From positions 1 to 64,000 of the forward strand of contig QFXH01000002.1 of assembly GCA_003402345.1 (NCBI GenBank): a DNA stretch of 64,000 nt. Direction: 5' to 3'. This document shows positions 1-64,000 of this stretch, piece after piece. Positions within the stretch are counted from its first letter, which is position 1; each line of letters begins with the position of its first letter. The position numbers were made by a program, and so were the translations under genes. Origin of the DNA: Candidatus Nitrotoga sp. MKT (GTDB lineage Bacteria; Pseudomonadota; Gammaproteobacteria; Burkholderiales; Gallionellaceae). The notes under the pieces are model-generated. The model was given only the letters and a program-made list of their open reading frames with translations, was not told where the DNA came from and searched no databases.

Positions 1-2
1 TA

Positions 3-299
3 GGAATCGATCTCGCCAAGAACGTTTTTGCCGTGCACGGCGTAGATGATAACGGCCAGGCTGTGCTGGTCAAGCCGAAAGTTTCACGCGCAGACCTGCT
101 GCCGCTGATCGCACAACTGCCACCGTGCCTGATCGGCATGGAAGCGTGTTCCGGCGCACACCACTGGGCGCGACAATTTCGCCAGTACGGTCACACCGTC
201 AAGCTGATGGCGCCAAAGTTCGTCGCGCCCTACCGCATGACCGGCAGGTTAATTGGGGTCAGACTCGATTTAACTTGTGACCGCATATATTATATTTGA
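3..299 (+). pseudogene. IS110-family transposase, N-terminal fragment
   Basis: The open frame enters the window at base 3 with GIDLAKN and continues through CLIGMEACSGAHHWARQF and MAPKFVAPYRM. This is the DEDD/RuvC-like N-terminal domain of IS110-family transposases. The recognisable homology stops near base 246, just after YRMTG, where intact proteins continue with GKRGKND. The following codons (LIGVRLDLT) come from unrelated repeat DNA. The 5' end lies outside the window, so only about 80 residues of a protein normally 330-400 aa long are present. It is a truncated, certainly non-functional copy. The break coincides with the first of three GGGGTCA-type repeats. Confidence 0.85.
255..276 (+). 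repeat. GGGGTCA...TTAACTT interspersed repeat, copy A
   Basis: The sequence runs ggggtcagactc, then gatttaactt, directly at the point where the IS110 fragment breaks off. It shares its GGGGTCA-ACTC head and TTAACTT tail with copies at 411-439 and 520-563. I recognise the motif only as a short interspersed, REP-like repeat. Its biological class is inferred. Confidence 0.5.
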
Positions 300-410
300 T
301 TTATTTGTGCACTTGAGGCTTCTTCCTATCTCGATTGGGCGTCTCAGTAGTGGAAGCGCAACTGAGCGACCATCAATGCATCACCCTCTATGCAATACAC
401 CACGGGGAAT

Positions 411-439
411 GGGGTCAAACTCAAATAGCACTAAGTTAA
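411..439 (+). repeat. GGGGTCA...ACTAAGTTAA interspersed repeat, copy B
   Basis: The head ggggtcaaactc is followed by a short spacer and the tail actaagttaa. The head matches copy A and the tail matches copy C (read on the minus strand at 520-563). It sits in a 240-bp stretch without a gene between the IS110 fragment and the TPR protein gene. Confidence 0.5.
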
Positions 440-490
440 TCGTATTAAATATATATAAAACAATAATTTAATAAAGTATTACCGCGGATT

Positions 491-1906
491 TCACAATTGC
501 CTAACCTCGCTAAAAAGGCTTAACTTAGTACCATTAGTATCTGACTTCGTTCGCGTTGACCCCGTTCGCGCATCGTCCAACCGATAAAGGTTATAACGCG
601 CCTTGTAGAAATTCGGATCGAGTTGCAGTGCAGTTGTGAATTCGCGCCGCGCTTCATTATGGCGGCGGGCTAGCATGTACGCATAACCAAGGTTGTTGTG
701 TACACGCGCCTTGCCAGGCGACTTTATCGCGGTATCTTCCCACAAACGAATCTCGCTAGCATAGTCCTGGTTCCGCAGAACGGTAAGGGAAGCCAAGCCT
801 AGCAACAGTAGCGCAACGCAAGCCTGAGTTCTTGTTCCGTCCGTCCACAATTTCAGTTCGATACACAAAGCAAGAGAGAGTGGCCATCCGGCCAGATACA
901 TCTGACGGTCGTTGGCGATATCGATACGCGGCAGAAACAGATGTAACGGGATTAGCTGCAACATCACCCACGCCAAGGCGAAACTGATCCACGGGCGTAC
1001 ACCCCAGCAGGCTACCATGATCACGAATAACGCAAGGAAGAAGATCAGTGGCAGCAAAATGGCGGAAAAATCATTTTGCAACGGCAGGCTCGGATCAATG
1101 TTCAGCCATAACGGTAAAGCCCATTGCCGCATCAGATAGGAAAAGGCAGCAATTTGATTTGCTATGTTGCCTTGCAAAGAATTGAGCTGGGCACTGCGTT
1201 CCATATGCGCCAGGTAGCTGTCATTGAACAGAAATATCAGTGCGCCCAGAATCAGTACCAGCCAGCTCGGCCATTGCGGCGTCAGGGCGCGTTTCCATTT
1301 ACCGCCACAAGCATATTCCCACAACAACAGCGCCAGCGGAAACGTGACGGCGGTTTCTTTAACGCCCAGGGCCATGACGAAGAGCAACGGAGTCAACCCA
1401 TACACTTTGACGCTGTTTTGCTGCGTGCGACCGTTGATGTAAGCGAGCAGCCCTGCCAGATAAAACAACGTCATCAATGAGGTAGAACGGCCGCATATAT
1501 AGGTGACGGCCTCGGTATAGACGGGGTGAGCGGCGAACAGCAATGCGACAAAAATCGGAACTTGCCGGAGTTTATCCTGCTGCAATTGTTGCTGCACAAA
1601 GGCCTGCGCTAATCTGTAGACCAGGTAAGCATTTGTCAGATGGATCAGCAGGTTGGTGAGATGAAAGCCGATCACACCTGTGCCCATTGTCCAGTTGAGT
1701 GTGTAGCTGAACTTGAGCAAGGGACGGATGCCGGTGGGCAAGCCTTCTGCCCAGCCTGCCCAGGAGTGTACGCTCGGATTGTTGACGATGACGTTGTAGT
1801 CATCGAACTGGAATGTGCCGTTAAGTGCATTCGCATAGCAGATTAACACTGCCAGCATGAGGCACAGTAGTACGCTGAAGTGCGTTTCAGGGAGCCGCGC
1901 GGGCAT
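491..1906 (-). CDS. Polytopic membrane protein with C-terminal TPR
   Basis: A 471-aa inner-membrane protein with many hydrophobic segments. Its N-terminal FDDYNVIVNNP motif and overall plan resemble O-mannosyltransferase/TMTC-like (PMT superfamily) proteins, in which an acidic loop after the first membrane helix contributes to catalysis. The last 80 residues contain a TPR unit (ARVHNNLGYAYMLARR, then ALQLDPNFYKARYNL). An upstream in-frame TTG at 1924 exists; the ATG at 1906 is preferred. Either start overlaps the carboxypeptidase gene, implying translational coupling. The C-terminal tail is encoded by interspersed repeat DNA. The substrate is unknown; a role in glycosylating exported proteins is only an inference. 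Confidence 0.7.
   Translation of the reverse strand: MPARLPETHFSVLLCLMLAVLICYANALNGTFQFDDYNVIVNNPSVHSWAGWAEGLPTGIRPLLKFSYTLNWTMGTGVIGFHLTNLLIHLTNAYLVYRLAQAFVQQQLQQDKLRQVPIFVALLFAAHPVYTEAVTYICGRSTSLMTLFYLAGLLAYINGRTQQNSVKVYGLTPLLFVMALGVKETAVTFPLALLLWEYACGGKWKRALTPQWPSWLVLILGALIFLFNDSYLAHMERSAQLNSLQGNIANQIAAFSYLMRQWALPLWLNIDPSLPLQNDFSAILLPLIFFLALFVIMVACWGVRPWISFALAWVMLQLIPLHLFLPRIDIANDRQMYLAGWPLSLALCIELKLWTDGTRTQACVALLLLGLASLTVLRNQDYASEIRLWEDTAIKSPGKARVHNNLGYAYMLARRHNEARREFTTALQLDPNFYKARYNLYRLDDARTGSTRTKSDTNGTKLSLFSEVRQL
520..563 (-). repeat. GGGGTCA...ACTAAGTTAA interspersed repeat, copy C
   Basis: On the minus strand the element reads ggggtcaacgcg, then gtcagatact, then actaagttaa. It matches copy B at both ends and has an enlarged spacer. 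It lies inside the 3' end of the TPR membrane-protein gene and encodes the charged tail residues TKSDTNGTKLSL of that protein. Confidence 0.5.
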
Positions 1907-2684
1907 GATCGAAAGCAAGATCAAGAATGTCTACAGCGTCCCACCAACGGTCTTTGCCATGCAACATCACGAGCAGTATTTCGTGACCACTCCGTTTGGC
2001 AAAAGCTACAAGACACTTGCCGGCATTGGGTGTGTAACCGGTCTTGAGGCCGAGTGCGCCATCGTAACGACCGATCAGCGCGTTCTTGTTTGCCAGCGTG
2101 TAAAGCTTCTTGCCGTCTAACGTGGCGATCTGCAAGTTTTTTTGCGAAGTAATCTCGAGCAATGAGGGGTATTTGAGTAACTCATGCGCCAACCGCGCAA
2201 GATCATGTGCGCTGGAATAGTGTTGGGTGGCATCGTGCCCGCAGGCGTTGGCGAAATGTGTGTCGCGCATACCGAGCTCTTTTGCGCGGCGATTCATTCG
2301 AGCCACAAAGCGTGTTTCACTTCCGCCCAAGTGATCGGCCAGCGCATGACAAGCGTCATTGGACGACGCGATCATTGTAGCGGCGAGCAGGTCTTGCACA
2401 CGAAAGCGCTCGCCAGCCTTAAGCGCAATACGCGAGCCCGTCTCAAGTGTAGATGCCAGACTGACCGATGCTACTTCTTGTAACTGTCCTTGTTCAAGAA
2501 CCAGCAGCGCGGTCATCAACTTGGTCAGGCTGGCAGGCGACAAGCGGTCATTGGGACGATGTTCCCAAATGGATGCACCATCCACTTTGACGAGATAGGC
2601 GTTAGCGGCCTGTGGAAAAGGATCGGGCTGCGCCTGTGCAGCCATGATGTGGCACCACAGGAACAGCCCGACCAAATACTTCAT
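1887..2684 (-). CDS. D-alanyl-D-alanine carboxypeptidase (S11 PBP)
   Basis: A 265-aa periplasmic penicillin-binding protein of peptidase family S11. A signal peptide (residues 1-18, ending AAQAQ) precedes all three active-site motifs: SLTK at 52-55, SSN at 108-110 and KTG at 215-217. Such enzymes remove the terminal D-Ala of peptidoglycan pentapeptides. The protein is shorter than PBP5 (about 400 aa) and lacks the C-terminal beta domain and amphipathic anchor, so it resembles PbpG/DacF-type short enzymes and is probably soluble. It starts 3 bp after the DUF3617 gene and overlaps the TPR gene, so the three genes look like one transcript. Confidence 0.9.
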   Translation of the reverse strand: MKYLVGLFLWCHIMAAQAQPDPFPQAANAYLVKVDGASIWEHRPNDRLSPASLTKLMTALLVLEQGQLQEVASVSLASTLETGSRIALKAGERFRVQDLLAATMIASSNDACHALADHLGGSETRFVARMNRRAKELGMRDTHFANACGHDATQHYSSAHDLARLAHELLKYPSLLEITSQKNLQIATLDGKKLYTLANKNALIGRYDGALGLKTGYTPNAGKCLVAFAKRSGHEILLVMLHGKDRWWDAVDILDLAFDHARAAP

Positions 2685-2687
2685 GCT

Positions 2688-3683
2688 TTAAAAGCCGAAC
2701 ATACCCTTCAGTTTTTTGATACCTTCCAACATACCGTTGGCTGGGTTATTTACGGAAGGCTTGTCGTTGGCTGGATTGTTCGCAGAGAACTTGCCCGATT
2801 CATGGGAAGCATCCGCTTCACTTGGCTTATTCTCATCCACAACGTCTTTCATGCCGCCCATGCATAGTTGGAAGCTCTCAGCGCTAGTCTTGCCTGTGTA
2901 GCTGCGGCCCTCGCATGCTTTGCGGCGTCTTTCTTCACGATAAACCTTGGCTTCTGCCGGACAATATGCAGATAGCTGCTGATAATTATTACCATTGAGT
3001 CCCTTGCAAATTGTCTTGGTGGTGGCAGCCATATCCAGCTTGCACTCTTTGGCGATAGAAGCGTTTTTTGATTGTTGATCATGCTGAAGTAGCATGGCAT
3101 AGGTTTGCACGTCTTTAGAGACATCCTTACGCACAATATCGCACAATTTTTTGCGCTGGTCGGCGCAATTAGTAAAGATGTGATCAGCGCTGCCGATCCA
3201 GACAACCGTGCTGTCGTATCCTGAGGTGTCACACATTTGCGCTTTTGCTTTAGCAAGCATCTCTTCCGAATCACAAGCTCCTCCAATGCGCTTGCCGCTA
3301 AAAGCCATATTCATGTCAATGTCTCGACCGCCTGATTTGCCTGATAGCTGCATCTTGCCTGCATAGCTGTTGGAGGTAGCAGTTTGCTCGCCAATGCCTG
3401 TCATTATCTCCCCGTTATGGTCGCAACGCGCTTTCCACGAGACTTTATTGCCGATGGTTTTGATGTCAGACATCTGGCAATTCTTGTCGCCGGAAGTCTT
3501 TCTGGGATCGCTTTCCCCGCCTTTGGCTATGCACACCTTCGTCGTAGTGGCGGGCATCGCGAAAGGCATGCCAGGGATTTCCATCTTGGAAGAGATTTCC
3601 CAGTATTCACCAGGTGCGGCATATGCTACAGCACCTAACATACTGATCATCATGACTAGAATGGCGGTAAAGTATTTGTTCAT
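2688..3683 (-). CDS. DUF3617-domain exported protein
   Basis: A 331-aa exported protein. Residues 1-23 form a signal peptide ending AYAAPG. They are followed by a DUF3617-like domain: a GEYWEISSKMEIPGMP start, then paired cysteines in KVCIAKG and NCQMSD, and WKARCDHNG. DUF3617 proteins have no established function. A second cysteine-rich segment (roughly residues 135-270) and a tail with two NNPAN units followed by MLEGIKKLKGMFGF are not part of the usual 150-200 aa domain. First gene of the putative operon with the carboxypeptidase and the TPR protein. Confidence 0.75.
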   Translation of the reverse strand: MNKYFTAILVMMISMLGAVAYAAPGEYWEISSKMEIPGMPFAMPATTTKVCIAKGGESDPRKTSGDKNCQMSDIKTIGNKVSWKARCDHNGEIMTGIGEQTATSNSYAGKMQLSGKSGGRDIDMNMAFSGKRIGGACDSEEMLAKAKAQMCDTSGYDSTVVWIGSADHIFTNCADQRKKLCDIVRKDVSKDVQTYAMLLQHDQQSKNASIAKECKLDMAATTKTICKGLNGNNYQQLSAYCPAEAKVYREERRRKACEGRSYTGKTSAESFQLCMGGMKDVVDENKPSEADASHESGKFSANNPANDKPSVNNPANGMLEGIKKLKGMFGF

Positions 3684-3844
3684 GATCGTTCCATAAAATT
3701 GATTGGTTGCTGAAAGATTATAAATCTAAGCCTAACTGCGCGTTAAATTTTACCCGCCCTCAACTTACCCTATGAGTTCAAGTTCAAAATACAACGGCTA
3801 AAGGAAGCTTACTATAGCGCATAGCTTTTCCGGGAAATACTTTT

Positions 3845-3916
3845 CTATTTGCAAAAATAGGGCTTCCAGAGGAGGAAGTCCATGAGTTGAACGAATAGCG
3901 TTTTACCGATGTTCAT
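3845..3916 (-). pseudogene. IS4-family transposase fossil (N-terminus)
   Basis: On the minus strand an ATG at 3916 opens a 23-codon frame beginning MNIGKTLFVQLMDFLLW. This corresponds to the highly conserved N-terminus of IS4-family transposases (typically MN-GKTLFAQLMDFLPW). The frame ends at a TAG at 3845, and nothing recognisable follows in any frame. This explains part of the otherwise empty 347-bp gap between the DUF3617 gene and gpsA (3684-4030), in which I see no other gene or clear signal. The family is called from memory of the motif. Confidence 0.65.
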
Positions 3917-4030
3917 TCATGGCAATCTCCGGCAGAAAAACAGGGATACGACTAGAACCACTCTTTACCAACATCCTTCATTGCTTGGAATTCTGAATCT
4001 ATCATGGCTTTCAGCGATTCACCTTTTCGT

Positions 4031-5035
4031 TTAACCGGGCAACGGTGAGTTAAATTCGGAGTTGGGCGCACGATTGAGCAATGCCTCGACCGCGCTCGCT
4101 GCCGGAACCTGCTCATACAATACGCTGTACACCGCCGCACAGATCGGCATGTCTACGCCCAAGCGTTGCGCCAAATGATGCACTTCGCGCACGGTATAAA
4201 CTCCCTCCGCCACGTGACCCAGTTGGCTCAAGATGTCCGGCAACGCCTTCTGTTGTGCCAGTAAAATGCCCACCTGCCGGTTGCGCGACAGGTCTCCGGT
4301 GCAAGTCAGGATCAAGTCGCCGGCGCCAGATAACCCACTCAAGGTTTCCGCACGCACACCCATTTTCAATCCCAGCCTCGTCATTTCTGCCAACCCGCGC
4401 GTAATCAGCCCGGCGCGTGCATTTTGCCCATAACCCATGCCTTCGGCGATGCCAGCGGCAATAGCCAGTACATTCTTGACGGCGCCGCCCACCTCAACAC
4501 CCATCACATCAGTGCTGGAGTAGATACGCAAGGACGAATGATGCAAGGATTGCGCCATCTGTTTGGCAAATTCTCCATCACTAGACGCCAAAATCATGGC
4601 CGTGGGGAGACCGCGCGCCACTTCCAAAGCGAAGCTCGGCCCGGACAACACGCCGCATGGGAAATTTTTCGGTAAGGTTTCTGCGGCCACTTGATGCGGC
4701 AGCTGTGTGGTGCCCGCCTCGAAACCCTTGCACGCCCAGATTACCGGAATCGGCATGGGCATTGCCGCGATCTGCTGTAGCGTGGCACGCAGGGCGGCAA
4801 TTGGTACAGCAACCAATATTAATTCCGCGCCAACGAATGCGGCGCGCAAATCAGCAGTAAGATTTAAATCCGGCGGTAATGGAATTTCCGGTAGGTAACG
4901 CTGATTGTAGCCGGTAGCACGCATTGCTTCGATTTGCGCCGCGTCGCACGCCCACAATGTAACGCGATGACGCGCAGACAGATTGATAGCCAGCGCGCTA
5001 CCCCATGCGCCAGCACCCAGTATAGTAATGTTCAT
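4031..5035 (-). CDS. gpsA: Glycerol-3-phosphate dehydrogenase [NAD(P)+]
   Basis: A 334-aa cytosolic enzyme that reduces dihydroxyacetone phosphate to sn-glycerol-3-phosphate, the backbone for phospholipids. It opens with the Rossmann motif GAGAWGSALA (residues 7-16). It also contains VIWACKGFE, the GPSFA segment, and GVEVGGAVKNVLAIAAGI with the catalytic lysine. Length fits the family (330-340 aa). It is the last gene of the secB operon, 19 bp after the SH3 protein; secB-gpsA linkage is common in Proteobacteria. Confidence 0.97.
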   Translation of the reverse strand: MNITILGAGAWGSALAINLSARHRVTLWACDAAQIEAMRATGYNQRYLPEIPLPPDLNLTADLRAAFVGAELILVAVPIAALRATLQQIAAMPMPIPVIWACKGFEAGTTQLPHQVAAETLPKNFPCGVLSGPSFALEVARGLPTAMILASSDGEFAKQMAQSLHHSSLRIYSSTDVMGVEVGGAVKNVLAIAAGIAEGMGYGQNARAGLITRGLAEMTRLGLKMGVRAETLSGLSGAGDLILTCTGDLSRNRQVGILLAQQKALPDILSQLGHVAEGVYTVREVHHLAQRLGVDMPICAAVYSVLYEQVPAASAVEALLNRAPNSEFNSPLPG

Positions 5036-5054
5036 CGTATTATGAAGGAGCCGG

Positions 5055-5501
5055 TTAATCGCCCCACACTTCGGTCGCCCTCACATAGCCTGTCATGCCA
5101 TCCGAATGACGTACTTTGACCCAGCCATTGCCCGAGCTTTCCAGCCATTCCAGCGCAACTTGCTGACGCGTATTGAATGCTATCGGCGCCCCCGCATCTG
5201 CCGCCTGATGTACCGCAGCAAGCGGTATCATCACTGCCACAAAGCGCTTGCCGCTTAAGGCGCGTTTTTCTATCCAAGCCAAGCTACCCGAGCTGTCGCG
5301 TACTTTAACCCAATCATCCAGGCTAACAACCTGCTCCAGCGGCAAGTAACGGTTCACCACAAATAATTTTTTTGCTTTAAGCGAGGGGGCATCATAAAGA
5401 ATGGCAGAACTATCCACGACAGACACGTAGTCCAGCGCACGCGCGGAACCTGCCGCTGTAACTAAAGCAATCAACAGGGATAGGGCGGCCAGCGATTTCA
5501 T
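5055..5501 (-). CDS. Exported SH3-domain protein
   Basis: A 148-aa protein with a signal peptide (residues 1-22, ending GSARA) and two bacterial SH3-like units. The first contains LYDAPSLKAKKLFVV and the second GNGWVKVRHSDGMTGYVRATEVWG. Such domains usually bind peptidoglycan or proteins in the envelope; no enzymatic motif is seen. It lies between secB (2-bp gap) and gpsA (19-bp gap), an arrangement conserved in several betaproteobacteria. A second, unrelated SH3 protein is at 9350-9856. Confidence 0.75.
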   Translation of the reverse strand: MKSLAALSLLIALVTAAGSARALDYVSVVDSSAILYDAPSLKAKKLFVVNRYLPLEQVVSLDDWVKVRDSSGSLAWIEKRALSGKRFVAVMIPLAAVHQAADAGAPIAFNTRQQVALEWLESSGNGWVKVRHSDGMTGYVRATEVWGD

Positions 5502-5503
5502 TT

Positions 5504-5998
5504 TTAATGCTGGGTATTCGTTGCGGCCTGTGCCTGTGCCTGCTGCTGTTTCTGCTGATGGTATAACACCTCAAAATTGATCGGATTAAGAAACACGGGG
5601 GCGAACCCGGCGTGAATCGCCATATTCGATACCACTTCCCGAAGATAGGGATAAAGGATATTAGGACAGACAATCGCCAATACCGATTCCAGCTCTTCCG
5701 ACGGCAGATTGCGCACTTGGAAAATACCAGCCTGTTTAGCCTCTATCAGGAACATCACCTTGTCTTTTTCCGGCAGCTTGGCGGTTACCGTAACAGTGAC
5801 GGTTACTTCATATAGACCCTCTCCCATAGAATGACTTTGGGTATTTAATTGCAGTTCAATGTTCGGACTCTCGCGTTCCAAAAAAATACTCGGCGCATTA
5901 GGGCTTTCCAGCGACAGGTCTTTCACATACAACTTCTCGATATTGAATAGGGGTTGTTGCTGTTCAGATGCGGCTGCGGGTGCTGATGCTTCACTCAT
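5504..5998 (-). CDS. secB: Protein-export chaperone SecB
   Basis: A 164-aa cytosolic chaperone that holds preproteins unfolded and delivers them to SecA. The family core runs from FNIEKLYVKDLSLESPNAP through EAKQAGIF to FPNILYPYLRE-like and NPINFEVLY segments. The N-terminus (SEASAPAAASEQQQ) and the Gln/Ala-rich tail are low-complexity and slightly longer than in E. coli SecB (155 aa). A GAAGGG-type ribosome site precedes the ATG. It lies between grxC and the SH3 gene on one transcript. Confidence 0.97.
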   Translation of the reverse strand: MSEASAPAAASEQQQPLFNIEKLYVKDLSLESPNAPSIFLERESPNIELQLNTQSHSMGEGLYEVTVTVTVTAKLPEKDKVMFLIEAKQAGIFQVRNLPSEELESVLAIVCPNILYPYLREVVSNMAIHAGFAPVFLNPINFEVLYHQQKQQQAQAQAATNTQH

Positions 5999-6021
5999 TA
6001 TATTTACCCTTCATTTTAAAA

Positions 6022-6279
6022 TTAACTATTCAATAACTGACTTAATTCACCACTATGTTCCAACGCCACCAAATTATCGTAGGTACCGACAAGGCGTGTA
6101 CCTATGTAAATTTGCGGCACGGTGCGCGCCCCGGTAATTTCCATCATTAGCCGGCGTTGCTCCGGTTGCAGATCCACACGTATTTTTTCGATTTCCGTTA
6201 CACCCCGGGCACGCAACAGCCGCTCGGCCAGCACGCAATACGGACATACTGCGGTGCAATACATCAATACTTTGGACAT
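6022..6279 (-). CDS. grxC: Glutaredoxin 3 (GrxC)
   Basis: An 85-aa glutathione-dependent disulfide reductase with the dithiol active site CPYC at residues 12-15. It also has the TVPQIYIG cis-proline segment and the GGCDDL-equivalent GTYDNLVALE. I start it at the ATG at 6279. The 12 codons upstream overlap the rhodanese gene and lack family similarity. It follows the rhodanese stop codon by 2 bp and precedes secB, the usual betaproteobacterial order. Confidence 0.94.
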   Translation of the reverse strand: MSKVLMYCTAVCPYCVLAERLLRARGVTEIEKIRVDLQPEQRRLMMEITGARTVPQIYIGTRLVGTYDNLVALEHSGELSQLLNS

Positions 6280-6281
6280 CA

Positions 6282-6692
6282 CTATTTTTTCAATGGCAGG
6301 CCAGCCTTTTGCCAAGCCGACACGCCACCCACCAAATTATACGCCAACTCAAATCCATGCTTATTCAGCAACACACAAGCCGCGGACGAACGTAGACCAC
6401 TGCTGTCCATCACTACGATAGGCTGTGTACGATAGCGTTCTAATTCTCCAATGCTCTCATCAAGCTTGCCAAATGGAATTTGTTTCGCATTCAGGACATG
6501 CCCGGCATTAAATTCTGCCTCTTCACGCACATCCAGAACTAAAGCATTCTTGTAGTTGATCAGTTGCAAAGCGGCGGCACTGCTTACTTCTTTTACCCCA
6601 CGTATGCTGTTGCCAATAAACGACCATAGCAACATCAAACCACTACTTACTGCCATTAAAATCATCCAGATATTATCTTGCACGAACTGCAT
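6282..6692 (-). CDS. Membrane-anchored rhodanese-like protein
   Basis: A 136-aa protein with an N-terminal transmembrane segment (about residues 9-26, MILMAVSSGLMLLWSF) and one rhodanese domain (LQLINYKNALVLDVREEAEF through GVSAWQKAGLPL). The position equivalent to the catalytic cysteine reads VMDSSGLRS, with serine in place of cysteine. Sulfurtransferase activity is therefore doubtful and a binding role is more likely. The ATG at 6692 has a GAGGAG ribosome site and overlaps the end of the pglL-like gene by 20 bp. First of the classic rhodanese-grxC-secB-gpsA set. Confidence 0.88.
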   Translation of the reverse strand: MQFVQDNIWMILMAVSSGLMLLWSFIGNSIRGVKEVSSAAALQLINYKNALVLDVREEAEFNAGHVLNAKQIPFGKLDESIGELERYRTQPIVVMDSSGLRSSAACVLLNKHGFELAYNLVGGVSAWQKAGLPLKK

Positions 6693-8424
6693 GCTGCCGC
6701 TCCTCGTATTTTTGGAGGGCAAATTCTAGCAGAGCAGCGAAGTTCCCGGGGCTTTTCTGTGCCAACACACTTAACTCTCTATACGCCACCTGAAAATCAT
6801 TGGGATACGACCAGATGGCGCGTTCCATCTGTAATTGTGCCGCAGCCTGCTCACCGGACAGCGCCAACAGCAGAGCCTCGCGGTACACCACTACACCAAT
6901 CGGCGCAAAAGACATCACTCTCTCATTCAATATGCGCTTATCAGCGAGATAGTCGGTGCCCACCTTTATCTTGCTACTCATGAACAAATCAAAGTAAGGC
7001 CGCAGCGGGACTGGCGCATGTGCTGCCATCAGATCTTCACGCCAGGAATAACCGTTTTTGCTTACTGCCTGCCGCAGCCCCATTAACATTTCCAGATCAC
7101 GGTAATGCTGCAACATTTGCCCCAAGGACAGCGTCCCAAACAACAGTATGGTCGCCAGCGCCAGCCGTCCCAGAAAGCGTAATTTCAAGCGATAAGTGGT
7201 GGTATCCAGCATGCCCAGAGTAAGCGCCGCCACCCCCAAAAAATAGGCATACCATAACGGATATTCCAACAAGCTGTGTATAGCCAACACACCCAGCAGG
7301 GCGTATCCCCACCAATGGTAAACGGTACGCTGTACGCGATTACATTGAATTAGCCACATTGCCAACGTACCCAATAAAATGAGCAAGCCAGCCAAACCCA
7401 TTTCTGCGGCAATCTGCGTTACCAATGAATGCGCATTGTTATATAGGCCGACAATATTAGTGTTCCGCAAAACAGGGCCGAATTGAAAATGCTGCCATGC
7501 GAACTGGCCAAAACCTGCACCCAGTAGAGGAAACTGGGTAAATATCTGCCATCCTTCCCGCCACAAATACAACCGGATGCTACCGCTAGTCCCTTCGCCA
7601 AACAGACGCCGCATTGTGGTAACGCTACCGGAAGCCCCTTCCAACCAAGGAATCTGCACTACACCATGCATCAAACCGAAACCCAGCAACAACAGTAAGG
7701 TATAACGCAAAAGGGGCAAACAAGATTTATCGCTACGCTGCCACCACCAAGCCATGCCTGCCATGAACAGCAAATATAACCAGACGCTACGCGAGCCGCT
7801 CAATACCAGAACGAAAAGCAGCGGCATGGTCAACAGCGCAACGTACCATGCACGCAGCAGGCTGCGCATATACAACAAGCCCAATGAGATTAACCCCAGC
7901 GTAATGTAGTTGGCGAAATGATTGGGCTGGGCCACATTGCCATAAACGGCCACGGAAATCTTGGCGGTAACCACCGCATCCAAAAAAGTATGCCAGCGAT
8001 AATTTTGCAATATACCAGCCAGGGCATTGAGTTCAGCCCCCACCAGCAGAAATGCAGCCAACGCTGTCGCCAATGCAGGCAAACCAAATTCCTCGCGTAG
8101 GCGTTGGCCAAGCATCATTAGTAGCGCCGCCCATAGCAAGTACAGGGCAAACAACAAAATCTGATCAAAATAGCCCACCCTGCCCAGTACAAACTGCACC
8201 ATACCTAGCAGTAGCAACCCAATGGGCAACAGAACGATGAGCGGAATTTCCGGTTGCAGCCAATAACGTTTTGTCACCAGCAGAGGCATGGCGGATAGCC
8301 CAAGAATAGCGGCACCCCATTCTTGGTAGAAGGTGGTGAGCGGATAGGAATGGTAATAATACAGAAACGGCAAAACCCACATTAATCCGACGAATGTCAA
8401 GCTAATGTGGGCGATACTAGGCAA
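6673..8424 (-). CDS. PglL-like O-oligosaccharyltransferase / O-antigen ligase family
   Basis: A 583-aa polytopic inner-membrane protein of the Wzy_C superfamily. About a dozen membrane helices surround a large periplasmic loop. The segment YNNAHSLVTQIAAEMGLAG carries the conserved histidine region of PglL/WaaL ligases, and GNVAQPNHFANYI is a family signature. The C-terminal soluble part matches the Wzy_C_2 region found in PglL. These enzymes move lipid-linked glycans to proteins or lipid A. The start codon is TTG at 8424 with a GAGGAAA site. Its 3' end overlaps the rhodanese gene. PglL versus WaaL cannot be settled from sequence alone. Confidence 0.82.
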   Translation of the reverse strand: MPSIAHISLTFVGLMWVLPFLYYYHSYPLTTFYQEWGAAILGLSAMPLLVTKRYWLQPEIPLIVLLPIGLLLLGMVQFVLGRVGYFDQILLFALYLLWAALLMMLGQRLREEFGLPALATALAAFLLVGAELNALAGILQNYRWHTFLDAVVTAKISVAVYGNVAQPNHFANYITLGLISLGLLYMRSLLRAWYVALLTMPLLFVLVLSGSRSVWLYLLFMAGMAWWWQRSDKSCLPLLRYTLLLLLGFGLMHGVVQIPWLEGASGSVTTMRRLFGEGTSGSIRLYLWREGWQIFTQFPLLGAGFGQFAWQHFQFGPVLRNTNIVGLYNNAHSLVTQIAAEMGLAGLLILLGTLAMWLIQCNRVQRTVYHWWGYALLGVLAIHSLLEYPLWYAYFLGVAALTLGMLDTTTYRLKLRFLGRLALATILLFGTLSLGQMLQHYRDLEMLMGLRQAVSKNGYSWREDLMAAHAPVPLRPYFDLFMSSKIKVGTDYLADKRILNERVMSFAPIGVVVYREALLLALSGEQAAAQLQMERAIWSYPNDFQVAYRELSVLAQKSPGNFAALLEFALQKYEERQHAVRAR

Positions 8425-8470
8425 ACGATTTCCTCATTCTCTATAAGTGGTACAGAATATAAAAAAGGCG

Positions 8471-9337
8471 CTAAGGTTTGATGCGATAAAATCGCGCCAC
8501 CAGCGTTTTCCCTTTTACATCTTCTAAGCGGTCATTCATGACAAGCCCCAACTTTTCCAATCGGTCATCTGGATGGGGATGTGTTTTGAACAGCAACGCC
8601 ACACTGCCGTCATCTTTAGCAAAATGACCTATTTGCTGTAGCACTTCAGGCAAAGCAAAGGCGTCATAACCGGCGCGCGTGGCAAGCACCACCGCGATAC
8701 GGTCAGCCTCAAACTCGGCGTTTTTATCGAGCGAACGTGCCACAATTTCTGCACCGTTACCAATTAATTTTTGTACTTTGTCATTGCCACCGATCCGCTT
8801 GGAAATTAATTTTCCGCCCAAATCCACCAGGCTGCTTTGCTGTAAAATTTTTAAATGATGCTTGCGGATGACATGGCCTATTTCGTGCCCCAATACCCCG
8901 GCCAGTTCTGCCTCATTTTGCAATAAGCTATACAACCCGCGGGTTAGAAAAATATAACCGCCCGGTGCGGCGAAGGCATTAACATCACTCGATTCAATCA
9001 CACCGAAATGCCAAGCCAAATCGGGTCGCTCGCTTTGACTTGCCACCCAACGCCCGACATTATTGACATAACTCTGCAACCCCTGATCTTTGACAAGCGC
9101 GGATGCACCCAGCAAGTTACCCGCAATTTGTCGGCCTATTGTAATTTCCTCTTCCTGCGAAATCCCGACAAGCCCTAACAAGGCACTACTTGTTGCGGCG
9201 TCAGATTTTTCTTCAATCTTTTTTTGCACGCCATCCTTGAGGACTTTCTTGAATTCCTCCTCGAAATCAAAGCTCCAAGCAGCACTACAAAGAAGCGTCA
9301 ATACCGTAACCGACAAGTACTTCATTATCGCTTTCAT
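8471..9337 (-). CDS. M48-family metalloprotease (LoiP/BepA type)
   Basis: A 288-aa exported zinc protease with a signal peptide (residues 1-22). It has the catalytic HEIGH motif at 151-155 and the third zinc-ligand helix EFEADRIAV near 208. HPHPDDRLEKL near the C-terminus is typical of periplasmic M48 enzymes that act on misassembled outer-membrane proteins. It lacks the TPR tail of BepA, so it is closer to LoiP/YcaL. AAGGATCG lies 6 nt before the ATG. It is 12 bp downstream of the SH3 gene and probably cotranscribed with it and the CHASE2 gene. Confidence 0.9.
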   Translation of the reverse strand: MKAIMKYLSVTVLTLLCSAAWSFDFEEEFKKVLKDGVQKKIEEKSDAATSSALLGLVGISQEEEITIGRQIAGNLLGASALVKDQGLQSYVNNVGRWVASQSERPDLAWHFGVIESSDVNAFAAPGGYIFLTRGLYSLLQNEAELAGVLGHEIGHVIRKHHLKILQQSSLVDLGGKLISKRIGGNDKVQKLIGNGAEIVARSLDKNAEFEADRIAVVLATRAGYDAFALPEVLQQIGHFAKDDGSVALLFKTHPHPDDRLEKLGLVMNDRLEDVKGKTLVARFYRIKP

Positions 9338-9349
9338 CAGAGCGATCCT

Positions 9350-9856
9350 TTATTCTGGCGAGACATCCGGGGAAGGAAGGTAATCGAATTTACGCGCAAC
9401 AAGCTTTCCTTGAGTGGCGAATACCTGGGCTTCGGCTCGGTTTATAGTATAAGACTCGACCAAATTCAGTTCAGTCTCATTATATTTAGCGGACTGCAAT
9501 TCTACTTCGTCGAGTCCGCGGATACCTGTAGTGGCAACTATTTTTCCTGTCCCAGCACGCCCCGACGCCATACCTAAGAGTCCGCCTAGATCACCAGAAT
9601 CCTTACGCATATCGCCTTTACGAACATTCAACATATGCACCCAGCCCTTGCCCTTTGGACTTTTTATTTGTAGCCAACCGCCATTTTTTTTAACAATTTC
9701 CACTTTATCGCCAACCGATAGCATGGCTATTGTTTTAGCGTCCCGGAACGGCTCGACCTTGATTCCATCAGCCCTGATTACATTTCCTATTTCAGCGGCA
9801 AATGCAGGCATCACCAGCAATGCGAATAGAGCGGCCCCTAACTTGATCAAGTTCAT
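9350..9856 (-). CDS. Exported SH3-domain protein
   Basis: A 168-aa protein with a signal peptide (residues 1-20, ending AFAAE) and one bacterial SH3 domain (KVEPFRDAKTIAMLSVGDKVEIV through GWLQIKSPKGKGWVHM). A Gly-rich stretch (DLGGLLGMASGRAGTGK) and a polar C-terminal half follow. No catalytic motif is seen. Its start overlaps the CHASE2 stop by 4 bp (ATGA), so the two are translationally coupled. Confidence 0.8.
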   Translation of the reverse strand: MNLIKLGAALFALLVMPAFAAEIGNVIRADGIKVEPFRDAKTIAMLSVGDKVEIVKKNGGWLQIKSPKGKGWVHMLNVRKGDMRKDSGDLGGLLGMASGRAGTGKIVATTGIRGLDEVELQSAKYNETELNLVESYTINRAEAQVFATQGKLVARKFDYLPSPDVSPE

Positions 9857-11562
9857 AGTACCTTTTTTTGTTGTTCATTCCAGCGCAGCAACGCTTCAGC
9901 AAACATTACACGCCAGCAATCGCGCGTCCCTTTGCCACCTAAAAATTCCCCTTGATGAACAAACCAGCTAACTACAATATCAGGATTGATTATACATTTG
10001 CTTAACAACTGCGGAAATGCAGTGGTAACCATGACAACATCATCAGCCACGCGTGCGGCCCCATCCGTATCTCCTTCATCCACTATCCAGGAAATTGAAA
10101 ATGTTTTTTCAAATAAATCCCACAAGCCTTTTTGGTCGCCTCTCAGTATGTCTACACTTTTTTGTTCCAGCCCAATATTCTCAAGCTGGTAGCGGATTTG
10201 ATCCAACATAGCGTCCGTCAATAATTTGGGGTCACCATCAAGACGTATTAACAACAATGTGGCATGCAATTTACCCTCTCGCTTAAAAGAATCACACACC
10301 ATACTTCGTTCCAATATCTTGTTGGTGGCGACAGAATATATACGTGCGATGGTAAAAAAGGCCAACCCCATTGTCACTGGCCCGGTGATATTAATGTAAG
10401 TGTCAGTGAAGTTAATGCTGGCATAAGAAATTCCAATCAATACAAATTGGGATGCGCCAAATAACAGGTCTATTTTATTACGCCCGAAATTACGGTAGAA
10501 GGCCCAGGCGGTAGCCCAAATAATACACAGGGTAAGTACAAGATAAGCCACACTTGCTTTAGGAAAGCGGAGGTAATCATTATGTTTAAAGTTATCTATG
10601 GCAGTAGCAAGAATTTCCACGCCTGGATGCATTTGGCTCATGGGCGTAGGTTTGATGTCGAATAAACTGGGTGCAGTGGAGCCAATAATAACGATTTTGT
10701 TTTTAAATTCATCTTGCGGACGTTTTTTTTCCTTGCTGCCCAAATCCGTGAATACGTCATAAAAACTAACGTACTGGTAAGAAAATGGCGGGCCGCGCCA
10801 ATTGAGCAGAACACGCTGTGCAGCAGGTTCAGGCCAGCCAAGATCACGCGCCACCCGGTCTGGCAATGACGGTAATTTCCATCCAAAATCGTCACGGTAA
10901 ATAACATACTGACGCACAATGCCATCAGCATCGGGATAAATATTATGCAATCCAAGACGCCCATTTTTAAGTATCGCCGGAAAATGTGGCAGTACCACAG
11001 CAACAGTGGCTTCCGGCTGAGCATCATTGCGTAGTGGCACAACACCGGGAATCATGGCGGGCTTCACCAGGCTCAAGGGATCACTCGACTGATCAAGACG
11101 CAGAAAAGGAAAGTAAGTATTGTTTGTGGCGGCAACGGCGGAGTCGAAATAGGCATCGCTGTCCGGGTTGTAAATGTCAGAATCGCTAAACAATATGTCA
11201 AACACAATTACTTTAGGTTGCTGTTTTTCAACCTGTTCGAGAAACTCCCCCAGCACTTGGCGCGGCCAAGGCCAACGCCCGTAGTCCTTGGCCATAGCGG
11301 CAAGACTAGCCTCATTGATGTCCACAATTACAATATCGCTATCAGGCTTAGGCACAACAATGCGGTGGCGCACCATCGCGTCAAAAGCCTCCTGACGCAT
11401 ACCAGAAATGATATGCAATTGCACAGTATCCAACACGGCAAACAACGAAAACAGTGCCGCCAGATAAAGATAGAATCTTGTTTTCCAAAACTTGGCGAGC
11501 AGTGCGGAGAATTTGGAATAAGCCAAACGCAACCGGTTAGCAAAATAAATATTAAAGCCCAT
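9853..11562 (-). CDS. CHASE2-domain membrane sensor, unknown output
   Basis: A 569-aa protein with one N-terminal membrane helix (about 29-50) followed by a periplasmic CHASE2 domain: DIVIVDINEASL, GRWPWPR, IVFDILFSD, the GRLGLHNIYPDADGIVR block, and IVIIGSTAPSLFDIKPTP. Three membrane helices follow (about 334-410). CHASE2 is an extracytoplasmic sensor usually joined to kinase, cyclase or GGDEF modules. Here the remaining 160 cytoplasmic residues (starting KLHATLLLIRLDGDPKLL) carry none of the signature residues I would expect of those. First gene of the CHASE2-SH3-M48 transcript. Confidence 0.85.
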   Translation of the reverse strand: MGFNIYFANRLRLAYSKFSALLAKFWKTRFYLYLAALFSLFAVLDTVQLHIISGMRQEAFDAMVRHRIVVPKPDSDIVIVDINEASLAAMAKDYGRWPWPRQVLGEFLEQVEKQQPKVIVFDILFSDSDIYNPDSDAYFDSAVAATNNTYFPFLRLDQSSDPLSLVKPAMIPGVVPLRNDAQPEATVAVVLPHFPAILKNGRLGLHNIYPDADGIVRQYVIYRDDFGWKLPSLPDRVARDLGWPEPAAQRVLLNWRGPPFSYQYVSFYDVFTDLGSKEKKRPQDEFKNKIVIIGSTAPSLFDIKPTPMSQMHPGVEILATAIDNFKHNDYLRFPKASVAYLVLTLCIIWATAWAFYRNFGRNKIDLLFGASQFVLIGISYASINFTDTYINITGPVTMGLAFFTIARIYSVATNKILERSMVCDSFKREGKLHATLLLIRLDGDPKLLTDAMLDQIRYQLENIGLEQKSVDILRGDQKGLWDLFEKTFSISWIVDEGDTDGAARVADDVVMVTTAFPQLLSKCIINPDIVVSWFVHQGEFLGGKGTRDCWRVMFAEALLRWNEQQKKVL

Positions 11563-11966
11563 TATAAAAAACCAATACTTATGTCATGTTGCCCTGTTTT
11601 ATTTACGAATCTCGAACAGCGCGTGTGACTTAACTTAATGTAAGATGACAGACAGTATGCCGTTGTACTCCAAAAATACTGTCGTCCAGAAGCACATATG
11701 AAACTAGCCATTACAAAATACGCCACATACACCGTAAATCATCCCTGTCAGCTAAATTCAATGAGCAGGTCACCAACACGATAATACAACGCGGCTTGCA
11801 GAATATTGTCTCCCTTGTTATTTAAATCCATTGCCCAAATTTTGGGCCAATGTTCTTTGAATTTGGCTTCGTGCGAAGCCCACAACGCTTGGCAATCCAG
11901 AAATCAGTTAAAATAGTACCTTGAACAAGCGATCCATTAATATTTTTAACTTCCCATAAGTTTTGT
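11563..11966 (+). other. Divergent intergenic region, CHASE2 / gpmI
   Basis: A 404-bp gap between two divergent operons, so it should hold both promoters; I could not fix either with confidence. It contains a small hairpin (ggcttcg-tg-cgaagcc near 11865-11880). It also contains an uninterrupted minus-strand frame without a start codon (11748-11903) that includes ALWASHEAKFKEHWPKIW. That frame might be a gene remnant, but I do not recognise it. Confidence 0.5.
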
Positions 11967-13505
11967 ATGAAAACCACCCCTGTCCTCCTACTCATTCTCG
12001 ACGGCTTCGGCTACAGTGAAGAAACTGACCATAATGCTATTGCCCATGCACACAAGCCAAACTGGGACAAACTATGGCATGATTATCCGCACACTTTAAT
12101 CCATACGTCCGAATTATCGGTAGGCCTTCCGCAAGGCCAAATGGGTAACTCTGAAGTTGGCCATCTCAATATCGGCGCAGGCCGCGTGGTGTATCAGGAG
12201 CTCACGCGGGTAGATGCATCCATTCAGGACGGGAGCTTTTACAGCAATCCGGCGTTCGTGCAAGCTATTAAACATGTCCAGCAACATAACACTGCGCTGC
12301 ATATCATGGGGCTGCTGTCGCCTGGCGGGGTGCATAGCCATGAAGATCATATCCACGCCATGCTGGAACTGGCAGCGCGCGCTGGACTGCGCAAGATATT
12401 TATCCATGCCTTTCTCGATGGTCGTGACACACCGCCGAGAAGCGCCGCACATTCACTACAGCGGCTACAGGAAAAATGTGCTGCCTTGGGCGTTGGACGT
12501 ATTGCTTCCATTATCGGCCGCTATTATGCAATGGACCGGGATAACCGCTGGGAACGGGTGCAGGAAGCCTATAACTTATTGACACAAGGCAAGGCTGAGT
12601 TCCACTCATCTAATGCCCAGGATGGATTGCAGCAAGCCTATGCGCGTGGAGAAAACGACGAGTTCGTTAAAGCAACCATCATCGCGTCACCCACCGAACC
12701 ACCCGTCTCCATGCAAGATGGAGACGTCGCGGTGTTCATGAACTACCGCGCCGACCGCGCGCGCGAGCTGACCCGCGCACTAACCGATCCGATGTTTGAT
12801 GGCTTTACGCGTGCATATTTTCCCAAGCTGGCGGACTTTGTCACACTGAGCAGCTATGGTGAAGACTTTCATCTCCCGGCTGCATTCATGCCCACAGTCA
12901 TCCACAATTGTTTTGGTGAGTACCTTTCCGGCTTAGGGCTGAAACAATTACGCATCGCAGAAACGGAGAAATACGCCCATGTCACCTATTTCTTCAATGG
13001 CGGCAAGGAACATCCTTACCCCGGCGAGGACCGTATCCTGGTGCCGTCTCCCAAAGTGGCAACCTATGACCTCAAACCAGAAATGAGTGCTTTTGAAGTC
13101 ACCGACAAACTGGAAGCGGCAATCCGTAGCGGGCAGTATCAAGCCCTGATCTGTAATTATGCCAACGGCGACATGGTAGGCCATAGCGGCATTATGGAAG
13201 CGGCGGTCAAAGCCATTGAAGCCCTGGATGTGTGTATCGGGCGGGTAGTACGCGCAATGCTGGAATGCGGCGGCGAGGTGCTAATTACCGCTGATCACGG
13301 CAATGCCGAACAGATGCTGGACCGCACCACACAACAAGCCCATACCGCACATACACTTAACCTGGTTCCGTTGTTGTATATCGGCCGTAAGGCGCAAATG
13401 GCTGATAGTGGCTCGCTTCAGGATGTCACCCCAACCTTGCTCGCTATGATGGGTCTGCCGCAACCGCCGGAAATGACGGGGCAGCCGCTTATTTCATTCC
13501 GGTGA
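11967..13505 (+). CDS. gpmI: 2,3-bisphosphoglycerate-independent phosphoglycerate mutase
   Basis: A 512-aa cytosolic enzyme that interconverts 3- and 2-phosphoglycerate in glycolysis/gluconeogenesis. It has the alkaline-phosphatase-type metal sites: LLILDGFGY at the N-terminus, the catalytic serine 62 in [15 protein letters not shown], and [11 protein letters not shown] plus [11 protein letters not shown] near the C-terminus. Length matches the family (about 510 aa). It is first in gpmI-envC-ctpA-moeB; its TGA overlaps the GTG start of envC. Confidence 0.98.
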
Positions 13506-14674
13506 CCACACTTTCCCGCCACGCGTTACTGCTGTGTATCTGCTTGACAGCAGGCATAAACAGCACTCATGCATTACAGCAAGAAGAGCTGGACAACCTG
13601 CGCAAGCACATCTCCGTGTTACAGAAGGAACTGGAAAAAACCAGTGAATCGCAATCCGAAGCAACAGACGAGCTACGGGAATCAGAACGGGCCATCAGCA
13701 ATAGCAAGCGCAAACTGGCCGAGCTGTCATTACAACTCCGTGCCGCAGACCAAACATTGGAAAAGCTGAGACAACAAGCACAGCAACTGGAAAAAAACAT
13801 ACAGAATCAGCAGGCAATGCTTAGCAAATTGCTCTACCAGCAATATGTGGGCGGTAAACAAGAATACTTCAAGCTATTGCTCAACAATCATGATCCTGAT
13901 CAAACCGCACGTGAAATGCGCTATTACGAATACATCGCGCGCAGCCGTTCGGCTTGGCTCAATATGTTACGCGTCAATCTTGCGCAGCTAAACGAGGTCG
14001 TCCAACAAACCCAGCAAAAGAGCGGGGAAATTACGGCGCTGCAAGCAGAAGAAAATGCGCAACAGAAAATCTTGGAAAAAGACAAGCTTGCGCGTCAGCA
14101 AGTAATCAGTCAATTTGCCCAGCAACTCAAACAGCAACGCCACGAAATTGGTCGTCTACAACGCGACGAAAACCGCTTGTCGCAACTGATAGCCAAGCTT
14201 TCAAAAATGTTGACACGGCAAAAAGACAAAGGGGTATTCAACAATGACAAATTGCCTGATAATCGCTTCGACGGCAAACCGTTCGAACAACTTAAAGGCA
14301 AGCTGACGCTGCCGGTCATGGGTGAAGTGGTCAATAAATTCGGCAGCGCGCGCCCGGACAGCACCGTACTTTGGAGAGGTTTAATGTTACGCGCAGCGAA
14401 CGGTCAGCCAGTGAAATCGGTAGCGGCCGGGCGTGTAGTATTTGCCGATTGGTTGCGCGGCTTCGGGAACTTATTGATCATTGATCATGGCAAAGGCTAC
14501 ATGAGCCTGTATGGCAACAATGAAACGCTGTACAAGCAGGTAGGTGACATCTTGCGCGGAGGCGACACCGTAGCGGCCGTTGGCAACAGCGGCGGGAATG
14601 AAGATTCCGGTGTATACTTTGAACTACGCCATAGGGGCGAACCTATAGACCCCCTAAAATGGATAGCTCGATGA
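13502..14674 (+). CDS. envC: Murein hydrolase activator EnvC
   Basis: A 390-aa periplasmic protein with a signal peptide (about 1-24). A long Gln/Glu-rich coiled coil (about 25-255) is followed by a C-terminal LytM/M23-type domain (about 280-390). The domain reads [20 protein letters not shown] and later [16 protein letters not shown]. The first zinc-ligand motif of active M23 peptidases (HxGxD) is absent, as in other EnvC proteins, which activate amidases rather than cut murein. The GTG start overlaps gpmI by 4 bp. Confidence 0.92.
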
Positions 14675-14724
14675 AATTACTTGTGAAGAAATACATTGCA
14701 ACAAAACAACTTTAAAGGTCAGAC

Positions 14725-16140
14725 ATGCGTAGTCGTATTGAAAAAATTGGATTGATCGGACTTGGACTCATCGCAGGTGTATTGATTAGCCTGCAATTGT
14801 CTGCCATCGCAGATAAGGACAGCGCCGAGCCGCTGCCGATCGAAGAGCTGCGCGCCTTCTCAGAAGTGTTTGGCCGCATCAAAAGTGACTATGTAGAACC
14901 GGTCACTGACAAAAAACTTATCACCGAAGCCATCACCGGTATGTTGACCGGCCTGGATCCCCACTCCGCCTATCTAGATGCCGACGCATTCAAGGAATTG
15001 CAAATTGGCACACAGGGCGAATTCGGTGGTTTGGGTATTGAGGTAGGAATGGAAGACGGACTGGTGAAAGTGATTTCGCCAATTGAAGATTCCCCTGCCT
15101 ATCATGCTGGCATGAAAAGCGGCGATCTGATCATCAAACTCGATGACGTGATGGTGAAGAGCCTGACGCTAAGTGATGCGGTTAAGCGTATGCGCGGCAA
15201 ACCAGGCAGCAAAATTGTCTTGACCGTGATTCGCAAGGAAGCGCCCAAACCGTTGACTTTTACTTTAACTCGCGCCGTTATTAAAGTACAAAGTGTAAAG
15301 TCAAAACTGGTCGAACCTGGGTATGCTTTTATCCGCATCACCCAATTTCAGGAGCACACTGGCGAAAACCTCGCGACTGCACTCAATAATCTATTCAAAC
15401 AAAACCAAGGTGCTATGAAAGGCTTGGTGCTGGATCTGCGTAACGACCCAGGTGGCTTGCTCAATAGTTCGGTAGCGGCATCTGCCGCCTTCCTGCCCAA
15501 GGACACACTAGTGGTGTATACCGAAGGACGCAATTCAGATGCCAAGATGCGCCTGACTGCGGTTCCTAATGACTATCTGCGCAACAACGAAAAGGATTAT
15601 CTAAAAAATCTACCTGCAGCGGTCAAAACTGTGCCGATGATAGTGCTGGTAAACGGCGGCTCTGCATCCGCTTCAGAAATTGTCGCAGGTGCATTACAGG
15701 ATCATAAACGCGCCGTCATTATGGGCACCCAAACTTTCGGAAAAGGCTCAGTACAGTCCGTTCTGCCGCTAGGCAACAATACCGCAATCAAGCTCACTAC
15801 AGCGCGTTATTTCACGCCTGGAGGCCGCTCTATCCAAGCCAAAGGTATTGTCCCTGACATCGTTGTGGAAGACCCAGCGACTATCGATCAAGACCAAACT
15901 TTCCGCATGCGCGAGGCTGACTTGGAGCGTCACTTGAGCAACAGTCAAGAACTTGATACAAAGACAGGCACTACCACCGTGAAGCCCGCCGCTCCGGCAG
16001 CACCCGCTAAGCCTTCTAGCAAACGCGAGGAAGGGGATATGGCAAAACCCAAAATGCCCGAGTTCGGATCAAAAGATGATTACCAATTACATCAAGCTTT
16101 AAACTTGCTAAAAGGTATGAATATATTGCAAGGGAAGTAA
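14725..16140 (+). CDS. ctpA: C-terminal processing protease (S41, CtpA)
   Basis: A 471-aa periplasmic serine protease. An N-terminal membrane/signal segment (about 9-28) is followed by a PDZ domain (GGLGIEVGMEDGLVKVISPIE region, about 95-185) and the S41 core. The catalytic serine lies in VNGGSASASEIVAGAL and the lysine in TQTFGKGSVQS. The tail is Pro/Ala-rich (KPAAPAAPAKPSSK), longer than usual but typical of betaproteobacterial copies. Such enzymes process cell-wall hydrolases and other envelope proteins. It lies 50 bp after envC in a conserved neighbourhood. Confidence 0.95.
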   Translation: MRSRIEKIGLIGLGLIAGVLISLQLSAIADKDSAEPLPIEELRAFSEVFGRIKSDYVEPVTDKKLITEAITGMLTGLDPHSAYLDADAFKELQIGTQGEFGGLGIEVGMEDGLVKVISPIEDSPAYHAGMKSGDLIIKLDDVMVKSLTLSDAVKRMRGKPGSKIVLTVIRKEAPKPLTFTLTRAVIKVQSVKSKLVEPGYAFIRITQFQEHTGENLATALNNLFKQNQGAMKGLVLDLRNDPGGLLNSSVAASAAFLPKDTLVVYTEGRNSDAKMRLTAVPNDYLRNNEKDYLKNLPAAVKTVPMIVLVNGGSASASEIVAGALQDHKRAVIMGTQTFGKGSVQSVLPLGNNTAIKLTTARYFTPGGRSIQAKGIVPDIVVEDPATIDQDQTFRMREADLERHLSNSQELDTKTGTTTVKPAAPAAPAKPSSKREEGDMAKPKMPEFGSKDDYQLHQALNLLKGMNILQGK

Positions 16141-16178
16141 GCCATAGTACATATAACTTTCTCCTCTTCCATACCCGC

Positions 16179-16934
16179 ATGAATGACGAACAGTTACTGC
16201 GCTATAGCCGCCACATTCTGTTGCCTGACATTGGCATCGAAGGGCAACAGAAATTACGGGATGCGCATATACTGATAATAGGTGCTGGCGGGCTGGGTTC
16301 TCCTGCTGCCATGTACCTTGCTTCTAGCGGCGTGGGCACCCTCACACTATGTGATGGTGACACTGTAGACCTGACTAATCTACAACGCCAAATCGTACAT
16401 CACACTTCTAGCATCGGCATGGCTAAAGTGGATTCTGCACGTACTTCACTTGCTGAAATCAATCCGGATGTTAACGTCATAGCCCTGAATGAACGCGTAG
16501 ATCAAACCCGTTTATTGGAACTGGTTGGCCAAGTCGATGTAGTGCTGGATTGCAGTGATAACTTCGCCACGCGCTACGCGCTTAACCAAGCTTGCGTGCA
16601 ATTAAAAAAGCCTTTCGTATCCGGCGCAGCTACCCGCTTTGACGGCCAAGTAGCCGTGTTTGATATGCGCCATACGCACAGCCCTTGCTATCACTGCCTA
16701 TATCCCGAACAGCCTGACGCTTTAGAAACGCGTTGCGCGGTAATGGGAGTATTTGCCCCACTAGTTGGGATTATCGGTAGCATACAAGCCGCTGAAGCAC
16801 TCAAGCTATTGATGGGAATAGGCACACTACTATGTAACAGATTGCTGATAACAGATTTACTGCACATGGAACTACGCACCGTTAAATTAAACAAGGATCC
16901 AGCTTGCCTAATTTGCGGAACACCATGTGCATAG
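16179..16934 (+). CDS. moeB: MoeB/ThiF/HesA-family adenylyltransferase
   Basis: A 251-aa E1-like enzyme that adenylates the C-terminal glycine of a sulfur-carrier protein (MoaD in molybdopterin, ThiS in thiamine synthesis). It has the nucleotide loop GAGGLGSPAAMYLASSGVG (about 38-56) and the arginine region NLQRQIVH. The aspartate is in LDCSDNFATRY, the active-site cysteine is in ETRCAVMGVFAP, and zinc is held by CYHCLYP and CLICG. MoeB versus ThiF cannot be separated by motif; the conserved gpmI-envC-ctpA context favours a MoeB-type assignment. Confidence 0.9.
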   Translation: MNDEQLLRYSRHILLPDIGIEGQQKLRDAHILIIGAGGLGSPAAMYLASSGVGTLTLCDGDTVDLTNLQRQIVHHTSSIGMAKVDSARTSLAEINPDVNVIALNERVDQTRLLELVGQVDVVLDCSDNFATRYALNQACVQLKKPFVSGAATRFDGQVAVFDMRHTHSPCYHCLYPEQPDALETRCAVMGVFAPLVGIIGSIQAAEALKLLMGIGTLLCNRLLITDLLHMELRTVKLNKDPACLICGTPCA

Positions 16935-17324
16935 TATCTGACAGAAAATCCAGCTTGGACGAGCGGGCGCCCTAATTGTCAACATCAGACTCTTTAACAG
17001 CTTACCCAAGCTAGCCCACTTGTATAACGACCACAATCAGAATATCTGCCGTTTCTCTATTCCCGCAGTTGCTCATATAGCCGTAAGATTATGGCCGATG
17101 CTGCGAATATCTTCGCCACCATGGTCAATGCAACAATAGCCCCTTTAGTCCATCAATACCATCACCCGGGTACACTACGTAAAGATCAATAAGGTATCCG
17201 GGCTAGCATAGAGTAAATGGCTATCCCGGATAAATAGTTACAGATTTTGTCTGTAATACGAATAGTTAATCATTGAAAAGCATATACGCTTATTGCTAAC
17301 AATGCAGAAGCTACGCAATAACCA
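16935..17324. other. Convergent intergenic region after moeB
   Basis: A 390-bp gap between two converging genes. No coding frame is convincing. It contains two hairpins, at 17195-17232 and 17238-17256, that may end transcription from one or both sides. The remaining sequence shows nothing I can name. Confidence 0.5.
17195..17232 (+). terminator. Hairpin, possible terminator of the gpmI-moeB operon
   Basis: Arms tatccgggctagc and gctatcccggata pair over 13 positions with one mismatch around a 12-nt loop. A second perfect hairpin (ttacaga-ttttg-tctgtaa, 17238-17256) follows 5 bp later. There is no clean U-tract, so intrinsic termination is only probable. The position between convergent genes fits a bidirectional stop. 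Confidence 0.45.
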
Positions 17325-17639
17325 TTATGGCTTGTTAAAAAGTTTGCCAATTTCTTGGTGAGCAAGCTGTTCCATGTTTTGTGGAAATGAACCGCGGGCT
17401 GAAAGCGCCCTAAGCACTAAATGTGCCGGAAGTCTGGACAAAGTCATCGGTGGACGCACAGGATCTTGGCCACCGGTCGTGCCTTCATCCTCTATTCCTG
17501 CGACGATACCAACATTACTTACTACTTTTGTTACTGCGTGATAGTCTTTTTGGTCTTTTAATGCATGGATAATTGCGACTTGAGTGTTAACAATACCAAT
17601 CAATAATTCGGTCAGATCTTTTTCAGTTATTGAAGCCAT
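17325..17639 (-). CDS. Hypothetical protein, 104 aa
   Basis: I do not recognise this protein. It begins MASITEKDLTELLIGIVNTQ, has a short acidic/Gly segment (GIEDEGTTGGQDP), and ends with a basic-aliphatic half (RLPAHLVLRALSARG). No signal peptide, membrane helix, cysteine motif or known domain is visible; it should be a small soluble cytoplasmic protein. An AAAGGA ribosome site lies 6 nt before the ATG, which supports translation. It stands alone, upstream of a 19-bp tandem repeat and downstream of dsbD on the same strand. Confidence 0.6.
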   Translation of the reverse strand: MASITEKDLTELLIGIVNTQVAIIHALKDQKDYHAVTKVVSNVGIVAGIEDEGTTGGQDPVRPPMTLSRLPAHLVLRALSARGSFPQNMEQLAHQEIGKLFNKP

Positions 17640-17684
17640 AATAAATCCTTTAAAATTAAATGTTAAATAAAAGTGTTAAAGCAA

Positions 17685-17722
17685 ACTAGTATCCATCGAT
17701 CACACTAGTATCCATCGATCAC
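17685..17722. repeat. Perfect 19-bp tandem duplication
   Basis: The unit actagtatccatcgatcac occurs twice back to back without mismatch (17685-17703 and 17704-17722). It lies 46-83 bp upstream of the start of the 104-aa gene on the minus strand, where promoter or operator elements would be expected. A doubled regulator site or a recent slippage event would both explain it. Confidence 0.85.
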
Positions 17723-17790
17723 AAAGGAACTGTATATTTTACATATTGGATTACTTCAGCGCACTATTTCGTAGAAAAATAATCTAAGGA

Positions 17791-19629
17791 TCATAGCCCC
17801 ACATATTTCAGTAACTGAAGAAATTGCCCCGCATCCTGATATCCGATTATACGGCGGCCGCCCTGCTCGCGCCCTTTCGCATCAAAAAACAGGATGGCGG
17901 GCGGCCCGAATAACTCAAAGCGTTTTAACACTGCTTTATCTTCGTCGCTATTGGCCGTAACGTCGACTTGTAGCAATACAGCGTTTCTCAATTTAGCCTG
18001 CACCTGAGTATCGGTGAACGTGTAACGCTCCATCTCCTTGCACGATATGCACCAGTCCGCGTAGAAATCAAGCATCACAGTCTTGCCATTCGCTTGTGCA
18101 ATTCGGGCATCCAATTCAGCCACATTCTTTACCCGCACAAATTGCAGAGTCGAGGCTGCTGCTGCCTGGCCGTTGCCAAGTGCTGCCAGCGGACGCAGGA
18201 TGTCCCGTGCACCGGAGAGTGCACCGATCAAATAAGCGCTGCCCAACAAAAGCGCAAGAATGCCGATGCCTTTCCATAGCTTCTGCCAACCTGAAGCATT
18301 GTTTGGCAGCGCATCCAGCGCATGCATATAAATAGCAGAAAGCACTAGCAGTGTCGCCCACAACAACATTTGTATACTAAGTGGAATAAGCGTTGAAATG
18401 AGCCAGATCGCGAGCGCCAGCATTAACACGCCAAAGAAGCGCTTGACCGCTTCCATCCATGCGCCCGCCTTGGGCAATAACGCTCCAGCTGATGCGCCGA
18501 TCAATAACAATGGCAAGCCCATGCCCATTGCTAGTGCGAACAACGCTGTTCCGCCCAGCCAGGCGTCATGCGTCTGCCCGATATACAGCAGGGCAGCCGC
18601 CATGGGCGCGGCGACACATGGACTGACGATAACGGCAGATAGCGCGCCCATCACGAACACGCCGCTCAGATGGCCGCCATGCAGGCGGTTGCTGGTATTG
18701 GTCAATTTGCTTTGCAGGGCGGAGGGAAGTTGTAGCTCGTAAAAACCAAACATTGATAAAGAAAGCAACACGAACACGGCAGCGAAACTGCCCAACGCCC
18801 AAGGCGTTTGCAGTGCGCTGGATAATAGCGTGCCCGACAAACCAGCGGCCACTCCGATCGCTGCATAAGCTAAAGCCATGCCAAGCACATAGGCAAGCGA
18901 CAAAAGGAAACCGTGCATTTTGGTGGGATGTGAACCGCGACCGACGATGATGCCGGAAAGAATGGGAATCATCGGCAGCACGCAGGGAGTAAAAGCAAGC
19001 AATAACCCGGCGCCAAAGAAAAATGACACGATCAGCCAAAAGCTACCTTGCTTGAATAGTTTGGCGAGCTGCGTACTTTCGGAATCAGCAGGCATTGCAA
19101 CAGCTTGCGCCGCCTGCGGCGAGGCTTGCGTCTGTGGCGTTGTTGTGAGACTTGCCTTGGGTAGCGTGATACTGAACTGCTTATCTATCGGCGCGTAGCA
19201 AAGATCGTTTTCTTTGCACCCCTGATAACTGGCTGCCAGCGTAATATCCTGAGCCGTATTAGTATTGCGTTCCAGCGTAATCACCGCTTGAAAGGACTGA
19301 TGAAATACCGCCATGTCACCGAAGTTGGGGTCAGATTTCATGTCCCCTTTAGGCATGGACACATTCGTAATTTTTACGCCGGCAATTTTTGCGGAATCGC
19401 CCGATAGTGTGAAGCGAACCTTATCGCGATATAAATAGTAGCCAGGCGTGATCTTGAAATTAGCAAGCAAGGTAGATGTATCGCGCACGCTGACTTCCAG
19501 CCCGAAGGCCTTATCCGGGGACAAAATGACAGTTTGCTTCGCGCCACCTAACAACGGCAAGCGATCCAGAAAACTTTCCGCATGTGATAGCGGAACCAAG
19601 CACAATAATATCAACAGTAAGAGACGCAT
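17791..19629 (-). CDS. dsbD: Thiol:disulfide interchange protein DsbD
   Basis: A 612-aa protein that carries electrons from cytoplasmic thioredoxin to the periplasm. The signal peptide ends SHAES. An N-terminal immunoglobulin-like domain contains the CKENDLCYAP pair. Eight membrane helices follow, with cysteines in AFTPCVLPMIPIL and VSPCVAAPMAAAL. The C-terminal thioredoxin domain has DFYADWCISCKEME. All three cysteine pairs are present. I prefer the ATG at 19629 to an in-frame TTG at 19638. It follows cutA by 130 bp; cutA-dsbD (cutA also being cytC-linked) is a known pairing in Proteobacteria. Confidence 0.96.
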   Translation of the reverse strand: MRLLLLILLCLVPLSHAESFLDRLPLLGGAKQTVILSPDKAFGLEVSVRDTSTLLANFKITPGYYLYRDKVRFTLSGDSAKIAGVKITNVSMPKGDMKSDPNFGDMAVFHQSFQAVITLERNTNTAQDITLAASYQGCKENDLCYAPIDKQFSITLPKASLTTTPQTQASPQAAQAVAMPADSESTQLAKLFKQGSFWLIVSFFFGAGLLLAFTPCVLPMIPILSGIIVGRGSHPTKMHGFLLSLAYVLGMALAYAAIGVAAGLSGTLLSSALQTPWALGSFAAVFVLLSLSMFGFYELQLPSALQSKLTNTSNRLHGGHLSGVFVMGALSAVIVSPCVAAPMAAALLYIGQTHDAWLGGTALFALAMGMGLPLLLIGASAGALLPKAGAWMEAVKRFFGVLMLALAIWLISTLIPLSIQMLLWATLLVLSAIYMHALDALPNNASGWQKLWKGIGILALLLGSAYLIGALSGARDILRPLAALGNGQAAAASTLQFVRVKNVAELDARIAQANGKTVMLDFYADWCISCKEMERYTFTDTQVQAKLRNAVLLQVDVTANSDEDKAVLKRFELFGPPAILFFDAKGREQGGRRIIGYQDAGQFLQLLKYVGL

Positions 19630-19759
19630 CGCTTTCAAAACCTTTATGGATATAACCTATAAAAATATATGTTTGTGGACTGTTCATTTTTAAATGGCTA
19701 TAAGGTAAGCAATCACATTATAGGCAGCCTCCATTTCTACTCCTTTCGGCCTCACATTG

Positions 19760-20098
19760 TCAGGGAAGGCTAGCAGGAGTTACAGATGTTTCTTGCACGA
19801 TCCACTGTAGATAGCCGGGCAATCCCACGTTAACCGAGACAGCAATGATCTCGGGAAGTTCATAAGGATGATGTGCACGGATGACGGCCTCAAGATGCGG
19901 GTAAGCGGCGCGGGTAGTCTTGATCAGCAATGGCACCTCACTAGCCGTTTCTATTTTCCCCTGCCAGCGATAGACCGAAGTGCATTCCGCCAGCATGTTA
20001 ATGCAGGCGGCGGCCCGACTTTCAATCAAAGCATTAGCCATGCGCTGGGCGCTCTCACGGTTAGGCAAGTTAGTTAGAACTAAAAGAATTTCGTCCAT
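19760..20098 (-). CDS. cutA: Divalent-cation tolerance protein CutA
   Basis: A 112-aa small trimeric protein with the family segments LLVLTNLPNRESAQRMANALIE, AACINML, VYRWQGKIE, EVPLLIKTT and HHPYELPEIIAVSV. It is linked genetically to copper tolerance and cytochrome c biogenesis through its neighbour dsbD in E. coli; the molecular role is unsettled. It starts 5 bp after the holA stop, so it is probably cotranscribed with holA. Confidence 0.95.
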   Translation of the reverse strand: MDEILLVLTNLPNRESAQRMANALIESRAAACINMLAECTSVYRWQGKIETASEVPLLIKTTRAAYPHLEAVIRAHHPYELPEIIAVSVNVGLPGYLQWIVQETSVTPASLP

Positions 20099-20103
20099 TC
20101 GCT

Positions 20104-21117
20104 TTATGCCGCTTTCGCATTAGCGCAGCGAACCCCCAATTGCAGCAACTCATCCCACACGTTGCCACGGCGCAAGCCCTTAACCACCTTGTCCACGTGC
20201 GCGGCCTGGCGCAAGGCGCGCTCGGCTATAGCTGGGGTGAAACGCCGCACAGCGCGCTCCACGAACTTTTGGCGTACACCCCATACACGCGCATCGCGTA
20301 GCGCAGAAGCCAAATTACCGCTGCTCTGCATGGCACGCAACACCTTGCCCAACGTACGGATATCTTCGGCCAGCGTCCACAATATCAGCACGGTAGCCGT
20401 GCCTTCCGCACGCAGGCCATCGAGGATATGCGCATACCGCGCCACATCACCCGCCAGCATGGCCTCGGATAACTTGAACACATCATAGCGCGCCACATCC
20501 ATTACGGAGTCCTTCACTTGTTCGAAAGATAATGACCCGGCGGGGAATAGCAGAGCAAGTTTTTGAATTTCCTGATAAGCCGCCAACAAATTACCTTCCA
20601 CCCGTTCCGCGAGAAACACTAAAGTGTCCGCATCAGCGGATTGATTCTGCCGCTTCAATCGGCTCGCAATCCACGCCGGCAGCGCACTCAGTGCAATTTC
20701 CTCGGTGACGATTACCACTCCCTGCGCTGACAGCGCAGTGAACCACTTGCTGCCCAAGGCAGTCTTGTCCAATCGTGGCAGTGATACCAGCGTGACTGTG
20801 TCGGCGTTCAGTTTCTGGCAATAATCCTGCAAGGCCTGCGCACCTTCAATACCCGGCTTGCCTGATGGAATGCGCAAATCTAGCAGTTTACGCGTGGAGA
20901 AGAGCGACAAACTTTGCGCGCTGTTGCGCAACTCTGCCCACTCGAAGCCTGGCTCAGCGATTAGCACGTCACGTTCGGTATAACCCGCCGTGCGTGCAGC
21001 AGCACGGATGGCATCGGCAGCCTCGATCGCCAGCAGCAATGCCTCACCGTGAATGACGTACAGCGGCGCAAGCCCTTGGGCAAGCTGGCGCGGCAGATCC
21101 TCCCCAGAAAGTTTCAT
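20104..21117 (-). CDS. holA: DNA polymerase III subunit delta
   Basis: A 337-aa clamp-loader subunit that opens the beta sliding clamp. The N-terminal P-loop-like region (LYVIHGEALLLAIEAADAIR) lacks a functional Walker A, as in all delta subunits. The middle holds VARYDVFKLSEAMLAGD and the end has the helical collar domain (RGNVWDELLQLGVRCAN). Length fits E. coli HolA (343 aa). It follows lptE by 16 bp. Confidence 0.95.
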   Translation of the reverse strand: MKLSGEDLPRQLAQGLAPLYVIHGEALLLAIEAADAIRAAARTAGYTERDVLIAEPGFEWAELRNSAQSLSLFSTRKLLDLRIPSGKPGIEGAQALQDYCQKLNADTVTLVSLPRLDKTALGSKWFTALSAQGVVIVTEEIALSALPAWIASRLKRQNQSADADTLVFLAERVEGNLLAAYQEIQKLALLFPAGSLSFEQVKDSVMDVARYDVFKLSEAMLAGDVARYAHILDGLRAEGTATVLILWTLAEDIRTLGKVLRAMQSSGNLASALRDARVWGVRQKFVERAVRRFTPAIAERALRQAAHVDKVVKGLRRGNVWDELLQLGVRCANAKAA

Positions 21118-21133
21118 TACAAGTCAGCTAGTT

Positions 21134-21646
21134 TCATTGTGGTGATTGCGGCGGCTTAGCCAGGCTCAAGCGGCGCAATATCTGTTGGATCGCGTCCGTG
21201 CGCATGTCCTGATAAAGAACCGTTTCCTCCATTTCCTTAGCAAGAATCTGTGTGTTGTCAAAAGACAAATAACGCTGCAGCACGATCTCATCTGCGGGAA
21301 CCCATTCATCCAGTTTGCTATCGTAAGCACGCAACGAAACACGGTAATTCAACTGATATTCGCGCACACGACCGGCATCACTTAAAGAAAGTATCTGCTT
21401 ACTCATCGTTTCGGAAACGATATGCAGCGTCAATTGCGCGTTTTCGGACGTATCAACAAGCTTTACGCCATACAACTGCACCGTGCGCTTTAAATCGAGA
21501 ATGAAAGGCGCATTGGCATTAGGTGCCTGTATAAATAATGTCTGGAATGGGAATGTAAATCCCCCCTGCCCGCGCAAATGAAAGCCGCACGCACTTAACA
21601 GCAGCGTAAGAATCAGCAGCGGTACTATCAAAAAATTTGTGCGCAT
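21134..21646 (-). CDS. lptE: LPS-assembly lipoprotein LptE
   Basis: A 170-aa outer-membrane lipoprotein that plugs LptD and helps place lipopolysaccharide in the outer leaflet. The lipobox LLSAC is followed by the hallmark GFHLRGQG. AGRVREYQLNYRVSLRAYD is the conserved beta-strand region. The ATG at 21646 has an AAGG site 5 nt upstream; a GTG two codons earlier is also possible. Gene order leuS-lptE-holA is conserved across Proteobacteria. Confidence 0.95.
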   Translation of the reverse strand: MRTNFLIVPLLILTLLLSACGFHLRGQGGFTFPFQTLFIQAPNANAPFILDLKRTVQLYGVKLVDTSENAQLTLHIVSETMSKQILSLSDAGRVREYQLNYRVSLRAYDSKLDEWVPADEIVLQRYLSFDNTQILAKEMEETVLYQDMRTDAIQQILRRLSLAKPPQSPQ

Positions 21647-21665
21647 GAGCACCTTTCCATTAAGT

Positions 21666-24500
<2,835 letters not shown>

Positions 24501-24644
24501 TTATACCGGCATAATCCTACCCAAGCTGTGCGCGAACTGACAGCTAAGACTGCAAATAGTGGTACGTTAAGATGCCTCGGGGTGCAAGGTTCTGCTAGAA
24601 TGCCGCCAAAATAATTTTTTAATATCCTTCAGGAGAGTTTTACT

Positions 24645-25532
24645 ATGTCCCGCAAGCACCCCGTGATTGCTGTGACCGGTTCATCGGGCGCCGGCACTAC
24701 TACCGCCAAGCGCGCTTTTGAAAATATTTTCCGCCGTGAGCACATAAATGCCGCCGTGATTGAAGGTGACAGCCTGCACAGCCTGGATCGCATGGAATTC
24801 CGGGCTGCCGTAGCTGAAGCTGGTAAAACAGGCAATCATTCTTTCAGCCACTTTGGACCCGAAGCCAACCATTTCGACAAAATCGAAGAAACTTTCAAGT
24901 CATATGGGGAAACCGGTTCTTGTAAGCGCCGTTATTACATTCATAGCGATGCTGAAGCGAAGGAGCTGAATGCGCGCTTAAACACCAGCTTGAATCCTGG
25001 CCAGTTTACACCGTGGGAAGATATTGCCGCCGGTTCCGACCTGCTGTTTTACGAAGGTTTGCACGGTATGGTGAAGACCGATACCGTAGATGCAGCCAAG
25101 CATGTTGATTTGAGCATCGGCGTGGTTCCCATCGTCAACCTGGAATGGATACAGAAAATCCATCGCGATCAAGCTGAGCGTGGCTATTCCGCTGAAGCGA
25201 CGGTAGATACCATCCTGCGCCGCATGCCGGACTATATTAATTTCATTACGCCCCAATTTTCACGTACTGATATTAACTTTCAGCGCGTGTCTACTGTGGA
25301 CACTTCCAATCCTTTCATTGCGCGTGATATCCCGACACCGGACGAAAGTTTTGTAGTGATTCGTTTCCGTGATCCCAAGGGCGTGGATTTTTCATATCTT
25401 CTTGACATGATTCAATGTTCATTCATGTCGCGCTCGAATACCATTGTGGTACCCGGTGGCAAAATGAGCTTTGCGATGGAAGTAATTCTGGCTCCAATCA
25501 TGCATGACATGCTACAAAACAGAAATAAATAA
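24645..25532 (+). CDS. prkB: Phosphoribulokinase
   Basis: A 295-aa kinase that makes ribulose-1,5-bisphosphate from ribulose-5-phosphate and ATP, the step before Rubisco in the Calvin cycle. The P-loop is GSSGAGTT (residues 12-19). HSFSHFGPEANHFDKIEETF and FYEGLHGMV are characteristic of the proteobacterial (class I, about 290 aa) form. A strong CAGGAGAG site precedes the ATG. It stands alone, followed by a clear terminator, not in a cbb operon. With fbp at 32.8 kb it suggests dispersed CO2-fixation genes. Confidence 0.97.
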   Translation: MSRKHPVIAVTGSSGAGTTTAKRAFENIFRREHINAAVIEGDSLHSLDRMEFRAAVAEAGKTGNHSFSHFGPEANHFDKIEETFKSYGETGSCKRRYYIHSDAEAKELNARLNTSLNPGQFTPWEDIAAGSDLLFYEGLHGMVKTDTVDAAKHVDLSIGVVPIVNLEWIQKIHRDQAERGYSAEATVDTILRRMPDYINFITPQFSRTDINFQRVSTVDTSNPFIARDIPTPDESFVVIRFRDPKGVDFSYLLDMIQCSFMSRSNTIVVPGGKMSFAMEVILAPIMHDMLQNRNK

Positions 25533-25553
25533 CTTTTTATAATTTGATGTTGG

Positions 25554-25592
25554 CGGGGAATCAGGCATAGTTTCTGATTCCCCGTTTTGTTT
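25554..25592 (+). terminator. Rho-independent terminator of prkB
   Basis: A perfect 11-bp GC-rich stem (cggggaatcag / ctgattccccg) with a 9-nt loop is followed directly by ttttgttt. It ends the phosphoribulokinase transcript 22 bp after the stop codon and sits just 14 bp before the uvrD start. Sequence and position make a standard intrinsic terminator. Confidence 0.92.
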
Positions 25593-25605
25593 ATGGATAT
25601 CCCTA

Positions 25606-27780
25606 ATGGATTTTCTTTCTGGCCTTAATCCAGAACAGCGCGCTGCCGTTACCCTGCCGGAACAATCGGCGCTGATCCTGGCCGGTGCGGGCAGCGGCAA
25701 AACACGCGTGCTAACCGCACGTATCGCCTGGCTGATTAGCACCGGGCAAGTCAGCCCGCATGGCATTCTTGCCGTCACCTTTACTAACAAGGCGGCGAAG
25801 GAGATGCTCTTGCGTTTGTCCGCCATGCTGCCGATCAACATACGCGGGCTATGGATGGGCACTTTCCATGGACTGTGCAACCGTATGTTGCGTGCCCATC
25901 ACCGCGAAGCCATGTTGCCGCAGACTTTCCAGATTCTGGATAGCGCCGACCAGCTTGCTTCCATCAAACGGTTAATGAAAGTGCTCAATGTGGATGACGA
26001 AAAATATCCACCGCGCGAGGTTCAAAACTTTATCAGCGGCAATAAAGAACAGGGCCTGCGCGCGCATGAGGTGGAAGCCTTTGATCCCTACACCCGCCGA
26101 AGGGTGGAAATTTTTGCTGCTTATGATGAGCAGTGCCAGCGCGAAGGCGTAGTGGATTTTTCCGAGTTGCTATTGCGTTGCTACGAGTTGCTAGCGCGCA
26201 ATCAGCCATTACGGGAGCATTATCAGGCTCGCTTTCGTCACATTTTGGTTGATGAATTTCAGGATACGAACCGCTTGCAGTATCAATGGCTCAAATTATT
26301 GGCTGGGCAACACAATGCCTTATTTGCGGTGGGTGACGACGACCAGTCTATTTATGCGTTTCGTGGCGCGAATGTGGGCAATATGCAGGAACTGACGCGC
26401 GATTTTCATGTGCAGAATGTAATCAAACTGGAGCAAAACTATCGCTCGCATGGCAACATCCTAAATGCCGCCAATGCACTAATCAAGAATAATCGCAGCC
26501 GTCTTGGCAAGAATTTATGGACTTCGGAAAACAAAGGTGAGCCATTACGTGTATACGAGGCGCCCACCGATGCAGAAGAAGCCAGATTCATTGTGGACGA
26601 GGCGCGCCAACTTAACCGCGAAGGCATTCATCTGGCCGAGATGGCCGTTTTATACCGTTCCAATGCTCAGTCGCGCGTCATCGAACACGCATTGGTGTCA
26701 GCGGGGGTGGCCTATCGCGTGTATGGCGGACTGAGGTTTTTCGAGAGACAGGAAATCAAGCATGCGCTGGCTTACCTGCGCCTGATACAAAACTCTGATG
26801 ACGATAACTCGCTGCTGCGCATTATAAATTTTCCGACGCGCGGTATCGGCACACGCACTATCGAACAATTGCAGGAAACGGCGCGGGCGCAAAATATCAG
26901 CCTGTGGCGGGTCGCAAAACAGACGGGCGGTAAGGTGGCAACGTTTGTGGCTCTAGTAGAAATGATGGCCAGTGCCACGCGTGAACTGCCGTTGCCAGAA
27001 GTCATCGACCATATAATTCTTCACAGCGGGTTGCTTGCTCATTATCAAAATGAAACGGGTGTCAAGCAACGCGAGGCTCAGGAACGACTGGAAAACCTCA
27101 ATGAACTGATCAATGCAGCGACCCTGTTTGTGCATGAAAACGAAGACGACAGTCTTACTTCCTTCCTCACTCATGCCGCGCTTGAATCAGGTGAAAGTCA
27201 GGCAGAAGCTAACGCGGATGCGCTACACCTGATGACGGTACACTCAGCCAAAGGTTTGGAATTTCACACTGTGTTCATGAGCGGGCTGGAAGAGGGCTTA
27301 TTCCCGCACCATAACAGTCGCATGGCGGATGCCGGAGTGGATGAAGAACGCCGCCTGATGTATGTGGCTATCACGCGCGCACGACGCAGACTGTATCTCT
27401 CCTTTGCACAGAGCCGCATGTTGCATGGGCAAGTGAACTACAACTTGATGTCCAGTTTTTTGCGCGAGCTGCCGGAGGAGTTATTGCACTGGATCACGCC
27501 GCGCATAACGGCACGCAGTGACTTTAGCTCTTCTGGATATTCCACTTCTTTCGCCCCCAAGCCCTCTCCCATAAACATGAAAAAACTTGGGGGCGAAAAG
27601 AGCGTTGGCGCACAAAATTCTCCGTGGCATATTAGCCAGGCAGTGCATCACGCCAAGTTTGGCGAAGGGATCATAGTCAACATTGAAGGCGGTGATTCAG
27701 ATTTGCGCGTACAGGTGAATTTTCGCACAGCCGGCACGAAGTGGCTGGCGCTGGAATACGCGAAGCTCACTCCACTTTAA
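25606..27780 (+). CDS. uvrD: DNA helicase II (UvrD)
   Basis: A 724-aa SF1A helicase for mismatch and excision repair. The Q-motif region LNPEQRAAV and Walker A GAGSGKT (27-33) are present. DEFQDTN is the Walker B/motif II, followed by GDDDQSIYAFRGA, LEQNYRS, TVHSAKGLEF and VAITRARRRLYL. The order and length match UvrD rather than Rep (which lacks the long C-terminal tail). The C-terminal Tudor-like end (VHHAKFGEGIIVNIEGG) is typical of UvrD/PcrA. Confidence 0.97.
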   Translation: MDFLSGLNPEQRAAVTLPEQSALILAGAGSGKTRVLTARIAWLISTGQVSPHGILAVTFTNKAAKEMLLRLSAMLPINIRGLWMGTFHGLCNRMLRAHHREAMLPQTFQILDSADQLASIKRLMKVLNVDDEKYPPREVQNFISGNKEQGLRAHEVEAFDPYTRRRVEIFAAYDEQCQREGVVDFSELLLRCYELLARNQPLREHYQARFRHILVDEFQDTNRLQYQWLKLLAGQHNALFAVGDDDQSIYAFRGANVGNMQELTRDFHVQNVIKLEQNYRSHGNILNAANALIKNNRSRLGKNLWTSENKGEPLRVYEAPTDAEEARFIVDEARQLNREGIHLAEMAVLYRSNAQSRVIEHALVSAGVAYRVYGGLRFFERQEIKHALAYLRLIQNSDDDNSLLRIINFPTRGIGTRTIEQLQETARAQNISLWRVAKQTGGKVATFVALVEMMASATRELPLPEVIDHIILHSGLLAHYQNETGVKQREAQERLENLNELINAATLFVHENEDDSLTSFLTHAALESGESQAEANADALHLMTVHSAKGLEFHTVFMSGLEEGLFPHHNSRMADAGVDEERRLMYVAITRARRRLYLSFAQSRMLHGQVNYNLMSSFLRELPEELLHWITPRITARSDFSSSGYSTSFAPKPSPINMKKLGGEKSVGAQNSPWHISQAVHHAKFGEGIIVNIEGGDSDLRVQVNFRTAGTKWLALEYAKLTPL

Positions 27781-27897
27781 ATAACGGCTAGCATGTTGAA
27801 ATAGACCCCAACATTTTGTTTATATTACAATAAATTCAATAATGTTGCTTTTAATCAGGTTGGTATCTAATAATTTTAACCGAAGGAAAAATTTGTT

Positions 27898-28947
27898 ATG
27901 AAATCTACACAATCATTAAAATTTGTTGTGCTGGCACTTTGCTCACTAGGCGCTCAAGCTGATGAAATTTTACTAAAAAATGGCGACCGGATTTCCGGTA
28001 CCGTACTTAATAAATCCGGAAAACTTCTAGAAATAAAAACCGCTTATGCCGAAAAAATCGTTATCAAATGGGATGCCGTGCAAACGTTGAAAACTGACAA
28101 ACCTCTATCTGTCACACTCTCCGATAAACAGGAACTCATCGGTATTGCTAACACTGCAGCAGACGGCTCCTTAACCTTAAACAGCAATGGTGTGTATAAA
28201 ACCCAGCCTATTCCATTAACCAATATCAAAGAAATCAATAAGAAATTCTTCTCCGGTAGTGCCAATATCGGTGGCAATATGGCAGACGGTAACACGAATA
28301 GAAACTCTTTCCATGCTGATGCAGATGTAACCATGCGTGGCCGTGACGACAAAGTTACTTTCGGCGGGCAATACAATTACGCTGACGCCCAGGTTGCCGG
28401 TAAAAACGAATTAAACGCACGTAACTTCCAGATGTATGGCAACTACTCCCACTTTTTTTCTGATAGAGCCTATGGTTATGCGCACGGGCTATTCACCAAC
28501 GATCGCTTCCAAGATATCCAATTACGTTCTGCTTTTGGTATTGGTGCTGGCTACGAAATTTTTTCTTCTGAAGATTTAAATCTGTCATTTGAAGCAGGTC
28601 CCGACTACGTCAATGTTAACCGCTATGATCATCCCTATATCATGGCCGGCTGTCAAAATGGCACCAACAAGCCTTGTAACTTGCCCGATGAGGCCAGTAT
28701 GGCTGGTCGTTGGGCCGTCAATTATGACCAGTTCTTCTTTAATCGTGGTGTACAGCTGTTTCATAAACATGAGGGCATTGTTGGTAACGGGTTATTCGTT
28801 AGAACCCGTACAGGTTTCCATATGCCTTTATGGAACGGTATTCAACTTACTAACGAAGTGCAATGGGACTACTACGATAGAAACGCAGATTACGGCAAAA
28901 AAACTTTGGATACCCGTTACTTATTCAGCTTAGGTTATGGTTGGTAA
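27898..28947 (+). CDS. DUF481 outer-membrane protein (YdiY-like)
   Basis: A 349-aa exported protein. The signal peptide ends LGAQA. A short SH3-like/Sm-like N-terminal part (ILLKNGDRISGTVLNKSGKLLEI) is followed by a DUF481 beta-barrel. The barrel is an alternating hydrophobic/aromatic region from about 118 to the end, finishing RYLFSLGYGW with a terminal aromatic residue as in porin-type proteins. Function is unknown for the family; it is likely an outer-membrane protein. The GAAGGAAA site before ATG is good. It is monocistronic. Confidence 0.85.
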   Translation: MKSTQSLKFVVLALCSLGAQADEILLKNGDRISGTVLNKSGKLLEIKTAYAEKIVIKWDAVQTLKTDKPLSVTLSDKQELIGIANTAADGSLTLNSNGVYKTQPIPLTNIKEINKKFFSGSANIGGNMADGNTNRNSFHADADVTMRGRDDKVTFGGQYNYADAQVAGKNELNARNFQMYGNYSHFFSDRAYGYAHGLFTNDRFQDIQLRSAFGIGAGYEIFSSEDLNLSFEAGPDYVNVNRYDHPYIMAGCQNGTNKPCNLPDEASMAGRWAVNYDQFFFNRGVQLFHKHEGIVGNGLFVRTRTGFHMPLWNGIQLTNEVQWDYYDRNADYGKKTLDTRYLFSLGYGW

Positions 28948-29181
28948 ATTCAAGGATAGATAATTGGGATGGTGATATTTGCAACTAGCCCGGCCAGCAA
29001 TACATCTTTTAATATAAGGAATTTTCAACCCTATACCAGCATTAACATGAGCATAGCGAGCAATCATCGGCAACGATATGTTCGTTTTCTGCCGGTAGAT
29101 AGTAATTCCATGACATATGCGGCGATCAAAAATCAGAGTAGATGACGGTATAGAAATTAAGACACCAAGAGCAAAGTCATT
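28948..29181 (-). pseudogene. Possible hexapeptide acyltransferase remnant
   Basis: This 319-bp gap (28948-29266) has no intact gene. On the minus strand a frame without a usable start is open from about 29181 into the end of the DUF481 gene. It reads IPSSTLIFDRR, ICHGITIYRQKTN, MIARYAHVNAGIGLKI. Aliphatic residues at six-residue steps and the HVNAGIG block resemble left-handed beta-helix (NeuD/PglD-type) sugar acyltransferases. The upstream half of such a protein is missing. This is a tentative reading from pattern only. Confidence 0.35.
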
Positions 29182-29197
29182 TTATGTTTTGTCTGAA

Positions 29198-29236
29198 CCT
29201 AATTTGTTTTGTAAAAATATTACAAAACAAATTAGG
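29198..29236. repeat. Perfect 17-bp inverted repeat, 5-nt loop
   Basis: Arms cctaatttgttttgtaa and ttacaaaacaaattagg are exact reverse complements around aaata. It lies between converging genes (DUF481 and cca), 31 bp past the cca stop codon. The stem is AT-rich and has no U-tract on either strand, so it is not a standard terminator, although a bidirectional stop is the simplest role. Confidence 0.85.
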
Positions 29237-29266
29237 TAAATAAAATAAAATTTAGCAGTTAGAAAT

Positions 29267-30493
29267 TCAATCTTGAATTGCCCGCTCTACTGCCATAATC
29301 CGTGCCTCACGCACCTTATCCGCAATAGCATTTTTATCTTCACACTGCTGCGCAATCTCCCCTGCATTCACTGTTTGAGTCGCCCGTAACATTCGCAGCA
29401 GATAATCCGCCTGCGGATAAGCATCCTGTTCATGTCCGGTCCGTCCCCGCGCATCTGAAGCGCATGCCTGCAACAGGTGCGCGAAGCGTTCCGGCCTGCG
29501 CCACGCATCGCAACTCTGCAATATGGAAACAATGGTATCGGGGCGCAGCTCGGGGGCACGGTGCACATTACCGTGATAGCGTGCCACCAGTAAACCGAGG
29601 TCGCGGCATTCATTTGTTACGCGCAGACGCACACACAATGCACGCAACAAGTCGACACTGCGTACCTCGTGGCCGATGTGGCGCGGTAAAATATCCATGG
29701 GCGTATTCCCCTTGCCAAGGTCGTGAGTGAGCGCAGAAAAACGCACTTCCAGTGGGTAGTCATGTTGAGCCGCATCGTCCAGCACCAGCATGGTGTGTAT
29801 GCCGCAATCAATTTCCGGGTGATGTTTAGGCGGCTGTGGCACGCCGAACAGCGCGTCTACTTCCGGCAAGATTTTCACCAGCGCGCCGCAATCACGAAGC
29901 GTGAAAAAAAAACGTGACGGCACTTTTTCCATCAGGCCACGCGCCAATTCTTGCCACACGCGTTCCGGCACCAGCGCATTCACTTCACCATTTGCCACCA
30001 TTGCGCGCATCAGCGACAAAGTCTCTGGCGCTATGTTGAAACCGAAACGTGCCACGAAACGCGCTGCGCGCAGAATCCGCACCGGGTCTTCGCTGAACGC
30101 CGAACTGACATGGCGCAATATCCCGGCCCGTAAGTCGGCAATGCCGTTATAGGGGTCAATAAACTTGCCGTCTTGGTCGCGTGCAATGGCGTTAATGGTA
30201 AAGTCGCGGCGCAGCAAGTCTTGCTCCAGCGTCACGTCCGGCGCGGCATGAATGGCAAACCCCCTATAGCCGGGCGCAGTTTTACGCTCAGTGCGTGCCA
30301 ACGCATATTCCTCGTGTTTGTGCGGATGCAAGAACACCGGAAAATCCTTGCCCACCGGTGTATAACCGCGCGCTACCATGTCTTCCGGCGTACTTCCCAC
30401 CACGACCCAATCGTGATCGTTCACTGGCAAGCCAAGCAATTCATCACGCACAGCGCCGCCCACACTGTAAACTTCCAGGCTTCTATCTTTCAT
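29267..30493 (-). CDS. cca: CCA-adding tRNA nucleotidyltransferase
   Basis: A 408-aa multifunctional enzyme that builds and repairs the 3' CCA end of tRNAs. The N-terminal polymerase head has GGAVRDELLG and the metal-binding DHD in VNDHDWVVVG. RRDFTINAIARD and EDPVRILRAARF follow. An HD domain (LTHDLGKG) gives the phosphohydrolase activity seen in E. coli-type Cca. The ATG at 30493 lies inside the end of slt (11-bp overlap); an earlier in-frame ATG at 30520 adds nine unconserved residues. Confidence 0.96.
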   Translation of the reverse strand: MKDRSLEVYSVGGAVRDELLGLPVNDHDWVVVGSTPEDMVARGYTPVGKDFPVFLHPHKHEEYALARTERKTAPGYRGFAIHAAPDVTLEQDLLRRDFTINAIARDQDGKFIDPYNGIADLRAGILRHVSSAFSEDPVRILRAARFVARFGFNIAPETLSLMRAMVANGEVNALVPERVWQELARGLMEKVPSRFFFTLRDCGALVKILPEVDALFGVPQPPKHHPEIDCGIHTMLVLDDAAQHDYPLEVRFSALTHDLGKGNTPMDILPRHIGHEVRSVDLLRALCVRLRVTNECRDLGLLVARYHGNVHRAPELRPDTIVSILQSCDAWRRPERFAHLLQACASDARGRTGHEQDAYPQADYLLRMLRATQTVNAGEIAQQCEDKNAIADKVREARIMAVERAIQD

Positions 30494-32420
30494 CAAGGAT
30501 AGCCTGCTGGTTAACAGCATTCTTTGCCGTTATCACGCCCAAACGTTGCTTAAGTGAACGCGGCGGTTGGCCGAAAAGCTGGGAGTAATACATAGTATTG
30601 CTCATCACCTTCTTTACGTAATTGCGCGTTTCATCAAAGGGGATATTTTCAGTATAAATAGCCCCTTCCAATGCGCTTTCCCCCCGCCATTTGCGGGCAC
30701 GTGCAGGTCCGGCGTTATAGGCGGCAGAGGCCAGCACCGGACTATTGTCGAGTGACGACAGCACCGTTTTCATGTAATACGTGCCAAGCTTGAAATGAGT
30801 ATCCAGTTGATTCACAAGCGCCTGGCGATAACTCTTCATCCCTATTTTTTGCGCTATCCAACGCGCCGTGGCAGGCATAATCTGCATAAGGCCTGTCGCA
30901 CCAACTGGTGATTTGGCTTGATAAACGAAACGGCTCTCTTGCCGTATTAAGCCATACACCCAGGCTTCTTCCAGTTCATTCTTGCGAATGTAACCCTGTA
31001 GTACATCCCTGTAGGGCGCAAGATAACGCAAGCTGAAATCATGTATTTGAACGGTACGGTCAGCGGTGTTGATGGCATGGTCATACATCCCGTTGCGGCG
31101 CGCAATTTCAGCTGCAACCAATAGCTGTTGGTCATCCAACTTGCGCGCCGCCCATGCCCATTCCCTGGCCGCATCAGTGCGTAAGTCCATACGATATAAC
31201 GCCAGTGTACGCTGGACGGCGGGCTGCGCCAGCATTGCATTTATTGTCGCTTTGCTTGGCTGATAACTGGCAGGAATTGTTGCGGCAGGAGCAACTCCAA
31301 TTTCTTCAGCAGCAAGTTGGCCGTAAAAATTATGTTCGCTGCTTAATTCAGTAAACAGCACATTCACTTCCGGCAAACTTCCCCATGCTTTCAGAGCACG
31401 CGCTTTCCAATAGCGCCAGACACCCTCGCGCTGTTGTTGCGGCGTCATGGCATTAATGCTCGCCCAAACTTCATGCCAGTTCTGCGTAAGCAACGCCGCC
31501 CGGGCACGCCACGCCAGTTGCGGTCCGGTCAGGGGCGCATCACCAGCCGCCTTGTACCATTCCAACGCGCGCGCATCTCGTTTACGTGCCGCTTCGTAAC
31601 CTAACCACCCATAAAAATAATACTGTTCATCCGCAGTAAAATATGACGCTTTTTTTTCCCACTGTGAATAGGCTAATTGCGGTGATTGCTTGGCCAGCCG
31701 TTGCAAGGCAAACATTGCCACTGTGCGTTGCGCTTCGGAAGCATTATCAAGCTTGGCCGTGGCAAGGTAACGCACCTGATCAGTGGCGGCACTGTCCAGT
31801 TCGGCTGAAGAAAGGGCGCGCTTGGCAGGCAGCTTCTCCGAAAGCTGCTTAGCCAATGTCAAGTTGCCCGCCTCCAATGCTAGGCGCAAGCGTAGCCATA
31901 TATCCGTTGCATTGATGATACCGCTGGCAATTGCCGCATCAAACAATGGTGCACAATTTTCCGGCAATTCGGCGCTGCTAGTTAACCACAGGTTGCGGGC
32001 TTCATGCAGCACTTGTTCTTCTTGCAGACGTTGACGCGATTGCAGGCCATAACAGGTCAGGTCAACCTCTCCACCCACCAGGAGAGGATATTGCACCGAA
32101 AATGCTTCCCATTGCTGTCTTTTTCCCAGCAATCTCAACCATTCCGCACGCAATTGGTTAATCAACGGGGTATCATCAGGACGTGCCAGAAATGCCTGAA
32201 TATCGGCGACGCTCGCCGTTTCTAATCGCAGACGCAATTGATAGTAAGCCAGATAAGGTTCCAGTGGGGAATGCTTTAACCGCATGGCCATGCGGTTAAG
32301 CTTTACTACATCACCCACCCGAAATGCATCGCGCGCGGCAAGAAAATCCGCATCCTGATTTGCTACCGCCAAAGCAGGAACCACCAGTAATAAAAACATC
32401 AAAAACTTTAGGAAACGCAT
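30483..32420 (-). CDS. slt: Soluble lytic murein transglycosylase
   Basis: A 645-aa periplasmic enzyme that cleaves glycan strands to 1,6-anhydromuropeptides. The signal peptide ends ALAVA. A long alpha-helical superhelix forms the doughnut. The C-terminal lysozyme-like domain holds the catalytic Glu in IRQESRF and the signature GATGLMQIMPATA, then AYNAGPARARKW. The ATG at 32420 starts the signal peptide; 12 further in-frame codons upstream lack similarity. It overlaps cca. Confidence 0.95.
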   Translation of the reverse strand: MRFLKFLMFLLLVVPALAVANQDADFLAARDAFRVGDVVKLNRMAMRLKHSPLEPYLAYYQLRLRLETASVADIQAFLARPDDTPLINQLRAEWLRLLGKRQQWEAFSVQYPLLVGGEVDLTCYGLQSRQRLQEEQVLHEARNLWLTSSAELPENCAPLFDAAIASGIINATDIWLRLRLALEAGNLTLAKQLSEKLPAKRALSSAELDSAATDQVRYLATAKLDNASEAQRTVAMFALQRLAKQSPQLAYSQWEKKASYFTADEQYYFYGWLGYEAARKRDARALEWYKAAGDAPLTGPQLAWRARAALLTQNWHEVWASINAMTPQQQREGVWRYWKARALKAWGSLPEVNVLFTELSSEHNFYGQLAAEEIGVAPAATIPASYQPSKATINAMLAQPAVQRTLALYRMDLRTDAAREWAWAARKLDDQQLLVAAEIARRNGMYDHAINTADRTVQIHDFSLRYLAPYRDVLQGYIRKNELEEAWVYGLIRQESRFVYQAKSPVGATGLMQIMPATARWIAQKIGMKSYRQALVNQLDTHFKLGTYYMKTVLSSLDNSPVLASAAYNAGPARARKWRGESALEGAIYTENIPFDETRNYVKKVMSNTMYYSQLFGQPPRSLKQRLGVITAKNAVNQQAILDER

Positions 32421-32802
32421 GGATGATGCCCTTATAAAATTCCGTTTAGCCGCCATATTCCCGACTGATTCTGAAATTTTTCCATGGCAAACAATTCCCT
32501 AATTTATATTACAGTAAGTGCATCTCTCCTAACTATCGGTGGACAGTGCCCAAAACTTGAACTTGCGCGACTTGTTGTCCGCATTGATACAGGATCAATA
32601 CGTTCTTCAACCATATGCGGGGTGGATATTTTAGCAGACAAGCAAAGTATTTCTGTGCATCAATAATTGAGATACCGTTTTTTGAAAAAAGTTTACAAAT
32701 GATAATTTTACCAACATATATTTTATAGGCGTGGAGAGGGAATGCAAAAACCTGTAAAATCCTGAAACTCAAAAATTTTATTAATTAATGCAAGGAAAAC
32801 AC
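32421..32802. other. Divergent promoter region, slt / fbp
   Basis: A 382-bp AT-rich gap between divergent genes, expected to hold both promoters. A plausible but unproven fbp promoter is tttaca near 32690 with an AT-rich -10 about 18 bp later (atatat). No coding frame or repeat stands out. Confidence 0.4.
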
Positions 32803-33807
32803 ATGAGCAAGAACCTGGTGCAATTTATTATCGAAGAACAAAGGCAATTACCAAGTGCAACCGGTGACTTCACTGGGTTGCTCAGCGACATCATTGTGGC
32901 CTGCAAACAAATTTCCCATAGTGTAAATAAAGGTGCATTGATCGGCGTACTTGGAAGTGCAGGTAGCGAAAATATCCAGGGTGAAACGCAAAAAAAGCTA
33001 GATGTCATAACCAATGACATTTTTATTGAAGCAAACCAATGGAGCGGCCACCTTGCCGCTATGGCATCTGAAGAAATGGATGACATCTACCCAATTCCTG
33101 CGCAATATCCAAAAGGTAAGTACTTGCTGACATTTGACCCGCTCGATGGCTCGTCCAACATTGACGTAAATATTTCCGTTGGTACTATTTTCTCGATTTT
33201 GCGTTGCCCCGAAGGAGTGACAAACCCGACTGCGGAAGATTTTCTGCAACCGGGCACTAAACAGGTCTGCGCCGGTTATGCGCTATATGGCCCCTCCACA
33301 ATGTTAGTACTCACCACTGGCCATGGCGTAAATGGCTTCACGCTAAATAATGATATTGGGGAATTCCTGCTAACTCATCCGAATATGACCATTCCGGCCG
33401 ACACCCAGGAATTCGCCATCAACATGTCCAACCAGCGTTTCTGGGAAGCTCCGGTGCAACGTTATGTGGATGAATGCGTAAAGGGTAAAACTCCAGGAGG
33501 ACGAGAAAAAAACTTCAACATGCGCTGGGTAGCTTCTATGGTTGCGGAAGTCCATCGCATCCTGATTCGTGGCGGCATCTTTATGTATCCATTCGACAAC
33601 AAGGAAGTAGGCAAAGCAGGTAAATTGCGTTTACTCTATGAAGCCAATCCCATGTCTTTCATCGTGGAACAAGCAGGAGGGGTATGCTCTACAGGTCGCG
33701 AACGTATCATGGAACTCAAGCCAACGGGCTTGCATCAACGTGTACCGGTGATTCTTGGTTCGAAGAATGAAGTAGAGCGTGTGGCGGGTTATCACAAAGA
33801 AGCGTGA
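32803..33807 (+). CDS. fbp: Fructose-1,6-bisphosphatase, class I
   Basis: A 334-aa phosphatase converting fructose-1,6-bisphosphate to fructose-6-phosphate in gluconeogenesis and the Calvin cycle. The metal site is in [33 protein letters not shown] and [14 protein letters not shown] are the substrate-binding segments. The second ATG (32803) has an AAGGAAAA site and is preferred to the ATG at 32788. It stands alone, but together with prkB it supports an autotrophic host. Confidence 0.97.
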
Positions 33808-33816
33808 CACAATTGA

Positions 33817-33927
33817 ATGAATGCCGCTGACCCGCCGATCAAAACTGCCCCGGCGGGCAGCCAGCTTGATTTTGAAGAAGTTTTAAAACTGGCAAAGCTA
33901 TTCTGGATTTCAAAAGCACTACACTAA
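33817..33927 (+). CDS. Short ORF (36 aa) after fbp, possible methyltransferase remnant
   Basis: A 36-codon frame starts 9 bp after the fbp stop. It begins MNAADPPIKTAPAG and ends LDFEEVLKLAKLFWISKALH. The second half loosely resembles the N-terminal dimerisation helix of O-methyltransferases (LA-GFWVSKAL pattern). It ends at TAA without any catalytic domain following. There is no good ribosome site. It may be a remnant, a tiny protein, or chance. Confidence 0.3.
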   Translation: MNAADPPIKTAPAGSQLDFEEVLKLAKLFWISKALH

Positions 33928-34010
33928 ATCAATCTTGATCGTCACTGAAAAACTCCATTTTCAGACACACCTAAGCTTACATAAGAATTACTCAATCAAA
34001 AATATTCTGC

Positions 34011-35528
34011 TTAACCGCGTATAAAATATAAAACAATCAATCCAAATAAAATTAAAGCGACTAACGTAACCAGTTGGTTTATTTGCTTTTGTTGAGCCAC
34101 TAATTCGCGCAATACGCTTGCAATTTGCAATCCAGGTTTTTCATTCAGGGTCTGATGCAACAGACGTGGTAGTTGCGGCAACAGAATGGCGTAGTGCGGT
34201 GCCTCTATTTTTAGCGCATTAATAAAACCGCGCCAACCAATTTGCTCGCTCATCCAACGTTCCAGCCAAGGCTTGGCAGTCTTCCACAGGTCTAGCTCAG
34301 GATCAAGTTGCAAGCCCAGCCCCTCAATATTAAGCAAAGTTTTTTGCAACAGCACGAGCTGTGGCTGGACTTCAATGCCGAATTGGCGCGAGGTCTGAAA
34401 CAAGCGCAGCAAGACACGTCCGAAAGAAACTTCACGCAATGGCCGATCAAAGATTGGCTCGCATACGGCTCGAATCGCTGCCTCCAGCTCATCCACCCGT
34501 GTAGCCGCAGGTGCCCAGCCAGATTCTATGTGTACTTCCGCCACGCGTTTATAGTCGCGCCGAAAGAAGGCAATGAAATTCTGCGCGAGATAATGTTTAT
34601 CGGTATCTGTGAGGGTGCCCATGATTCCGAAATCCAGTGCAATGTAGCGGCCATCCGCTGCCACCTGCACATTACCGGGGTGCATGTCGGCATGGAAAAA
34701 ACCATCACGAAAAACCTGGGTGTAGAAAATTTCCACGCCATTGGCCGCCAGTGTGGGGAGGTCGATGCCGGTCGCCCGTAGCGCATCCACGCGATTGACG
34801 GGAAGGCCATACATACGTTCCATCACCATCACTTCATCCGTACACCAATCCCAATAAATTTCCGGAACCAGCAACAATTTGGAATTGGCAAAGTTGCGTT
34901 TCAATTGGCTTGCGCTGGAGGCTTCCCGCATCAGGTCAAGTTCGTTGTGCAAATGCTTTTCGAATTCCTCGACTACTTTGCGCGGCTTGAGCCGCCTGCC
35001 GTCTTCCCACCAGCGTTCAATTAAACTCGCGCAGATATCAAGCAGTGCGATGTCGTGCGTGATAATGCGTGCGATGCCGGGACGCAAGATTTTTATTGCG
35101 ACTTCGCGTCCATTAGGCAACACGGCGAAATGCACTTGAGCCACCGAGGCACTGGCAACGGGGCTTTCCTCAAAACTGTAAAATACTTCATTGAGTTTTT
35201 TATTGTAGGCAGCCTCCAATAAAGCCACAGCTTGCGCAGAAGGAAAGGGCGGCACCTGATCTTGCAGTTTGGCAAGCTCGTCAGCAATGTCGACAGGCAT
35301 CAGATCGCGGCGGGTAGAAAGCATTTGCCCGAACTTTACAAAGATTGGACCCAAACTTTCCAATGCATAGCGCAATCTCACTGCACGCGGTGCAGAGGTG
35401 TCACGGAAGAATAGCAATAAATTAATCGATATCCGCAACCAGCGCGTACGTGAATGTGCCAGCAAAAACTCATCCAAGCCGAAACGCAATACGACAAAAA
35501 TTATTTTTAGCAGGCGTAACAGACGCAT
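34011..35528 (-). CDS. ubiB: UbiB-family protein (ubiquinone biosynthesis, ABC1 kinase-like)
   Basis: A 505-aa atypical kinase/ATPase needed for coenzyme Q synthesis. The family KxGQ motif is [17 protein letters not shown]. The alanine-rich loop that replaces the kinase P-loop is [23 protein letters not shown] and ALDFGIMG are the catalytic and metal loops. Two C-terminal membrane helices end at YFIRG. I start at the ATG giving [20 protein letters not shown], the family N-terminus; the frame is open 40 codons further up (to 35648). It is transcribed away from fbp. Confidence 0.93.
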
Positions 35529-35787
35529 GAAAATTTTACGAATAACGGTGAGCGGCGCTAAGCGCTCCGCCATTATTATGAACGGCGGTACGAGTCGGGA
35601 AACGGCGCAACACCCAGCATTCCGCACCGTGAATACCGTGCTGGGCAATCCGAAAACAGTTATCAGTGAAACCTACCATGCTTTTGACTCCCGTAAGTAA
35701 ATACGCAGACCGTTACTTGGCCAAGATTCAGTACCGCTCTAACCACCGCTTCGATCTTGGCATCATCTCAAGCGCTTCGTTTCACGT

Positions 35788-37176
35788 TCAATATTGAGCG
35801 TGGGCGAAGTTATCAAAACGCGTAAATTCACCTCGGAAAGTCAACTCGACCTTGCCTATCGGGCCATTACGCTGCTTACCGACGATAATTTCCGCCTTAC
35901 CTTTATCAGGTGAATCGGGGTTGTATACTTCATCACGATAGATAAACAGGATCAAATCAGCATCCTGTTCAATAGCACCAGACTCGCGCAAATCGGACAT
36001 CATCGGCCGCTTGTTTGGGCGTTGCTCCAAGCTACGGTTAAGCTGCGACAGCGCCATAACCGGTACGTGTAATTCTTTGGCTAGCCCTTTTAGGGAACGT
36101 GAAATTTCCGAAATCTCAGTAGCCCGATTCTCACTTGCCTTACTTGAAGGAGAGGACATCAACTGCAAGTAATCGATGATAATCAATCCTAAGCCATTAT
36201 TTTGGCGGTGTAGCCTGCGTGCACGCGAGCGTAATTCAAGTGAATTTAACGCGGCGGTTTCATCAATGAAAATGGCTGCATCATTCAACCGTCCCAGCGC
36301 ATGCGTCAGGCGCGGCCAATCATCTTCCTGCAAACGCCCAGTACGCAAATCATGCTGGTTGAGTTTACCTACCGAACCTATCATACGCATGGCCAATTGG
36401 ACACCACCCATTTCCATGCTAAAAATTGCCACTGGCTTACAGCCTTCCAGCGCAACATGCTCGGCAATATTGATGGCAAAAGCAGTCTTACCCATGCTCG
36501 GACGCCCGGCAACAATGATCAGTTCGCCTGGCTGCAAGCCAGAAGTCATGCTATCCAAGTCGGTAAACCCGCTCGCCACACCGGTTACATCGCTAGAATT
36601 ATCGCGGCCATAAAGTGTCTCAATCCGCTCCACCACCTTCGTAAGTAGTGGGGGAAGAGGACTGAAACCCTGACGGCCACGCTCACCCGCCTCAGCGATC
36701 TCAAACACACGGCTTTCAGCTTCATCCAGCAGCTGATTCGCGTCACGTCCAGCCGGGTTATAAGCGCTGGTAGAAATTTCGCTGCCAACCTCGGCCAATT
36801 TCCGCATGACAGCACGTTCGCGCACGATTTCAGCATAACGCCGGATATTGGCTGCGGATGGTACGTTTTGCGCTAAGGAGCCGAGGTAAGCCAAGCCACC
36901 GGCTTTATCAAGCTCAGCATTCCCTTCCAGCGATTCCGCTACGGTAATAACATCTACCGGCTTGGCATGCTCGGTCAAGCGCGCGATATGCCGGTAAATC
37001 AGTCGGTGCTCAAAGCGATAGAAATCTTGTTCGCTGATCAGGTCGGAAATTTTGTCCCACGCGGTGGAGTCCAAAAAGATACCGCCCAATACCGATTGCT
37101 CGGCTTCCACCGAATGAGGCGGAAGTTTTAGCGCCTCAAGTTGAGAATCTGTGGAAGTAATATGATGATTATGCAT
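35788..37176 (-). CDS. dnaB: Replicative DNA helicase DnaB
   Basis: A 462-aa hexameric fork helicase. The N-terminal DnaG-interaction domain begins LPPHSVEAEQSVLGG. The RecA-like core has Walker A AGRPSMGKTAFA, Walker B LIIIDYLQLM, and the SRSLKGLAKELHVPVMALSQLNR region. It normally follows rplI in one operon. Here a strong terminator and a 140-bp MITE separate them, the MITE ending 8 bp before the ATG. No good Shine-Dalgarno exists other than AGAGG in the MITE terminus, 13 nt upstream. Confidence 0.98.
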   Translation of the reverse strand: MHNHHITSTDSQLEALKLPPHSVEAEQSVLGGIFLDSTAWDKISDLISEQDFYRFEHRLIYRHIARLTEHAKPVDVITVAESLEGNAELDKAGGLAYLGSLAQNVPSAANIRRYAEIVRERAVMRKLAEVGSEISTSAYNPAGRDANQLLDEAESRVFEIAEAGERGRQGFSPLPPLLTKVVERIETLYGRDNSSDVTGVASGFTDLDSMTSGLQPGELIIVAGRPSMGKTAFAINIAEHVALEGCKPVAIFSMEMGGVQLAMRMIGSVGKLNQHDLRTGRLQEDDWPRLTHALGRLNDAAIFIDETAALNSLELRSRARRLHRQNNGLGLIIIDYLQLMSSPSSKASENRATEISEISRSLKGLAKELHVPVMALSQLNRSLEQRPNKRPMMSDLRESGAIEQDADLILFIYRDEVYNPDSPDKGKAEIIVGKQRNGPIGKVELTFRGEFTRFDNFAHAQY

Positions 37177-37184
37177 AGTGCTAA

Positions 37185-37324
37185 GGGCACCTCTAAAAAT
37201 TAAGAGTTCTAAACAAGACTAGGCGCGAATAAAAAATGTTGACGCAGCATATAATTGATATGTAAGGAAACATTTTTTTGAGCAACAACGTATTGTGACG
37301 AAATCTGAATTTTTAGAGATGCCC
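37185..37324. mobile_element. MITE-like element with 17-bp terminal inverted repeats
   Basis: The ends gggcacctctaaaaatt (37185-37201) and aatttttagagatgccc (37308-37324) are inverted repeats with one mismatch in 17. TAA lies directly outside both ends (37182-37184, 37325-37327), a 3-bp TNA target duplication as made by IS5-group transposases. The 140-bp interior is AT-rich and encodes nothing. It is non-autonomous and would need a transposase in trans. It separates the rplI terminator from dnaB. Confidence 0.85.
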
Positions 37325-37384
37325 TAAGTTATTGCTCCAAAGCTGGCTGTAGCATTCTATCACTGAGAAAATTATTGCCAGCAG

Positions 37385-37420
37385 AAATAAAATAGAGCTG
37401 TTTCCAGCTCTATTTTATTT
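37385..37420 (-). terminator. Terminator after rplI
   Basis: A perfect 16-bp stem (aaataaaatagagctg / cagctctattttattt) surrounds a tttc loop. It begins 19 bp after the rplI stop codon on the minus strand. The AT-rich base of the stem supplies the U-tract. It reads equally well in both directions and should end the rpsF-priB-rpsR-rplI transcript before dnaB. Confidence 0.88.
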
Positions 37421-37438
37421 ACAATAATGCGTAGCAAA

Positions 37439-37894
37439 CTACGGCTTATGTTCGCCCAGCACTGAGATTGTGATATTAGCTGTCACGTCAGTATGCAACA
37501 CAATGCTCACTGGGTAATCACCAATTTGCTTTATATGCCCTGCCGACATGCGTACTTGAGTTTTTTCCGCAGTAAAACCTTGCAGTGCCAGCGCCGCAAC
37601 GATATCGGCATTAGTCACGGAACCAAACAACTTGCCATCAACACCAGCCTTTTGTACGATTTGCACAGTCAATCCATTGTATTTCTCAGCGCGTGCTTGA
37701 GCTTCCGCCACCTTAGCTTGCTCTGCGGCTTCCAATTCAAGACGACGAACTGCAAATTCCGCCTTATTACCTTCAGTCGCGCGCTTAGCCTTGCCTTGCG
37801 GAATCAAAAAATTACGTGCATAACCATTTTTGACATTGACTACGTCTCCCAATTGGCCAAGGTTTACCATTTTTTCCATAAGTATCACTTGCAT
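37439..37894 (-). CDS. rplI: 50S ribosomal protein L9
   Basis: A 151-aa large-subunit protein. The N-terminal domain is [30 protein letters not shown] long central helix and the C-terminal domain ([12 protein letters not shown] and [17 protein letters not shown]) follow. Length matches the family (about 150 aa). Last gene of the ribosomal operon, 10 bp after rpsR. Confidence 0.98.
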
Positions 37895-37904
37895 GTTCTA
37901 CTCC

Positions 37905-38174
37905 TTAATGCAAATCTGTGTAAGGCAGCAACGCCAAAAATCTTGCACGCTTGATTGCTATGCCCAATTGGCGCTGGAAGCGCGATTTGGTGCCCGTAAT
38001 ACGCGCCGGGATAACCTTGCCATTCTCGGCAATAAATTCCTTGAGAATGTTCAAATCCTTGTAATCCACTTCTGCGATCTTATCTGCGGTGAAGCGGCAA
38101 AATTTGCGGCGTTTAAACAGTTGACGCGAAGAGTTAGTCTTCTTGTCATCTTTTTTCTTAAAAACACGAGCCAT
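37905..38174 (-). CDS. rpsR: 30S ribosomal protein S18
   Basis: An 89-aa small-subunit protein that pairs with S6. The core reads [37 protein letters not shown], and the end [19 protein letters not shown]. The N-terminus ([19 protein letters not shown]) is about 12 residues longer than in E. coli and Lys-rich. It lies between priB and rplI. Confidence 0.98.
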
Positions 38175-38184
38175 GCTGTGCCCC

Positions 38185-38487
38185 TTATACTAATATAATG
38201 TTATCAATGTGCAGCACAAGTTGTGTGATACGTAAACTGCGCTGAGCCAAAAATCCTTCTGCCTTTACCCGCTGTCCAAGTTGCAAACTATTCGCCTGCT
38301 GGGCAGCTGCACCAAGAGCCAAAGCTGGAATATCGCACTGTACTTGACGCGCAATGCCAGCCTCTAATTGCGTTGAAGCATGACGAATTTTTAATGCGAT
38401 TCGCGCTATCCCCGCCGGGGTGTACCGCAGACCATCTAATTCGACAAGTTCTCCGTCAATAGAGAGCCAATTGCAAGCTACATTCAA
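38185..38487 (-). CDS. priB: Primosomal replication protein N (PriB)
   Basis: A 100-aa OB-fold single-strand DNA-binding protein for replication restart. [18 protein letters not shown] is the family core, and [25 protein letters not shown] forms the last strands. The start is TTG (38487), abutting the rpsF TGA without a gap, which implies coupled translation. Placement between rpsF and rpsR is characteristic of beta- and gammaproteobacteria. Confidence 0.93.
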
Positions 38488-38892
38488 TCAAGCCGCAACT
38501 TCAGCTGGTGCAACTGGCTCAATCTGGGGAGCCTGTCCTTGGCCTGCCGCAGGGGCAGTCAGCGAACGCGATTTTTCCTCCCTCATCATTGCCGAAGGGA
38601 TTGTGACCGCAGATTTGGTTTTAATAGTCAAATGGCGCAGCACAGCATCGTTAAATTTGAATGCATGTTCCATTTCATCCAAAACTTCCTGGCTGCACTC
38701 AATATTCATCAACACATAATGCGCTTTGTGAATTTTTTGGATCGGATAAGCCAATTGACGGCGACCCCAATCTTCCAAGCGATGGATCAAGCCATTCTTG
38801 GCCGTCACCAGAGTCCGGTAACGCTCAATCATAGCGGGCACCTGCTCACTCTGGTCGGGATGCACGATAAATATAATTTCGTAATGTCGCAT
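38488..38892 (-). CDS. rpsF: 30S ribosomal protein S6
   Basis: A 134-aa small-subunit protein. It starts [19 protein letters not shown] and contains [24 protein letters not shown], the typical S6 fold. A Glu/Pro/Ala-rich tail is present. The ATG at 38892 has an AAGGAGT site 5 nt upstream; the 17 codons further upstream are unconserved. First gene of the operon; S6:S18 commonly represses its own mRNA. Confidence 0.98.
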
Positions 38893-38912
38893 TAATACTC
38901 CTTTTGGATATA

Positions 38913-38948
38913 AAGCCCCCCGCCATGCGTAACGGTGGAGCAAGGGTT
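38913..38948 (-). promoter_or_regulatory. Candidate S6:S18 autoregulatory leader hairpin
   Basis: The minus-strand leader 20-55 nt before rpsF folds as gctcc...ggggc around ccaccgttacgcatggcgg. That places an unpaired CCG in an internal loop next to a short helix. The known S6:S18-binding leader has this CCG feature, mimicking its 16S rRNA site. The pairing includes G-U and was judged by eye, so it is only a candidate. Confidence 0.35.
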
Positions 38949-39124
38949 TGAGGGAACGTGATTATAACGAAAAATCCAGTCAGGTCAAGCAAACGCTTGA
39001 TCCACAGCCTTACTGCATCTATCTAAAATTCTTTAAGGAAACACATTACCACCCCATTTAAAATGACAGAAACATATCTACTAAACCGGGTAAATCACCG
39101 CGCAAGGTTGACACCTATATAAAA

Positions 39125-39945
39125 CTACATCTGCGTAAAAAAACGACCACTCATTTCCTCCAGCCCCAAAGTTTGCAGTATCTCCCCCAATCTTTCAGCC
39201 GGGCGGTTACATGGCAAATCTTTAAAATTCGCGATGATGAGTTCATTTTTCATCGAATGCTCCCAACCCACTAGCTCGGTCACTGTAACCTGGTAGCCAT
39301 GAGCTTCTAATTGCAAACAGCGCAGCACGTTGGTAATGTGACTACCGAATTCACGGGTATGGATGGGATGACGCCATAATTCAGTCAAAACATTTTTAGC
39401 CAGATCTTTACCTTTGTTTTTTCTTAGAACCGCCGCTACTTCGGCTTGGCAACAAGGTACCAAGACAACAAATTGGGCATTTTTTTCAACGCAAAACGTA
39501 TGGCATCGTCAGTAGCGGTATTACAAGCATGAAGCGCTGTGACCATATTGACTTTAGCAGGCAAAATCTCTGACTCAATAGACTGCCCTACCGATAGATT
39601 GAGGAATGACATGCCTGAAAAATTAAGCCGTGATGCCAACTGTTGTGAATGTTTGACCAAATCATCACGGGTTTCAATGCCGTAAATACGCGACGCATCG
39701 TTTAACGTCTTGAAAAACAAATCATAAAGGATAAAACCCAGATACGACTTGCCTGCCCCATGATCTACCAGTTGAATACTATGATGGTCTTGCTTAATTT
39801 CTTGCAGCAATGGCTCGATAAATTGATAGAGATGATAGACCTGCTTGAGCTTGCGTCGGGAATCTTGATTCATCTTCTCATCGCGAGTGAGAATATGCAG
39901 CTCTTTAAGTAAATCAATTGACTGGCCTGGTTTTATTTCATTCAT
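39125..39945 (-). pseudogene. SAM-dependent methyltransferase, frameshifted at A7
   Basis: Two overlapping frames together encode one methyltransferase of the Methyltransf_32 type. The first part has IQLVDHGAGKSYLGF (SAM loop) and VTALHACNTATDDAIRFALKK. The second has LVPCCQAEVAAVLRKNKGKD, then WRHPIHTREFGSHITNVLR and a GWEHSMKNELI segment. They join perfectly if the run of seven A (plus-strand T, 39480-39486) had eight: ALKK would continue NAQFVVLVPCCQ. The total length (821 nt) is one base short of a whole number of codons. Sequencing error, a true mutation, or slippage are all possible. Confidence 0.82.
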
Positions 39946-39998
39946 ACCACTCTCAATAAACCCCGCCGAAATAAATTTCGGCTTAAATATTAACCGTA

Positions 39999-41111
39999 TT
40001 AAACAACGCCAGGAATAAAGCGATATTTTACTTTCTGACAGTATTGGTCGTAGGTATCGTCCACGCTGCGCAGGTGATCTTCCTCGGTTAACGCACGCAT
40101 ATAGTAAATGACCGACCAGCCAAACATAGAACCAACCGTCATCAAAATAGCCGTCAATGAAGTCTGTATAGCCAAGATTAACGCCGGTCCCAGACCAATC
40201 CACCAAGCTAAATTTTTACAAACATATGCCGGATGGCGGATAAAACGATACGGTCCGTGCGCAATAATGCCGCGATGGGTGAGATTACTAGCTTTGAAAT
40301 TGAGTGCAACGGATGCCGATGTATAGATTGCCATCAGCGCCAATAACAATACATTGGCAACCACATGGAAAACTGGGTGATCGAAATGCGGAAAGTCGGC
40401 AGAATACCCGCCGCCAAAAATTTGGCTGGTCAGGTCGTTAAATGGAGGATAACAGGCCAGTGCGACAGTCCAGCCCAGCAGGGTAGGGTCAACCGAGCGA
40501 ATTTCGTTATTCAGCACCGGTAGTTCAATCAGATAGCCAATAGTAAAGAAAACTACATCCAAAAACAGGATTAATTTAAACAGGAACCAGAATCCATGAT
40601 CATTGAACAACGCCATCCAGTCCGTTACTGGCTTCCCCCAGGCTGCCAGTAACGCACTCCCATTGCTCAACATGAGGGCCGTGTGGTCAAACAGCCAAAC
40701 CACCATCAGTGGGGCAAAAAAAGCTTTCAGCAAGACACTGAGCAACCCCAACCGTTCGTCCGCGGGTAAGCCCGTTCGCCAAGTAACCTGCGGTGAAAAT
40801 ACCAACCGCTTCAGCGCGCGCAGACAGAGAATGGACTTAGAAATACCGGGGGTCTTTTCGCTTAGGTAAAACACCATTAACAAGAACACATAACCTAAGG
40901 TAACTGTCAGTAACACTTGCCACCGAGTGAAATCTTCAGCAAAGAAGTGTGTGTGAGCAGAAAAATAGTGCTGAAAGTATGGAATGGCGGCATAAAAAAC
41001 ACCAACGGCCACGATCAGTAGCAATGAAACAGACAGGTTTTGCAGCCGCTGAATAAAAATAGGAGTGTTGATAATAGCCATACTGGAATAATCAAATTCA
41101 TGGCAGGCCAT
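39999..41111 (-). CDS. Isoprenylcysteine-carboxyl-methyltransferase-like membrane protein
   Basis: A 370-aa polytopic protein with about eight to nine membrane helices. The C-terminal segment HRGIIAHGPYRFIRHPAYVCKNLAWWIG, then DTYDQYCQKVKYRFIPGV, is the ICMT/PEMT-like methyltransferase signature (GPYRFIRHPxY). The bacterial substrate is unknown. A later ATG at 41081 is possible. It ends 54 bp before the frameshifted methyltransferase, so the two probably form an operon. Confidence 0.8.
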   Translation of the reverse strand: MACHEFDYSSMAIINTPIFIQRLQNLSVSLLLIVAVGVFYAAIPYFQHYFSAHTHFFAEDFTRWQVLLTVTLGYVFLLMVFYLSEKTPGISKSILCLRALKRLVFSPQVTWRTGLPADERLGLLSVLLKAFFAPLMVVWLFDHTALMLSNGSALLAAWGKPVTDWMALFNDHGFWFLFKLILFLDVVFFTIGYLIELPVLNNEIRSVDPTLLGWTVALACYPPFNDLTSQIFGGGYSADFPHFDHPVFHVVANVLLLALMAIYTSASVALNFKASNLTHRGIIAHGPYRFIRHPAYVCKNLAWWIGLGPALILAIQTSLTAILMTVGSMFGWSVIYYMRALTEEDHLRSVDDTYDQYCQKVKYRFIPGVV

Positions 41112-41128
41112 GTTACCTGACCAGCCAT

Positions 41129-41156
41129 AAAAAAACGCGCTTTCGCGCGCTTTTTT
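41129..41156 (-). terminator. Terminator after the PEP-CTERM gene
   Basis: On the minus strand aaaaaagcgcgcgaaagcgcgttttttt folds into a GC-rich stem with a cgaaa loop, followed by a U-tract. It is 14 bp after the stop of the PEP-CTERM gene and 18 bp upstream of the ICMT-like gene, so it insulates the two. Confidence 0.85.
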
Positions 41157-41169
41157 AAGTTAAATAACA

Positions 41170-41901
41170 CTACTTTTGCCGACGACGGCGCTGACGAATT
41201 AGTAACGCCTGACCCAGCAATCCAGCACTCAATAGCGCCAGCATTCCAGGCTCCGGTATAGAAGTCCCGCTGCTGGTTAGACCGCCATTTGAACTGCTAC
41301 TGCTACTCGAGGTGGTGAACTCAAACGAACCCGAGCCCGTTTGATACTTGAAACCGATGGGGGCGATGTCAACTGAATTACCCCAAGGGTTTAGGGTTCT
41401 TGTTGTTGTTGTTACTCCTTTTATTTTTGTTGTTGTTATTGTTTCGTTAAGCAGAGATATCCTGAAAGAGTCACTCAAGCCTCCTAAGATTCCGCCGTTA
41501 GCGCCGCCTGGGCAGTTTTGGCCGCCATAGGCGCAAACCTCAATCGTTGCTAGGCTAGGAATGTTGTCCAGAACAGCGGAGATCATTCCCCCATCACTCG
41601 CGTCCGAGAAGCTCACGCTAGTGGCATTGGGGTCAATACCAAAACCAAAGGCGGTCAGTCGGTTCGTAGATAGGCCAGAAGTATTGTTAAGTATTACATC
41701 CACGATCAGCGTATTGGTATTGAAGCCACTAATAGTCAATGAACCGTTTCCGGTCAAATTGCCCGCAACACTTGAATACAACCAAGTAAAGGACAAGGGA
41801 TTATTACCACTTGAGGTGATAACGGTTGCATTACCGATCGCGGAAAATAGCGCAAATAACGCCGAAACGGCAGTAACACAAACGGTCTTTTTAATTTTCA
41901 T
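41170..41901 (-). CDS. PEP-CTERM sorting-domain protein
   Basis: A 243-aa exported protein. The signal peptide ends IGNA. A beta-rich body (about 27-195) is followed by a serine-rich linker (SSSSSSSNGG) and the C-terminal PEP-CTERM anchor. The anchor has SIPEPGMLALLSAG, a hydrophobic helix, and the basic end RQRRRRQK. Such tails are recognised by exosortase (EpsH/XrtA) in exopolysaccharide-producing Gram-negatives. No exosortase is in the window, so one is expected elsewhere. The body has an ICAYGGQNCPGG cysteine pair; function unknown. Confidence 0.9.
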   Translation of the reverse strand: MKIKKTVCVTAVSALFALFSAIGNATVITSSGNNPLSFTWLYSSVAGNLTGNGSLTISGFNTNTLIVDVILNNTSGLSTNRLTAFGFGIDPNATSVSFSDASDGGMISAVLDNIPSLATIEVCAYGGQNCPGGANGGILGGLSDSFRISLLNETITTTKIKGVTTTTRTLNPWGNSVDIAPIGFKYQTGSGSFEFTTSSSSSSSNGGLTSSGTSIPEPGMLALLSAGLLGQALLIRQRRRRQK

Positions 41902-42051
41902 GGTAAATATTCCTAATATTAAATAATTATAATCATTCTTGAAGCATTATTCGTGCCAATATTTTTTATATATATCAACCTGATGAATTAAATCATTATT
42001 TTTCCTGGTAAGTCAAAAATCATCTCTTACTGCTCGTGCCAACCGTAAAAA

Positions 42052-42090
42052 ATTCCGACAAAAATTTTCCCGAGGGACGCCTACTGAGTC
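42052..42090. repeat. Degenerate copy of the 42224-42264 terminator region
   Basis: This segment (attccgacaaaaa, then cccgagggacgcct, then gagtc) aligns with 42224-42264 (attctcgacaaaaaa, then ccccgaagggcgcct, then cagtc) at roughly 80 percent by eye. The stem is broken here, so it should not terminate. The pair flanks the octamer array. Confidence 0.65.
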
Positions 42091-42103
42091 TTACCATAAA
42101 AAT

Positions 42104-42213
42104 GTCAGAAGGTCAGAAGGTCAGAAGGTCAGAAGGTCAGAAGGTCAGAAGGTCAGAAGGTCAGAAGGTCAGAAGGTCAGAAGGTCAGAAGGTCAGAAGG
42201 TCAGAAGGTCAGA
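42104..42213. repeat. Octamer tandem repeat (GTCAGAAG), 13 perfect copies
   Basis: The unit gtcagaag is repeated 13 times without error from 42104 to 42207, followed by a partial gtcaga. It is intergenic, about 200-310 bp upstream of the PEP-CTERM start and just beyond the terminator of the subtilase. The translated open frame through it (EGQKVRRS repeated) is a by-product of the 8-bp period and not a gene. Such arrays change length by slipped-strand mispairing. Confidence 0.97.
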
Positions 42214-42232
42214 CAGTGTAAACATTCTCGAC

Positions 42233-42254
42233 AAAAAAGCGCCCCGAAGGGCGC
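42233..42254 (-). terminator. Terminator after the S8 peptidase gene
   Basis: On the minus strand gcgccc-ttcg-gggcgc forms a perfect 6-bp stem with a UUCG tetraloop followed by six U. It starts 27 bp after the subtilase stop codon. A textbook intrinsic terminator. Confidence 0.93.
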
Positions 42255-42280
42255 CTAATCAGTCCGCAAAAACTGGCTAT

Positions 42281-44143
42281 CTATTTATAAATCGTTACGG
42301 TCTTGCTGGTTGTGTTATTCGCAGCATCGTATGCTTGTACAGTTGCAATATGTGCACCTTTGGCTATGTTGCGGGTATTCCAGTTGTAACTCAAAGAGCT
42401 GCCATAAGCGGTGGCAACTTGTTTGCCGTCGATGCTAAGGACGATTTTGGCGACGATCTGGTTATCGGTAGCTGTTACATTGACAGACTGTTTATTGGAG
42501 ACTGTCATCCCATCCACCAAGTTGAAGCTGCTGATTACGGGTGCAACGGTGTCACTGCCAATGGTTACCGAAACGGTGGGTGAAAGGCCCGCGTTACCTG
42601 CCGCGTCATAAGCATAAGCGACGAGGGTGTAAGCACCGTTCGGAAGTGCTGAAACATCCCAGGAAAAAGCAAAGGGCGCAATATTGTCAGTAGCAAACTT
42701 TTGGCCGTTAACATATAGCACGACACTGGTTACTCCAATATTGTCGGAATAACTTACATCGACCGGAACACTACCGGACACCTTGCTGCCTACCGGAGAG
42801 GTGATAAGAATAGCGGGTGCCTGGGTATCCAGGCTGATTGCTGTTTTAATGATTGATTGAGCGGCTGCCACGGCTTTTGCTGCATCAACCCGGCCCGCGC
42901 CATAATAAGCATCGTAGCCAGCTGCACCCAAATCAAGTGCAGTAGCTTTGAGAATCTGGTCAATATCAACAGGACTGATGTTGTTGTTGGCCGAGATCAT
43001 CAGCGCGGCTGTCGCTGCCACAATGGGACTGGCAAAGGAAGTTCCCCAGTTAGTGGAATAGCCACCACCCATGGAAGGTGCGAAAATGTCTACGCCAGGG
43101 GCAGCAATGTCAACATAATTGCCGTAACTCGAAAAACTAGCGCGTAGATCGTTACTGTCGGTGGCGGCCACGCTCAGCATGGAATCGTTCGCAGCAATAT
43201 CTACAAGTCCGCTGCTGTTACCTGCTGCGACCACTACAACGCCGCCTTTGCTGCGCATATATTGCGCGGCAGACTGGACGGCGGCACTGCCAGAGAGATT
43301 ATCGAAACTGACATTGACAACTCTGGCGCCGTTATCTGCTGCCCAATTGATACCTTGTGCCACGATGCTCCAGGTTGCAAATCCATCGGGTGAGCTGATG
43401 CGCACCGGCATAATTTTCGCGCCCCAGGCGACGCCTGCACTGCCGTTGCTATTGTTGGCTGCCATTGCCGCTGTACCGGCCACCTTGGTACCATGTCCGA
43501 TAACATCACTCGTGTTGGAATTGTTATCGTAAAAATTCCAACCGGGCACTATATTGGGTGCCAGATCAGGGTGGGTGGCATCAATGCCGGTATCCAGAAT
43601 GGCTATAGTCACGCCGCTACCGTTGGCACTGTCCCAACTAGATGGTGCTTGGATTTTTGGCAGTGCCCAACTGTAACTATAGTAGGGGTCGGTTACGGAT
43701 GCTGCATGGGTAACTACCATATCCAATTCTACATATTTTAGTCTAGGGTCTTTTTTCAGCTCGCGCATAACTGCCACTTCATCGGTACCTTCCGGCAATT
43801 CGACTATGTGGGTATTGATTTTTTTGAGGTGGATTCTGGATTTTCCGTTGTGGGGCTTCAATGCATTTTCAAATTCACCAGCGGTTAAACCAGCGCGTGG
43901 TGCAATTAGCAAACGGCCTTTTGCCCAACCAACAAAGGCTTGTTTGCCGATAGGCCCGGCATTTTGTGCAACCGCCAGCCCCGCTCCCTGAGCAGAAGCA
44001 GATGGTGCAGCATGGGTTAAACCGGCACACCCTGCCAAAATGGCAGCCAGAAGAAGCGAACGTGCGAAGCTAGGCGTGGCACTGGAATGATCGCAACGGT
44101 GGTTGTCAGACAATTGAACTGGAAATTGATGTTGGCGTGGCAT
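42281..44143 (-). CDS. Secreted subtilisin-like serine protease (S8) with Ig-like domains
   Basis: A 620-aa exported protease. A long signal region (about 1-46) ends in LAAILAGCAGLTHA, which contains a possible lipobox (LAGC, Cys39) as well as an AxA-type site. An I9-like propeptide (LLIAPRAGL to KYVELD) is followed by the S8 core with Asp184 (ILDTGID), His217 (GHGTKVAGT), Asn309 (AAGNSSG) and Ser369 (GTSFASP). Two bacterial Ig-like domains (each starting IxITSPV/VISSFN with DNIGVTSV/DNQIVAKI) form the C-terminus. AAGGAGT precedes the ATG at 44143. Expression is predicted to depend on the c-di-GMP riboswitch upstream. Confidence 0.93.
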   Translation of the reverse strand: MPRQHQFPVQLSDNHRCDHSSATPSFARSLLLAAILAGCAGLTHAAPSASAQGAGLAVAQNAGPIGKQAFVGWAKGRLLIAPRAGLTAGEFENALKPHNGKSRIHLKKINTHIVELPEGTDEVAVMRELKKDPRLKYVELDMVVTHAASVTDPYYSYSWALPKIQAPSSWDSANGSGVTIAILDTGIDATHPDLAPNIVPGWNFYDNNSNTSDVIGHGTKVAGTAAMAANNSNGSAGVAWGAKIMPVRISSPDGFATWSIVAQGINWAADNGARVVNVSFDNLSGSAAVQSAAQYMRSKGGVVVVAAGNSSGLVDIAANDSMLSVAATDSNDLRASFSSYGNYVDIAAPGVDIFAPSMGGGYSTNWGTSFASPIVAATAALMISANNNISPVDIDQILKATALDLGAAGYDAYYGAGRVDAAKAVAAAQSIIKTAISLDTQAPAILITSPVGSKVSGSVPVDVSYSDNIGVTSVVLYVNGQKFATDNIAPFAFSWDVSALPNGAYTLVAYAYDAAGNAGLSPTVSVTIGSDTVAPVISSFNLVDGMTVSNKQSVNVTATDNQIVAKIVLSIDGKQVATAYGSSLSYNWNTRNIAKGAHIATVQAYDAANNTTSKTVTIYK

Positions 44144-44217
44144 GTCAGACTCCTTAGTTATATTAATCGTCTGCTGATAAAGCAAATGAACACACCAAGG
44201 ATATAAAGCCTGAGCAT

Positions 44218-44288
44218 TCTGGTAACTCCGCTATCTCTTTCGAGACCGGAAGCTTTGCGTCCCCACCTCGCGATGAGTTTGCCTTTTT
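44218..44288 (-). ncRNA. Cyclic di-GMP-I riboswitch (GEMM-I)
   Basis: On the minus strand the aptamer reads aaaaaggcaaactc, then ggtggggacgcaaagc, then ttccgg, then a tetraloop hairpin tctc-gaaa-gaga, then tagcggagttacc. The invariant GGCAAAC, GGGACGCAAAGC-UCCGG and AGCGGxGUUACC blocks of the GEMM-I class are all present and in order. It ends about 75 nt before the ATG of the S8 peptidase on the same strand, so it should control that gene. No obvious terminator lies between them; control could be at ribosome access. On/off polarity is not evident. Confidence 0.93.
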
Positions 44289-44963
44289 CAGCTATTTAAT
44301 AAATCGACAATCTTTTGGCAAACTTTAGGGTATAAATAAAAAAATTCCCATAAAATTTTCGGGGAGGCATTCATTTAATAATGAATGCAAAATAGTTACC
44401 CAAGATGGTAATGGCTTATTAAATAGATCGGGTAGCAAAGGGGCTGACTTCAGGATTCCTAGAGCTTATTTGCAAACGCAGGCAGTTATCTTCCTTCGAA
44501 AATTGTTGTTGAAATGCTGGTAAACATGCCAGCGTTTCAACAAGAAAATATAAGCAAAATATATGCCATAAAATATAAAAATTCATTTAAACAATTACTT
44601 GTATATTTATATGGATATTTTTAAATAAATGATCAGTTATAAAATCAATAATAAGTGTCTGTTTTTGCAGACAGTATTTTTTAAAATTATTTAACATATT
44701 GATTAATAAATTTAATTTTTGTCGTAAGAATGAAACACTCTCGCGCATAATGCGCGATGAATCGCTTTAGAGAATCAGTATTAGCAACACTTTTGCGGCG
44801 AGATGTTCTTTCAGCATAAGTTGTCGATTGATCCATCTCGGATAGCATGGTTTCGGAAGCAGATTGGCGAAGCAGGTTATGAATTCACAATCAATTCACA
44901 CCATGTATTGATGGCTTGAAAGTGTTCCTTAAAGCCCGGATATTGGTTCGTTGAAATGGCGTA
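44289..44963. other. AT-rich region with hairpins and an IS5 fossil
   Basis: This long gap between the subtilase and the Sel1 gene has no intact gene. Besides the riboswitch and the IS5 fossil it holds three hairpins. gcattcatt-taat-aatgaatgc is at 44367-44388. A 15-bp stem with one G-U pair is at 44506-44543 (ttgttgaaatgctgg / ccagcgtttcaacaa). A 17-bp palindrome, tcgcgca-taa-tgcgcga, is at 44741-44757. The subtilase promoter must lie upstream of the riboswitch here. Confidence 0.6.
44761..44919 (+). pseudogene. IS5-family transposase fossil
   Basis: One plus-strand frame reads ALENQY, a TAG stop, then QHFCGEMFFQHKLSIDPSR and IAWFRKQIGEAG. This matches the N-terminal region of IS5-family transposases (ENPYWQHFCGE-FFQH-LP-DPSSL-RWRKRIGEAG). 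The conserved Trp codon has become TAG, and similarity ends soon after GEAG at a TGA (44917-44919). Only about 45 residues remain. This family makes 3-bp TNA target duplications like the one flanking the MITE near dnaB. Confidence 0.75.
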
Positions 44964-45893
44964 TTATTTTCTATGTTTCTTCATCCACTCACTGGCTCGT
45001 CGCTGAGCTTCAGCAATTTCTGCTGGCGTCATGAAAGATTCCACAATCCCAAGCCCGCTCCCTATATCTGCGTCATCACCCATACCCGCAATATTGTTGA
45101 TCCATTCACCGGCAACTTTAAACCACTTGCCACCTGCGCCAGCAATATTGAACCACTTGTGTGCTTCGATGTAGTCTCGGGGAACACCCAAGCCCATGTC
45201 ATACATGACTCCCAGATTGTTTTGAGCCTCCACATCACCCTGTTCAGCAGCCTTGTTCCACCAAAATACTGCTTGCTGGGTATTCTGAGGAACGCCTATG
45301 CCGTTGTCATACATGAACCCTAGTTTAAATTGCGCGTGTACGACCCCCTGCTCTGCGGCTTTGCCATACCATAACACCGCCTGTTCGTCGTCTTGAACAA
45401 CGCCGTTGCCCTCTTCGTACATAACGCCCAGTTTGTATTGGGCCTGCGCAATCCCCTGCTCTGCGGCCTTGCCATACCAAGATACAGCCTGTTTATAATC
45501 CTGGGTAACGCCTTGGCCTTTTTCATACATGAGGCCTAGCGTGTATTGCGCCAGTGCATCTCCTTTTTCCACCGCCTTGTTATACCAATGCACAGCCTGC
45601 TCGTAATCTTGTGTAACACCCTGACCTTTGTAATACATAACTCCCAAATTGAATTGAGCCTCCGCAAAACCTTGATCTGCGACCTTACGATACCAATGCA
45701 TAGCCTGTTGGTAGTCTTTTTTAATCCCTTGCCCATCGGCATACATACCTGCCAAATAAAACTGAGCTTCCGCATGTCCATGCTCCGCAGCTTTTTTTAA
45801 TGATTCAGCAGCTTTTGTATAGTCTTTGCGGTCAATAAGCTTCATTCCATCCTCAAAGTTTTTTGCAACATCCTGAGGTGTCAGTGCCACCAT
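44964..45893 (-). CDS. Sel1-repeat (TPR-like) protein
   Basis: A 309-aa protein built of about six consecutive 36-residue Sel1 repeats (pattern AQFNLGVMYYKGQGVTQDYEQAVHWY). A short N-terminal helix and a C-terminal acidic segment with EWMKKHRK follow. I start at the ATG at 45893, which has a GGAAGGATG site; 13 further in-frame codons lie upstream. No signal peptide is evident, so it is probably cytoplasmic. Sel1 proteins are protein-interaction scaffolds; the partner is unknown. The near-identical repeats suggest recent internal duplication. Confidence 0.88.
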   Translation of the reverse strand: MVALTPQDVAKNFEDGMKLIDRKDYTKAAESLKKAAEHGHAEAQFYLAGMYADGQGIKKDYQQAMHWYRKVADQGFAEAQFNLGVMYYKGQGVTQDYEQAVHWYNKAVEKGDALAQYTLGLMYEKGQGVTQDYKQAVSWYGKAAEQGIAQAQYKLGVMYEEGNGVVQDDEQAVLWYGKAAEQGVVHAQFKLGFMYDNGIGVPQNTQQAVFWWNKAAEQGDVEAQNNLGVMYDMGLGVPRDYIEAHKWFNIAGAGGKWFKVAGEWINNIAGMGDDADIGSGLGIVESFMTPAEIAEAQRRASEWMKKHRK

Positions 45894-46212
45894 AAAATCA
45901 TCCTTCCTATATAAATAACCGCCTGTATCCACCTATTGTCAATTTTACCCCAGAACAACTCCAATTTCCTCTCACTGCTGGCTATGCGATTCACGCCAAA
46001 GAAAGTATGCCGCCAACCTCCCCAAGGGTTACGATTAATTTGAGTACACCAAGATAAATTTTTTAACCGCCTATACTCACATATTGACCATTGGTCAGTA
46101 TCTGGCCGATAGGTTTTGAAGAATGACCGACTTCTGGTAAAGTTGCACGCTATTCAAAAATAATGCCCGCAACCTTGAGATAGTGAAGGTAGTAGCTAGG
46201 AGATGTAAGTAA
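45894..46212. other. Divergent promoter region, Sel1 gene / M23 peptidase gene
   Basis: A 319-bp gap between divergent genes. It contains a perfect operator-like palindrome tgacca-t-tggtca at 46085-46097, about 120 bp before the M23 peptidase start. No coding frame is convincing. Confidence 0.45.
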
Positions 46213-47526
46213 ATGCTAAACCCAAACACCCTGACACGAGAAAAAAAAATAAAGCTGCGTTGGTTTGTTGCTTTATCCAGCCTGCCGTTGCTTGGCGTGG
46301 TGACTGCATTTGGAATTGTACCGCAACCTGACACTCCCTATACATCCCTTACAATGGTCGCGGAAGAAATCGTCCTGCCCCACGATACGCCAACTGTTAC
46401 TGGCGTCACCAATTCCAAGGCCGCCACATACTGGCGCAATGAACGCGTACAACGTGGCGATACGGTAACTGAACTGCTGCGCCGTATGCAGGTAGATGAC
46501 CCCTCCGCAAGCGAATATCTGCGTCGCGACCAAGCTGCAGCATCCTTCCGTCAGCTTGCCACAGGTAAATTCGTGCAAGCTGAAACCAATGCAGATGGTA
46601 GTCTTCTAGCGTTGCGTTACCTGGATAACAACGGTAGCCAGATTCTTATTGAGAGAAGGGCTGGCGACTTCAAGACCAGCATACAGCCACCCCTGCTTGA
46701 ACAACGTTTGCTCATGCGTACCGGAGAGATTAGCAGCACACTCTTTGCCGCGACTGATGCAATTGGCCTGCCGGAATCTACCGCTAACCAATTGGCTGAA
46801 ATTTTTGGTAGTAATATCGACTTCCATCGTGACCTACGCAAAGGAGACAAATTCAGCGTAGTTTACGAAATGGATTATAACAACGGCGAACCGGTTCGTG
46901 CCGGACGCATTCGGGCGGCCGAGTTCGTCAATCAAGGCAAGAGCTATCGTGTGGTGTACTTTAAAACTGACAGTAGTCACGGCGATTACTACACGCCGGA
47001 TGGTAAGAGCATACGGAAGGCTTTTTTGCGCTCACCACTTGAATTTTCACGCATTAGCTCCGGTTTCAGCCTATCGCGCTTTCACCCAGTACTGAATACA
47101 TGGCGTGCGCATAAAGGTGTGGACTATGCCGCAGCGCTAGGCACCAAGGTTAAAGTCACTGCCGATGGGACAGTATCTTTTGTCGGCAAACAAGGCGGTT
47201 ATGGCAATGTTGTGATAGTGGAGCATCAAAGCCGCCACACCACCGTATATGGGCATCTATCACGTTTTGCTAGTGGCTTGCGCCGCGGCCAGCGTGTGGG
47301 GCAAGGGGACATTATTGGCTTTGTCGGTATGACTGGCTTGGCCACGGGTCCACACTTGCATTATGAATTCATGGTTAATGCTCAACATCGCGACCCCTTG
47401 CGTGCCGCATTGCCAGATGCCGCCCCATTAGACAATACGCAGAAGCTTGCCTTCCAAGAAGCTACCCGCAGCCTGACCGCCCGCTTGGGCGTGTTGCGCG
47501 ATACTAACTTAGCCAAACTTGACTAA
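46213..47526 (+). CDS. mepM: M23 murein endopeptidase (MepM-like)
   Basis: A 437-aa periplasmic protein with an N-terminal membrane anchor (about 16-36). A LysM/OapA-like region (QRGDTVTELLRRMQ) is followed by a C-terminal LytM domain. The zinc site is complete: HPVLNTWRAHKGVDYAA gives His and Asp, and GPHLHYEFM gives HxH. Unlike the EnvC here it should be catalytically active on peptide crosslinks. It overlaps anmK by 8 bp. MepM-AnmK pairing is common in betaproteobacteria and links murein cutting with anhydro-sugar recycling. Confidence 0.93.
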   Translation: MLNPNTLTREKKIKLRWFVALSSLPLLGVVTAFGIVPQPDTPYTSLTMVAEEIVLPHDTPTVTGVTNSKAATYWRNERVQRGDTVTELLRRMQVDDPSASEYLRRDQAAASFRQLATGKFVQAETNADGSLLALRYLDNNGSQILIERRAGDFKTSIQPPLLEQRLLMRTGEISSTLFAATDAIGLPESTANQLAEIFGSNIDFHRDLRKGDKFSVVYEMDYNNGEPVRAGRIRAAEFVNQGKSYRVVYFKTDSSHGDYYTPDGKSIRKAFLRSPLEFSRISSGFSLSRFHPVLNTWRAHKGVDYAAALGTKVKVTADGTVSFVGKQGGYGNVVIVEHQSRHTTVYGHLSRFASGLRRGQRVGQGDIIGFVGMTGLATGPHLHYEFMVNAQHRDPLRAALPDAAPLDNTQKLAFQEATRSLTARLGVLRDTNLAKLD

Positions 47527-48655
47527 ACAAAATCGTGCTGAGCAGACTCAAATAGTTCAGAACCATTCTGAATTTTATATAGGCATCATGTCCGGCACTA
47601 GCTTGGACGGCATTGATGTTGTCTTGGTTGATTTCTCCACTAGCTCCCCCAAATTGCTTGCCACCTCCTTCCAAGCTTACGGAAGGAGGCTGAAAGACGC
47701 GCTGCTAACATTGCATCACCCTACAAATGATGAGCTGCATCAGATGCAGTTAATCAATAATGAATTGGCGAGCCTGTATGCCGCAGCAACGGCAACCTTA
47801 CTGCGCACAACCAACATCACGCCCGATCAAATACGCGCTATTGGCTGCCATGGGCAGACTATACGCCACCACCCTAACGAAGGTTATACTCTGCAACTCG
47901 GTAATGCGGCCTTACTGGCCGAATTGAGCGGCATTACTGTAGTTAGTGACTTCCGCAGCCGTGACATCGCCGCAGGAGGACAGGGCGCTCCGCTCGTTCC
48001 TGCTTTTCACGACAAAGTATTACGCCACCCAAGCATTCATCGCGTTATTGTCAACATCGGTGGCATCAGTAACCTTACTAACCTATCACCCAAACGTCAT
48101 ACGGTAGGCTTCGATTGCGGCCCGGGCAACATGTTAATGGATGCATGGATTGCCCTACAGCGCGGAGAACCTTACGATCGAGACGGTACGTGGGCCGCCA
48201 GCGGACAGATTATTCCAGCGCTGCTACATACGTTGCTTGACGAACCTTTTTTGCATGCTGTACCACCGAAAAGCAGTGGGCGTGATTTGTTTAACCTAGC
48301 TTGGCTAAACAGTAAACTACGCGGTGACGAATTACCTGCCGACGTACAGGCCACTTTGCTCGCATTTAGCAGCCGCGTTATTTCAGACGCGATCCATCGT
48401 TTTTGTGATGGCGCGCAAGAAATTTATTTGTGTGGCGGTGGCGCGCGCAATCAAGCTTTAGTGCGAAGCTTGGGCATCTCCTTGCCAAATTGCCGTATTC
48501 AAACCACTGACACATTAGGCATGGGAGCTGATTGGCTGGAGGCCATCGCTTTTGCCTGGCTGGCACAGCAACGTTTATATAGTTATAGCGTCAATTTGGT
48601 CACGGTTACTGGCGCACGTCACCCCTGCATACTCGGGGCGATTTATTCGGCTTAA
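47519..48655 (+). CDS. anmK: Anhydro-N-acetylmuramic acid kinase
   Basis: A 378-aa cytosolic kinase that phosphorylates 1,6-anhydroMurNAc released by lytic transglycosylases such as the Slt in this window. The nucleotide loop is GIMSGTSLDGIDVVLVDF. GCHGQTIRHHP, DFRSRDIAAGGQGAPLVPAFH and CGGGARNQALV are family blocks. The start is TTG (47519), overlapping mepM. The first ATG lies within the conserved IMSGTS motif and is too late. Confidence 0.96.
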   Translation: MTKQNRAEQTQIVQNHSEFYIGIMSGTSLDGIDVVLVDFSTSSPKLLATSFQAYGRRLKDALLTLHHPTNDELHQMQLINNELASLYAAATATLLRTTNITPDQIRAIGCHGQTIRHHPNEGYTLQLGNAALLAELSGITVVSDFRSRDIAAGGQGAPLVPAFHDKVLRHPSIHRVIVNIGGISNLTNLSPKRHTVGFDCGPGNMLMDAWIALQRGEPYDRDGTWAASGQIIPALLHTLLDEPFLHAVPPKSSGRDLFNLAWLNSKLRGDELPADVQATLLAFSSRVISDAIHRFCDGAQEIYLCGGGARNQALVRSLGISLPNCRIQTTDTLGMGADWLEAIAFAWLAQQRLYSYSVNLVTVTGARHPCILGAIYSA

Positions 48656-49000
48656 TTTTAATTTCATTTGTGATGACATAGGCAATAGTGAAATCCGCGA
48701 GTTACGCAAGTTGTTATCCCTTTGCAGCCAACAATCGCACCGTCTGCTCCAAACGAGTCCGCACAGCGAGTGATATGGATTGCAATTGGATACCTTCCGG
48801 TCACAGCAAGGTGCGCAAAATTTTCTTGCGCTTATTAATTAAACGGGGTCCAAATTTAGTGGACAGGCAAGTCATCTGAATTGTGCCGCAAAATGTTACC
48901 TGCTGGCGTAAATTAGCAAGTGAAATAAGCGGGTACTGCCTGTGGGGCGTACATTACGTGACGCGACTATAATACGTTTATTAATTTTCCTCATATCATC
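48656..49000. other. Intergenic region anmK / ABC exporter
   Basis: A 345-bp gap between co-directional genes. A weak hairpin gcgcaa-aattttc-ttgcgc (about 48811-48829) may end anmK transcription. A partial palindrome gtccaaatttagtggac lies at about 48848-48864. I see no gene. Confidence 0.4.
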
Positions 49001-50806
49001 ATGCGCTCCCGTTCCGCTTCCTCCACCCCTGCACCTCGTGGCGATTGGAATATCATTCGCACTCTTCTGCCTTACCTACTAGAATTCAAAGGGCGTGTTG
49101 TATTAGCGTTATTACTACTGGTGTTAGCTAAGCTGGCTAACGTGGCAGTGCCGCTGTTGCTCAAGGAAATCGTGGATGCTCTGGATAAACCAAAGGCAAT
49201 GTTGTTAGTGCCGGTGTCACTCGTGGTTGGCTATGGTTTGTTACGGCTCTGCAGCACACTGTTTGGCGAGTTGCGCGACGCGGTATTTGCCAAAGTAACC
49301 CAACGTGCCATACGGCGTGTAGCACTCAAACTGTTCGTTCATTTGCATAGCTTAAGTTTACGTTTCCATCTGGAGCGGCAGACTGGTGGCGTATCACGTG
49401 ATATCGAGCGTGGTACGAAAGGAATCAGCTTCTTACTCAATTTTATGCTGTTCAGCATACTGCCGACACTGCTGGAAATCGGCCTGGTTGCAGGAATTTT
49501 GCTTTATAAATACAACGCGTGGTTTGCGGTTATTACTTTCATCACGCTGATTGTGTATATCGTCTTTACCTTATTCATTACCGAGTGGCGCATGATATTT
49601 CGCCGTACCATGAATGATATGGATTCAAAGGCAAACACGCGCGCCATAGACAGCCTGCTTAACTATGAAACGGTAAAATATTTTGGTAACGAGGACTATG
49701 AAGCGCGACGCTACGATGAACACATGAGCAAGTGGGAAACATCGGCGGTGCAGAATCAAACTTCACTGGCAGCGTTGAATTCCGGGCAGAGCGCTATTAT
49801 TGCCATCGGCATGACCGCGTTAATGCTGCTGGCATCGAATGGCGTGGTAAAAGGAGAGCTAACCATTGGCGACTTGGTTCTAATCAACGTCTTCATGTTG
49901 CAGCTTTATATGCCACTGCATTTCCTTGGCTTTGTCTATCGCGAGATCAAGCACTCTCTGGTGGACATGGAAAAAATGTTCCGTCTGCTTGATGAAAACC
50001 GTGAGATACAAGATGCGCCAAATGCGGTTGCGCTGAAGGTTGATCAAGCGGCAGTACATTTTGAGCAGGTATGTTTTTCTTATGAACCAAAGCGGCAGAT
50101 TTTATTCGATATCAGTTTTGATATTCCGTCTGGACACACGATCGCCGTAGTGGGTTCAAGCGGAGCGGGAAAATCTACCTTGTCACGGTTGCTGTTCCGT
50201 TTTTATGATGTAAATTCAGGACGCATCCTGATAGACAATCAGGACATTCGCAAGGTAACACAGGCCAGTTTGCGCGCTGCGATTGGCATCGTGCCACAAG
50301 ACACCGTGCTGTTTAACGATAGCATTTATTACAATATAGCTTATGGCCGCCCCGAAGCCTCGCATGAAGAAGTATTGCATGCGGCGCAATCGGCCCATAT
50401 TCACGATTTTATAACATCATTACCGGATGGCTACGACACGATGGTGGGCGAGCGTGGATTGAAATTGTCCGGTGGAGAGAAACAGCGTGTGGCGATTGCG
50501 CGCGCTATCCTCAAAAATCCAGCCATCCTGATTTTTGACGAGGCGACTTCGGCTCTGGATTCAACATCCGAGAAGATAATTCAGCATGAATTGCGCAACG
50601 TTGCACATAATCGAACCACACTGGTTATTGCTCATCGCCTATCTACCATCGTAGACGCAAATCAGATATTGGTAATGGACAGTGGGCGCATTGTTGAGCG
50701 TGGCACGCACCGTGAGTTACTAGGAAAACAAGGGGTATATGCACAAATGTGGGCACTGCAACAGCAAGAAAAAGAGTATCAGCCGATTACATCTATAACG
50801 CCCTGA
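49001..50806 (+). CDS. Atm1/HMT1-type ABC exporter (fused permease-ATPase)
   Basis: A 601-aa half-transporter. Six membrane helices (about 25-310) are followed by an ATPase domain: Walker A VGSSGAGKSTLSRLL, signature LSGGEKQRVAIARA, Walker B ILIFDEATSALD, and the H-loop IAHRLSTIV. The motif YFGNEDYEARRYDEH after the membrane part is characteristic of the Atm1/ABCB7 subfamily, which exports glutathione-linked sulfur or metal conjugates. It is a single gene; a homodimer is expected. Confidence 0.93.
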   Translation: MRSRSASSTPAPRGDWNIIRTLLPYLLEFKGRVVLALLLLVLAKLANVAVPLLLKEIVDALDKPKAMLLVPVSLVVGYGLLRLCSTLFGELRDAVFAKVTQRAIRRVALKLFVHLHSLSLRFHLERQTGGVSRDIERGTKGISFLLNFMLFSILPTLLEIGLVAGILLYKYNAWFAVITFITLIVYIVFTLFITEWRMIFRRTMNDMDSKANTRAIDSLLNYETVKYFGNEDYEARRYDEHMSKWETSAVQNQTSLAALNSGQSAIIAIGMTALMLLASNGVVKGELTIGDLVLINVFMLQLYMPLHFLGFVYREIKHSLVDMEKMFRLLDENREIQDAPNAVALKVDQAAVHFEQVCFSYEPKRQILFDISFDIPSGHTIAVVGSSGAGKSTLSRLLFRFYDVNSGRILIDNQDIRKVTQASLRAAIGIVPQDTVLFNDSIYYNIAYGRPEASHEEVLHAAQSAHIHDFITSLPDGYDTMVGERGLKLSGGEKQRVAIARAILKNPAILIFDEATSALDSTSEKIIQHELRNVAHNRTTLVIAHRLSTIVDANQILVMDSGRIVERGTHRELLGKQGVYAQMWALQQQEKEYQPITSITP

Positions 50807-51132
50807 GCTGGATTGGTACCAATATTGTTGATATACGCCCCATTCACCCGAAAATCGATTTAAATTTTTGTTCGATTTCGTGTTCTGGAAATGTCTCGTA
50901 TATACTTGTCTAGCGTGTGTTTTCTATGTGCATTTTAGATCATTCAATGCCTGTATATTTTTGCAAGAAAGTATGTTGAATTTAAAAACACACATTTCAA
51001 TTGAAGTTTTATATTAAAAATATTATCAATAATAAAATCAATATATTGCAGATATAATCAAGAACTACTTGGTTAGTATTGTGTCTGTAGCGCATCACCT
51101 AGTTGCGCATGAAATAGGGTACTGAATCAAAC
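50807..51132. other. AT-rich leader upstream of sucCD
   Basis: A 326-bp AT-rich gap. A consensus-like -10 box (tataat at about 51054) lies some 75 bp before sucC, but the -35 is unclear. No gene or terminator-type hairpin is visible. Confidence 0.4.
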
Positions 51133-52299
51133 ATGAAAATTCACGAATATCAGGCCAAAGAAATCCTCCGCCAGTATGGCGTGCCGACTCCACGCGGATC
51201 GGTGTGTTTCAGCGTGGATGAGGCCATTGCCGTTGCGCAGCAGTTGGGTGGCCCGATATGGGTGGTGAAGGCGCAAATTCATGCCGGTGGGCGTGGGCAG
51301 GGTGGCGGGGTTAAGGTCGTGAATTCGGTGCAGGATGTTGGTACACGTGCTGGAGAGATTCTTGGCATGCAGTTGGTTACACACCAGACTAATGCTAATG
51401 GGCAATTGGTCAGACGCTTGCTAATTGAGGAGGGCGTGCAGATTGCAAAAGAGTATTACGTAGGTATGGTAATTGACCGTAGCAAACAGGGTGTCGTGCT
51501 TATGGCAAGTAGCGAGGGAGGAATGGAAATCGAGGCAGTCGCTGCGCATTCGCCTGAAAAAATTCACAAGGTATGGATAAACCCTTCGTCAGGGCTGACC
51601 GATGCTGAGGCAGACGCTGTGGCGCAGCGGATTGGCATTCCGAATGCGGCACTTGCTCAGGCGCGCGCCTGTTTGCAAGGCTTGTACCGAGCCTTCGTGG
51701 AAAAGGATGCGATGCTGGCGGAAATCAATCCGCTGGTGCTGACTGCGGATCAGAATCTACTGGCGCTGGATGCGAAAATTAATTTCGATAGCAATGCGCT
51801 ATTTCGTCATCCAGAGATTGTAGCGCTACGCGATTTAGATGAAGAAGATCCAGCCGAAGTTGAAGCTTCACAATTCGATCTGAGCTATATCTCACTGAAT
51901 GGCAACATTGGCTGCTTGGTGAATGGTGCCGGGTTAGCCATGGCGACAATGGATATCATCAAGTTGTATGGCGGTATGCCAGCGAATTTTCTTGACGTAG
52001 GGGGTGGTGCCAGTAAGGAAAAAGTAACTGAAGCATTCAAATTGATGTTGAGAAATCCAAATTTGCGCGCAATTTTGGTAAATATATTTGGCGGAATCAT
52101 GAAATGTGATGTAATTGCCGAAGGCGTAGTGGCAGCGGCACGCGAAGTGCATTTAAAAGTACCATTAGTGGTGCGCTTGGAAGGCACTAACGTTGATCTC
52201 GGGAAAAAAATTCTGGCTGAATCTGGCCTGCCAATTATTTCTGCCGGGGATATGGCAGATGCAGCAGCAAAGGTTGTTACTGCAGCGAAAGGGGCATAA
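51133..52299 (+). CDS. sucC: Succinyl-CoA synthetase, beta subunit
   Basis: A 388-aa ATP-grasp subunit that interconverts succinyl-CoA and succinate with ATP formation. It begins [18 protein letters not shown] and has [25 protein letters not shown] and [16 protein letters not shown]. Length is standard. The final A of the stop codon TAA is the first base of the sucD ATG, so the two are translationally coupled. The related malate thiokinase (MtkA) is an alternative, but no serine-cycle neighbours are present. Confidence 0.96.
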
Positions 52300-53180
52300 T
52301 GTCCATTCTTATCAATAAAAACACTAAAGTAATGACGCAAGGCATGACTGGTAAAGTCGGTCAATTTCATACATTACATTGTAAAAATTATGCAAATGGA
52401 GCGAATTGTTTTGTCGCTGGAGTGACTCCCGGCAAGGCCGGACAAAGTTATGAGGGGATTCCAATATTCAACAGTGTAATGGAAGCTAGCGTGCAAACCG
52501 GGGCGACGGTGTCAGTGATTTACGTGCCACCTCCCTTTGCTGCTGCGGCGATTGACGAGGCGGTGGAAGCAGGGCTAGAGCTGGTGATCTGCATCACAGA
52601 AGGCATACCCGTACACGACATGCTACGCACGCGTTACAAAATGCAGGGCAAGAAGACGCTGCTGATTGGCCCGAATTGTCCAGGGCTGATTACACCAGAC
52701 GAAATTAAAATTGGCATCATGCCTGGGCACATCCACCGCAAGGGACGTATTGGCGTAGTGTCACGTTCGGGAACGTTGACTTATGAGGCGGTCTGGCAGC
52801 TGTCCGAGCTGGGCTTCGGGCAATCTTCTTGTGTCGGAATAGGTGGCGATCCGATCAATGGCATGAAACATTTGTCTGTAATGAAATTATTCAACGATGA
52901 CCCGGATACCGATGCTGTAGTGATGGTGGGCGAAATCGGTGGCAGTGATGAAGAAGAATGCGCGCGCTGGATTAAGAGCAATATGCAAAAACCTGTGGTC
53001 GGCTTTATTGCTGGAATTACCGCGCCGCTTGGTAAGCGTATGGGACATGCTGGTGCAATTATTTCCGGGGGTCAGGGCGGTGCTGAGGACAAATTGGCAG
53101 TAATGGAAGAATGTGGCATACGCATCACGCGCAATCCGGCTGAAATGGGCAAAATGATGAAGCATGTTTTAAAAGGATAA
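52299..53180 (+). CDS. sucD: Succinyl-CoA synthetase, alpha subunit
   Basis: A 293-aa CoA-binding subunit. The CoA-binding fold starts VMTQGMTGKVGQFH. GPNCPGLITPDEIKIGIMPG and SRSGTLTYEAVWQL follow. The phosphorylated histidine lies in KRMGHAGAIISGGQGGAEDK. The ATG shares one base with the sucC stop. Confidence 0.97.
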   Translation: MSILINKNTKVMTQGMTGKVGQFHTLHCKNYANGANCFVAGVTPGKAGQSYEGIPIFNSVMEASVQTGATVSVIYVPPPFAAAAIDEAVEAGLELVICITEGIPVHDMLRTRYKMQGKKTLLIGPNCPGLITPDEIKIGIMPGHIHRKGRIGVVSRSGTLTYEAVWQLSELGFGQSSCVGIGGDPINGMKHLSVMKLFNDDPDTDAVVMVGEIGGSDEEECARWIKSNMQKPVVGFIAGITAPLGKRMGHAGAIISGGQGGAEDKLAVMEECGIRITRNPAEMGKMMKHVLKG

Positions 53181-53373
53181 TTTTCTGATAATGTAAATTA
53201 TGTCCACTTCGTAATTTAGGTTGTCAAAAAAATCATCACTTTTGATTTGTTATTCGTCTATTGGGTAATTTTAAAAAGCTACGATACTCATGTAGCTTAC
53301 CGCACAAACAATCTTACAAAATTTGCTCTTCAAGCCGGAACCCCGGAACCTGCCACTAACAAAAGGAAGAAAA

Positions 53374-54402
53374 ATGATTTTAGTAACAGGTGGAACCGGT
53401 TACATCGGCTCGCATACGGTTGTTGAGCTGATGCTGGCTGGATTCGAGATTTTAATTGTTGATAATTTTTGTAACAGCAAAACAACGGTTCTTGATCGTA
53501 TTGAGCGTATTGTTGGGCATCGACCAGGATTTGTAGAGGCTGATATTCGTGATCGGCAAGCGATGCAGGGACTCTTTGCAAGGCATCATTTTGATGCGGT
53601 AATCCATTTTGCTGGTTTAAAAGCAGTTGGCGAATCCGTGGCGCAACCTTTACGCTACTATGACAATAACGTCTATGGCAGTTTGGTGTTGTTTGAAATG
53701 ATGGCTGAGGCGCAGGTAAAGACACTGGTTTTTTCTTCTTCCGCTACAGTTTACGGTGATCCTGCTACCGTTCCAATTCTGGAGAATTTTCCGCTTGGTG
53801 CGACCAATCCGTATGGTAGAAGCAAACAAATGGTCGAGGAGATGCTCCGTGATCTGGCGATAGCTGATTCTTCATGGCGGATTGCATTGCTTCGTTATTT
53901 TAATCCTGTAGGCGCGCATGAAAGTGGTTTGATTGGTGAGGATCCCACTGATATTCCGAATAACCTACTTCCTTACATTGCTCAAGTGGCACAAGGCCAG
54001 CGTGAGATGCTGTCAATTTATGGTGATGACTATCCAACCGTTGATGGCACTGGCATGAGAGATTATATTCATGTTGTTGATCTTGCTATTGGTCATGTTA
54101 AGACTCTGGAAAAACTGGTTGACCAGACGGGGGTGGTTACCTATAACTTGGGCACAGGACGGAGTAATAGCGTGTTGGAGATGGTGCGCGCATTTGAGCA
54201 AGCCAGTGGGCGAAAAATACCTTACAAAATAGTGGGGCGTCGCCCAGGAGATATCGCTATATGTTACGCAGACACTACGCTAGCGGAACGTGATCTGGGT
54301 TGGAGAGCGGAGCGAACTATAACGCAGATGTGTGCTGATTCTTGGAGATGGCAGTCTTTAGGGAATCTCAATCAATCCGATGGTGTAACTGATTCAGTGT
54401 AA
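53374..54402 (+). CDS. galE: UDP-glucose 4-epimerase
   Basis: A 342-aa short-chain dehydrogenase-type epimerase supplying UDP-galactose for polysaccharides. The N-terminal VTGGTGYIGSHT binds NAD. SSSATVYGD and the catalytic YGRSK pair follow, then RYFNPVGAH and the C-terminal substrate domain. The ATG at 53374 has an AAGGAAG site. It appears monocistronic. Confidence 0.95.
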   Translation: MILVTGGTGYIGSHTVVELMLAGFEILIVDNFCNSKTTVLDRIERIVGHRPGFVEADIRDRQAMQGLFARHHFDAVIHFAGLKAVGESVAQPLRYYDNNVYGSLVLFEMMAEAQVKTLVFSSSATVYGDPATVPILENFPLGATNPYGRSKQMVEEMLRDLAIADSSWRIALLRYFNPVGAHESGLIGEDPTDIPNNLLPYIAQVAQGQREMLSIYGDDYPTVDGTGMRDYIHVVDLAIGHVKTLEKLVDQTGVVTYNLGTGRSNSVLEMVRAFEQASGRKIPYKIVGRRPGDIAICYADTTLAERDLGWRAERTITQMCADSWRWQSLGNLNQSDGVTDSV

Positions 54403-54894
54403 ACGGTCACCTGGCAAAAAATTGTCAACACAAGCGAACGGCAATGCCGTACCAAAAAATAACCAACGAATTAAGAGTAATCCCAAGTGATTGATTTGGC
54501 CTATTGAAATTCTCATACTGCATACTTCACACGAAAATCCTGAGATGATTTTTTGACCGGCTCAGGTGAATTTCCCAATTTCAAATTAACATTATTAATC
54601 CACTCTACCGGGTTTAGTACCTGACTGTAACTGAGCAGGCAGAGCAACTCGATTTTTTCTTTATGCTCCCTCCCTCTTATTTTTGACAGATTTGCTGCGA
54701 TGCACCCGCAAGTTATCGAGTGTCAGGAATACTTCTTTCTTGCCTATTTCAGCGTGCATAGATAAGGTTAGTCTGCTATGTCGCTGTAATTTACCAAATC
54801 AAATTGATAGCATCAACACGGTGCTATTAATATTATTTCACACGACTGCTATCCAAGTTATTTACAATAGCCACAGTCTTTCAGGTAACACACT
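54403..54894. other. Intergenic region galE / mgtE with IS630 fossil
   Basis: A 492-bp gap. The middle (54513-54783) is a decayed IS630 transposase on the minus strand, described separately. The sequence between it and mgtE (54784-54894) should carry the mgtE promoter. I see no magnesium-riboswitch-like structure. Confidence 0.6.
54513..54783 (-). pseudogene. IS630-family transposase fossil
   Basis: On the minus strand one frame gives KKEVFLTLDNLRVHRSKSVK. After a frameshift the next frame gives EHKEKIELLCLLSYSQVLNPVEWINN and ends at TGA (54513-54515). This reproduces the C-terminal catalytic segment of IS630 transposases (FLILDNLRVHHSK, then EHKDKIE-F-LPSYSPELNP-E). The DDE asparagine/aspartate and the final acidic residue regions are visible. 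The protein is frameshifted, degraded and lacks the N-terminal half. Confidence 0.8.
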
Positions 54895-56349
54895 ATGACC
54901 AAAATCCACGAACCTCATTACACTGAAAACGTGCAAGAGCATCTACAACAGGTGCAAAGCCTATTGGATAAGCACGCTCTGGTCGAAATGCTAGCGCGCA
55001 AACAGGAAATGCCACGCCAAGAGCGTCACGAATTGTTAGGGAGCATACTGCACAAACAGCATCTAGCCGAACTACAAGATAAGCTGGGCAAACTACATTC
55101 TTCTGATATCGCCTTTATCTTGGAGGCTCTGCCCATCGAGCAGCGTTTACTGGTATGGGATCTGGTCAAAGCCGATCGTGACGGCGAAATTTTAATCGAA
55201 GTTTCCGATTCAGTGCGTGAATCGTTGATTGCCACCATGAGCCGCGAAGAACTACGCGAGGCGGCAGAGCAACTGGATACTGATGAGATTGCCGACCTGG
55301 CGCCTGATTTACCCCAAGCGGTGATACGTGATGTGTTCAAATCTCTCACCATTGAGGAACGCGAACAATTACGCGCAGCGATGTCTTATCCGGAAGATGC
55401 GGTAGGTGCACTGATGGATTTCGATATGGTGACCATCCGTGAAGATGTCACGCTGGAAGTAGTGTCACGTTATCTGCGCCGTTTCGACGAAATGCCCGAT
55501 CATACTGACCAGTTATTCGTAGTGGACAGAGATGATATTTTTAAAGGGGTATTGCCACTTAATCGCTTGTTGGTGAACGAACCGGAAGTACCGGTAAGTA
55601 AGCTAATGTTGACCGATACAATTAAACTGCATTCGGATGATAAAGCGGAACAAGCAGCTCAAGCATTTGAACGCTATGATTTAGTTTCAGCGCCTGTGGT
55701 AGAAGAAGATGGTAAGTTGGTTGGTCGCGTTACCGTGAACACGGTAATGGACTATATCCGTTCAGAATCGGAAAGCGACATATTAAATACGGCCGGTTTA
55801 CGCGGCGAAGAAGACATTTTTGCCTCGGTATGGAAAAGCGTAAAAAACCGCTGGATGTGGCTAGCGCTCAATTTGTGTACTGCATTCTTTGCCTCACGCG
55901 TGATAGGCGAATTCGAAAATACCATCGAAAAACTTGTCGCGCTCGCGGCGTTAATGCCTATCGTGGCAGGAATTGCTGGCAATTCGGCAAACCAAACCGC
56001 CACCATTATCATCCGTTCACTGGCGCTAGGACAACTTAACCACGCTAATACAAGACGGTTAATTGGCAAGGAACTCACCATCGGTGGACTGAACGGTCTG
56101 ATTTGGGGCGGTGTAGCCGGATTGTTCGCTTATTTCCTATATAAAAGTGTGCTGCTGGGCGTGATTTTAACTGTTGCGATGGTACTCAATTTAATCCTTG
56201 GCGCATTGGCTGGTTTACTGATACCGCTATCCATGCAGCGTATGGGGCGCGACCCGGCCATTGGTTCCAGTGTAATGCTTACCGCTATTACCGATAGTGG
56301 CGGTTTCTTCATTTTCCTTGGGCTCGCTGCCCTATTTTTAATCCACTAA
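54895..56349 (+). CDS. mgtE: Magnesium transporter MgtE
   Basis: A 484-aa Mg2+ channel. A cytoplasmic MgtE N-domain (about 30-140, with LHSSDIAFILEALP and the MSYPEDAVGALMD block) is followed by two CBS domains (about 150-270). Five membrane helices in the last 170 residues include GIAGNSANQTATIIIRSLALG and the ion-binding end MLTAITDSGGFFIFLGLA. The acidic N-domain senses intracellular Mg2+. It stands alone between galE and the tat operon. Confidence 0.96.
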   Translation: MTKIHEPHYTENVQEHLQQVQSLLDKHALVEMLARKQEMPRQERHELLGSILHKQHLAELQDKLGKLHSSDIAFILEALPIEQRLLVWDLVKADRDGEILIEVSDSVRESLIATMSREELREAAEQLDTDEIADLAPDLPQAVIRDVFKSLTIEEREQLRAAMSYPEDAVGALMDFDMVTIREDVTLEVVSRYLRRFDEMPDHTDQLFVVDRDDIFKGVLPLNRLLVNEPEVPVSKLMLTDTIKLHSDDKAEQAAQAFERYDLVSAPVVEEDGKLVGRVTVNTVMDYIRSESESDILNTAGLRGEEDIFASVWKSVKNRWMWLALNLCTAFFASRVIGEFENTIEKLVALAALMPIVAGIAGNSANQTATIIIRSLALGQLNHANTRRLIGKELTIGGLNGLIWGGVAGLFAYFLYKSVLLGVILTVAMVLNLILGALAGLLIPLSMQRMGRDPAIGSSVMLTAITDSGGFFIFLGLAALFLIH

Positions 56350-56715
56350 ACTCTATCTTTACGAATTCATGCCGAGATTTGAATAACGAAGTGCATATTT
56401 TAAAAATATCTTGCATCGTAACTTAATATGAGACTAATTCAATTTTGAAGCAAAGCTTTTGTAAGTGTGACGGATTCAAGTTCAAAGTACCAGCTACAAC
56501 TTCAAGCAGACTGAAATTTTAGAACTTATTCACATTCGCAATCGGCTGAATTGCTAAAAAATAAGCAATTATGGTAAAGACAAGGGAGATTTGTGCGAAA
56601 TACACAATCCATCGAAGACATGAATTGGGTTTGAATTCAGGCCGGAAAAGTTGAAAATTACAAGATTTTAAAAATACTCATAGCGTCATTCTTGCGACTA
56701 AAGCACAAGAAATAG
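56350..56715. other. Convergent intergenic region mgtE / tatC
   Basis: A 366-bp AT-rich gap between converging genes. I found no coding frame, repeat or clean terminator. The stretch around 56515-56560 (gaaattttagaacttattcac) looks vaguely like degraded insertion-sequence DNA but could not be assigned. Confidence 0.4.
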
Positions 56716-57456
56716 TCATCCACTTTTCATTTCCGTCTCTTTCGAAGATTTTATCATCCACCCCGCCACTACGACACCAACTTCGTACAACAACCACAAT
56801 GGTATAGCAAGCATGAACTGCGATACTACGTCCGGCGGGGTGAGAAGAGCACCGAGAATAAATGCCCCGACAATTACATAAGGACGGATTTCTTTAAGCT
56901 TGGCGATACTTACCATATCCATTTTAACCAATACCACTACCGCCACTGGTACTTCAAAGGTAGTACCAAACGCAAGGAACATCCCCATTACGAAACTCAA
57001 GTATTTGTCAATGTCAGTCATCACCGCGACGCCTTGCGGCGCGGCACCACTAAAAAAACCAAATACCACTGGAAACACCACGAAATATGCAAATGCCATG
57101 CCGAAAAAAAACAACAACACGCTGGACGTAACGAGCGGCAACATCAAACGTTTTTCATGTGCATGCATCCCGGGCGCAACAAAAAGCCAAGCTTGGTACA
57201 ATATGTAAGGTAATGCAATCAGAAATGCAGCCATCATCGCCACTTTAAGTGGCACAAAAAATGGGGTAATAACATCAATAGCGATCATCTGCCCGCCTTT
57301 AGGCAGCTTAGCGAGCATCGGCTCTGCCAGTAGCGCATAAAGATCACCCGCCCATGGAACAAGGCATACGAACACTAGTAGTAACCCCCCAAAAGCATAT
57401 AGAAGGCGGGTGCGCAATTCGAGCAGATGGGAAATGAAGGTTTCGTTAGTACTCAT
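56716..57456 (-). CDS. tatC: Sec-independent translocase TatC
   Basis: A 246-aa six-helix inner-membrane protein, the receptor for twin-arginine signal peptides. HLLELRTRLLYAFGGLLLVF is the N-terminal signature. AFGTTFEVPVAVVVLVKM and ILGALLTPPDVVSQFMLAIPLWLLYE are conserved helices. It starts 3 bp after tatB. Confidence 0.97.
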   Translation of the reverse strand: MSTNETFISHLLELRTRLLYAFGGLLLVFVCLVPWAGDLYALLAEPMLAKLPKGGQMIAIDVITPFFVPLKVAMMAAFLIALPYILYQAWLFVAPGMHAHEKRLMLPLVTSSVLLFFFGMAFAYFVVFPVVFGFFSGAAPQGVAVMTDIDKYLSFVMGMFLAFGTTFEVPVAVVVLVKMDMVSIAKLKEIRPYVIVGAFILGALLTPPDVVSQFMLAIPLWLLYEVGVVVAGWMIKSSKETEMKSG

Positions 57457-57459
57457 TAA

Positions 57460-58227
57460 TCAATGGGGATTTTTTTGCTCGGCAGTCATCCGCAACTCGG
57501 GCTGCACCTGCTGCAGGCTAGCTTGTTTGGGTTGAGTTACTACATTATGAGGTTGCTGGGTTAACTGGTCTTGCAGCGCCGTCTGATCGTTAACACTGAC
57601 TTGCTGATCGGCATTTTTCCTCAATTGACGTAACTTCTCCTCCTGAACACGCAAATTGCGTGCCGCCTCTTGCTGAGCATATAAATTACGCGTCGCCTCT
57701 TGGTACGCTGATGAAAGCGTTTTAAATTCAACCTCATCTGCCAGACTCGCACCGCTAGCACGTACAGAACCCTCGATATTGTCGCCACCCTGTGCATTCA
57801 ATGGTGGTGCAGCACCCTTGTCTCTTTCGCTAACCGGTGGGGTTTTCTGCCCTGAAGTGCTCTGCTGCGCGGTGGACTGCACCTGAGCATTCAATTGCGA
57901 TTGTTGATTAACGCTCTCCCTAGCCTGCTCCACTTGCTGGTTAAGAGACTGCGTGACTTCTTGCGCATGTAAGTTAAGCGTTTGCGTGACCTGATTCACC
58001 GCCTCTTCAGCGCTCTTGTATTCGTTTTGTACTTTTTCCTGCAGCTGGCGCAACTCCTCAATTCTTAAATCCCGTGCTATGTCAGCCTTAACACCGCTGA
58101 TATAGCGTTGCCCACGACCTAACAAATGGCCAAGAGTACGCGCTACTTTAGGTAGACGCTCCGGGCCGATGACAATGAATGCGACCACCGCAATCACCAT
58201 CATCTCGGAGAAATTAACGTCAAACAT
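57460..58227 (-). CDS. tatB: Sec-independent translocase TatB, extended C-terminus
   Basis: A 255-aa membrane-anchored partner of TatC. The conserved N-terminus MFDVNFSEMMVIAVVAFIVIGPERLP (helix plus hinge GPERLPK) and the following amphipathic helix are typical. The rest is a long Gln-rich coiled region (QSLNQQVEQARESVNQQSQLN, then QEATRNLYAQQEAARNLRVQEEKL). TatB is commonly 130-175 aa, so the extra 80 or more residues are unusual. Middle gene of tatABC. Confidence 0.95.
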   Translation of the reverse strand: MFDVNFSEMMVIAVVAFIVIGPERLPKVARTLGHLLGRGQRYISGVKADIARDLRIEELRQLQEKVQNEYKSAEEAVNQVTQTLNLHAQEVTQSLNQQVEQARESVNQQSQLNAQVQSTAQQSTSGQKTPPVSERDKGAAPPLNAQGGDNIEGSVRASGASLADEVEFKTLSSAYQEATRNLYAQQEAARNLRVQEEKLRQLRKNADQQVSVNDQTALQDQLTQQPHNVVTQPKQASLQQVQPELRMTAEQKNPH

Positions 58228-58242
58228 GGCTGCTAAATCGAT

Positions 58243-58476
58243 CTATACGTTGGTGTGACTCTTGTCTTTAACTTCGCCTTCAATGGTTTGACCACCCTGT
58301 TCCACTTGCTTTTGAGTATCATCCCTAACCACCTCTGGATCTGAGCGCATACCTTCCTTAAAGCCTTTCATCGCCCCCCCCAGATCGCTACCCATGTTGC
58401 GCAATTTTTTAGTACCAAATATGAGAATAACCACCAATAATACAATCAACCAGTGCCAAATACTGAATGAACCCAT
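58243..58476 (-). CDS. tatA: Sec-independent translocase TatA
   Basis: A 77-aa pore-forming subunit. The helix [19 protein letters not shown], the FGTKKLRN hinge and the amphipathic [16 protein letters not shown] are characteristic. It has a charged tail. The first of the three tat genes, 29 bp after hinT. Confidence 0.96.
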
Positions 58477-58505
58477 TTTTATCTCTCCTAAAAATTTAAG
58501 TGGCG

Positions 58506-58850
58506 TTAATCCCGCCGCACCATAGGTGGAATATTTCCGCCTATAATATGAATATGCAGGTGGAATACTTCTTGCCCTCCACCCTTGCCAGTGTTTATTA
58601 CAGTACGAAAGCCCTTGCTCAGCCCCTGCTCTTTTGCCAGTTTAGGCGCCAGCAACAACATCCTTCCCAGTAACGCCTCATGACTACCATCAGCTTCCAT
58701 CAGTGAAGCCAAATGCAACTTAGGGATCAACATAATATGCACTTGCGCGACTGGGTGGATGTCATGGAAGGCAAGTAACTCGCCGTCATCATACACCTTT
58801 CGGCAAGGTATATCACCGCGAACTATCTTGCAAAAAACACAATCATCCAC
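58506..58850 (-). CDS. hinT: HIT-family purine nucleoside phosphoramidase (HinT-like)
   Basis: A 114-aa histidine-triad protein. [17 protein letters not shown] is the zinc/N-terminal segment and the active-site triad is HLHIHIIGG. HinT proteins hydrolyse adenosine phosphoramidates. It lies between hisE and tatA, an order shared by many betaproteobacteria. Confidence 0.94.
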
Positions 58851-58953
58851 TTTTTTCTCCCTGATTTCACTCCAACTCTATTAACCTGGTGACGGGAACC
58901 AGTAGGCACTCGCCATACTGACAAACCCCCTTCTAACCATGAAAAATGAAATA

Positions 58954-59283
58954 TCAGGAGGCGTTACTCTTACGGCCGGCTTTCTCATCAAGCCCGGAAA
59001 CCCCTACCCGTTGCGCCAGCTCTTCCAACACATCATTTACGCTCATACCATGCTGCGCTAGCAAAACCATACAATGAAACCACAGATCAGCGGTTTCGTA
59101 TACTAAATGTTGTTTATCACCGCTTTTAGCGGCCAACAGTACTTCCGTGGCTTCTTCACCGACTTTTTTCAGGATAGCATCTTCGCCTTTACCAAACAGT
59201 TTGGCTACATATGAACTTTCAACTGCAGCGTCTTTGCGCGCCACTATTGTTTCCATCAATTTTTGAAGAATGTCGTTTCTCAT
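58954..59283 (-). CDS. hisE: Phosphoribosyl-ATP pyrophosphatase
   Basis: A 109-aa all-helical NTP-pyrophosphohydrolase for histidine synthesis step two. [30 protein letters not shown] and [20 protein letters not shown] carry the metal-binding Glu and Asp residues. It starts 3 bp after hisI. The C-terminus ([10 protein letters not shown]) is variable. Confidence 0.96.
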
Positions 59284-59286
59284 TAC

Positions 59287-59682
59287 TTATGATTTTTTTT
59301 GATAAATTTCATCGGGCGCTTTAAGTACCGGGTCGATTGCCACCCACCTATTCTTTTCCAAGCGATTAAAGAAGCAACTGGCTCGCCCAGTATGACAGGC
59401 GATTCCACCAGCCTGCTCCACTTTCAATAAAATCACATCGCCGTCGCAATCAAGGCGAATTTCCTGCACCCTCTGAATATTGCCGGATTCTTCGCCCTTG
59501 TGCCACATTTTTTTACGCGAACGCGACCAATATGTCGCTTCACCCGATTGAACGGTACACTTTAAAGCCTCGCGATTCATCCACGCCATCATCAGCACAT
59601 GACCTGTACTTGCATCCTGTGCAATGACTGGCACTAATCCATCTGCCGCCCAGCTTACTTTATTCAACCAGATGTCGCTCAT
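59287..59682 (-). CDS. hisI: Phosphoribosyl-AMP cyclohydrolase
   Basis: A 131-aa zinc enzyme for histidine synthesis step three, here separate from his[17 protein letters not shown], the [18 protein letters not shown] block, and the zinc cysteines in DCDGD and [11 protein letters not shown] are all present. It overlaps hisF by 4 bp. Confidence 0.97.
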
Positions 59683-60437
59683 AACCGCACCACAATACCT
59701 TGTTGTGCCATATATTGCTTGGCCTGTTGTATCGTGTATTCACCATAATGAAAAATACTGGCCGCCAACACCGCATCCGCACCACCCAATTTCACGCCGT
59801 CCGCCAAATGCTGTAGCGTACCAGCGCCGCCGCTGGCGATAAGGGGAATTTCCAGCGCATCCGTCACCGCACGAATAAGTTGTAAATCATAACCAATCTT
59901 GCTGCCATCACGATCCATACTGGTAAGCAGAATTTCTCCCGCGCCCAGTGCCTGCATTTTTTTAGCCCATTCCACCACGCCCAAACCGGTAGCCTTACGT
60001 CCGCCATGGGTGAAGACCTCCCAACGACCAGGCTGAATCTGTTTGGCATCTATTGCCACCACGATACATTGCGAGCCGTAACGCCTTGCTGCATCTGCTA
60101 CCAATTGCGGATTGAGCACGGCAGACGTATTAATGCTTACCTTGTCGGCACCCGCGTTAAGCAGGTTGCGCACATCTTCCACTTGGCGCACACCGCCACC
60201 CACAGTAAGAGGAATAAAAACCTGCTCGGCCACCTGCTCAATGATGCGAAATAGAATACCACGGTCATCAGAACTGGCGGTGATGTCGAGAAAAGTTAAT
60301 TCGTCTGCACCCTGCTCATCGTAACGGCGTGCAATTTCTACCGGGTCGCCTGCATCGCGCAACTCAACAAAATGGACGCCCTTGACTACGCGACCAGCGG
60401 TTACGTCCAAACAAGGAATGATACGTTTGGCTAGCAT
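59679..60437 (-). CDS. hisF: Imidazole glycerol phosphate synthase, cyclase subunit
   Basis: A 252-aa TIM-barrel subunit that uses ammonia from HisH to make imidazole glycerol phosphate. [22 protein letters not shown] contains the first catalytic Asp. [10 protein letters not shown] and [15 protein letters not shown] contain the second. Gene order hisH-hisA-hisF-hisI-hisE is the usual operon. Confidence 0.98.
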
Positions 60438-60477
60438 ATTATCTAATATGAGCGGGGGAAAATGGAAATCTCAACAC

Positions 60478-61236
60478 TTAACTTTTCACATTTCTATTCG
60501 CAGTTAACATATCTGCCAATTTTTGTGCTGCAGCAAAGTTCAAAGTATCTTCATAGATTGCCCGGCCAGTGATCGCGCCAGCAATACCATTATCCTGTAC
60601 CGCACACAGCGCATGCACATCGTCAAGATTAGTGATGCCGCCACTTGCAATGACTGGCACCTTAAGTTCACGAGCCAATTCCACAGTAGCGGGAATATTT
60701 ACGCCAGACAACATGCCATCACGCCCAATGTCAGTGTAGATGATGGCCTCAATACCATAACTTTCAAAACGCTTAGCCAGGTCAAGCACGTCATGCCCTG
60801 TCACCTTAGACCAGCCGTCCACGGCCACCTTGCCAGCATTAGCATCGAGTCCTACCATAACATGGCCTGGAAAAGCATCACAGGCCTCATGCAGAAAGCC
60901 CGGGGTTTTTACCGCTGCAGTGCCTATAATGACATACGTAACTCCAATATCGAGGTAGCGCTCTATAGTTCCCAGGTCACGAATACCACCACCCAACTGA
61001 ATTGGCACATCCAACCCAACCGCTTCCACAATACTACGGACAGCCGCTTCGTTCTTAGGTTTGCCGGCAAAAGCACCATTCAAATCAACCAAGTGTAGGC
61101 GGCGCGCGCCCTGGCTTAACCAATGTAGCGCCATCGATGCGGGGTCTTCGGAAAACACCGTGGCGTCTTCCATCACACCTTGGCGCAGGCGTACGCAATG
61201 TCCATCTTTTAAATCAATCGCGGGAATAATCAGCAT
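60478..61236 (-). CDS. hisA: ProFAR isomerase (HisA)
   Basis: A 252-aa TIM-barrel isomerase, paralogous to His[21 protein letters not shown] holds the catalytic Asp, and [14 protein letters not shown] the second. [17 protein letters not shown] is the phosphate-binding part. It is 40 bp upstream of hisF. Confidence 0.98.
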
Positions 61237-61272
61237 GACAGCACTATAAATAATATGAAAAAAATAAAAAAA

Positions 61273-61908
61273 TTAAACTGGCATCCAATTCACAAAGTTT
61301 TTCAATAACATTAGTCCAGCACCTTGACTCTTTTCTGGATGAAACTGCACAGCAAATAAATTATCGCGCGCGACGGCACAGACAAACGGCTGTGGATAGC
61401 AACTAGTAGCCTGCACAAACTGCGCATCCTGTGGACATACGTAGTAACTGTGCACAAAATAAAAACGCGCGTTCTGATCTATGCCTTCCCATAGCGGATG
61501 GTTACCATGTTGCACTTGATTCCACCCCATATGCGGCACCTTCAGCTTATTATTTTGCGCATCGCGCAAATTGCTGGTGAAGCGAACCACCCTACCCGGC
61601 AGGATGGCCAATCCCGGAATATCGCCTTCTTCACTGTGTTCAAACAGCATTTGCAAGCCAATACAAATGCCCAGAAAAGGCTTGGTTCGCGCCGCATGCA
61701 GCACTGCTGCCCGCAACCCGCGCATATCTAACTCGCGAATACAGTCTGGCATCGCACCTTGGCCAGGGAAAACCACACGCGCCGCCTGGTCAACTTCTTG
61801 CGGGTCGTCCGTCACCACGATAGACGCAGTTGGCGCAACAGTGCGCAATGCTTGGTACACCGAGCGCAGATTGCCCATACCGTAATCAATTATCGCAATA
61901 TCTACCAT
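61273..61908 (-). CDS. hisH: Imidazole glycerol phosphate synthase, glutaminase subunit
   Basis: A 211-aa class I glutamine amidotransferase feeding ammonia to HisF. IIDYGMGNLRSV begins the fold. The nucleophile is in FLGICIGLQMLFE, and the His/Glu pair is in AVQFHPEKSQGAG. It is 36 bp upstream of hisA. Confidence 0.98.
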   Translation of the reverse strand: MVDIAIIDYGMGNLRSVYQALRTVAPTASIVVTDDPQEVDQAARVVFPGQGAMPDCIRELDMRGLRAAVLHAARTKPFLGICIGLQMLFEHSEEGDIPGLAILPGRVVRFTSNLRDAQNNKLKVPHMGWNQVQHGNHPLWEGIDQNARFYFVHSYYVCPQDAQFVQATSCYPQPFVCAVARDNLFAVQFHPEKSQGAGLMLLKNFVNWMPV

Positions 61909-62015
61909 AGCTGTACGTGATTTTTATAAATCTAAATCCACAACATGCAACGCTCAATTTTATTGGGCGCATTATCTCATTGATTACTTTGTTTATTGAA
62001 GCGACTTGAGAATCT

Positions 62016-62603
62016 TTACAATGTACCCTTTGTGGATGGCATCATGCCTACCATACGCGGATCAACCTCCAGCGCCATACGCAAAGCACGACCGAATGCC
62101 TTGAACACAGTTTCCGCTTGATGGTGAGCATTTTTACCAACCAAATTATCGATGTGCAGTGTCACCAGCGCATGATTGACAAAGCCTTGGAAAAACTCAT
62201 GAACCAAGTCCACATCAAACTCACCTATGTTGGAACGCACAAAATTTACATTGAACACCAAACCGGGGCGACCGGAGATATCCAGCACTACGCGCGACAG
62301 GGCCTCGTCTAGTGGGACATAAGCATGGCCATAACGACGCAATCCCTTTTTGTCTTCTATCGCTTGGCTGAACGCCTGACCAAGAGTGATACCAATATCC
62401 TCGACAGTGTGATGCGCATCAATATGAAGATCACCCTTGGCAACTATATCCAAATCAACCATGCCATGACGTGCAACTTGATCGAGCATATGCTCGAGGA
62501 AAGGCAAACCGGTATCGAACTTGACCTTACCGCTACCATCTAAATCTAGCTTGATAGTGATCTGAGTTTCCAGGGTGTTACGAGTAACTTGCGCACTACG
62601 CAT
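62016..62603 (-). CDS. hisB: Imidazoleglycerol-phosphate dehydratase
   Basis: A 195-aa monofunctional dehydratase. [20 protein letters not shown], the manganese-site [11 protein letters not shown] and [21 protein letters not shown] are its signatures. The ATG at 62603 has an AGGGA site; the 35 codons upstream overlap hisC and are unconserved. A 107-bp gap before hisH is the largest within the his cluster. Confidence 0.97.
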
Positions 62604-62623
62604 AATTTTCCCTAATGGACAGC

Positions 62624-63718
62624 CTAAACAAATTGATGAATACTTTCCTGCAATGCCCGTATGAACTGTTCGTTCTCCTGCGGAGTGCCCACCGTAACGC
62701 GTAGACAATCAACCAATAACGGATGGGATTTGCTCAAATTCTTGATTAACACACCCCGGTTTTTCAGTCCCTGAAAAACCTTATCAGCATGCATCACTCG
62801 AAATAAGATGAAATTGGCGTCACTCACATAAGGTCGTACATCCGCTACCCCCACCAGCCGCTCATATAGCCAAGCACGATCCTGTTTGATTTGCTCAGCC
62901 TGTCGTAACAGCACGTCGTGATTCTGCAACAATTTTTCCGCCACCTGCTGCGTCAACACATTTATATTATACGGCAAACGGAGCTTTTCTAACTGCGCTA
63001 GCCACACCTTACTACCCACCATAAAACCTAAGCGCAAACCAGCCATGCCAAGCTTGGAGAATGTGCGCATCACCAGCAGATTTGGATAGCGCGTCAGCAT
63101 GGGCATAAAACTAGCATTGGCAAAAGCATAATAGGCTTCGTCCACCACCACCAAGCCGGGAGCGGCCTCAATAATTTGAGCAATAACTTCCGCATCAAAA
63201 AGGTTTCCAGTGGGATTATTTGGATAGGACAAAAACACTAGCGCAGGTTGATGTTGTTGCATGGCCAGCAGCATGGCAGGCAAGTCCAGCGCAAAATCTT
63301 CTGTCAGCGGCACGCCTATATATTGCATCCCAGTAAAAGCTGCGATCATTTTGTACATCACAAATGATGGCTCAACGCTCAATAATGTAGCATTCGGCTT
63401 AGCGACCGCAAGCGCTAACAACTGGATGATCTCATCCGACCCATTTCCAAGCAATATATCCAAACTCTGTGGCAAACCAATCACGGCACGGATACTGGCC
63501 TTTAGTTTCTGGGCATCGGCGTCAGGGTATCGATTGATGGCGACATTCGCCACCAGGTGGGATATCTCCTCACGCAATGACTGTGGCAATGAATAAGGAT
63601 TTTCCATTGCATCCAATTTGACCATGCCAGTGCTATCGGACACAGGGTAAGCTTGCAGATCGAGCACTTCTTGGCGAAGCAAACTTTCAGGTGTTACACC
63701 AACATTGGTAGAAGACAT
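62624..63718 (-). CDS. hisC: Histidinol-phosphate aminotransferase
   Basis: A 364-aa PLP-dependent class II aminotransferase for histidine synthesis. [16 protein letters not shown] and [15 protein letters not shown] line the active site. VDEAYYAFA has the PLP Asp, and [16 protein letters not shown] the Schiff-base lysine. It leads the his-hinT-tat gene series; hisG and hisD are not in the window. Confidence 0.97.
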
Positions 63719-63759
63719 AGATTATCGGCACTGTTAAACAGAATCATTTTATCCTAATC

Positions 63760-63987
63760 GTGCTACATTCTGGTCAAATTTCCTTTGGCAATGCAATTTT
63801 TTACTCAAGCCAGCACTTCTCAATCACGCCTAGTCACTCTGTGCCACTTCGATACCTATTGGCCCCCACTACCAGACGGACTAAGGAACAGCCATATATG
63901 CGGTTACCCTGCGGCATAGGTAACCACCCACAGGGTGCGGGCGCGCAAACTTGGCGCAATATCGAACAGGTAGTACTTGACCCATAA
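63760..63987 (+). other. Unassigned open frame upstream of hisC
   Basis: The 282 bp beyond hisC hold an open plus-strand frame of 75 codons ending QTWRNIEQVVLDP. A second open frame in another phase has MQFFTQASTSQSRLVTLCHFDTYWPPLPDG. Neither has a good ribosome site or a domain I recognise. A frameshifted small gene is possible; the hisC promoter must also lie here. Confidence 0.25.
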
Positions 63988-64000
63988 AAACCACCTAAAT

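Follow-up and report, generated by a model that had tools for sequence, protein, structure and literature searches.

In Candidatus Nitrotoga sp. MKT, the gene for a secreted S8 subtilase is preceded by a class I c-di-GMP riboswitch, and this pairing is real and conserved. Combined with a sigma-28 (FliA)-like promoter, the riboswitch would form a two-input control element for the protease, consisting of the FliA promoter and a c-di-GMP OFF switch; we favour this reading, with some reserve. The riboswitch class itself is known, and what is new is the two-input arrangement and the gene lineage in which it occurs. The window analysed was a stretch of 64,000 nt (contig QFXH01000002.1, positions 1 to 64,000), and all coordinates given below refer to it.

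The protease gene (42281..44143, minus strand) encodes 620 aa. Its product matched PF00082 over 288 of the 288 profile positions (E 6e-53), and the D, H and S motifs (LDTGID, GHGTK and GTSFASP) were visible in the translation, the domain and the motifs together placing it among the S8 subtilases. A Fervidolysin-type prodomain and two Big_7 Ig-like stretches were also identified, and thermitase (1thm) was the top match among solved structures (E 1.3e-56). Export of the protease is suggested by its N-terminus, where a hydrophobic stretch that ends in THAAP was seen by eye. The closest homologs, with 76–88% identity, came from Candidatus Nitrotoga (CP45, HW29, LAW, 1052 and M5) and an uncultured Nitrosomonadales MAG. 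Just past the stop codon, a consensus match revealed a terminator-like hairpin of eight pairs followed by a T tail (42237..42256, minus strand), so that the gene is probably monocistronic. The neighbouring PEP-CTERM gene, which the original prediction had put forward as a partner, sits beyond this hairpin. Among the six same-genus loci (L044–L049), all with 3.3 kb or more of downstream sequence, a PEP-CTERM homolog (E ≤ 1e-5) was present in one (L045). The search of 37 further loci, several with short flanks, found none. Based on the hairpin and the recurrence in one of six same-genus loci, the partnership was rejected as unsupported. A DUF1295/ICMT-like gene (39999–41111) was also observed near the protease, as it was in L044, L045 and L046 and in the distant loci L078 and L086.

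The aptamer occupies positions 44217..44293 on the minus strand. The RF01051 covariance model matched 44293–44218 with 66.7 bits against a gathering threshold of 35 (E 7e-13), and this was the sole match at E ≤ 1 in the 2.7-Mb genome, with 150 of 262 first-look candidates scored. A c-di-GMP-I aptamer in the leader of an exported-looking subtilase, as originally predicted, was thereby confirmed. The span first proposed for it (44143–44288) included the leader and the aptamer but missed the first 4–5 nt of the latter, and the aptamer does precede the protease ATG, at a distance of 73 nt and not 75. The P2 and P3 helices were both present in the structure line of the cmscan alignment, and the GNRA loop on P2 was read by eye as GCGA. 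Weak sub-threshold Rfam matches, such as DapZ, were treated as chance.

The family named by cmscan for the window was RF03167 (c-di-GMP-I-GGC), which matched 44292–44217 with 64.5 bits (gathering threshold 59, E 6e-13), in an output that omits one lower-ranked clan mate. The same family was named for 14 of 15 close homologs, and the RNA might on this account be a ligand variant that senses something other than c-di-GMP. The two families belong to one clan, the bit score being higher for RF01051 and the E-value lower for RF03167. The consensus of RF03167 reads GACGCGAA where that of RF01051 reads GACGCAAA; judging from the former, the G in GACGC[A/G]AA would be the defining change of RF03167, and 'GGC' would refer to positions 20, 47 and 92. 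This G-for-A change is absent from the window aptamer, which has the A and reads GACGCAAA, and the same motif was present in all 16 leaders compared. In what we take to be the Vc2 numbering, the equivalents of G20, A47 and C92 were all found in the window aptamer, and the consensus of RF01051 and RF03167 also placed them there. These three residues of Vc2 contact c-di-GMP (PMC4744006). With an A at the variant position and the contacts present, the GGC label reflects how the models score, and the RNA is expected to bind c-di-GMP. The ligand-variant claim was rejected on the A and on the higher bit score of RF01051, and we regard a different ligand as highly improbable.

The pairing of the aptamer with the protease was then followed through related genomes. 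The protease was detected (E ≤ 1e-60) in seven of 158 family genomes, all of the window's genus, and the aptamer lay upstream of it in all seven. From public genome contigs, 43 loci (L044–L086) aligned over much of the protease, and 42 were testable once L063, with 4 nt upstream, had been dropped. A class I aptamer on the same strand and no more than 370 nt from the aligned start was found in 31 of the 42. These comprised all 15 Nitrotoga- and Thiobacillus-type loci, where it lay 62–76 nt before the aligned start, and 16 of the 27 more distant homologs, including those of Nitrosospira, Nitrosomonas, Thauera, Rubrivivax and Azohydromonas. An upstream aptamer was missing from the remaining 11 (L058, L062, L064, L066, L073, L074, L075, L076, L081, L082 and L085), and L075 had one elsewhere in its locus. 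A further 13 loci (L087–L099) stood outside the 42, and the five of these that were scanned (L088–L092) had no aptamer. The recurrence in 31 of 42 testable homologs makes the pairing a feature of the protease lineage and not of one genome. RF01051 matches as such were present in 106 of the 158 family genomes, but the 28 aptamer loci of other genera that were inspected stand upstream of other genes (an ORF was found in 25 of the 28).

Several of the other aptamers in the genus and family were inspected for the genes behind them. In one Nitrotoga genome (G009, L003:807-2391), an aptamer precedes a secreted-looking metalloprotease (Reprolysin_4, E 1.4e-16); with the window subtilase, this makes two unrelated protease families behind a c-di-GMP-I switch in the genus. 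In L004 and L014, also Nitrotoga, the aptamer and a strong sigma-28-like promoter (score 19.6) precede a short decayed ORF, which at its start is similar to the L003 metalloprotease. Two further Nitrotoga genomes (L007 and L011) have the aptamer before a lipoprotein-like protein, which in L007 contains an IgGFc_binding domain (E 3e-68). In another genus of the family (L017), the gene behind the aptamer encodes a membrane protein in which ankyrin repeats accompany a class III nucleotide cyclase domain (PF00211, E 7e-20). Cyclase-like genes resembling it by eye lie behind the aptamers of L021, L030, L032, L033, L036 and L042, and Pfam was run on one of the seven proteins (L017); at these loci c-di-GMP may be connected to a second cyclic nucleotide. 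Additional c-di-GMP-I matches were seen within protease-homolog loci (L053:6915-6991, L075:8698-8784 and, weakly at 36.8 bits, L083:6611-6694). A second, near-identical aptamer of genome G012 (L009, G012:C43) lies at the extreme end of a contig and is either a duplicate or an assembly fragment.

Upstream of the window aptamer, at a distance of 8 nt, is the element TAAAGTTT-N11-GTCGAT, composed of a sigma-28-like -35 box TAAAGTTT (44320..44327, minus strand) and a -10 box GTCGATTT (44301..44308, minus strand). The E. coli FliA consensus is TAAAGTTT-N11-GCCGATAA, and the two boxes at their 11-nt spacing agree with this consensus. A related FliA-like motif, TTAAG-N16-CCGATA, appears in another study (PMC3627812). 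Based on the -10 position, transcription would start near 44296–44293, and a start downstream of 44218, which would have spoken against the original prediction, looks unlikely. FliA is encoded in the window's genome (TIGR02479, 270.8 bits, cut-off 189.6). Of 19 Nitrotoga genomes, 14 had a FliA match above the cut-off, among them every one of the seven that carry the protease.

The strict pattern TAAAGTTT-N11-GNCGWT gave six exact matches in the 2.7-Mb genome compared to two for a reversed-pattern control. When the first same-strand ORF of at least 70 aa was taken as the gene following each match, the five other matches were found to precede FlhD, MotA, FlgM, a NIT-domain ORF and a response regulator with PAS. 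The match before the NIT-domain ORF (L145, G000:C4:9557; first 300 residues scanned) puts a sigma-28-like site upstream of a nitrate/nitrite sensing domain in a nitrite oxidiser. A promoter matrix derived from these five other strict sites only gave scores of 16.6–17.1 for the Nitrotoga protease leaders and 10.3–14.9 for nine Thiobacillus-type leaders, which have a related sigma-28-like element at an equal distance. The 24 family aptamers of other genes that were scored all gave 9.9 or less (24 of 28; L016, L030, L032 and L039 were left out by an orientation test). Among the distant protease leaders, only three of 16 exceeded 10 (L065, L070 and L079), and the sites in L065 and L070 lie 26 nt from the aptamer. 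The scores of random windows were 9.7 at the 1% level, 10.4 at 0.5% and 17.1 at 0.1%, the top of this control being inflated because it includes real sites.

A sigma-70-like pair, TTGCCA-N17-TAAATA, can also be read by eye in the window, and the gene could be driven from this promoter and not from the sigma-28 element, with the aptamer nonetheless real. Such a reading draws on the loose sigma-28 pattern, which was not enriched in the genome (74 hits against 94 in the control), and on the promoter scan, which did not list the pair but could not have listed TAAATA since it required a T at the last position. Across the seven orthologs, however, the sigma-70-like -10 drifts, while TAAAGTTT, GNCGAT and the spacer length were invariant in all seven, and the pair was rejected on this difference. 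The five other strict sigma-28 matches all stand before motility, chemosensing-like or signalling ORFs, and the recurrence of the related element in the nine Thiobacillus-type leaders likewise argues against sigma-70. Control from the sigma-70-like pair is therefore distinctly unlikely, and the sigma-28 promoter is likely to drive the riboswitch-protease leader.

Between the aptamer and the start codon, no transcription terminator was listed on the coding strand, and termination was rejected as the expression platform. The platform alone folds to a hairpin of -19 to -23 kcal/mol in seven Nitrotoga leaders, and the Shine-Dalgarno sequence (SD) is buried in it. On the minus strand, the outer 5' strand UCAGGC (44208..44213) pairs with GUCUGA and the anti-Shine-Dalgarno strand UCCUUGG (44195..44201) pairs with CUAAGGA, the 3' strand CUAAGGA-GUCUGA (44145..44157) including the SD AAGGAG (44155–44150); in LAW the inner part is rearranged. 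The hairpin covering AAGGAGT that had been looked for since the original prediction was found by this folding. An alternative pairing of 13 pairs was identified between the aptamer 5' arm, GCUGA..AAGGCAAA (44277..44292, minus strand), and an anti-aptamer strand, UUUGCUUUAUCAGC (44173..44186, minus strand). The arm of most Thiobacillus-type loci reads CCUG..GGGCA, and the anti-aptamer strand has a corresponding change (UGCCC..CAGG). In L053, CAG pairs with CUG where the other loci have CUG with CAG, though its own shuffle p was 0.23.

The arms paired better with the platform of their own clade than with that of the other, the energies being -15.1 versus -10.7 and -15.6 versus -11.7 kcal/mol, a comparison of in effect two clades. 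Shuffling of single leaders gave p values for the arm/anti-aptamer pairing of 0.002–0.052 in Nitrotoga and 0.010–0.338 in the others. With shuffled platforms, a test that covered eight of the 16 leaders, the arm pairing was unusual for the window, L045, L048, L049 and L055 (1–4 of 200) and weak for L050, L051 and L056 (19–33 of 200). Pair counts inside Nitrotoga gave no two-sided change in either helix, nearly all pairs being invariant, and 16 distant homologs gave no signal for the anti-aptamer (mean z -0.02). Support for both the sigma-28 element and the anti-aptamer is so far limited to the Nitrotoga and Thiobacillus-type loci. Folding of the growing transcript without ligand showed the mean pair probability of the anti-aptamer to peak at 0.8 or above in 15 of 16 leaders before the SD was made. 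At full length, once the SD is made, the anti-aptamer was lost in six of the seven Nitrotoga leaders.

The original prediction had left the polarity open, and it was approached here by constraining the folds. With the aptamer 'locked', meaning that arm and core were barred from pairing, with P1 unpaired and no ligand or tertiary energy, the unpaired probability of the SD was 0.00–0.02 in six of seven Nitrotoga leaders. With the anti-aptamer forced, it was 0.20–0.45 in all seven. An SD that is closed in the first state and freer in the second predicts an OFF switch. In the unconstrained, ligand-free model the SD was already closed in five of the seven, and the anti-aptamer ensemble lay 0.5–6.7 kcal/mol above the unconstrained one; the switch would for these reasons need kinetic trapping, the ON state being a kinetic one. 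From the folds, the Nitrotoga riboswitch probably acts during transcription and turns translation OFF.

The closed SD of the ligand-free ensemble would also suit an ON switch or another mode, in which c-di-GMP increases production of the protease or affects the stability of the RNA, and the SD hairpin is a default opened by ligand or ribosomes. The nine Thiobacillus-type leaders also lend themselves to this reading, their SD exposure having no consistent contrast between the locked and anti-aptamer states, and so do the distant homologs that have an aptamer and lack the anti-aptamer, which imply that other platforms must exist in the protease lineage. Against it, no pairing was found in which a bound aptamer opens the SD, the SD staying closed with the locked aptamer in six of the seven Nitrotoga leaders, and the anti-aptamer precedes the SD in nearly every leader of the growing-transcript series. 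An ON switch or other mode was on balance considered unlikely, and the OFF switch was retained for Nitrotoga.

The proposed mechanism for the OFF switch is as follows. Sigma-28 (FliA) would transcribe the protease gene in flagellated cells, with the RNA beginning near the aptamer 5' end. Without c-di-GMP, the anti-aptamer strand (44186–44173) would pair with the aptamer 5' arm (44292–44277) before the SD is made, delaying the SD-sequestering hairpin (44213–44195 with 44157–44145), and the protease would be translated. With c-di-GMP, the aptamer would keep its own arm, the SD hairpin would form and translation would be OFF. Synthesis of the protease would accordingly be confined to motile cells with low c-di-GMP and cease when they settle. 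The window's genome contains 20 GGDEF matches. Speculatively, we consider the most likely role of the protease to be the release of surface or matrix proteins as cells detach.

A broader reading, offered tentatively and with rather more doubt than the control element itself, is that FliA and the c-di-GMP OFF riboswitch in series form an AND-NOT gate, a conserved unit in nitrifying and sulfur-oxidising Betaproteobacteria that would allow the subtilase only in motile, low-c-di-GMP cells. The protease would then be a candidate detachment protease and a Gram-negative counterpart of zmpI. If this is true, the motility programme and the sessile second messenger converge on a single leader, which controls an exported protease and not an adhesin or flagellum. 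There would also be a direct link from c-di-GMP to extracellular protein turnover in nitrite oxidisers, organisms that are important in biofilms and water treatment. The original interpretation is in part supported: the aptamer in the protease leader and the hairpin covering AAGGAGT were borne out, the PEP-CTERM partner was not, and matrix or surface-protein turnover as the output stays speculative. It had included neither the sigma-28-like promoter nor the anti-aptamer, and neither the wide conservation nor the GGC label of Rfam.

Among the matches listed in the open-access literature, a scope that excluded the original GEMM papers and supplements, there was neither a c-di-GMP riboswitch before a subtilase nor one behind a FliA promoter on an mRNA. 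Vc1 and Vc2 of Vibrio cholerae have the same aptamer class and contact residues as the Nitrotoga RNA but different downstream genes; Vc1 is reported to have no apparent anti-SD or terminator, and the mechanism of Vc2 is reported as unknown (PMC4744006). In Bdellovibrio, FliA-like promoters are described for many genes of the attack phase, proteases and other non-flagellar genes among them, and the c-di-GMP-riboswitch RNA merRNA is massively produced in the motile attack phase. The merRNA, unlike the Nitrotoga leader, has no conserved downstream ORF, and its table row carries no FliA promoter mark (PMC3627812).

Closer parallels are found in Clostridioides difficile. Cd1 (flgB) is a class I OFF switch whose ligand-free fold competes during transcription, forming transiently and later refolding, as is predicted in Nitrotoga (PMC6366702, PMC9262584). 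Cd1 works via a terminator, whereas the predicted target in Nitrotoga is the SD. The zmpI mRNA, encoding PPEP-1, a protease that releases surface proteins, has a class I riboswitch and is negatively regulated by c-di-GMP (PMC6366702). The two proteases differ in that zmpI encodes a zinc metalloprotease in the Bacillota and the Nitrotoga gene an S8 subtilase in the Betaproteobacteria, the families being unrelated. For zmpI, the available text reports no sigma-28 element, and its adhesin targets are known (PMC6366702). As a class I switch on the mRNA of an exported protease that c-di-GMP represses, the mode predicted in Nitrotoga, zmpI is the closest precedent in the sources available.
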